A model generated the notes under the pieces. It saw only the letters and a program-made list of their open reading frames with translations, did no database searches and was not told where the DNA came from. The position numbers and the translations under genes are program-made. Positions 1-34,513 of a stretch of 34,513 nt of DNA are shown in pieces. The stretch covers positions 1 through 34,513 of the forward strand of contig JAJZAR010000002.1 in the NCBI GenBank assembly GCA_021799315.1. The letters are read 5' to 3'. Origin of the DNA: Thermoplasmata archaeon. Its GTDB lineage: Archaea > Thermoplasmatota > Thermoplasmata > Thermoplasmatales > Thermoplasmataceae. Each line of letters opens with the position of its first letter. Within the stretch, counting starts at the first letter, position 1.

Positions 1-77
1 AATAAATTGACGCTTTAATTAAAAAAAAATTTAAAGAACGTATGGAAACGAAAAAATAACAGAAAAGGTCTTTAGGG

Positions 78-794
78 CTATTTCTCAGATTTATTCTTGT
101 CATTAGTCAATACATACCTGTGAAAAAATTTCAAGTAAACATCAAGGGAATTCAAAATTTTTGATTCGGCTTTACTCAGATGTTCCTGCATTGTTGCCGT
201 GGTGATTTCATTTAATTTTGCCAGCTGTTCTATCTTCACTCTCTTTGGTATGTCAAAGTACCCTGAAGATAGGGCATCTGAAAAATAGCGTAACTGTTTC
301 TCTGTCAAATTGGAGAATATTTCCGACATCTGAACATTCCACAAACTTCTCAAATCATTTTCCAGAACAGTCTTTTTACTCATAACCTCGATTTCCGCTA
401 CCCTGGAAAATATGTTAAATATCTGATTTGCTTTTTCGCTATCCATGCAAACAACATCTAAAAGTTCGTATGCGTTTTCATAGATTACGGGCGGTCTGAT
501 CATGCATCCCACAGATTCTGCCATTCTGATAGTAGAATTTTTTAAGCTGCATTTGCAGGAAAGCATAACTGTCACATAATTATGGCCCCAGAGAAGGGAC
601 ATAACTTTGCTTCCCAATCCTTCTGCAAACGAATAAATGTTATCTTTCCACTGAGTTTCATCTAAATGTTCTCCATGGATTTCAAGATAATCTGTGTAAG
701 AATTGCACCATCTGAATATTTTTACATCTGGAAATTTAATGGAAACTGGCTCAAATGGCAAATTATGCCGCAATTTTAGTCTCATCTCTTCCAT
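78..794 (-). CDS. HTH_10 (bacterioopsin-activator-like) transcriptional regulator
   Basis: 238 aa ORF. C-terminal region LTEKQLRYFSDALSSGYFDIPKRVKIEQLAKLNEITTATMQEHLSKAESKIL matches the HTH_10/Bat C-terminal HTH pattern. Confidence 0.8.
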   Translation of the reverse strand: MEEMRLKLRHNLPFEPVSIKFPDVKIFRWCNSYTDYLEIHGEHLDETQWKDNIYSFAEGLGSKVMSLLWGHNYVTVMLSCKCSLKNSTIRMAESVGCMIRPPVIYENAYELLDVVCMDSEKANQIFNIFSRVAEIEVMSKKTVLENDLRSLWNVQMSEIFSNLTEKQLRYFSDALSSGYFDIPKRVKIEQLAKLNEITTATMQEHLSKAESKILNSLDVYLKFFHRYVLTNDKNKSEK

Positions 795-815
795 GTATAA
801 CCATTACACAATGGC

Positions 816-827
816 TTAATATATATA
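816..827 (+). promoter_or_regulatory. TATA-box-like element in the divergent intergenic region (794/859)
   Basis: ttaatatatata, ending about 32 nt before the ATG at 859; typical archaeal TATA spacing. Confidence 0.5.
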
Positions 828-858
828 CCTAACCAAGACATACTATTATGGTGATAAA

Positions 859-1119
859 ATGACAAACGTGATAGTAGAACACAGATGGAAGCCAAAGGAA
901 AAGGATGAGGTTGTTAAGGTTGTTGGAGGCATAGTCGATATGGCTAAGACCGGAAAGTTGCCCGAAGGATTTAAACTGAATTCCATTCAGCTCGTTGGTT
1001 CTGAAGACATGGCCATTTGCAACTGGGAAGCCCCAAGCGCTGAAGCAATGAGAGGTCTTCTAGAGAAAGTAAACCCGCCAACAAAGCATAAAGTCTACGA
1101 ATCCACTAAGATTTTTTAA
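859..1119 (+). CDS. Conserved small hypothetical protein
   Basis: 86 aa ORF with a TATA box upstream and a hairpin/poly-T terminator downstream. Confidence 0.7.
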   Translation: MTNVIVEHRWKPKEKDEVVKVVGGIVDMAKTGKLPEGFKLNSIQLVGSEDMAICNWEAPSAEAMRGLLEKVNPPTKHKVYESTKIF

Positions 1120-1143
1120 TACTCAGACACTTGTTTTGTAGAG

Positions 1144-1174
1144 ATCGCCTTTAATCAGGCGATGAATTTTTTTT
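1144..1174 (+). terminator. Intrinsic-type terminator (7-bp hairpin plus T8)
   Basis: ATCGCCT-ttaatc-AGGCGAT followed by gaaTTTTTTTT, 25 nt after the stop of the 859..1119 gene. Confidence 0.7.
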
Positions 1175-1260
1175 AAAAAAAAGTCATATATTATAGTTAG
1201 ACACTTCTTTATTCACGCGTTGAGACTGATGGGTATTTTCTTACTTTTAATTTAAACAAT

Positions 1261-1331
1261 GCGGAAACCGGGATTTGAACCCGGGTTAAGGGCTTGGGAA
1301 GCCCCTGTGATAACCACTACACTATTCCCGC
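1261..1331 (-). tRNA. tRNA-Gly (CCC)
   Basis: Reverse complement GCGGGAATAGTGTAGTGGTTATCACAGGGGCTTCCCAAGCCCTTAACCCGGGTTCAAATCCCGGTTTCCGC folds as a cloverleaf; anticodon loop TTCCCAA. Confidence 0.95.
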
Positions 1332-1377
1332 TAGAATTCCGTATGCAATGTAATATTAAAAAAATTTGGATTGGTAC

Positions 1378-2628
1378 TCAGTACCATCCTCTGGCTTTCA
1401 TGGCATCTGCTACTCTCTGTATGGATATAACATATGCACCAGTTCTTGGGTCCGTTTTGAACTTTTCAGCCGTTGACAGAACGGCTTCGGCTGCAACCGT
1501 CATCTTCTTATCCAGCTTCTCATAGACCTCTTCTCTTGTCCAGTAGTATCCTCCAACGTTCTGTACCCACTCAAAGTAGGAAACAGTAACTCCTCCTGCA
1601 TTTGCAAGGAAGTCTGGCAATACCAGAACATTGTTTTTGTGCAATATCTCGTCTGCTTCAGGTGTGGTAGGCCCATTGGCAAGCTCAAGAACAATCTTTG
1701 CCTTTATTTTAGATGCGTTCTTTGAGGTAATCTGATTTTCTATTGCAGCTGGTATGAGCACATCAACGCCAAGTTCTAAGAGCTCCTCATTTGAAATGTT
1801 CTTTGTTCCAGGCAGTCCTTGAACTGAACCGGTTTTCTGTTTGTGTTTCAAAATCTCATCGAAATTGAGGCCTTTTTCTGAGTATATACCGCCTTTTGTG
1901 TCGGATATAGCAACAACCTTTGATCCAAAATGCTCCTTAACAAGTGTCATTGCAAACTGTCCTGCGTTTCCGAAACCTTGAACTGCAACAGTAGCCTTTG
2001 ATAGATCAATACCCTTTTTCTTTGCTCCAACTTTCAGCACATACATACCTCCCTTTGCCGTTGCATCTCCTCTTCCAGCAGATCCGCCCAATGTGAGAGG
2101 TTTGCCAGTTATGACGCCTGGTGCAGATACTCTTTTTATGGTCTCATATTCATCCATCATCCAGGCCATTATCTGAGGTGTTGTATACACATCAGGGGCA
2201 GGCACATCAATTTCTGGTCCTATGAAATCAGCAAAGGCTCTTACGTATGCTCTGCTCAATCTTTCCAACTCACCTACACTCAATTCCTTGGGGTTGCATA
2301 TAACTCCTCCTTTTGCACCACCAAGAGGTATGTCTACCACTGCAGTTTTCCATGTCATCCATGCGGACAGAGCCTTAACCGTGGAGAGAGTCTCATCTGG
2401 ATGGAATCTTATTCCACCTTTCGTTGGTCCTCTTGCATTGTTATAATGAACTCTAAATCCCTTGAAAACTTTTACTTTTCCATTATCCATTTTTACTGGT
2501 AAACTTACCTGTAGAATCTGCTGTGGTTCTCTAAGAATCTCTAACGCTTCATTGTCTAGCTTCATCACTTTCGCTGCTTTTTCTAATTGCTTCAAAGCAA
2601 TATCAAAAGAATCTAAATCTTCCGCCAT
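1378..2628 (-). CDS. gdhA: Glutamate dehydrogenase
   Basis: 416 aa; [30 protein letters not shown] and GFGNAG motifs typical of GDH. Confidence 0.95.
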
Positions 2629-2767
2629 ATTATCACCTTTCGGTACATTGGATATGCTATACAGGCTTTAAAAGTTTCAGTATTTTATAAAGGTCTTACA
2701 AAAAATGCATGTTACTATATATCACACTAAATAGTAAAATATACATGATAAAATTTAAAAAAAAGAA

Positions 2768-3139
2768 TTATAGACTCGCAGTAACTTCAAGCTCCACGAG
2801 TGCATTAACGTTAGGCATTGAGCATAAGACTGTTGTCCTTGCGGGCATAACCTTTTCAAAGGCATCTTTGAATAACTCATTCATCTGGGAAAAATCTTCT
2901 GTTCTCTTCAGGTAAACAACTACTCTCACAATATTCTCTTTATGTATTTTTACCTCTGAGAGAATACGTTCCACATTGGAGAGTGCCTTTTTAAATTGGG
3001 ATTTAAAATCTTCATGATTGTCATCAGATACTCCAAGTTGTCCAGATAGAAAGGCAAATCCTCCTGAAACAACGCAATGGGCGTATGGACCTGCCCTTCC
3101 CAATTCCTTAACAACAATACTTTCTTTCGACATAGCCAA
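2768..3139 (-). CDS. RidA/YjgF/UK114 family protein (reactive intermediate deaminase)
   Basis: 123 aa; GPYAHCVVSGGFAFLSGQLG and MPARTTVLCSMPNVNALVELEVTA typical of RidA. Confidence 0.9.
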   Translation of the reverse strand: MAMSKESIVVKELGRAGPYAHCVVSGGFAFLSGQLGVSDDNHEDFKSQFKKALSNVERILSEVKIHKENIVRVVVYLKRTEDFSQMNELFKDAFEKVMPARTTVLCSMPNVNALVELEVTASL

Positions 3140-3214
3140 TGATTCAATTTATGTTTATAACCATGTCTGTTAAATATAATCTGCTTCAAGGTGCCCTATT
3201 AAAGGAACTTGCCG

Positions 3215-3226
3215 TTTAATATATAT
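3215..3226 (+). promoter_or_regulatory. TATA-box-like element upstream of amt
   Basis: tttaatatatat, about 35 nt upstream of an in-frame ATT at 3260. Confidence 0.45.
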
Positions 3227-3259
3227 TTTTGCAATCCCAGTCAAATTAAGGCGATTTAA

Positions 3260-4531
3260 ATTACGGCTAATCTTCTCAATAATTTGTGGATCTTAATAGC
3301 AGCTGTTCTTGTATTCTCTATGACGATCTCCGTGGGCTTTCTGGAAGTTGGGGAACTGGGGAGAAAGTTTGACAGAAGTCTGTATAAAACCATTGTTATC
3401 ACCGTTCTCAGCCTTTTTGTAATGGGGTTTATCGGTTTCAACATTGCATTTGGCCCTGCATATGATGGTATCATAGGTAATCCTCTATATACTCATATAT
3501 TCTTGGGAATGTTTTCGACCTCGTTTTCTCGTGGGTTGACCAGTGTATATTCATTAACTGGGGCATCATTCTTCAACGCTGGTGGGTTGTATACCAGTAC
3601 ATTCTTCCTGTTTGAAACTGCCTGTGCTTCTGTGACACTTGCACTTGTTGGCGTTGTTGTCATGAAGAAAGTTAAGCTATCATCCTTTGCCATCTATTCT
3701 GTTTTTTATTTTGCTGTTATATGGACTTTGCCCGCAGCCTGGATATGGAATCCCACCGGTTGGCTCTATGTCATGGGCGTGAGAGATTTTGCAGGCGGTC
3801 TTGTGGTTCACGGTGCTGCTGGGTTTGCTGCACTGGCAATTCTTGTGAGAATTTGGCAGGAAGAAAGGAAACAGGGCTTAAAAGAATCTAAGCAGATTGG
3901 CTACAATCTCAGTTCAGGGTGGCTTACCCTCTCCATCATCCTTCTATGGATCGGCTGGTTTGGTTTCAATCCCGGTACTGAACTGACATTTAATTCAGAA
4001 ACTATCGTCGTGGTGATCACCACTTTTCTATCTGCCGCCAGTTCTATGATAACGACCATTTTGATCAAGTACTTACTTACAAGAAAGGACCCTGGTCTCT
4101 TATACGCAGTGAATGGGATTCTCATGGGTCTTATTGTAATAACGCCTCTGGCCGGATTTGTGAGTCCGGGAAGTGCTGTGGTGATTGGACTTCTCAGTGG
4201 ACCATTGTTTCTATTTGCAGAGTGGATATTTAACAAACCAAAATGGTATAGTGATCCGGTAGGTGTATTGGAATGCCATATGGCTGGAGGTGTAACAGGT
4301 CTTCTGCTCATTGCTTTCTTCACCCAAACTGCCTTTGCCGGTGCTTCAGGTGCCCCTAATTTGCCATCTGGGTTATTCTTTGGAGGAGGACTTGCTGCTA
4401 TGCATCAATTAGGTCTCGAAGCCTTTGCAGTGGTTGTTGTGGGAGCGTTCGTGTTTTCCATTTCATACCTTGTTATATACTTTATAAGTAAGATTTCAAA
4501 GGGCATTCTTATAAAAGAAGAATACGACTAA
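3260..4531 (+). CDS. amt: Ammonium transporter (Amt family); start uncertain (ATT 3260 or TTG 3284)
   Basis: 415 aa from the TTG start; polytopic, with HGAAGFAALAILVRIW and CHMAGGVTGLLLIAFF typical of Amt. The frame is open back to 3260. Confidence 0.92.
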   Translation: MTANLLNNLWILIAAVLVFSMTISVGFLEVGELGRKFDRSLYKTIVITVLSLFVMGFIGFNIAFGPAYDGIIGNPLYTHIFLGMFSTSFSRGLTSVYSLTGASFFNAGGLYTSTFFLFETACASVTLALVGVVVMKKVKLSSFAIYSVFYFAVIWTLPAAWIWNPTGWLYVMGVRDFAGGLVVHGAAGFAALAILVRIWQEERKQGLKESKQIGYNLSSGWLTLSIILLWIGWFGFNPGTELTFNSETIVVVITTFLSAASSMITTILIKYLLTRKDPGLLYAVNGILMGLIVITPLAGFVSPGSAVVIGLLSGPLFLFAEWIFNKPKWYSDPVGVLECHMAGGVTGLLLIAFFTQTAFAGASGAPNLPSGLFFGGGLAAMHQLGLEAFAVVVVGAFVFSISYLVIYFISKISKGILIKEEYD

Positions 4532-4781
4532 AGTTCAAGGTAACAGATCTGAGTCCTCCCTAACTATCATCTGTGGATTGGCGACATTTTCGTTCCTAGT
4601 ATGAACGGGTATGGATAATACTACGTTTTCTTTGAGTGGTCACCTTTTATATAAACTGTCATCGGCCCCTCTCTAAAAAATGTAAAATATATCTTTGTCG
4701 ATGTTTGGATGACTCAAGTAGGGTAATTCTAGGTTTGAAGCAGAAAGGAAATCTGACAAGGAAACTGAGAAAAATTTTTAT

Positions 4782-4883
4782 CCCGACTTCCGGATTCGAA
4801 CCAGAGACCTGCGGATTACGGCGGTTGGAACTTGCCGTTTTCCCCTCTACAGTCCGCCGCTCTACCAGCTGAGCTAAGTCGGG
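4782..4883 (-). tRNA. tRNA-Tyr (GTA) with a 30-nt intron (about 4817-4846) at position 37/38
   Basis: Acceptor CCCGACT/AGTCGGG, D arm GCTCAGCTGGTAGAGC, anticodon stem GCGGA/TCCGC interrupted by an intron after CTGTAG, T arm TCTGGTTCGAATCCGGA. Exons sum to 72 nt. Confidence 0.93.
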
Positions 4884-5020
4884 TGTACAACCATAGTCAT
4901 GCTTTGATAAAAATATTTTCCATTTATGCACGTATTTACTGTTAAAAATGTCAAGTGGAATCCTTATTGATGAGACTTAAACGGGGTGAAATATTTAATT
5001 GATGTTAAAATTGCCTTTGT

Positions 5021-6838
5021 ATGACAATGGAACCAATGAATTTCAATGACATCGAGGAAAAGGGGTACACAAAGATAAAAAATCACGGGATGATTGCAAA
5101 CAACAGAACAGCAGCCCTGGTATCCATGAATGGAAACGTGGACTGGTTGTGCTTACCAAACTTTTCATCGGATCCAGCATTTGACTCCATATTAGACAAA
5201 AACAAAGGGGGTTTCTTTTCAACGAGACCTCATGATCTTAACGGAGTTACTGTGAAACAGGAATATGAAAAAAGAACGATGGTACTAAAAACCAGTTTCT
5301 ACAAAAATGAAAAAGAGGTTTTAAGATTAACAGATTTCCTGCCTGCAACTGAGTACCCAAGCATAAATTTTCCCGAAATGCACAGGTTGGTAGAATCTTT
5401 CGAAACAAAGATAGAAGTGGATATCCTTCTAAAAGCAACACTGGATTACAGAATATCCCCCGTGAATATTACAATAATGGAAGGCGGTGCAGTTTACAGG
5501 AAAAATTCAAGGAAGATTGGAATTTTCACAAATGCAAAGCTTACAAGTGAAAATGAATTAATAAAAGGCAAGCTTTACATGAGTGAACATCAGAAAGAGT
5601 GGGTTGTTATTGCCTATAATATGTCAGATGAAACGCTTTCCAATTTTAAATCTGATTATCGGTTAAAGGATACCATAGATTACTGGCGTAATTTTACAAA
5701 CAAAAGCAATTATAACGGCATAATGAAGGATGTGGCCCTCAGGTCAGGAATTACGTTGAGAGGTCTATTCTACGATCCATCTGGGATGATGGTCGCATCT
5801 CCAACATCAAGTTTACCGGAATGTCTTGGAGGAGAGAGAAATTGGGACTATAGATATTCATGGGTTAGAGACACCTCCTATGTAATAGAAGCTCTTTCAA
5901 TGTTAGGGCTTCAGGAAGCTGCCACGAATTATCTGTATGATATGATGAAAATTATAGAGACCAGCGATGAAATCAATGTGCTTTATAAGCTTGAAGCATC
6001 AGATAAACTGGAGGAATATGAGCTGGACTACGAAGGATATATGGGTTCAAGCCCCGTTAGGATGGGTAACCTTGCTTCCAAGCAATTTCAACTTGACGTA
6101 TACGGGTCAATAATCAATGCAGTGTTCCATTTGGGAGACATTGGAGGGACTGTTACAGCGTATATGTGGGATTTTGTGGTAAAGGTTGTTGATAAGATTG
6201 AGCATATATGGCAGAGTCCAGACTCCAGCATATGGGAGTTTAGAACCCCGAGGAAGCATTATGTTTACTCTAAGGTCATGTGCTGGTTAGGGATAGATCG
6301 GGCAATTCAACTTGGTAAAAGGAAGGAATTTTTATCAAATTTCGATCACTGGGAGCACTTGAAAGACATTATTAAAAAAGACATATTGGAGAATGGTGTG
6401 GATCCCGAGACGGGTTCACTCGTTCAATATTACGGTGCAAAGGATGTGGACGCATCTTTGTTGAGAGTATCTCTTACAGGCTTTCTGGATTCCAACGATC
6501 CTATTATTCACAACACTGTTAATCGAATAAAAAAGGAACTCATGGGCAGAGATTATCTGATCAAAAGATACAACAATGATGATGGTCTGTCATGCCCTGA
6601 CAACGCATTTCTCCTCATGTCTTTCTGGTATGTTGAGGTGCTTATAGATCAGAACAAGGTGGATGAAGCCAAAGATGTATTGACCTCATTGTTATCAAAG
6701 GGTAATCATTTGAAATTATTCTCTGAGGAAATTGATATGAAAACACTTGAACCCATAGGAAACTTTCCTCAGGCAATTACCCATCTCGGGGTTATAAGGG
6801 CCATATGCAAGCTTAATAAAAAGTTAAAAAATAATTGA
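5021..6838 (+). CDS. Glycoside hydrolase family 15 protein (glucoamylase/trehalase-like)
   Basis: 605 aa; GMIANNRTAALVSMNGNVDWLCLPNFSSDPAFDSILD and LPECLGGERNWDYRYSWVRDTSY typical of GH15. Confidence 0.92.
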   Translation: MTMEPMNFNDIEEKGYTKIKNHGMIANNRTAALVSMNGNVDWLCLPNFSSDPAFDSILDKNKGGFFSTRPHDLNGVTVKQEYEKRTMVLKTSFYKNEKEVLRLTDFLPATEYPSINFPEMHRLVESFETKIEVDILLKATLDYRISPVNITIMEGGAVYRKNSRKIGIFTNAKLTSENELIKGKLYMSEHQKEWVVIAYNMSDETLSNFKSDYRLKDTIDYWRNFTNKSNYNGIMKDVALRSGITLRGLFYDPSGMMVASPTSSLPECLGGERNWDYRYSWVRDTSYVIEALSMLGLQEAATNYLYDMMKIIETSDEINVLYKLEASDKLEEYELDYEGYMGSSPVRMGNLASKQFQLDVYGSIINAVFHLGDIGGTVTAYMWDFVVKVVDKIEHIWQSPDSSIWEFRTPRKHYVYSKVMCWLGIDRAIQLGKRKEFLSNFDHWEHLKDIIKKDILENGVDPETGSLVQYYGAKDVDASLLRVSLTGFLDSNDPIIHNTVNRIKKELMGRDYLIKRYNNDDGLSCPDNAFLLMSFWYVEVLIDQNKVDEAKDVLTSLLSKGNHLKLFSEEIDMKTLEPIGNFPQAITHLGVIRAICKLNKKLKNN

Positions 6839-6839
6839 A

Positions 6840-7226
6840 TCAGTGGTGTTCTTTAAGAATATAATCGCTTTTGAACTGTTCTATTTCTTTTATATTCCCC
6901 TTGATTTCTTCTATGTGACTTGCAAGGTCCTGCATGATTTCGTCAAGTATTTCATCAAAGGATTTTGAAAGTCTGTATCCATGAACAGGTCTTCCCTTTC
7001 CCTCTTTCTTCATGTTTCTTTTATTTATCCATCCTCTCCTTCTCAACCACTGCATGGCTATGGAGACCTCAGGTTGCCTCAGACCAGCTTCTCTTTCGAT
7101 TTCTATACTGGTTACTTCTTCCTTACCTCTTGTATAAACAAGAGTGTATGCAACACTTCTAGGTATTCTGGATTCTATCAAAATCTTTCCCAATTTGTTG
7201 GCTTCTTCATTAAGAGTCATACGCAA
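6840..7226 (-). CDS. Predicted winged-HTH transcriptional regulator (archaeal type)
   Basis: 128 aa; EVTSIEIEREAGLRQPEVSIAMQWLRRRGWINKRNMKKEGKGRPVHGYRL is a wHTH with recognition helix and wing. Confidence 0.8.
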   Translation of the reverse strand: MRMTLNEEANKLGKILIESRIPRSVAYTLVYTRGKEEVTSIEIEREAGLRQPEVSIAMQWLRRRGWINKRNMKKEGKGRPVHGYRLSKSFDEILDEIMQDLASHIEEIKGNIKEIEQFKSDYILKEHH

Positions 7227-7231
7227 TCACG

Positions 7232-7243
7232 TTTAATATTAAA
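7232..7243. promoter_or_regulatory. 12-bp perfect palindrome TTTAATATTAAA at the start of the HTH gene
   Basis: Lies between a TATA-like tract (about 7246-7258, minus strand) and the start codon of the 6840..7226 regulator. Confidence 0.3.
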
Positions 7244-7294
7244 TTTAAATATATACTCTTTTCTAATATTTTTAAAAAATATATACATCTTTTC

Positions 7295-7552
7295 TCAATC
7301 TTTTGAAAGTGCCTCTAGTTTACTTATGATAGTGTAAAGAGACTCCCTGCCATGAGAAGGTACATTTGGGTCATTGGAAATATCATCCAGCATTGAGATT
7401 GCAGTTGCGCATCTTATATCAAGGCTTGTTTTCTGGCTTTCAAGTTTTGTTCTCGCATCCTGTGCATTTTTCCTAACATTTTTTGGTACAGACGAATCCT
7501 GTGACAGCTCTTCAAGTAGATACACTACTTCATTATATAGCGTTGAATTCAT
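7295..7552 (-). CDS. UPF0147 family protein
   Basis: About 85 aa; LLEELSQDSSVPKNVRKNAQDARTKL...RCATAISMLDDISNDPNVPSHGRESLYTIISKLE matches UPF0147. Start placed at the internal Met. Confidence 0.85.
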   Translation of the reverse strand: MNSTLYNEVVYLLEELSQDSSVPKNVRKNAQDARTKLESQKTSLDIRCATAISMLDDISNDPNVPSHGRESLYTIISKLEALSKD

Positions 7553-7556
7553 AACA

Positions 7557-7886
7557 TCACTCCACAAATACTCTTTTATTTTCTTTTTTGATACTCACGA
7601 CCATCATTGTCTTGGATTCCTTGACACCAGATATTTTACTAAGTTTATTCAGCATATAGCGTTGAAATTCATTGTAGTCAGGGAATCTAACCTTTACAAG
7701 TATGTCAAAGTTTCCTGTGATAACGAACACGTCCTCAACATGGGGTTCTGAGACAATATCTGCGGCGATATTTTCAACTCTGCTAATGTCAACAGTCAGA
7801 CCTACTATTGCCGTGACTATCTTTCTGTCGAAAACGCGGTCAAATTCATGTTCAAGTATGTCGTTTTGCATTAAGGTCCCTCTCAA
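7557..7886 (-). CDS. Lrp/AsnC-type ligand-binding (RAM) domain protein without an HTH
   Basis: 109 aa; AIVGLTVDISRVENIAADIVSEPHVEDVFVITGNFDILVKVRFPDYNEFQRYMLNKLSKISGVKESKTMMVV. Confidence 0.85.
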   Translation of the reverse strand: MRGTLMQNDILEHEFDRVFDRKIVTAIVGLTVDISRVENIAADIVSEPHVEDVFVITGNFDILVKVRFPDYNEFQRYMLNKLSKISGVKESKTMMVVSIKKENKRVFVE

Positions 7887-7937
7887 AAAGTAATAGGGTA
7901 TATCAATCTTGATTTTAACGTTTTACACTGAACGCTA

Positions 7938-8618
7938 TTATTTTTTGCTTACGCCGAATAATTCTTCCTCAGTGCCGTTTTCGCTGCCAAATATAACTTT
8001 CTGTATCATACCGCAGAAGATACCCACCTCAACTACCCCCGGTATCGTCTTTATCTGAGCCTCCAGGAGTTTGGGGTTATCAATAAGTCCAAAGTCTGCG
8101 TCGCATATCAGGTTCCCATTGTCGCTGATCCTTCGTTCACCCATTCTTTCTAACACTCTGGAACCAAGAGCTTCTATGTTCGCAATTGTCCGTTCATACA
8201 GAAATGGTACAACTTCCACTGGCACCTTGAACTTCCCTAATTTGGTGACCTTTTTTGATATATCCGCAATTATGCACACAAAATTGCTATTTCTCGCGAC
8301 GATCTTTTCCCTCGTGAGTGCACCTCCTCCCCCTTTTATGAGATTACCATAGGGATCAATTTCATCAGTTCCATCTATATCCAGTAATATGGGCCCTGTG
8401 ACTTTGTTAGACACTGAAAATCCTCTATCTAAAAGCTTTTTTTCAGTGTCTCGAGAAGTAGGAACAAAGACATTGTCCTTAAACTTTTCAGGAGTATTTG
8501 ACATCAATTCAATCAATCGCGTAACCGTTGACCCCGTGCCAATGCCAACAAATCCACTCGATGGGATAAGAGGCAGAGAAGCCTTTGCTGAATTTAGTTT
8601 TAAGTCGACATTATTCAT
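7938..8618 (-). CDS. rpiA: Ribose-5-phosphate isomerase A
   Basis: 226 aa; GFVGIGTGSTV, LDIDGTDEIDPYGNLIKGGGGALTREKIVA and KLGKFKVPVEVVPF. Confidence 0.96.
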   Translation of the reverse strand: MNNVDLKLNSAKASLPLIPSSGFVGIGTGSTVTRLIELMSNTPEKFKDNVFVPTSRDTEKKLLDRGFSVSNKVTGPILLDIDGTDEIDPYGNLIKGGGGALTREKIVARNSNFVCIIADISKKVTKLGKFKVPVEVVPFLYERTIANIEALGSRVLERMGERRISDNGNLICDADFGLIDNPKLLEAQIKTIPGVVEVGIFCGMIQKVIFGSENGTEEELFGVSKK

Positions 8619-8665
8619 GTTTATGACTGTTATCTCTTTAAATTTAATTAAGTCATACGTTTCCC

Positions 8666-9175
8666 ATGGAACTTACACCTAAATCATGGAAGAGCAGTTA
8701 TACCGAGATGGAAAGATTAGTTCTCCCAGCAGATACCAACGTATTTAGCTCCCTATACGGCGGTAGGCTCATGGAATGGGTTGACAATGTAGGCTCAATC
8801 GTTGCTTTTAAGCATTGCAGGACAAAAACCGTAACGGGAAGTATTGATAGCCTCTTCTTTCTGGCACCCATACATCTTGGATATATTGTAAAAATGCAGG
8901 GTAGATTGAATTATACGACAGACAGATCAATGGAAATAGAAGTTGATGTATCCGCTCAGGACGCATTTACGGGAAGGGAGCGTTTCACAACAAAAGCTTA
9001 TCTGACCTATGTGGCAATAGATGATGATGGCAAATCTATTTCTGTTCCTCAACTGCTAATGGAGGACGATGATGCCAAAGCAAGATTTAAGGCAGGGCAG
9101 GAAAGGAGCATAAGAAGAATGGACCTTCTCTCTTCAGTCCGCAAGGAAGCCCAAAATTTCGATAAAGCACATTAA
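8666..9175 (+). CDS. Acyl-CoA thioesterase (hotdog fold)
   Basis: 169 aa; LPADTNVFSSLYGGRLMEWVDNVGSIVAFKH typical of the acyl-CoA hydrolase family. Confidence 0.92.
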   Translation: MELTPKSWKSSYTEMERLVLPADTNVFSSLYGGRLMEWVDNVGSIVAFKHCRTKTVTGSIDSLFFLAPIHLGYIVKMQGRLNYTTDRSMEIEVDVSAQDAFTGRERFTTKAYLTYVAIDDDGKSISVPQLLMEDDDAKARFKAGQERSIRRMDLLSSVRKEAQNFDKAH

Positions 9176-9189
9176 TTGCACATAAGAAC

Positions 9190-9198
9190 AATATATAT
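9190..9198 (+). promoter_or_regulatory. TATA-box-like element upstream of the VirB2/VirB6/VirB4-like operon
   Basis: aatatatat, ending 26 nt before the ATG at 9225. Confidence 0.5.
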
Positions 9199-9224
9199 TC
9201 CCATGAAAACTTCAAGGCTCTATT

Positions 9225-9503
9225 ATGTCCTTGATTTACAGAATACATGAATTAACGATGACAACAGTTGCGAATTCATTAACTGATGTCATGTCTAGGT
9301 TAATGACCATAGTTGTAGGTGTATCTGCTGTAGTAATAGCCATCCTTTGGATTCCAATTGCCATATCTTTTTTCAGCACGGATGAACAGAAGAGATATAT
9401 TGCATATTCAAGAGCTAAAAATGCGGCAATAGGAACACTTATTTTTGTTCTTGCTGTTAGTGGAACACTCTATGCCCTATTCCATTACATAGCTGTGGGA
9501 TAA
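9225..9503 (+). CDS. Small two-TM membrane protein, VirB2/TrbC/CedA1-like pilin candidate
   Basis: 92 aa; TM1 LMTIVVGVSAVVIAILWIPIAISFF, basic loop STDEQKRYIAYSRAKNAAIG, TM2 TLIFVLAVSGTLYALFHYIAV. Two helices with a charged loop, first gene of an operon with VirB6-like and VirB4-like genes. Confidence 0.6.
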   Translation: MSLIYRIHELTMTTVANSLTDVMSRLMTIVVGVSAVVIAILWIPIAISFFSTDEQKRYIAYSRAKNAAIGTLIFVLAVSGTLYALFHYIAVG

Positions 9504-9504
9504 A

Positions 9505-10476
9505 TTGCAGTTGATTGGATCCGTTCTATCGTCTCTGGCGGTAGTCATACTAGCAATAGAGTTTCTAATATCGTCTCAATTCTGGAGTCTGGCAATCCAT
9601 CAGGGTCTTGAAAGCAAATACGCATTTCTGTATTTTGAAGATTTCAATACGGCAGTGAATAATTTCCACAGTGAAATTATGGCTTTGCTGCCTATAATTT
9701 TCCTTTTATGTGCAATCTATCTGGCACTGTATCTTTTCCTTTCCGATAAACCTGAATTTATGCAGACAGCATATAAAGGCATAATCAGCATCATAATTTT
9801 CTTCCTCTCCGAACTCTTTCTGAACAAATTGTCTTTTCTTGTCCAGTATGGAAGTTCTTTTCTTCTTTCTCTGTCTCCACACTGGGCATCTTATTTCTCG
9901 GAGTCATACATGCTCTACAATATTCACTATTTTAGCAGTGGTAGCAATTCTGTAATGGAGATTATTCTTGATGGCATATATGTCTCTTCATCCATTTCCG
10001 TTCTATTCTTTCTGATGGTCAGGGTGGCGATTCTCATTGTACTATATCTGGTCCTTCCCTTAATTACGCCATTATATTTCATCGGACATTTGAAAGGTTA
10101 TGTTTTCAGATTTTGGACTCTATATTTACAACTCTTGTTTTCTCCAATCATTATTCTTTTTGTTCTATATCTCTACATAAATTTCACCGGTAATTTTTTC
10201 ATTCAGATGGGATTTCTCCTCCTTCTCACAATTCTTCCATCAAGTTTTATATACACTGCCTACAGAATGGGTTCAGGCCGAAGTGGCCTCGGCACCAGCT
10301 TCTTGATGTGGTCAGGTATGGACGTTCTGAGTGAGGGAGTAGGACTTGGGGTAAGGGCCGGAAACAGGATTAGGGCCAATTCAAAAGAGAAGCTCAGAGA
10401 AGCTGCTCCCGAGTTGCATATGGGTAACATTTTAGGACTGACGAATCGAGGTAAGGAAGACTATGAGCAGAGATAA
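9505..10476 (+). CDS. Polytopic membrane protein, VirB6/TrbL/CedA-like candidate
   Basis: 323 aa, about 6-7 TM segments. RVAILIVLYLVLPLITPLYFIGHLKGYVFRFWTLYLQLLFSPIIILFVLYLY resembles the TrbL/VirB6 core. TTG start directly after the previous stop. Confidence 0.6.
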   Translation: MQLIGSVLSSLAVVILAIEFLISSQFWSLAIHQGLESKYAFLYFEDFNTAVNNFHSEIMALLPIIFLLCAIYLALYLFLSDKPEFMQTAYKGIISIIIFFLSELFLNKLSFLVQYGSSFLLSLSPHWASYFSESYMLYNIHYFSSGSNSVMEIILDGIYVSSSISVLFFLMVRVAILIVLYLVLPLITPLYFIGHLKGYVFRFWTLYLQLLFSPIIILFVLYLYINFTGNFFIQMGFLLLLTILPSSFIYTAYRMGSGRSGLGTSFLMWSGMDVLSEGVGLGVRAGNRIRANSKEKLREAAPELHMGNILGLTNRGKEDYEQR

Positions 10477-12283
10477 TTTTTCTCAGTTGATTCCACTATC
10501 TAATATATTCAATCAGGGTGGGAAGAACAAACCCGTATGGGTTCCGTCAATTATGTTGCTATTGGCCATTTTTCTTTTACTATTCTACTCTGGAATGCTA
10601 CGGCTCGTACCCTATGTTCTTACCTTTGCATTCATCATTACAATCGCATTCTTTTTAAGAAATAGAAAAATAGATTTGCACACACAGGCATTTAATTCCT
10701 ATGGGTTTCTAAAGGGAAAAACAGTATTTTCCATTCGTTCAGACTTCAGATGGGATTCTACAGTTGATGAAATTAGAAATAACTTTTCTCAAATAAACGA
10801 TGCTTTAAAATCTACAGAAAGCAGTTTTACCATAATTACAGTACCGGCCCAGGACTGTGCGGATTTTAAGCTCTCCCACAGCGAAAAAGAGGAATTGAAC
10901 GTAGTCTTCTCCTCATATTTGATTTTAGATGGGGATAGTGGAGAACACGATGGTTTTATAAAGCAAATGAGAGTCTACGGGATCTCCCTTGAAAGGAAGA
11001 ACGTTAACGAGTTATACACCTACTTTGATAAAATTATGGCGGGAAATTTACAGAGAAGGAGGAACTTTATCAAAGGAAAAACCAATTTTTCCATGTCCAC
11101 AATTTCCCAGAGCTTTAAAAGGAGTCATTATCAAGCATCAAGACTCTTAGATTCTCTACCTTTTTCATGTATAACAATTACAAATTTTATCTTGCAAAAG
11201 AAGAGTTCTGATATTATACAAAAGGAAATTTCAAAAATTCTTGCAAAGAGCAGATTGCGCAGTGAAAGAAATCTACCTGAAGGTGAGCAGAATGTTTTGA
11301 GGAGAGAATCTGCTTTGGAGATAAGGAACGATAGTTCTGAATGGTTGTACAGTATCCAGCAGTCATTTATTCTTTCAAGTAAACAGTCATACAAACTTAA
11401 GAGTATGCAAGATGAATTGAGCAATATGTGTGAATCATGGGGACTATCACTTTCTTTACCTGATCACAGGAACAATAAACTTATGGAGAAATTATTCACG
11501 GGAAAATTTATACGATTTCTCCAGACTCCCAACAAATTGTGTGCTTTTTTCACATTTCTCACTGAGGAAAAAGAAGACGGTATAATAATAGGCAAAGATA
11601 GTCAGACAGATAAACCTGTACATTTCGACCCTTTCCTTAAGGGAAGCTATAATATCATTGCCATGGGAGAGACAGGATCAGGAAAGAGCTTCTTTTCAAT
11701 GCTGTTTCTGAGGAGAATGGTGATTGAAAAAAGAGTGAAGCACATAATGATTCTGGACGTGCTCAATGAATACAATCCAAAAACATGGGAGGAACTGTGT
11801 ACAGAGAATGCAGTTGGGATCAGGATACTGAAAATTGAAGATGGTGAAGTTGTAAAAGCAATGGAAGAGGCAATGGACTTCCTAAAATCCTTGGAGGGTG
11901 AAGAGAAAATTATAGTTATAGAAGAAGCTCACGTATTCCTGAACCATTCATATGCCAGTACAGTTCTGGCTCAAATTGTTAAAGTATCAAGGCACTTCAG
12001 GTGTTGTGTATTTACCATATCACAGGATGCAAATGATATTACATCAGAAGAAGGCAAGAAGATCCTAAATAATTCAAATTCTGTTTTCATTTTCAGGAAT
12101 AAGCTTATGGGAGCACTTGAGAAGTTCGGCATAAATATCTCCGAGTTCGGATACGGAAAGGATCAGCTTTCACTTCATGGTGGAAGGAATAGCCAATTTT
12201 CAGAATCATTCTTTTATTCAAACCACAAACTGAGAAAAATTGTCATCTCTGCTTCGTCCGGAGAGAATGGAATATCCTATTGA
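10463..12283 (+). CDS. VirB4/HerA/CedB-like ATPase with N-terminal TM hairpin
   Basis: 606 aa; N-terminal hairpin VWVPSIMLLLAIFLLLFYSGMLRLVPYVLTFAFIITIAFFL, Walker A AMGETGSGKSFF, LDVLNEY, Walker B KIIVIEEAHVFL, sensor TISQDAND. Overlaps the upstream gene by 14 nt. Confidence 0.85.
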   Translation: MSRDNFSQLIPLSNIFNQGGKNKPVWVPSIMLLLAIFLLLFYSGMLRLVPYVLTFAFIITIAFFLRNRKIDLHTQAFNSYGFLKGKTVFSIRSDFRWDSTVDEIRNNFSQINDALKSTESSFTIITVPAQDCADFKLSHSEKEELNVVFSSYLILDGDSGEHDGFIKQMRVYGISLERKNVNELYTYFDKIMAGNLQRRRNFIKGKTNFSMSTISQSFKRSHYQASRLLDSLPFSCITITNFILQKKSSDIIQKEISKILAKSRLRSERNLPEGEQNVLRRESALEIRNDSSEWLYSIQQSFILSSKQSYKLKSMQDELSNMCESWGLSLSLPDHRNNKLMEKLFTGKFIRFLQTPNKLCAFFTFLTEEKEDGIIIGKDSQTDKPVHFDPFLKGSYNIIAMGETGSGKSFFSMLFLRRMVIEKRVKHIMILDVLNEYNPKTWEELCTENAVGIRILKIEDGEVVKAMEEAMDFLKSLEGEEKIIVIEEAHVFLNHSYASTVLAQIVKVSRHFRCCVFTISQDANDITSEEGKKILNNSNSVFIFRNKLMGALEKFGINISEFGYGKDQLSLHGGRNSQFSESFFYSNHKLRKIVISASSGENGISY

Positions 12284-12525
12284 TCGTAAGCTCCTGATTT
12301 AATGTATCCTACCCCAAGAAGCCCAAAAACAGCCATTGGTAAACAGAATGCGTATATACCTGGGTCCGTCCATGTATCGAATAAGATTGACCAGACAAGG
12401 TAAAAAAATACTCCTATTGCTAGGAATATCATACTTACTGCAAGAAGAGCATTTTTGTATGTAATAGTCGCTTTTTTATTATCTGGACTTGGTAAAGCCT
12501 CCATTGTCAACCCATACTGAATCAT
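12277..12525 (-). CDS. Small membrane protein (2 TM), convergent with the VirB4-like gene
   Basis: About 82 aa from the internal Met; LLAVSMIFLAIGVFFYLVWSILF and IYAFCLPMAVFGLLGVGYI are hydrophobic segments. 7-nt 3' overlap with the ATPase gene. Confidence 0.6.
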   Translation of the reverse strand: MIQYGLTMEALPSPDNKKATITYKNALLAVSMIFLAIGVFFYLVWSILFDTWTDPGIYAFCLPMAVFGLLGVGYIKSGAYDQ

Positions 12526-12647
12526 TCTATTTAACACTTGTTAGAAGGAATTCCACATTTGCCTGACCGTGAGGAACTAGGAAATATTCGAAGTAAATTA
12601 TACGCATTTGTTATGGGTGAACTATCAAAATTATAAAATAAAATCTC

Positions 12648-12669
12648 ATGAAGTCATGGGTGACCTCAT
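12648..12669. other. Hairpin (9-bp stem, 1 mismatch, 4-nt loop)
   Basis: ATGAAGTCA-TGGG-TGACCTCAT in the long intergenic region. Confidence 0.35.
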
Positions 12670-12709
12670 CCTCCATGTTTCAGAAGTGGATTTCCCACTA
12701 AAAATTTTT

Positions 12710-12749
12710 AAAATATCAAGGAAATTTATGGGATTCAATTTGATATTTT
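12710..12749. repeat. 10-bp perfect inverted repeat with a 20-nt spacer
   Basis: AAAATATCAA - 20 nt - TTGATATTTT upstream of the MptD-like gene. Confidence 0.5.
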
Positions 12750-12808
12750 CGTAATTATTTGAACTAAAATGTCATAAATTTTAATTAAAGCGATGTAATT
12801 CCTTCTGG

Positions 12809-13168
12809 ATGGTTGATGAAGCTGCTTCTTATTTTAACTGTACTGATCGCGAAAGAGCAATTTTTGAGGCAGGCATCAAGTTAGGGTCTATCTATCACCA
12901 GTACGTTGGTGTTCCTATGAATCAGTCTAACATTGATGCCATGGAACAGGCAATTCAAAAGAGTGTTATGGTACAACCTTTTGTCAAGTCAGCAACGGTT
13001 AGCATCGACAGGAATATGGTAAAAAAGTCCACAGGTCATTACAAATATGGCACGCTCAAGGGAGAAATGCTGAATGTAACTCTTGAGGTGGAATATAACA
13101 ATCAAGCTGTTCGGGCGAGAATGGAGTATGTAGAGAAATTGGATTACCCTCTTATGTTTTTGGAGTAA
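12809..13168 (+). CDS. mptD: MptD-type archaeal dihydroneopterin aldolase
   Basis: 119 aa; FEAGIKLGSIYHQYVGVPM...QPFVKSATVSIDR...YGTLKGEMLNVTLEVEYN matches the COG2098/MptD pattern. Confidence 0.85.
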   Translation: MVDEAASYFNCTDRERAIFEAGIKLGSIYHQYVGVPMNQSNIDAMEQAIQKSVMVQPFVKSATVSIDRNMVKKSTGHYKYGTLKGEMLNVTLEVEYNNQAVRARMEYVEKLDYPLMFLE

Positions 13169-13171
13169 AAA

Positions 13172-13714
13172 ATGGCAGTAAAAATTGGAATAACTGGGCC
13201 AGTTGGCGCAATAAAGGCTGAAGCCTTGAAAAAGATAATGGAAATGTTGGACAATCAGCAGAAGATTGTTCAGGGTGTGTTAGTGAGTGAAGTATTTACA
13301 AACAATAAGCTCACTGGTTATACGATATTTGATATATATTCAAAGAAAAAGGCTCAATTTGCAGATATTAGCCTTGTTTCAAGAATAAAAATAGATAAAA
13401 TTGGGGTTGATACAAGAATTCTGGAAGAAGTCCTGATACCAAGTCTTCAGAGAGCAAGAGAACAGGCAGATGTCATTGTTATTGATGAGATTGGGAAACT
13501 GGAAATGACATCAAAGAATGTGCAAAAGGAAATAAATGATACGTTAAATTTCACAAAGCCCATGATAGTGACTGTACATAAAAAATCGAGAAACCCCGTA
13601 CTTCAGGAGATCAGAGCGCTGGAAGGTGTCAGGGTATTTGATATCACACCAATCAACAGGAGTCTTCTACCTTACAGGGTGATGAAAGTAATAACTGGAG
13701 AGGAGCCCATATGA
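13172..13714 (+). CDS. THEP1-family nucleoside triphosphatase-like protein with degenerate P-loop
   Basis: 180 aa; Walker-B-type VIVIDEIGKLEM and VTVHKKSRNP as in THEP1, but the P-loop reads GITGPVGAIKAEAL. Confidence 0.85.
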   Translation: MAVKIGITGPVGAIKAEALKKIMEMLDNQQKIVQGVLVSEVFTNNKLTGYTIFDIYSKKKAQFADISLVSRIKIDKIGVDTRILEEVLIPSLQRAREQADVIVIDEIGKLEMTSKNVQKEINDTLNFTKPMIVTVHKKSRNPVLQEIRALEGVRVFDITPINRSLLPYRVMKVITGEEPI

Positions 13715-14041
13715 AATCTTTTGTTCTTTCGTATAATAGTCTTGCAGTCCTATGATGAATATACCTCTCGCAGCAATTAATTTATTTCTAAAAATAAGAA
13801 GAATGAAGACGGTGGGGGTTTATGCATCTAATGATATCCAGAGGTAAAAGTTCCGGCGATACTAAAGAAATAAACCTGGCGAAGAACACTAATTGTTACT
13901 GTGTAATAAAGGGTTGTAACATTCTCATTATACGTGCTAAATTTGCCGGAATTTGCTGTTTACTAATAAGAAATGTTATGGCATACACGAAAGGTTTCAA
14001 GTACACGGATTTGGAAGCTGCTTCAATTGAGGTTGAAAATA

Positions 14042-15127
14042 ATGTCATTTGATTCAGGAGATGGATCAAATTCTCCTGAAAATGGAGGGCAATATACGGA
14101 AGGCAAGGCCAAAATTGAACATTTAAGTAATCTTAAAATTAGTGGACCAGGGTCAAAGTCTTCTGGATTTCTCAATAGTTCACAGTTACTTAACAGGGAT
14201 ATCACCGTCATGCTCTTGAATACTTTGAGGCCAAAACTATACCTCGATGGGTTCAGTGCAACAGGCATACGCGCTATCAGGGCAAACCTTGAGGCAGATA
14301 TTCGTACCGTTGCAGTTGAAAGAAATTATAGAACATACCAGATATTGCTGAGCAATCTTCAAGAAAATAACGTCACCGCTGAAACATATATGGACTCTTT
14401 TGAATCAGTTGTGTCCAGATTCAGATTCGACTTCATAGATGTTGACCCTTATGGGTCAATTGTGCCATATGTGGATACTGCTCTGAACTATTCTACAAAT
14501 AATGGATACATTGGGTTCACAGCCACAGACTTAAGTGTTTTAACAGGTTCAATTGAAGAGAAGAATATGCGAAGATACGGTTCCAGAATGCCAAACAATT
14601 CTATGAGGCACGAATTTGGATTGAGAAATCTTCTCGGCTTTATAGCAAGGCGAGCCGCCTCCCTTGATATGGGAATTATACCGGAAATATCTTTCTGGCA
14701 TGGCCATTACTATAGGGTAATATTGAAGGTAAAACATGGGGCCAATGCAGCATGTGCAACTCTGGATGGCGTTGGAACAATTTCCCCCAGTGCGGTGGAT
14801 CCCTTACTTCAGTCTTCATCCTATGGACCTTTGTGGACAGGATCTATGAATAGTATATTCCATGATTCAACATTGAATATACCTGATTCCATAGGTGAAA
14901 TCTCTAGAAACTTTGCAATATCCCTTGTAAATGAGGATATATCCGCACTTTTTCTTGATGCAACAGAGAGTATGTCCCGGAGAAAGATCAATCTTCCCTC
15001 AATAAGTGACGTTATATCAGAGGCAGAGGGTGTGGGCATTGTCGCCAGAAGGACTCATTTTTCCACAACAGGCATAAAATCCAACAATTATGGGGAATTG
15101 TTGAAAATAATGGCTAAATCCCCTTAG
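14042..15127 (+). CDS. trm1: tRNA (guanine26-N2)-dimethyltransferase Trm1
   Basis: LNRDITVMLLN, LDGFSATGIRAIRANLE, FIDVDPYGSIVPYVDTAL, YGSRMPNNSMRHEFGLRNLLGFIARRAA. Start set at the internal ATG preceded by gaggttga. Confidence 0.92.
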   Translation: MSFDSGDGSNSPENGGQYTEGKAKIEHLSNLKISGPGSKSSGFLNSSQLLNRDITVMLLNTLRPKLYLDGFSATGIRAIRANLEADIRTVAVERNYRTYQILLSNLQENNVTAETYMDSFESVVSRFRFDFIDVDPYGSIVPYVDTALNYSTNNGYIGFTATDLSVLTGSIEEKNMRRYGSRMPNNSMRHEFGLRNLLGFIARRAASLDMGIIPEISFWHGHYYRVILKVKHGANAACATLDGVGTISPSAVDPLLQSSSYGPLWTGSMNSIFHDSTLNIPDSIGEISRNFAISLVNEDISALFLDATESMSRRKINLPSISDVISEAEGVGIVARRTHFSTTGIKSNNYGELLKIMAKSP

Positions 15128-15220
15128 TTCCATGACACTTTATGGCAATGAATGAGGTCTCTTTGAATTGGATTTCTATAAATTGGGATACTTATTGACC
15201 GGCATTGGATTGGTAAATAA

Positions 15221-15230
15221 TTTATAAATA
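15221..15230 (+). promoter_or_regulatory. TATA-box-like element upstream of the UbiA-family gene
   Basis: tttataaata, 17 nt before the GTG at 15247. Confidence 0.4.
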
Positions 15231-15246
15231 ATAATACTAACCCTCT

Positions 15247-16065
15247 GTGAGTTCTGTTCTAGGGTTATTCAGACCTGTTAATGCTGTAATGGCTGTTCTC
15301 GGTACCTTTATATCTTCTCTTGTAGCACTGGGGAGCCATATTTTGGATAACCTAGCACTTGTGTCAATAGCCTCTTTGTGTGTGTTTCTTGTTTTATCAG
15401 GAGGTAATATCCTCAATGACATACTGGACGCCGAAGGTGATAAGGTAAATCATCCTCATAGGCCTATTCCATCAGGAAAGATTTCGAAAGAGTCTGCAAT
15501 GTATTTATTTATCTCCTGTTTTACTGTTGCCATATTCATTGCGGCAATTTTTCTGCCATTGTATGGTACAGTCATTGTGGGTGCTGCCATTTTACTTCTT
15601 ATCTATTATGAAACCAAGGGAAAATATCTTGGGTTGCCTGGAAACTTAACCGTGAGCGCCCTTATAGGTCTTATATTCCTCTTTGGGGGCGTAATTTTCG
15701 GAGAACCTCAGAAAACTATAATTCTGTTTTTCTTAGCTATGTTTTCCAATGCCTCGAGAGAATTAATAAAGGATGTTCAGGATTATGATGGAGATGTTGA
15801 CAGAAGAACCTATCCGAGAATACATGGAAAGATATCCGCACTTAACCTCTCTTCTGCATTTATTGTGGTAACCTTGATTTTATCTATTCTTCCATATGCT
15901 TTCCATATATTCGCCCTCCCTTATCTTCTGGTTGTGATTGTCTGTGACGCATGCTTTATAGTAACTCTAGGAATACAGTATAAAAATGCTAAGAAGGGTC
16001 AGCAATTCTCAAAGTTATCTATGATTCTTGGGCTTCTGTCCTTTGCAGTAGGTGGGATCGCATGA
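15247..16065 (+). CDS. Digeranylgeranylglyceryl phosphate synthase (UbiA prenyltransferase family)
   Basis: 272 aa; LSGGNILNDILDAEGDKVNHPHRPIPSGKIS and SRELIKDVQDYDGDVDRRTYP (two Asp-rich motifs). Overlaps the GGGP synthase gene. GTG start. Confidence 0.92.
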   Translation: MSSVLGLFRPVNAVMAVLGTFISSLVALGSHILDNLALVSIASLCVFLVLSGGNILNDILDAEGDKVNHPHRPIPSGKISKESAMYLFISCFTVAIFIAAIFLPLYGTVIVGAAILLLIYYETKGKYLGLPGNLTVSALIGLIFLFGGVIFGEPQKTIILFFLAMFSNASRELIKDVQDYDGDVDRRTYPRIHGKISALNLSSAFIVVTLILSILPYAFHIFALPYLLVVIVCDACFIVTLGIQYKNAKKGQQFSKLSMILGLLSFAVGGIA

Positions 16066-16796
16066 ATGTTTATGAAAAGATCGTTGCAAATATTGGCAGG
16101 AAAAAAATGCACATGACTCTCATTGATCCAGCTACTTCTGGAGTCGAGGGTAGCGCAAAGATCGCCAGAGAAGCCGAGAGAGCAGGAACAGACTTTTTAC
16201 TTATCGGAGGGAGCACGCATCTAACAATTTCGCACATGGACGAGTCTGCACGTAGCATTAAGAAAGAAACAGATCTCCCGATTATCATTTTTCCCGGATC
16301 ATCTTCAATGTTTACAAAGCTTGCTGATGCCATATTTTTCATGTCACTCCTCAATTCCAGAGATAGAGAATTTATAATGGATCATCAGGTAAAAGCAGCC
16401 AGAATTGTGAGAGAAAGCGGTATAGAGAGCATATCCATGGGTTATATAATATTTGAACCTGGGATGACGGTGGGAAAGGTGGGCAAAGCTAACCTTATTG
16501 GTAGAGGAGAATCTGAGCTTGCTGTGAGCTATGCCCTGACTGCTGAGCTTCTTGGGATGAGCATGGTCTACCTTGAAGCAGGCAGCGGTGCACCTGAGCA
16601 TATTTCAAAAGATATAATACACGACGTAAAAAAACATGTGACCATACCCGTAATCGTAGGCGGAGGTATAAAAGGTGCCAATGAAGCTGTGGAAATAGTA
16701 AGGGCAGGGGCAGATATCATTGTCACTGGAACAGTGGCTGAAAGGACAACTGATATATACTCATCTTTGAAATCAATAATAGATTCCATAAGATAG
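16062..16796 (+). CDS. Geranylgeranylglyceryl phosphate synthase (PcrB/GGGPS family)
   Basis: 244 aa; HMTLIDPATSG, IIIFPGSSSMFTKLADAIFFMSLLNSR, YLEAGSGAPEHI, IPVIVGGGIKGANEAVEIVRAGADIIVTGT. Confidence 0.95.
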   Translation: MNVYEKIVANIGRKKMHMTLIDPATSGVEGSAKIAREAERAGTDFLLIGGSTHLTISHMDESARSIKKETDLPIIIFPGSSSMFTKLADAIFFMSLLNSRDREFIMDHQVKAARIVRESGIESISMGYIIFEPGMTVGKVGKANLIGRGESELAVSYALTAELLGMSMVYLEAGSGAPEHISKDIIHDVKKHVTIPVIVGGGIKGANEAVEIVRAGADIIVTGTVAERTTDIYSSLKSIIDSIR

Positions 16797-16864
16797 TGTA
16801 TTTTGTTTCATATGCAGTGAACAAAATGTAAAATAATTTAATCATAATCACATATGGTAATAAA

Positions 16865-17110
16865 ATGGTCAAGATCAGATTAGAAATAAGTTATCTTCCC
16901 GGAGTGGAAGATCCTGAGGCGACAACACTACATCATAACCTGGGCATTCTAGGGTACTATCAAGTTGATTCCGTTTCCATGATTAAGGTCTACGAAATGG
17001 AATTTGCCGAAGAGGAGGAAAAAGCAAAGACCATGGCAAGCAATATTGCTGAAAGTATTCTTATCAATCCAGTCATCAACAGTTATAAGATCATAGTTTT
17101 AGGTGAATAG
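16865..17110 (+). CDS. purS: Phosphoribosylformylglycinamidine synthase subunit PurS
   Basis: 81 aa; LPGVEDPEATTLHHNLGILGYYQVDSVSMIKVYEMEF...ANIAESILINPVINSYKI. Directly upstream of purL. Confidence 0.92.
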   Translation: MVKIRLEISYLPGVEDPEATTLHHNLGILGYYQVDSVSMIKVYEMEFAEEEEKAKTMASNIAESILINPVINSYKIIVLGE

Positions 17111-19421
17111 ATTGGCTGATGAGCCCGATATTCTTGTATCAGATAGATTAAAACTCACAGAAAGTGATGAGAAAGGTCTCATGAGGATTAATGCCACTAT
17201 GGGGCTTGGTCTTGATTTGGAAGAACTGATCAGGTTGAGGAACTACTTCAAACATATGGGCAGGGAACCGTCAGAAGTTGAGCTGCAGGCTATGGGACAG
17301 GCATGGAGCGAACATTGTTGCTATAAATCTTCCAAATTATATCTAAAAAAATACCTTTCAGGTCTCAGGACTGAATACACAGTTCTTGCAATGGAGGATG
17401 ATGCTGGTGTTGTTCAATTAGAAAATGATCTTGACTATGTTGTTAAAATGGAAAGCCATAATCATCCCAGTGCAGTGGAACCCTACGGAGGTGCCGCTAC
17501 AGGCGTTGGAGGCATTCTGAGAGATGTGCTGTGCATGGGAGCTCAGCCTGTGGGTATCATAGATTCACTTTATCTTGGTGACGGTAGTGGCAAAGTTCCG
17601 GAAGGATATCTAAATACAAGGTTCACAATAAAAAATATTGTAGGAGGGATAAGAGATTATGGAAACAGGGTTGGCATTCCCACAGTGTCAGGTTCCCTTT
17701 TCTTTGGTTCACAGTTTGATGGCATTCCTCTCGTAAATGCCGGATGCGTAGGTATAATGAAAGACCATTCTCTCAGCAGAAGCAGGGTGAGTTCCGACTC
17801 AGATATACTGGTGCTTGCAGGGGGAAAAACCGGTAGAGATGGAATTCACGGTGTAAACTTCGCATCAAGAGACTTGCAGAGTGGTGATAGTGAGAGTCGA
17901 AGGGCTGTTCAACTGGGAAATCCTATTATAAAGGAACCTCTCATAAAGGCTGTTCTGGAGGCTAATGAAAAGGGACTTATCCTGGGGATGAAAGACCTCG
18001 GTGGTGGCGGCCTTTCCAGTGCTGCTGGAGAAATGTGCCTTGCTGGTGGTTCCGGCGGAGAGATTGATCTCGGTGCAGTTATACTGAAGGAGGAAGGTAT
18101 GAGACCCTGGGAAATATGGGTCAGCGAAAGCCAGGAGAGGATGCTCATTGCAACAGATAGGGAAAAGCTTCCTGCACTTCAGAATGTATTTGAAAGTTGG
18201 GGCATTCTGAACAGTGTTATAGGCAGGGCCGTGAAAGGAAAGAGAATGAGGTTGATCTATAAAGGTGAGGAGGTGATGAATCTTTCTCTCAATTTCCTTA
18301 CATCTGGGCCAGTATATTCCAAGCCCTTCAAAAAACAGAAAAAGGAGCACACCAGGATGATCTACTTCTCAGATCCATCTTCTTTCTCCGAAGAAATAAT
18401 AAAAGTCATAAAACACCCAAACTGTGCAGGGAAGTTTCCTGTGATCCGGCAGTATGATTATACTGTTAGGGGAAACACTGTTGTGAAACCATTCACTGGG
18501 CATCCAAACATGGAAACGCATTCTGATGCTTCACTGCTAAGGGTGAGCAATGAGAGTGAGATTGGCATAGGTTTATCATCAAGTTCCTCCGTGATTGCAA
18601 ACAGCATAGATGCTTACACAGGTACATTATGGACAATGTCGCGAATTTTAAGGAACCTGCTCAGCTCTGGCTGTGTTCCCCATTCAGTGGTAGATGCGCT
18701 CAACTTTGGCAACCCTGACCATATGGAGATTATGGGTCAAATAGATGGTAGCCTCAGGGCTATTGGGGATTTTTGCAGGTACTTCAATCTGCCAGTAGTT
18801 GCGGGTAATGTTAGCCTGTATAACAATGTGGGAAATCGTGACATACCTCCGACACCCAACATTCTCATCATAGGGAAGATCCAGAATTTCAACAATTCAC
18901 GAACGTCAGAATTCAAAGAACATGGATCTATCATTTATCTTATTGGATACTCTCACTATTCTCTAAGTGGCAGTGTTTATTCTGTTATGAGGGGATCAGA
19001 GCCCTATTCTCTGGAACCTGTTAATCTGGAAGAGCTGCAGAAACTATCCAAGCTTCTGACTCAACCTTCTCTGGGCGATATTGTTCTTGCGTCACATGAT
19101 GTTTCTGAAGGTGGGTTGTCAACTGCGATTTTGGAAATGGCATTTGGTTCTTCAATTGGCTTCAAAATCGATATTGCTGATATCTCACCTGTAAGACTTC
19201 TCAATAAATTATTTTCTGAAGCAGGAAACAGATTCATCCTTGAGGTAGATAGATCAAAAGAAAGCGAATTTGAAGAAAAATTCAAGGGAGTATATCACAC
19301 AAAGATTGGCGAAACAGGAGGTAACAGAGCGATCATAGTCAATGATGCAGTCACTGTTCTCGACGAAGATATAAGCAGGCTAAGGGAATACTGGAGTACA
19401 GCATTAGATGTCCTGATGTGA
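17103..19421 (+). CDS. purL: Phosphoribosylformylglycinamidine synthase subunit PurL
   Basis: 772 aa; QAWSEHCCYKSSK, KMESHNHPSAVEPYGGAATGVGGILRD, KDLGGGGLSSAAGEM. Confidence 0.97.
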   Translation: MNRLADEPDILVSDRLKLTESDEKGLMRINATMGLGLDLEELIRLRNYFKHMGREPSEVELQAMGQAWSEHCCYKSSKLYLKKYLSGLRTEYTVLAMEDDAGVVQLENDLDYVVKMESHNHPSAVEPYGGAATGVGGILRDVLCMGAQPVGIIDSLYLGDGSGKVPEGYLNTRFTIKNIVGGIRDYGNRVGIPTVSGSLFFGSQFDGIPLVNAGCVGIMKDHSLSRSRVSSDSDILVLAGGKTGRDGIHGVNFASRDLQSGDSESRRAVQLGNPIIKEPLIKAVLEANEKGLILGMKDLGGGGLSSAAGEMCLAGGSGGEIDLGAVILKEEGMRPWEIWVSESQERMLIATDREKLPALQNVFESWGILNSVIGRAVKGKRMRLIYKGEEVMNLSLNFLTSGPVYSKPFKKQKKEHTRMIYFSDPSSFSEEIIKVIKHPNCAGKFPVIRQYDYTVRGNTVVKPFTGHPNMETHSDASLLRVSNESEIGIGLSSSSSVIANSIDAYTGTLWTMSRILRNLLSSGCVPHSVVDALNFGNPDHMEIMGQIDGSLRAIGDFCRYFNLPVVAGNVSLYNNVGNRDIPPTPNILIIGKIQNFNNSRTSEFKEHGSIIYLIGYSHYSLSGSVYSVMRGSEPYSLEPVNLEELQKLSKLLTQPSLGDIVLASHDVSEGGLSTAILEMAFGSSIGFKIDIADISPVRLLNKLFSEAGNRFILEVDRSKESEFEEKFKGVYHTKIGETGGNRAIIVNDAVTVLDEDISRLREYWSTALDVLM

Positions 19422-19430
19422 GGAATAATT

Positions 19431-19691
19431 ATGGCAGAAAGAGATCTTATAAAAAAGAGAATATATTTGGAAGAGCCGAACGTGCTAATTACTGGAAGTT
19501 ACAGATTGAATTTCAAAGAATCAAGAAGTTGCGGAATTATATCCGTATATAAAGGAAAGGAGATAACGGAAGATTCCTTTGAGGTTTATTCAGAGCTTTT
19601 AGAATGCGGGCTTGATGAAAAGGGTTTCATGGATAGGTATGAAAAGGTTCAGAATGAAATAAAAGAAGGGAAAATCGATGTCAATTTTTAG
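19431..19691 (+). CDS. Hypothetical protein downstream of purL
   Basis: 86 aa ORF, 10 nt after purL. 3' end overlaps the convergent riboflavin kinase gene by 11 nt. Confidence 0.6.
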   Translation: MAERDLIKKRIYLEEPNVLITGSYRLNFKESRSCGIISVYKGKEITEDSFEVYSELLECGLDEKGFMDRYEKVQNEIKEGKIDVNF

Positions 19692-20370
19692 ATGTGAAGT
19701 GAACAACAACCTCATCTCCATCCTGTAAGTGAAACTTTTCTCTCAGGAAATCCTGGCTGATGATTTCAAGGACATCTCTATAAACGGATCTGTAAGGAAA
19801 TATGGCTGCACAAGGAGTATCTTTTAATAAGCATTTGAACGCCTTTACGTCTCCGTAACTTCTGTCGTCAGATTCGAATCCGTTTATGAGAATACCCTCT
19901 CTGGCCTGGAGCATTCTCAGGGTCGATTCCCATTCAGGTGGTATTTTCAGGTTCAGTGTACCAGGGTAGGGTACAATACCAAGTTTCTCAGTGAATTCAA
20001 TAACATAGGGTTTCTTGGAAACATAATATCTCCCCTCTCCAAGACCGGAACTCACAATCCCCTTTATTGTTGTGTCTTCGTTTACACCCAGTATGTTGGA
20101 GAGTTCAGCCATTTCACTATAGAGAAATGCCAGACCTGACTCTGTCAGGTTTACACCATGGCTCCTACCCATGGCTTTTCTCTCAATAAGCCCACTTTTC
20201 TCAAGGCCTATGAGAATACGGGAAGCTGCCTGTTGACTGACTGAAATTAAATTCCCCAATTCTGAGGAACTCATTCGTATGAAGTTATCCCCATTTCTTG
20301 AGGCACAGATCGCCTTCAGGGCATTATACTCATCGTGGCTAACATTCGCTTTATTTCCTAGTGATACCAT
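19681..20370 (-). CDS. rbkR: RbkR: HTH regulator fused to CTP-dependent riboflavin kinase
   Basis: 229 aa; N-terminal wHTH (SSSELGNLISVSQQAASRILIGLEKSGLIERKAMGRSHGVNLTESG) and DUF120 kinase (GLGEGRYYVS, GIVPYPGTLNLKI, AAIFPYRSVYRDVLEIIS). Confidence 0.93.
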   Translation of the reverse strand: MVSLGNKANVSHDEYNALKAICASRNGDNFIRMSSSELGNLISVSQQAASRILIGLEKSGLIERKAMGRSHGVNLTESGLAFLYSEMAELSNILGVNEDTTIKGIVSSGLGEGRYYVSKKPYVIEFTEKLGIVPYPGTLNLKIPPEWESTLRMLQAREGILINGFESDDRSYGDVKAFKCLLKDTPCAAIFPYRSVYRDVLEIISQDFLREKFHLQDGDEVVVHFTSKN

Positions 20371-20723
20371 ACTATATGCCTTCCGTCCTGTACGGTGAGA
20401 ACTTTAACATTATTTATCCTTGCTCTGTTAAGTAATTCTTTATCAGAAGTAAGAAGCCCTATGCCTTTCTCCACGCAGGCATTCAGAATGCAATCATCGC
20501 CCTGTCCCTTTCCATCAACAGAAGGGAGATTTTGAAATAGGGATAAAGCAATTTTTGCATGAGGATTATTGTGGGAAAGGTGTCTTAGCTCATTGAGGAC
20601 ACAAAGGGACATTACAGGTTCTAACTGTGGAAAGGACATTCTGATTGATTCCAGTATGTCTATTCTGTTCTGAACTGCGTATATGAATGTATTAGTATCA
20701 ATGATCAGCTTAATCCTTAACAA
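20358..20723 (-). CDS. PIN-domain nuclease (Fcf1/VapC-like)
   Basis: 121 aa; IIDTNTFIYAV, NELRHLS, GDDCILNAC, LLTSDKELLNRAR. PIN acidic residues are intact. Confidence 0.85.
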   Translation of the reverse strand: MLRIKLIIDTNTFIYAVQNRIDILESIRMSFPQLEPVMSLCVLNELRHLSHNNPHAKIALSLFQNLPSVDGKGQGDDCILNACVEKGIGLLTSDKELLNRARINNVKVLTVQDGRHIVWYH

Positions 20724-21327
20724 CCTCAGCTATTGCCGTGCCTTCCTTCAGTCTCTTTATGAGAACCTTCACAGTCTGGCCCTTCTTCACACCAGGGACG
20801 ATGATGCTTGTGCCATAGAGTTTTGCTCTTCCCTCTCCAGATCTGCCAACGCTATCCACTGTGACAGTATACTTCTTATTTTCTCTTATTTCATCCCTAT
20901 CTATCATTATTTCACGAGACATATTGATTGGATGTTGTGCTCCGCATGCTTTGCAGACTATGAGGCTTGTTCTTGATTCTCTCAGGATCTCTGTATCAGG
21001 GGAATTGCACTCATAGCATCTCACGTATACGTTCAGGTATTGTTCAAGCTTGTTGTTGAAGTCCTCTTCAGAAATCTTTCTGTTGATGATAAGTCTCTTT
21101 CCGTCGACGTTAACACCTATCCCAAATTCCTTCATAAAAAATTTTGCTACATCCTTTGGGTCTCTGTTTATGATTGATGTGATATCTGTAAAGTTTCTCA
21201 CAACGGTTACCTTTCCCTCTTCCATGGTAATAGCCCTTGGAATTTTAAGTCGCTCCTGATTCACTGTGGCTTTGGAAAGTACATCAGATGCATCTGATAA
21301 CATATCTTCATAACTATTGATTGACAT
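20710..21327 (-). CDS. Translation initiation factor aIF2 subunit beta with C-terminal TRAM domain
   Basis: eIF2-beta core (TSIINRDPKDVAKFFMKEFGIGVNVDGKRLIINRK), C4 zinc finger (CYEC...CKAC), TRAM-like tail (YTVTVDSVGRSGEGRAKLYGTSIIVPGVKKGQTVKVLIKRLKEGTAIAEVV). Confidence 0.92.
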   Translation of the reverse strand: MSINSYEDMLSDASDVLSKATVNQERLKIPRAITMEEGKVTVVRNFTDITSIINRDPKDVAKFFMKEFGIGVNVDGKRLIINRKISEEDFNNKLEQYLNVYVRCYECNSPDTEILRESRTSLIVCKACGAQHPINMSREIMIDRDEIRENKKYTVTVDSVGRSGEGRAKLYGTSIIVPGVKKGQTVKVLIKRLKEGTAIAEVVKD

Positions 21328-21561
21328 GATTAAGTATCGCAAAGAGATTAATTAACATGACTTCTGATCCGAACCATCACAGAACTAGAACTCTATGATT
21401 TCAGCAGTTAAGTTAAGATATACGCATGATTAACATCACAAACATTCCTAGTAGCATTATCCATCCGGCGGCGTCATTGTTGATAAAGACACTTTTGGAA
21501 AGCGCAAAACCTGAGGCTAAATTAATGGAACTTGATGTTTCAATAAAACCCATAAAAGCGA

Positions 21562-21582
21562 TGTGTTTCACAAAATAACACA
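21562..21582. repeat. Inverted repeat TGTGTT-9 nt-AACACA
   Basis: tgtgttTCACAAAATaacaca, followed by T7 on the plus strand, in the 432-bp infB-type/ileS intergenic region. Confidence 0.3.
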
Positions 21583-21759
21583 TTTTTTTAAGGAAGGTTC
21601 GGAAACAATTGAAAATGTCTAGAGAGAAGTGGGATCGTATAATGAAGAAAACAGTTTTCATAGAAATGAATTATGAGACATGTGTGTGTCTACGTTTCCT
21701 TTTAAACCTATATTAGGTTAAATTTTTAAGTAATTTCTCATACGCTCCAAGGATAAACA

Positions 21760-24700
21760 ATGTCTTTTCCTCAAATTGGTGCTGGAAAGAAGCCGAAAGA
21801 TATAAGCAAAGATATACTGAAATATTGGGAAAGCGAGGCAATTTTTTCCAGGATTAAAGAAATGAGGAGCGAAGGAGAGGATTATAGATTTCTTGAAGGA
21901 CCTCCCACAGCCAATGGGCATCCACACGTTGGCCATGCACTCACAAGGACCATAAAGGACACGGTTCTGAGATACAAAACCATGAGAGGATACAATGTTA
22001 CCCGGAGAGACGCTGGATGGGACTGCCACGGCCTCCCTGTTGAACTGGAAGCAGAGAAAAAGTTTGGATTCAAATCAAAGGCAGACATAGAATCGTACGG
22101 TGTCGACAAATTCAATGCTTATTGCAGGGAAAGTATATTCAGGTATGTTGAGGAATGGCTGGATGTAGATAGAAACCTTGGTTTCTGGATTGATCATGAA
22201 AATGCCTACGTGACCATGAGAAATGACTACATGGAAAGTGAATGGTGGGCTCTGAAAACACTCTTTGACAGAAAGGTGCTCTACAGGGATTACAGAATAT
22301 CACCCTATTGCCCGAGATGTGGCACAACATTGAGTTCTCATGAACTATCGCAGGGTTATAAGGACACAAAGGATCTGTCAATATATGCGGATTTTATACT
22401 TGAGGATGGAAGAATAGTTGTCGCATGGACAACAACGCCCTGGACACTACCGTCAAATATGTTTCTGGCCGTAAATGAGGACATAGAATATGCCGATGTG
22501 GTTTACAATACAAAAACTTACATTGTTGCCAAAAACCTTGTGGCGAAAATATTCGTAAAGGATTATGAAATCAAACGCACCTATTTGGGAAAGGAGCTTA
22601 TTGGGCTCAAATATTCAAGGCCCATTGAATTTGTAAAGATGCCATCGAATGTGCTCAGAGTTGTTCACGGCGATCATGTGAATCTGAATGAGGGAACAGG
22701 CATAGTCCATACTGCCCCAGCCTTTGGGTCAGAGGATTTTGAAATAGGTAAGAGAGAGGGTGTTGAAATCGTAAATCCTGTGAATCTTCAGGGTAAATTC
22801 CAGTACGAAGGCCTTCCATGGAATGGTCTATCTGTTAAAGAGGCGGACATAGAAATTGTGAAATATCTAAAGGAAAAAGGTCTTGCATTAAAAAGTGAGA
22901 AGTATGAGCATTCGTATCCTTTCTGTTACAGATGCGACACACCCCTTCTCTATTACCCCATAGAAGCATGGTTTCTCAGGGTATCAGCCCATAGAAATGA
23001 ACTGTTAAAAAACAATGAGCTCGTGAACTGGGTACCTGAACACATAAAGCATGGGCGCTTTGGCAACTTCATCGAAGAGGCAAAGGATTGGAATCTCTCC
23101 CGAAATAGATATTGGGGTACCCCATTGCCAGTATGGACCTGCTCCAACGGTCATATGAAAGCCATAGGCTCACGAAAGGAATTGCAGGAAATGGGTGTAA
23201 AAGAGGTACCGGAGGATCTTCACAGGCCGTTTATCGACTTGGTTGTGTTTTCCTGCCCAGAATGTGGTGAAACTATGAAGCGAGAACCCTATGTTATTGA
23301 TACATGGTTCGATTCTGGTTCTGCAACCTACGCTGCCATTCATTATCCCTTTGAAGGCACAGAAAAACCTCAAATACCAGTATCCTTCATAACAGAGGGC
23401 ATAGATCAGACAAGGGGCTGGTTTTACACACTACACGTTATAAGTACGCTTATTTTTGACAAAAATGCGTATGAGAATGTGTTCTGTACTGAATTCATTC
23501 TGGATTCTCAGGGCAGGAAGATGAGCAAAAGCAAAGGGAATGGTGTGTTGGCGAAGGAAATGATCGACAAATTTGGTCCTGACGCATCTAGGCTCTTCTT
23601 CTATACCACAGCGCCGTGGAAGCCAAAGCCCCTGGTGGAAAAGACCGTGAAGGAGACAGAGACAAAAATCCTTGGTACGCTCATGAACATATACAGTTTC
23701 TTCGCATCCAATGCGAATCTTGATAACTTCTCCTATTCTGGACTGAAGAAATCAGGCAATGAGTTGGACACCTGGCTGGTATCAAGAGTGAATAGTACCA
23801 TAAAAGATGTCATCGTAGCCTATGATTCATACGATCTCAGCGAAGCACAAAGCATCATATCAAGATTGATAGATGAAACCTCCAATTTTTACCTGAGACT
23901 TTCACGAAGGAGGTTCTGGGAACAGAGCGATGAAAAGGACGTGGCCTATTCAACTCTGTATTATGCTCTTGAAAATATATGCAGAATGCTGGCACCCATA
24001 GCTCCCTTCACAACGGAGTTTCTATACCGATCTCTGAACGAAAAGGCGATCAGTGTTCATGCTCAGGATTTTCCATCATCTGACAAACATCTGATCCTTG
24101 AAGACCTTGAAATAAGCATGGAAAGATCCAGAGAAATTCTTGAACTGACAAGAAGGGCAAGGCAGGACGCGGATATAAAGGGCAGGCAACCTGTGAAGGA
24201 GATACTTCTATATGGAAAAAATCTGGAGGATAAACAGATAAGTCCTGTCAGGGAGGAAATGAATGCAAACAAAGTCAGAATAATAAATACATCTGAAATT
24301 CCTTCAAAGCAGGTCGTGAAGGTTGTCCTGTCCCAAGTGGCCCCCATTCTCAAGGGCAAGCTGCAATCCTTCGTTCAGTTCATCGATGATCTGAATACTT
24401 CAGGAAAGCAGGGATCCGTATCGGAAAATGAGGGCATATCCTTTGAAGGCTTTGAACTTCCTCCAGGTTCCGTTCAGATACTAGAAGAACCACTGGAAAA
24501 CTTTGTGAAGGCAACTGAAGGAGATATAACTATTTATCTGAACAAAGAGATTGATCATGAACTTGAACTTTCAGGACTGTCCAGAGAACTTATCAGAAGG
24601 ATTCAGGTTATGCGTAAGGAGATGGACCTCGATTATGATCAGAAGATAAATGTGAGAATCAGTGGCTCCTCGGAACTACTGGAAGCGGCAAAGTTCCGGG

Positions 24701-24840
24701 AACAGATTATCAAGGAAGAGACACTCTGTACCGATCTGGCAATTGAGGACGGAAGGGGGAAGTCATCCATCATTTATTCAAAGAAATCAGATTGGGACAT
24801 AGACGAGAAAAATGTTGTGATTGAGATCACTGCTGCATGA
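21760..24840 (+). CDS. ileS: Isoleucyl-tRNA synthetase
   Basis: 1026 aa; GPPTANGHPHVGHAL (HIGH), GWDCHGLPVE, KMSKSKGN (KMSKS). Confidence 0.97.
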   Translation: MSFPQIGAGKKPKDISKDILKYWESEAIFSRIKEMRSEGEDYRFLEGPPTANGHPHVGHALTRTIKDTVLRYKTMRGYNVTRRDAGWDCHGLPVELEAEKKFGFKSKADIESYGVDKFNAYCRESIFRYVEEWLDVDRNLGFWIDHENAYVTMRNDYMESEWWALKTLFDRKVLYRDYRISPYCPRCGTTLSSHELSQGYKDTKDLSIYADFILEDGRIVVAWTTTPWTLPSNMFLAVNEDIEYADVVYNTKTYIVAKNLVAKIFVKDYEIKRTYLGKELIGLKYSRPIEFVKMPSNVLRVVHGDHVNLNEGTGIVHTAPAFGSEDFEIGKREGVEIVNPVNLQGKFQYEGLPWNGLSVKEADIEIVKYLKEKGLALKSEKYEHSYPFCYRCDTPLLYYPIEAWFLRVSAHRNELLKNNELVNWVPEHIKHGRFGNFIEEAKDWNLSRNRYWGTPLPVWTCSNGHMKAIGSRKELQEMGVKEVPEDLHRPFIDLVVFSCPECGETMKREPYVIDTWFDSGSATYAAIHYPFEGTEKPQIPVSFITEGIDQTRGWFYTLHVISTLIFDKNAYENVFCTEFILDSQGRKMSKSKGNGVLAKEMIDKFGPDASRLFFYTTAPWKPKPLVEKTVKETETKILGTLMNIYSFFASNANLDNFSYSGLKKSGNELDTWLVSRVNSTIKDVIVAYDSYDLSEAQSIISRLIDETSNFYLRLSRRRFWEQSDEKDVAYSTLYYALENICRMLAPIAPFTTEFLYRSLNEKAISVHAQDFPSSDKHLILEDLEISMERSREILELTRRARQDADIKGRQPVKEILLYGKNLEDKQISPVREEMNANKVRIINTSEIPSKQVVKVVLSQVAPILKGKLQSFVQFIDDLNTSGKQGSVSENEGISFEGFELPPGSVQILEEPLENFVKATEGDITIYLNKEIDHELELSGLSRELIRRIQVMRKEMDLDYDQKINVRISGSSELLEAAKFREQIIKEETLCTDLAIEDGRGKSSIIYSKKSDWDIDEKNVVIEITAA

Positions 24841-25798
24841 TGCCCTTCTTAAGGTGCTCCCATCCGCGGTGTTCTATCTTTTCCCATTGCTCTCCATTGA
24901 ATATCATATTATCTCCCTCCCATGTATCTCCGATATAACTCACAGCTATACCCTCATCTTCCATTTTTTTTGAGAATTTCCCATAATCGTCGTTATCAAT
25001 GGTGAACAGTAATTCATAATCTCCTCCATAATTGAAGGCAATATCTCTCGGGGAACATCCAACCACATTGGCCACTTCCTTCACGGATTCGTCCAGCTTA
25101 ACATCCATTTCTGAGATTCTGAATCCAATTCCATAGTCCATTTTCATCTGTGAGAGGCACCCATACAAACCATCAGAAATATCCATCATAAATTTTGCTC
25201 CACTTGAACCGATTGCCATACCCTCTGATATCCTAGCCTTAATATCCAGCATTCTTCTGGAATTCTCCCTTGTATCCATCCCATGAGAATAAGCCACATA
25301 AGCTGCACCAGTTTTACCCAATGTTCCTGTGCTGCACAGTATCTGATGTGGCTTTATTTCAGACCTCAATCTTGTCAATTTTTTCTTCTGATAGCCCATG
25401 CACATTCCAGAAAAGACATTTGTATCGGATTCCTTTGTATCTCCTCCTGCATATTCCAAATCATATTCTTTAAGGGTTTTCGACATTCCGTTTACAAATT
25501 CCTCAACGTATTCCTCATGGAGATCTCCTCTTATGTTGAATGCTGCCATAAATGTCTGCGGAATGCCACCCATGGCCGCTATATCACTTAAGTTTACCAT
25601 AGCAAAAAATCTTCCTGCTTCAGAGGCTGTAGCTCCCACTGGAATGTGAGTTTTTTCATTGATGGAGTCCATGGTGATCAGTTCGTAGGAATCTCCCCTA
25701 TCCACAAGAGAACAATCATCTGGCTTCTGCTTGATATTGCCCACTTTCCTTATCATGTTTATGATGTTCCGTTCTCCTGACTGATCTATTTCGTTCAA
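24827..25798 (-). CDS. thiL: Thiamine-monophosphate kinase
   Basis: 323 aa; SEAGRFFAMVNLSDIAAMGGIP, GGDTKESD, MDISDGLYGCL, NYGGDYELLFT. Confidence 0.94.
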   Translation of the reverse strand: MNEIDQSGERNIINMIRKVGNIKQKPDDCSLVDRGDSYELITMDSINEKTHIPVGATASEAGRFFAMVNLSDIAAMGGIPQTFMAAFNIRGDLHEEYVEEFVNGMSKTLKEYDLEYAGGDTKESDTNVFSGMCMGYQKKKLTRLRSEIKPHQILCSTGTLGKTGAAYVAYSHGMDTRENSRRMLDIKARISEGMAIGSSGAKFMMDISDGLYGCLSQMKMDYGIGFRISEMDVKLDESVKEVANVVGCSPRDIAFNYGGDYELLFTIDNDDYGKFSKKMEDEGIAVSYIGDTWEGDNMIFNGEQWEKIEHRGWEHLKKGIMQQ

Positions 25799-26853
25799 AT
25801 CTGCACAGCTCCTGTTGACATCTTTCGCAGAAAAGAATCAGTATTGTACTGTACAGGAAGTCCAGACTCAAGACGAAGGTGAGCCTCATACAATGACCGA
25901 TCCTGTGAATTGTAATACCTTTCCAGATCAGTGAAATTCTGTTCAAGTGATGATTTGAATATGAGCTTTACAAGTTCACCATCTCTATTGTCATTATGGG
26001 ATCCTCTCTCCCGATCTCCGCCTGTTGGATATGATAGAACTTCAGTACCAGAGTTTCTTGTATCCAGAAGAACACGGCATATGCTGTACAGCCATGGCGG
26101 TCTGTAGAGACCCTGCTTCCACAATTTTTCAACGAGAGTATTCTTTTGAATATTCATTGGGTTGACCGAAACATCCTTTGAATATGGTGCACAATCGTTC
26201 ACAGATTTTATAGCATCTTGCACAGCTTCCTCCTCTGGCATGAAAGGAGGTTTGAGGAGTAGATAGGATCTCAGTTCAAGATCATTCCTGTTCACAACAT
26301 CAGCTGCAGCTTTGAACTTCGAAAAGGTTGACCCCTTATTCACGCTCTTTTTTATCACTTCATCATCTGTGCTTTCGACACCAATGGCTATTCTTACACC
26401 AATCCCATAATTCTTCAATGATTTCATTGTTTCACTGGTGACATATTCAGTTCTTGACTCCACAAGCAAGTATTCTATTCTGTCACTCATTTTCTTAAGA
26501 AAATATTCATATGCTTCTAAAGGCATCTCTCTTCGATCCAGAAAACTTCCTGACGTGAACACTTTAAGAATTTTTGTCCTCTCCATGAATTCGTATGCTC
26601 TGTCAATCTGTTTCTTAAGGTCATCAACAGTTACTCTGGTATTGACATCATTGAAGTATCCGCACATGGAGCAGGAACTGAAGTCGTACCATGAGCAGCC
26701 TCTTGTCCTGAAAATAACCACAGCGGTTTCTTCGGGTTTACCTCTCAGTCTGTCCATTTCGTTCCACATGGATACCGGTCTGCTGCCATCGGTATCTCTT
26801 TCCCTGGATGGCATGAGGCTCTTCACCTTCAGGGCCAGATTTCTATCGATCAT
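25795..26853 (-). CDS. Archaeosine biosynthesis radical SAM protein (RaSEA)
   Basis: 352 aa; RTRGCSWYDFSSCSMCGYFNDV, KVFTSGSFLDRREMP, LLVESRTEYVT, IGVESTDDEVIKKSVNKG. Overlaps thiL by 4 nt. Confidence 0.9.
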   Translation of the reverse strand: MIDRNLALKVKSLMPSRERDTDGSRPVSMWNEMDRLRGKPEETAVVIFRTRGCSWYDFSSCSMCGYFNDVNTRVTVDDLKKQIDRAYEFMERTKILKVFTSGSFLDRREMPLEAYEYFLKKMSDRIEYLLVESRTEYVTSETMKSLKNYGIGVRIAIGVESTDDEVIKKSVNKGSTFSKFKAAADVVNRNDLELRSYLLLKPPFMPEEEAVQDAIKSVNDCAPYSKDVSVNPMNIQKNTLVEKLWKQGLYRPPWLYSICRVLLDTRNSGTEVLSYPTGGDRERGSHNDNRDGELVKLIFKSSLEQNFTDLERYYNSQDRSLYEAHLRLESGLPVQYNTDSFLRKMSTGAVQI

Positions 26854-26966
26854 GTATCTCCATGTTAAGGAATAAGATAATGTTTATGCCAGAATGGTCA
26901 AATACACTATCAAAGGTATGAAATTCAAATAGTTAACATTATTAAATCCTTAGTCATACAGGAACA

Positions 26967-27203
26967 ATGGGAAGCATTAGACCACAATATGTGAAGAAGA
27001 TAGCAGTTGATCTTGTTAGCCACAATCCTGAACTGTTTACCGAAAACTTTCACACAAACAAAGAATTGCTCAGAAATGTCGTAACTGGAGCCTCGAAGAA
27101 GGACTTCAATGAAATATCAGGTTATGCAACAAGATATGTCATAAAAAGAAGACACAGAGCTGAGAAAGAAGCAGAATTTACTGGAGAAACAGTAGTAGAA
27201 TAA
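26967..27203 (+). CDS. rps17e: Ribosomal protein S17e
   Basis: 78 aa; MGSIRPQYVKKIAVDLVSHNPELFTENFHTNKELL..SGYATRYVIKRR. Confidence 0.94.
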   Translation: MGSIRPQYVKKIAVDLVSHNPELFTENFHTNKELLRNVVTGASKKDFNEISGYATRYVIKRRHRAEKEAEFTGETVVE

Positions 27204-27284
27204 ATTAAAGAAGGGCTGTGACGTTAGCCCAAAAAATGCCTCCCATGGCCGATGACGTCTGAAATCTATTGAGGACGGTATCGC

Positions 27285-28235
27285 ATGTTTGATTTGATTT
27301 TGGAGACAACCATACAGATATTTGGAGTGATTTTGTTAGCTCCATTGGTCGCAGGCATATATGAGAATATAAAGGCAAAAACGGAGTTCAGAAAGGGTCC
27401 AAATATATTCCAGCCGTACTTTGATCTTGCAAAATATCTTAGAAAAGAACGCACCTACACACAGAATTCCACGCTTGTTTATAGATGGGCGCCCATGATA
27501 GCCATGGGAATCATGCTCACAATATCCTTTGTAATTCCTGTTATAATACCCTTTCCTACCCTATTTGCCCCCATGGTGGATTTTCTGGGAGGGGCAATGT
27601 TATTCACTCTATCTTCAGTTATATTGATTATGGGTGCCTTCGATTCCAAAAATCACTTTTCCATAATGGGGGCCTCGAGATCAGCGTCATTTTCAGCGTT
27701 ATCTGAACCCACTCTCATACTGGTCTTCTTCTCAGTTGCCATAGAAACTAGCTCCGAAAATCCTTATACAACGGCATCTTTGGTAGGGTCAAACCCAGTT
27801 CTATTTCTTTCACTTACACATATTCTCTCAAGTGCAGCTTTCTTCATGCTTTTCCTTTTTGAAACGGCTAAACTACCTGTAGAAAGTTCAGGGCTGTCTG
27901 AAATGGGTATGATAGACGAAGGAAGAACCTATGATTATGGTGGAAGGAACCTGTTCTTTCTGAAGTACGCATCTCACATAAAGCAGTTTCTTCTCGGCTC
28001 TGTTCTCTTGAATCTCTTCATTTTCCCATGGTTCATGCAGTCAGGTCTTTTTGGTTCCATTCTTGACATACCCATAATGCTTGGAAAGTGGATCGTACTG
28101 ATCTTAATTATTGTCTTTATAGAGCAGATATTGGCAAAGGTTAAGTTATTCAAGATTGCCGATTTTCTCGCCATGTCCTTTGTGTTTGCCATTCTCTCTT
28201 TGATACTGTTTAAGCTTGGAGGTTTTGCCATATGA
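27285..28235 (+). CDS. HyfC/NuoH-like membrane subunit of a group-4-hydrogenase-related complex
   Basis: 316 aa; ENIKAKTEFRKGPNIFQPYFDLAKYLRKE, FETAKLPVESSGLSEMGMIDEGRTYDYGGRNL. Confidence 0.9.
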   Translation: MFDLILETTIQIFGVILLAPLVAGIYENIKAKTEFRKGPNIFQPYFDLAKYLRKERTYTQNSTLVYRWAPMIAMGIMLTISFVIPVIIPFPTLFAPMVDFLGGAMLFTLSSVILIMGAFDSKNHFSIMGASRSASFSALSEPTLILVFFSVAIETSSENPYTTASLVGSNPVLFLSLTHILSSAAFFMLFLFETAKLPVESSGLSEMGMIDEGRTYDYGGRNLFFLKYASHIKQFLLGSVLLNLFIFPWFMQSGLFGSILDIPIMLGKWIVLILIIVFIEQILAKVKLFKIADFLAMSFVFAILSLILFKLGGFAI

Positions 28236-28888
28236 TGGAATCAAACGAGTTTTTCTATATGATCGCTGCTCTGATGCTGTTCACTGCATTCTGGGCGCAG
28301 GTCGGCAGCTATGTGATTTCAAAGATTCAGGTTATTGTTGTTCAGACATCTTTATTGACAATTTACACATTCATCAGTGGTATCTACAGTCTGAGTGTTG
28401 ATCTTATAGTTCTGGCTTTCCTTATCATATTCCTGAGAGGGATTTTAACCGCAATCATACTTCTCCGTAAATTCCCCGAGAGGAGACAACTTGTAAGAGA
28501 AAAATCAACAACCATGCCATCTATTCTCATCATAAGTGTAGCAGTTCTGGTTTTTACACTGATTGTATATCAGCTTGTGATCTATCCAATTATACTGTCA
28601 CTGAATACAGGCATAGCATCAGGTGTGAAAGCGCCCATTATAGCTATTGCTTTTATCATGGTTATTCAGGGGTTACTCTTAGTGGCTACTAGAAAGAATA
28701 AGGTAACACAACTTACGGGATACATAGAGGTGGAAAATGCCATGATATTGATGAGTCTTGGAATATTCCCTCTACCTCTTGTGGTGGAGCTCAGTGTTTT
28801 GCTTGACGTGCTTGCTCTTGTCATAGTGGCATCTGTTCTTCTGTCTGGAAGCATGACTTCCGAATCTTTACCGGAGTTGATTGGATGA
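28232..28888 (+). CDS. HyfE/NuoK-like membrane subunit
   Basis: 218 aa polytopic; TQLTGYIEVENAMILMSLGIFPLPLVVELSVLLDVLALVIVASVLL resembles HyfE. Overlaps both neighbours. Confidence 0.85.
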   Translation: MMESNEFFYMIAALMLFTAFWAQVGSYVISKIQVIVVQTSLLTIYTFISGIYSLSVDLIVLAFLIIFLRGILTAIILLRKFPERRQLVREKSTTMPSILIISVAVLVFTLIVYQLVIYPIILSLNTGIASGVKAPIIAIAFIMVIQGLLLVATRKNKVTQLTGYIEVENAMILMSLGIFPLPLVVELSVLLDVLALVIVASVLLSGSMTSESLPELIG

Positions 28889-30240
28889 GTATTTTTGTCT
28901 ATCTCATATACCTGCTATTCTTCATTCCCATCGGGATTTCCTTCGCATATTTCACCAATTCATTTCAGGCCATATCAAAGGTAGGAGCTCTCATTGAAGT
29001 GGTTATTGCCTTCCTTCTAATGCTGGCTCCTTTCAGAACCTATTCCTATTTTGATGTGAACCAGGTGAACAGGGTTCTTGTTATTTCAGTGACAATGGTC
29101 TACCTCATGGCTGTCTTTTACGCTTCTAAGTATCACAGTGAACTGTCAGGAGATACGAAACTCAGTCTACACTATAGTCTCATGCATATATTTACATTCA
29201 CCATGCTTTTCTCTCTTCTCATCAATGATTTTGGTCTGATGTGGATCGGAATTGAAGCAACAACTGCCTCAAGCGCTCTGCTTCTTATCATAGAGAGAGA
29301 AAGGAACCAGATCGAAGCTGCTTGGAGATATATGCTCATAGTTTCCAGTGGGCTGACCCTGGCAATTCTTTCCATAATACTTATTTATATGAACTACCAC
29401 ACTCTCACAGTAACACAGGCCCTGAACATGGGGCACACACCCTCATTGCTCCTATCTGTTGCAGGCGTTACTGCACTTGTGGGCTTCGGCACAAAAATTG
29501 GTATTTTTCCCATGCATACATGGCTTCCAGATGCCCACGGTGAGGCTCCATCGGAGATCAGTGCAATGTTTTCCGGTATACTTTTACCTGTTGCAGCCTA
29601 TGTTCTGTACAGGTTTTACGAAGCAACCTATTCTGTTCAGGTCACACAGATATACATAATATTCATCCTTGCAAGCCTGGTCTTTGTGGCTCTGGTCATG
29701 CCATCCCAGAAAAATATCAAGAGAATGTTTGCATATTCCACAATGGAAAATATGGCTCTCATAACTCTGGGACTGATCACTGGCGGGTTGGCATTGGTTG
29801 GTGCCCTTCTCATCATATTGACCCACGCCTTCGCAAAGTCATCAGCTTTCTTCTCCTCCGGCAATATTCTGAAACTCTATGGTACAAAGGATATGACAAA
29901 GATTGACGGCCTCAGGGACAGGATGCCACTGACCAGCGGAACATTAATTGGATCCTCTCTTATGGTCACCGGTGCTCCGCCATTCACAATTTTCGTGGGA
30001 GAACTATTGATTATTTACCAGTTATTTGTGACGGGAAACATTGCTGATGTGGTTATCATGGTCATTTGCCTGTTCATAATCTCTCTTTCCGTTATGTACA
30101 AGGTGTCTTCTATGGTATTCAATGGAAATGATTCCGTTAAGCACAGGTTGAAACTGGATCTCACCCAGGGCATTGTTACGGTCACCTCTCTGCTTTTTGC
30201 CTTTAGCATCATATTTGTTTATCTTGGTGGTTATCTATGA
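28885..30240 (+). CDS. HyfF/NuoN/MrpD-like antiporter-type subunit
   Basis: 451 aa polytopic; LLIIERERNQIEAAWRYML, KIGIFPMHTWLPDAHGEAPSEISAMFSGIL, AYSTMENMALITLG, HAFAKSSAFFSSGN. Confidence 0.93.
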   Translation: MSIFVYLIYLLFFIPIGISFAYFTNSFQAISKVGALIEVVIAFLLMLAPFRTYSYFDVNQVNRVLVISVTMVYLMAVFYASKYHSELSGDTKLSLHYSLMHIFTFTMLFSLLINDFGLMWIGIEATTASSALLLIIERERNQIEAAWRYMLIVSSGLTLAILSIILIYMNYHTLTVTQALNMGHTPSLLLSVAGVTALVGFGTKIGIFPMHTWLPDAHGEAPSEISAMFSGILLPVAAYVLYRFYEATYSVQVTQIYIIFILASLVFVALVMPSQKNIKRMFAYSTMENMALITLGLITGGLALVGALLIILTHAFAKSSAFFSSGNILKLYGTKDMTKIDGLRDRMPLTSGTLIGSSLMVTGAPPFTIFVGELLIIYQLFVTGNIADVVIMVICLFIISLSVMYKVSSMVFNGNDSVKHRLKLDLTQGIVTVTSLLFAFSIIFVYLGGYL

Positions 30241-31436
30241 ATGTGGAATTTCCCATAGTTACAGGCTATTTCGAAAGGAAAGATAGAAGTTACATTCTTG
30301 GTGAAGGTTCCTCAAATGCTGTGGAGGTTGACCATGATTTTATAGATAAAATACCATTGAAAAAGCCACTGGACGGTGTTTTTGGACATTCATCCGAAGG
30401 TGATAATGTATTTGCTTTCAACTATGGTCCCAGCACAGGGGGATTTATGGAATCTCTGGATCTGAAGATATTCACATACGGAGAACGAATTCTATCTGTG
30501 GAAGCCTTTCCCGATTTCAAAAGAAGAGATATCACTCTTAAGGGAAAGAGTCTCAGGGATGCATTCTTCATAATTGAAAGATTCAATGGTTTTCACAGTT
30601 TCTCCTACAGCACCCTATTCAGCAGAGCTATTGAATCCATTGAGAATATAAGTCCATCTCCCGAAGATACCGGTACAAGGATAATTCTCCTTGAGACTGA
30701 AAGGATAATTTCCCACATATATAAAGCTGCCAGGCTATGTGATGCAGCATCTCAGAATATTGCTTCTTACTGGCTTCTCAGTTTAAGGGAAAAATTGTTA
30801 AGAATTTTGGGAGAAGTGGCTGGTCACAGATATCTCTTTGGAGTCAACAGGATTGGTGGGTTGAATAGGCGTATAGATGTGGAAAAGCTGAGGAAAGATG
30901 TGGAATCTGTGGTGCAGGAGTTCAGAGTTATAATGAAGGGTCTGTATTCCGCAAGAATCTTTATAGATAGGCTAGAAAATACATGCATAACGGACGCTAA
31001 GAACACCAGAGGACCAGCTTTGAGGGCGGCTGGACGTTCCTTTGATTACAGGACTTTAGATCCCTATTATGGAGATATGGATTTTAAACCCATAACTGAA
31101 CGAGACGGAGATTCTCTTGCAAGATTTCTTGTTTTCACAGCAGAAGTTGATGCGTCTTTAGATATTATCAAAAACACAAAGTCAGTATCCATGGAGGATG
31201 TGAGTAAGGATCCAAAGTCAGACTTTCCCATATATTCTGTGGAGACGCCATCTGGAGATGCTCAGCTCACACTGAAACTTGAAAGTGGTGTCATCGCTGA
31301 TGCTTATTTGAGGACACCCTCAATGTTGAATCTTGATGCATTCTGTAGTGGAATCAAGGGAAATGTGAAGACAGACGTTCCCTTTGCCTTTGAAAGTTTT
31401 GGTATCTGGATAAGTGAGATAGGGGGGATACAATGA
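30237..31436 (+). CDS. NuoD/HyfG-like large subunit lacking the NiFe-binding motifs
   Basis: 399 aa; YGPSTGGFMESLDLKIFTYGERILSVEAFPDFKRRDI...FIIERFNGFHSFSYSTLFSRAIES...LETERIISHIY...NRIGGLNR aligns with the [NiFe] large-subunit layout. Only 3 isolated Cys. Confidence 0.88.
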   Translation: MNVEFPIVTGYFERKDRSYILGEGSSNAVEVDHDFIDKIPLKKPLDGVFGHSSEGDNVFAFNYGPSTGGFMESLDLKIFTYGERILSVEAFPDFKRRDITLKGKSLRDAFFIIERFNGFHSFSYSTLFSRAIESIENISPSPEDTGTRIILLETERIISHIYKAARLCDAASQNIASYWLLSLREKLLRILGEVAGHRYLFGVNRIGGLNRRIDVEKLRKDVESVVQEFRVIMKGLYSARIFIDRLENTCITDAKNTRGPALRAAGRSFDYRTLDPYYGDMDFKPITERDGDSLARFLVFTAEVDASLDIIKNTKSVSMEDVSKDPKSDFPIYSVETPSGDAQLTLKLESGVIADAYLRTPSMLNLDAFCSGIKGNVKTDVPFAFESFGIWISEIGGIQ

Positions 31437-32065
31437 GGATTTGGCCTGTCGATTCTATGAGAAAGGGGAAGGTCACAACAAAGTTCCCAAAGAAACCCAA
31501 TGAAACCATATCCCCATGGAGTACACTCCCAGAGAAAATTGGGGATGGGGATGTTGAATGCCCTACATCTGCCATAGAAAATGGACAGGTGTCAATGGAA
31601 AAGTGTATTTCATGCGGGGCTTGCATGACATCATTCAAACCTTCACTAAAAACTGATAATTACAGAGTTATAAATAATACAAAGGGCTTGAAAAGATCTC
31701 TCAAGGTATTTATCATTGATTCAGGTACATGTGGCGCATGCAACACTGAATTACATGCAATAGCCAATCCTTACTATGACTCTTCCAGATTGGGTATCTT
31801 CTTAACCAACACGCCAAAGCAGGCTGATGCTATTGCCATAATGGGCGTATACACACCTAAGATGGAAGGGCCCTTACTGGCTGCCATAAATGCCATGGCA
31901 AGACCAGGAATTGTAATTCTCTTCGGGGCATGTGCATTATCCGGCGGTATTATTGGAAAGGGTCTGGAAGATATTGTGACACCTGATCTCATAATAGGTG
32001 GATGTCCTCCAGATCCATTCGTAATTCTGGAAGCCTTACAGAAAGCTAGAGGTGGAAAAATATGA
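31433..32065 (+). CDS. NuoB/HyfI-like small subunit with N-terminal ferredoxin-like domain
   Basis: 210 aa; ECPTSAIENGQVSMEKCISCGACMTSF plus a NuoB domain (GTCGACNTELHAIANPYYD...FGACALSGG...GGCPPDPFVILEAL). Confidence 0.9.
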   Translation: MRIWPVDSMRKGKVTTKFPKKPNETISPWSTLPEKIGDGDVECPTSAIENGQVSMEKCISCGACMTSFKPSLKTDNYRVINNTKGLKRSLKVFIIDSGTCGACNTELHAIANPYYDSSRLGIFLTNTPKQADAIAIMGVYTPKMEGPLLAAINAMARPGIVILFGACALSGGIIGKGLEDIVTPDLIIGGCPPDPFVILEALQKARGGKI

Positions 32066-33939
32066 ACACAGTTCTAATCCTCCTATTTTCATTATCTCTC
32101 GTTATTCCCTTTATATCCATTCTGAGACCAAGAATATCTTTCTCTTTTGGCATTCTCATAACACTGATTCTTGCATTTGCTTCAATCCTCGCAATGCTCA
32201 GGTTCATACCTATGATGGCAGTGGGAATAGGAAATTTCAACCTTTATTTTTCACTGGCAAATTCACCATTTATTTTCATAATAAGTATAGTTGAACTCAT
32301 TGTGTTTGCCATATCCCTGCGTTATCTCAGGGATGATAAAATCTTAGGCTTCTTCATTGGGTTGACAGTTGCATCAATCAATTCCGTACTGTTTTCAGAC
32401 AATATCATCCTGTTTCTTATGTTCTGGGAATCCATGACTGTATCGGGATATCTGACAATTGGATATAAGAAGGAATCAAAAGCCTATCCGCCCTTTGTTT
32501 TTATTGCGTTCGGAGAATTGAGCACCATTTTCCTCACTGTCGGATTCGCAGCATATTACTTCTCCACGGGATCTATGACTCTTGGGGCACCCTTGCATAA
32601 TCCGTATATACTAATGGTTATTATTCTCGGTTTCCTCTTCAAAATGGGTATTGTTCCCTTGCAGATGGTGGAATGGCTGCCCATCGCCCATGGAAATTCA
32701 CCCGTGCCGGGTTCAATTTTGTTCAGTGCAGCTATGACAACACTTGCACTGTATGGGATAGTTAGCTTCGTTGAGGTTTCAACTGCTAATATTGTTATTG
32801 GTCTTCTACTAATGGGATTTGGATCATTCTCCCTTCTTTTCGGTTCAATATTTGCTTTGTCTTCGGAGAACTCCAAAATGTTGCCTGCATATAGCACAGT
32901 GGAAAACTCAGGTGCAATGATCATGCTGGTAGGGCTCTTTATCTCGTGGAAATTCTATGGAAACATGGAGATGGAAATCTTCACTCTCCTGGGCGTAATT
33001 GTTTATGCCACGGCCCACGCATGGGCTAAATCGGCTGTATTTGTGCTTTCTGCCATAAGTCACGATTTCAGTCTTTCATTTTCTAAGGGTTCAAAACTGA
33101 GACCCTTCAGTAAGCTCAGCGGAGCCTTTGCAGTAATTTCTCTCATGGGTCTGGCCCCAATCGGTGGAGGGATTGGTGAATGGTTCCTTCTGGAATCTCT
33201 CTTCATTTCAGCAAGCTCAAACTACCTGATTCTATCTGTTGTTGCAATACTCGCAGGTGCTCTTGCCGCTCTTGGAATCGGTATCACCATACCAACTTTC
33301 ACAAAATTCTTCAACTATCTTTCTACAAGGAAGGAAGATGACCCTATGGGAACCAATATAAATTCAACAATATCCACGGCTGGAATACTGATCATATCAA
33401 TTTCCATTCTCTCTCCCGGTTTCATCTATATGTTTTCCTATATGAGTTCGTATATACTTGGCAGCAGTGCACCGATTATATTTCTCTCAACGCTTAAGGC
33501 CATACCCTACCCTTTTCTCATATATTCACCGTCTCTGGCAGGTGGGTTCTTCGGGTTCATGTCCCCGGTGTTCATAATAATGATTATGGCAGTTTCTACC
33601 TTGGTTATTGTGCCCTTGTCGCTCACAAGGAAACATACCCGATCCTTACCTGTATGGAATGGGGGAATCGATCAGGAAGGAACTTTTAATTCCTTTGCAT
33701 ATGCAAACGTCCTCAGAATAATACTGCGAAAAATATACCTCTCACGTGAGGAAAAGAAGGGTGAGAAATATGTTGAAAGAACTTTTGATATATTCTGGCT
33801 CATAATAGTTGATATAGCAAAGATATTCACCATACTTTCTGGAAAATTTGCGAGAGCGTTTATGAACGGCAGGATAAATGCATACATAATTTACATTATA
33901 GCAGCTTTCTTCACTGTTCTTATCCTTCTCATAATCTAA
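32062..33939 (+). CDS. HyfB/NuoL-like antiporter-type subunit
   Basis: 625 aa polytopic; LFLMFWESMTVSGYLTIGYK, KMGIVPLQMVEWLPIAHGNSPVPGSILFSAAMTTLALYG, AYSTVENSGAMIMLVG, HAWAKSAVFVLSA. Confidence 0.93.
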   Translation: MNTVLILLFSLSLVIPFISILRPRISFSFGILITLILAFASILAMLRFIPMMAVGIGNFNLYFSLANSPFIFIISIVELIVFAISLRYLRDDKILGFFIGLTVASINSVLFSDNIILFLMFWESMTVSGYLTIGYKKESKAYPPFVFIAFGELSTIFLTVGFAAYYFSTGSMTLGAPLHNPYILMVIILGFLFKMGIVPLQMVEWLPIAHGNSPVPGSILFSAAMTTLALYGIVSFVEVSTANIVIGLLLMGFGSFSLLFGSIFALSSENSKMLPAYSTVENSGAMIMLVGLFISWKFYGNMEMEIFTLLGVIVYATAHAWAKSAVFVLSAISHDFSLSFSKGSKLRPFSKLSGAFAVISLMGLAPIGGGIGEWFLLESLFISASSNYLILSVVAILAGALAALGIGITIPTFTKFFNYLSTRKEDDPMGTNINSTISTAGILIISISILSPGFIYMFSYMSSYILGSSAPIIFLSTLKAIPYPFLIYSPSLAGGFFGFMSPVFIIMIMAVSTLVIVPLSLTRKHTRSLPVWNGGIDQEGTFNSFAYANVLRIILRKIYLSREEKKGEKYVERTFDIFWLIIVDIAKIFTILSGKFARAFMNGRINAYIIYIIAAFFTVLILLII

Positions 33940-34397
33940 GGTGTTTCTTCTTCAGGAGATACAACCATAACCGGTAACGTTGATATTTTTATTAGTTCTG
34001 AACTGACAGACCCAAGTATAAATTTACTCAAACCCTTTAGTTTTCTTGTTCCTGTTACAATAAAGTCTGCGTGTTTTTCCTTTGCAACTTCATGGATTCT
34101 GGATGCAACTTCATCGCCTGCTGCGTCTATTTTTAGAAATTCGTATTGTAATCCAGTGTCTCCAACAAGTTCTTCAATAGCCTTTCCGATTTCATCAATA
34201 AATTTTTCCTGATCGTTAAAAAAAGCCTCTGGGACAACATTGTCTACACTGGATGCCACCTTTATCATGCCTGGATTCACATATAAAACTATCAATTTAT
34301 CGCACACGTCCTTAAACTGCGTGGCAAATTTTAGTGATCTTCTTGCACTTGGTGAGTTGTCAAAGGCAACCAATATTTTCATTGAAGTTAAATTCAC
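33936..34397 (-). CDS. Universal stress protein (UspA family)
   Basis: 153 aa; MKILVAFDNSPSARRSLKFA, DFIVTGTRKLKGLSKFILGSVSSELIKISTLPVMVV. Confidence 0.95.
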   Translation of the reverse strand: MNLTSMKILVAFDNSPSARRSLKFATQFKDVCDKLIVLYVNPGMIKVASSVDNVVPEAFFNDQEKFIDEIGKAIEELVGDTGLQYEFLKIDAAGDEVASRIHEVAKEKHADFIVTGTRKLKGLSKFILGSVSSELIKISTLPVMVVSPEEETP

Positions 34398-34513
34398 TTT
34401 CCGTATAATAAGATTTTGATTTCCTTTGCCGGGGAAATTTATAACAAACTCCTTTCCTAAATATGATTTTATTCAATCTATGGAGTTTGGCAATACTGAA
34501 TCATAGATCGGAA

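Follow-up and report, generated by a model that had tools for sequence, protein, structure and literature searches.

Three adjacent genes in the genome of a Thermoplasmata archaeon almost certainly encode a single machine derived from a type IV secretion system (T4SS), and this machine probably moves DNA between cells. The window, that is, the whole stretch of DNA analysed, is 34,513 nucleotides long. Judged by its sequence relationships, the operon is like the archaeal Ced and Ted systems in parts and layout, yet it forms a T4SS lineage of its own, whose ATPase is a plain VirB4. By analogy with Ced, DNA exchange would be the best-supported function.

The operon comprises three open reading frames (ORFs) on the + strand, at 9225-9503 (92 aa), 9505-10476 (323 aa, with TTG as the start codon) and 10463-12283 (606 aa). 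The pilin/channel gap is +1 bp and the channel/ATPase gap is -14 bp. An earlier note on this DNA had claimed three tightly packed co-directional genes of these sizes, and their coordinates and strand are exactly as claimed. The spacing of the TATA-box-like element upstream of the first gene would fit a leaderless archaeal transcript. The features of the locus and its context are as follows.

7938..8618, - strand: rpiA, conserved chromosomal flank, context outside the machine (PF06026, 7.7e-51)
8666..9175, + strand: 4HBT thioesterase, conserved chromosomal flank, context (PF03061, 8.8e-15)
9190-9199, + strand: TATA-box-like AATATATATT, ~31 nt upstream of the first ATG, read from the sequence; putative leaderless promoter
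9225..9503, + strand: predicted VirB2-type T4SS pilin, 92-aa helical hairpin with a basic cytosolic/luminal loop (PF18895 above cut-off)
9505..10476, + strand: candidate for a polytopic channel, 323 aa, ~7 TM, resembling VirB6 in position and topology (hydrophobicity, conservation)
10463..10912, + strand: two-helix membrane module at the N-terminus of the VirB4 protein, spanning residues ~1-150 (the VirB4 core profile begins at residue 151)
10913..12283, + strand: predicted VirB4 ATPase domain (family profile, invariant columns, tree)
12277..12537, - strand: M86, conserved convergent 86-aa two-TM protein (linkage to the operon across loci)
12809..13714, + strand: mptD-type dihydroneopterin aldolase (DHNA) and archaeal NTPase_1, conserved far flank, context (PF04038, 3.5e-43; PF03266, 4.5e-46)

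The flanks had been described as housekeeping, and rpiA, the thioesterase and mptD were all matched by Pfam. Other scanned ORFs of the window encode glutamate dehydrogenase, an ammonium transporter, purine biosynthesis and CTP-dependent riboflavin kinase; further ones are aIF2-type, IleRS-type and NADH-dehydrogenase genes, which are ordinary archaeal genes. Among the scanned window ORFs, there is no relaxase or other DNA-processing gene and no integrase or replication gene. The earlier statement that the operon has no relaxase thus holds within the window. The assembly that contains the window amounts to 1.67 Mb and is 71.6% complete, so that little weight can be put on absences across the genome.

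In the 92-aa protein, a basic loop, STDEQKRYIAYSRAKNAA, joins two hydrophobic helices. The protein matched PF18895 (T4SS_pilin) with 27.7 bits, above the curated cut-off of 26.6; 28 of its 33 relatives matched the same family, and two matched TrbC/VirB2 (PF04956). These profile matches identify it as a T4SS pilin of the PF18895/VirB2 type, which bears out the proposal of a VirB2-like small protein. The loop has a median net charge of +2 and the ends are near neutral (~0), which by the positive-inside rule would make the loop of the membrane-inserted protein face the cytosol, as it does in VirB2. A third hydrophobic segment, often found in sister families f3-f5, is missing from the 92-aa pilin. 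An AF2 model computed from the single sequence, with no alignment used, consisted of two long helices in a plain hairpin (pLDDT 83.5). Foldseek found nothing under E 0.001 with this model, an uninformative result because two long helices match anything. Searches of the PDB by phmmer with the single pilin and channel sequences, and with the pilin profile, returned chance matches only.

The 606-aa protein has two N-terminal helices followed by a P-loop domain with a Walker A motif (GETGSGKS, 11666-11689), a Walker B motif (IIVIEEAH, 11909-11932) and an arginine/histidine motif near residues 507-521. In single-sequence scans, it fitted VirB4/TraC models better than those of HerA or CedB. When its family profile was compared with the PDB, the best match was VirB4 4ag5 (E 4.7e-25), and HerA-type proteins followed at 1.9e-16 or worse. 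The same profile matched conjugative VirB4s at 1.7e-39 to 8.6e-80, including those of Pontibacillus (8.6e-80), Paenibacillus (1e-58), pNOB8 (8.7e-53) and a haloarchaeal plasmid (4e-50), and matched CedD and CedB at 8.6e-33 and 5.8e-18 respectively. In a tree of 45 rows, the window ATPase falls in the VirB4 clade (25 rows, support 99/96); CedB and TedB form a separate group (12 rows, 92/88), and CedD and HerA also lie apart from the VirB4 clade. The TedBs in this tree are those beside ParA/pilin genes, and Vulcanisaeta and Pyrobaculum sequences tried as Ted proved HerA-like. From the PDB profile, the conjugative VirB4 scores and the tree, the 606-aa protein is assigned as a genuine VirB4 that carries a fused two-helix membrane module at its N-terminus. 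The earlier description of a membrane-anchored ATPase of HerA/VirB4 type is therefore right about the anchor and VirB4, but the protein is neither HerA nor CedB.

The best plasmid matches of the single ATPase sequence were Sulfolobus plasmids, most of which the literature describes as conjugative; the two that were examined are typed conjugative by PLSDB. A search of genome contigs with the single ATPase sequence gave no matches, and no relatives were found in viral contigs. The membrane module is encoded separately in roughly half the sister genera, as a two-TM ORF of 192-282 aa between the channel and ATPase genes (loci L072, L076, L078, L080, L081, L084, L087-L090 and L101). The module resembles VirB3 by place and topology, and Pfam VirB3/PrgI models gave no match to it.

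The 323-aa protein has about seven helices by hydrophobicity. The best PDB match of its family profile, and the sole T4SS match there, was TrwL, the VirB2 pilin of R388 (E 0.19). This alignment covers the N-terminal region of the channel, in line with a reported N-terminal kinship of VirB2 and VirB6 (PMC9905601). A distant member of the channel family (L096) matched TrbL/VirB6 (PF04610) at E 6.6e-4 / 2.5e-4, and the window's own 323-aa protein had no TrbL match. An AlphaFold model of the channel was too poor for a fold search (pLDDT 56.5). The TrbL/VirB6-like core proposed earlier is thus confirmed as polytopic, but its similarity to VirB6 is weak at these E-values. The protein is a candidate VirB6-like channel and the least certain of the three parts. 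That it has no strong VirB6, CedA or TedA match is an observation that speaks against a DNA-transfer reading.

Two further genes deserve mention, one linked to the operon and one elsewhere in the genome. M86 is present in 24 of the 27 same-family loci; in 25/25 loci, the window included, its stop falls within -74 to +164 bp of that of the ATPase gene, and the linkage persists where the operon has moved or been inverted relative to rpiA. Another contig of the same genome encodes a 588-aa VirD4/TrwB-like ATPase (L102), which matched the TrwB/VirD4 DNA-binding domain (PF10412, 1.1e-7). Of 37 genomes searched in the family, with the window's own counted, 32 have conserved it. In family f3, a related ATPase of ~680 aa follows VirB4 in the operon, and the tree puts L102 by this second ATPase (97/96), a join that was flagged as long-branch and is not relied on. 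The 588-aa protein is a candidate coupling ATPase. The absence of a coupling protein reported earlier holds for the window but not for the genome. The unlinked position of the VirD4-like ATPase in the host family, the lack of an adjacent relaxase or DNA-processing gene and the uninformative fold search with the pilin model are also points against DNA transfer.

Among 121 related genomes searched, the ATPase was matched in 91 and PF18895 in 84, and the PF18895 match was above the cut-off in 22. Besides the window, 38 T4SS loci were fetched for synteny, of which 36 had the pilin and 37 the channel, with the order unchanged. Where the pilin was missing, the locus was cut by a contig end (L100) or gave the ATPase alone in the stretch taken (L092). 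The order pilin-channel-VirB4 occurs in 26 of the 27 same-family loci, which cover 19/19 genera, the exception being cut by a contig end, and four other families show the same order in most of their loci. Such sharing shows that this is not a chance arrangement of ORFs, and the conserved synteny expected by the earlier note is confirmed. Of three results which that note had named as counting against its reading, two did not occur, and its core, a minimal operon with conserved synteny, is upheld.

In 15 of the 19 genera, the operon still has rpiA and the thioesterase gene as its flank. Distances between operons correlate with those of the flanking thioesterase (Mantel r 0.49-0.60, p 0.001), the channel and ATPase distances co-vary most (r 0.80), and dN/dS is 0.07-0.23 in close pairs with unsaturated dS. 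Thus, the operon is functional and is inherited with the chromosome. The signs of mobility of a conjugative element were not seen: the operon is in all 19 genera, in the same place in 15/19 and with a congruent phylogeny. Conserved place, congruence with the flanking gene and purifying selection point to a domesticated, relaxase-free minimal T4SS rather than a plasmid remnant. Identity to the window proteins within the family is mostly 45-60% for the pilin, 23-48% for the channel and 25-33% for the ATPase; among the housekeeping neighbours, it is 33-55% for rpiA, 55-76% for DHNA and 66-85% for the NTPase. Within the genus, the ATPase has 33% identity compared with 55-85% for the three housekeeping neighbours. 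Of the three proteins, the pilin has changed least and the motor fastest, whereas the expectation for a T4SS is the reverse, with the motor conserved more than the pilin.

For comparison, Ced loci were taken from Desulfurococcales and Sulfolobales and Ted loci from Thermoproteales. CedA1 and TedC are proven pilins, and the fetched CedA1 matched the solved archaeal pilin 8dfu at 5.8e-23. Like the operon, Ced is chromosomal and consists of a small two-helix pilin, a polytopic channel and a membrane-anchored ATPase of the HerA/VirB4 superfamily; in Desulfurococcales, its genes stand in tandem as CedA1-CedA-CedB, the same order as in the window. Ced differs in having a CedB and CedD pair where the operon has a single VirB4, in a CedA sequence family unmatched by the operon's channel and in a CedA1 pilin to which the operon's pilin has no detectable similarity. 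The ATPase aligned with CedB in hhalign (P 99.7), and the CedB model scored 21.8 bits with the window ATPase against a cut-off of 700. The channel gave P <1 with both CedA (0.06-0.9) and TedA, compared with controls of 93 for TedA-CedA and 97 for CedA1-CedA. The pilin gave P 8-13 with CedA1 (reversed controls 6), a comparison that has no power since CedA1 against TedC gave P 0.3; as CedA1 and TedC themselves miss each other, the negative result of the pilin against them carries no weight. In one subset, the pilin aligned with the TedA N-terminus at P 47 (reversed controls ~1), which is a lead only. Ted, also chromosomal, shares the three core parts and a single VirB4-like ATPase. However, TedB groups with CedB (92/88), the TedA and TedC profiles are unmatched by the operon's channel and pilin, and Ted's ParA, HerA and Rad50 neighbours are absent at the operon. 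The earlier label of Ced/Ted-like fits the parts list and the Desulfurococcales gene order, but the ATPase and channel are not of the Ced/Ted family.

With bacterial and archaeal conjugative T4SSs of the FATA-type VirB4 (CD1110 family NF045971; pNOB8/pHVE14; T. pseudethanolicus 4ag5), the operon shares the VirB4 clade, the PF18895/TrbC pilin family and, if the candidate channel stands for VirB6 and the membrane module for VirB3, the order VirB2-VirB6-(VirB3)-VirB4. Unlike these, it is chromosomal and vertically inherited, has neither a relaxase at the locus nor a linked VirD4, shows no VirB1/B5/B8-B11 and has VirB4 fused to a membrane module. In Cuniculiplasma divulgatum, CSP5_1185-1189 was annotated in 2016 as a type IV secretion cluster with VirB4 (arCOG04034), a multipass protein and membrane proteins, one of them 'conserved in Thermoplasmatales only', and an unlinked VirD4-family ATPase was likewise listed (Golyshina et al., PMC5155288). 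This cluster is very probably the same operon, and it fits the earlier note's placement of the host in Thermoplasmatales. The report on it consists of arCOG annotation alone, without pilin/VirB2 identification, a DNA-exchange proposal, selection or phylogeny. VirB4 has also been noted in E-plasma (PMC10354927), and the euryarchaeal conjugative plasmid pT33-3 of Thermococcus uses VirB4 and VirD4 (PMC12857230). The earlier view that no euryarchaeal system had been characterised is fair as to function, but the components were already annotated in Cuniculiplasma and pT33-3 is known. In the literature searched, with most subscription papers outside its scope, no paper was found that identifies the pilin, proposes DNA exchange or compares the operon with Ced/Ted. 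The new points here are the linked M86, the genome-encoded VirD4-like ATPase and the operon-wide conservation.

VirB4/VirB2 systems can also secrete proteins or form adhesive pili. The same T4SS core could thus serve proteins or contact, as a domesticated secretion or adhesion pilus that sends effectors to neighbouring cells or grips them, although this is unlikely here. In its favour, both the operon and the window are without a relaxase or DNA-processing gene, the channel and ATPase diverge fast, as in conflict or recognition systems, and relaxase-free T4SSs of Patescibacteria are thought to have been co-opted for other functions (PMC12102498). However, no candidate effector or immunity gene except M86 travels with the operon, family-wide conservation speaks against a variable weapon, and Ced, the closest archaeal functional parallel, moves DNA (PMC11868833).

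It is highly unlikely that the operon belongs to the crenarchaeal Ced/Ted family itself, having spread to the euryarchaea. The ATPase nests with VirB4, apart from CedB, TedB and CedD, with a CedB model score far under the cut-off, and the channel misses CedA and TedA while these two find each other; the identical parts list and Desulfurococcales gene order, the hhalign match to CedB and the weak alignment of the pilin with the TedA N-terminus are what such a descent has in its favour. That an integrated conjugative plasmid left the operon behind as a decaying remnant or a passenger, as the Sulfolobus plasmid matches and the missing relaxase might suggest, is barely credible in view of an operon that is intact in 19/19 genera, fixed in its chromosomal place, congruent with its flanking gene, under purifying selection and without an integrase or replication gene in the scanned window ORFs. 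Plasmid decay is ruled out by the dN/dS values and the conservation. Least credible is a HerA-type repair ATPase beside two unrelated membrane proteins. A match to the DUF87/HerA central domain (8e-7) agrees with it, but VirB4 outscores HerA, the ATPase lies in the VirB4 clade, there is no NurA neighbour and a gene of a T4SS pilin family is adjacent. HerA-NurA repair was rejected on the VirB4 PDB match, the T4SS relatives of the pilin and the tree clade.

The preferred reading, DNA transfer, draws on three lines of evidence. The Sulfolobales Ced, a relative of the Desulfurococcales Ced, imports DNA, and deletion of cedA, cedA1, cedB or cedD abolishes this import of chromosomal DNA (PMC11868833); effector genes are absent; and the recombination ecology of Ferroplasma (PMC2704941) is in keeping with it. 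In the proposed mechanism, VirB4 would be held by its own N-terminal helices, replacing separate VirB3/VirB8 anchors, and would dock on the seven-helix protein as a VirB6-like pore. It would pull hairpin pilins from the membrane into a short tube that reaches another cell and has a basic lumen. As has been suggested for Ced/Ted, it would also drive single-stranded DNA through the pore, to be used in homologous recombination. The separately encoded VirD4-like ATPase may feed or receive the DNA. That the cell bearing the pilus imports the DNA, and does not export it, is somewhat less likely than not. It is quite possible, if somewhat short of probable, that archaea have in this operon a third chromosomal machine for DNA exchange, independent of Ced/Ted, ancestral to the host order and the agent of the frequent recombination in its natural populations, such as the mosaic genomes of Ferroplasma if that order is Thermoplasmatales, with M86 as a new accessory.

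Acid-mine populations of Ferroplasma are mosaics that result from frequent recombination (reviewed in PMC2704941), and Ferroplasma genomes are without the type IV pilus genes present in their neighbours (PMC3750248). A minimal T4SS that is universal and vertically kept is a directly testable agent of recombination of the Ferroplasma type, provided that the host order is Thermoplasmatales. If it does move DNA, archaea would have domesticated T4SSs more than once, with a plain VirB4 here compared with CedB and CedD in Sulfolobales, and the three proteins with an anchor would approach the minimum size of a natural T4SS.

Comparison of the operon at 9225-12283 with its relatives revealed that the pilin is conserved most and the VirB4 ATPase is evolving fastest, which is the opposite of the usual pattern in type IV secretion systems (T4SS). 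M86, a conserved 86-aa protein with two transmembrane segments (TM) encoded at window 12277-12537 on the minus strand, accompanies the operon across the host family.

Further features were located on another contig of the genome and in sister families f3 and f5:

L102:3651-5414, minus strand (contig C155, the window's own genome), 588-aa VirD4/TrwB/HerA-like ATPase
L088:1072-3108, L090:413-2446 and L101:7332-9362 (f3), second ATPase of about 680 aa, downstream of VirB4 within the operon
L094:8826-13685 and L097:3926-7678 (f5), tandem 320-405-aa proteins

The 588-aa ATPase, a candidate coupling protein, is kept in most genomes of the host family, and its gene overlaps a 299-aa orphan gene whose product had no Pfam match. 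The L088 protein, the one f3 second ATPase scanned, had CedB as its top NCBIfam match (1.4e-7). Separately, one Desulfurococcales genome carries a second, true VirB4 in addition to Ced (L218:6886-9326), preceded by a two-TM protein with Filamin/Ig-like repeats and a weak match to TcpE (VirB3-like).

In f5, the tandem genes lie between the small-pilin gene and the channel gene, and each encodes a hydrophobic N-terminus plus a pilin-like segment. These giant proteins with pilin domains constitute an array.
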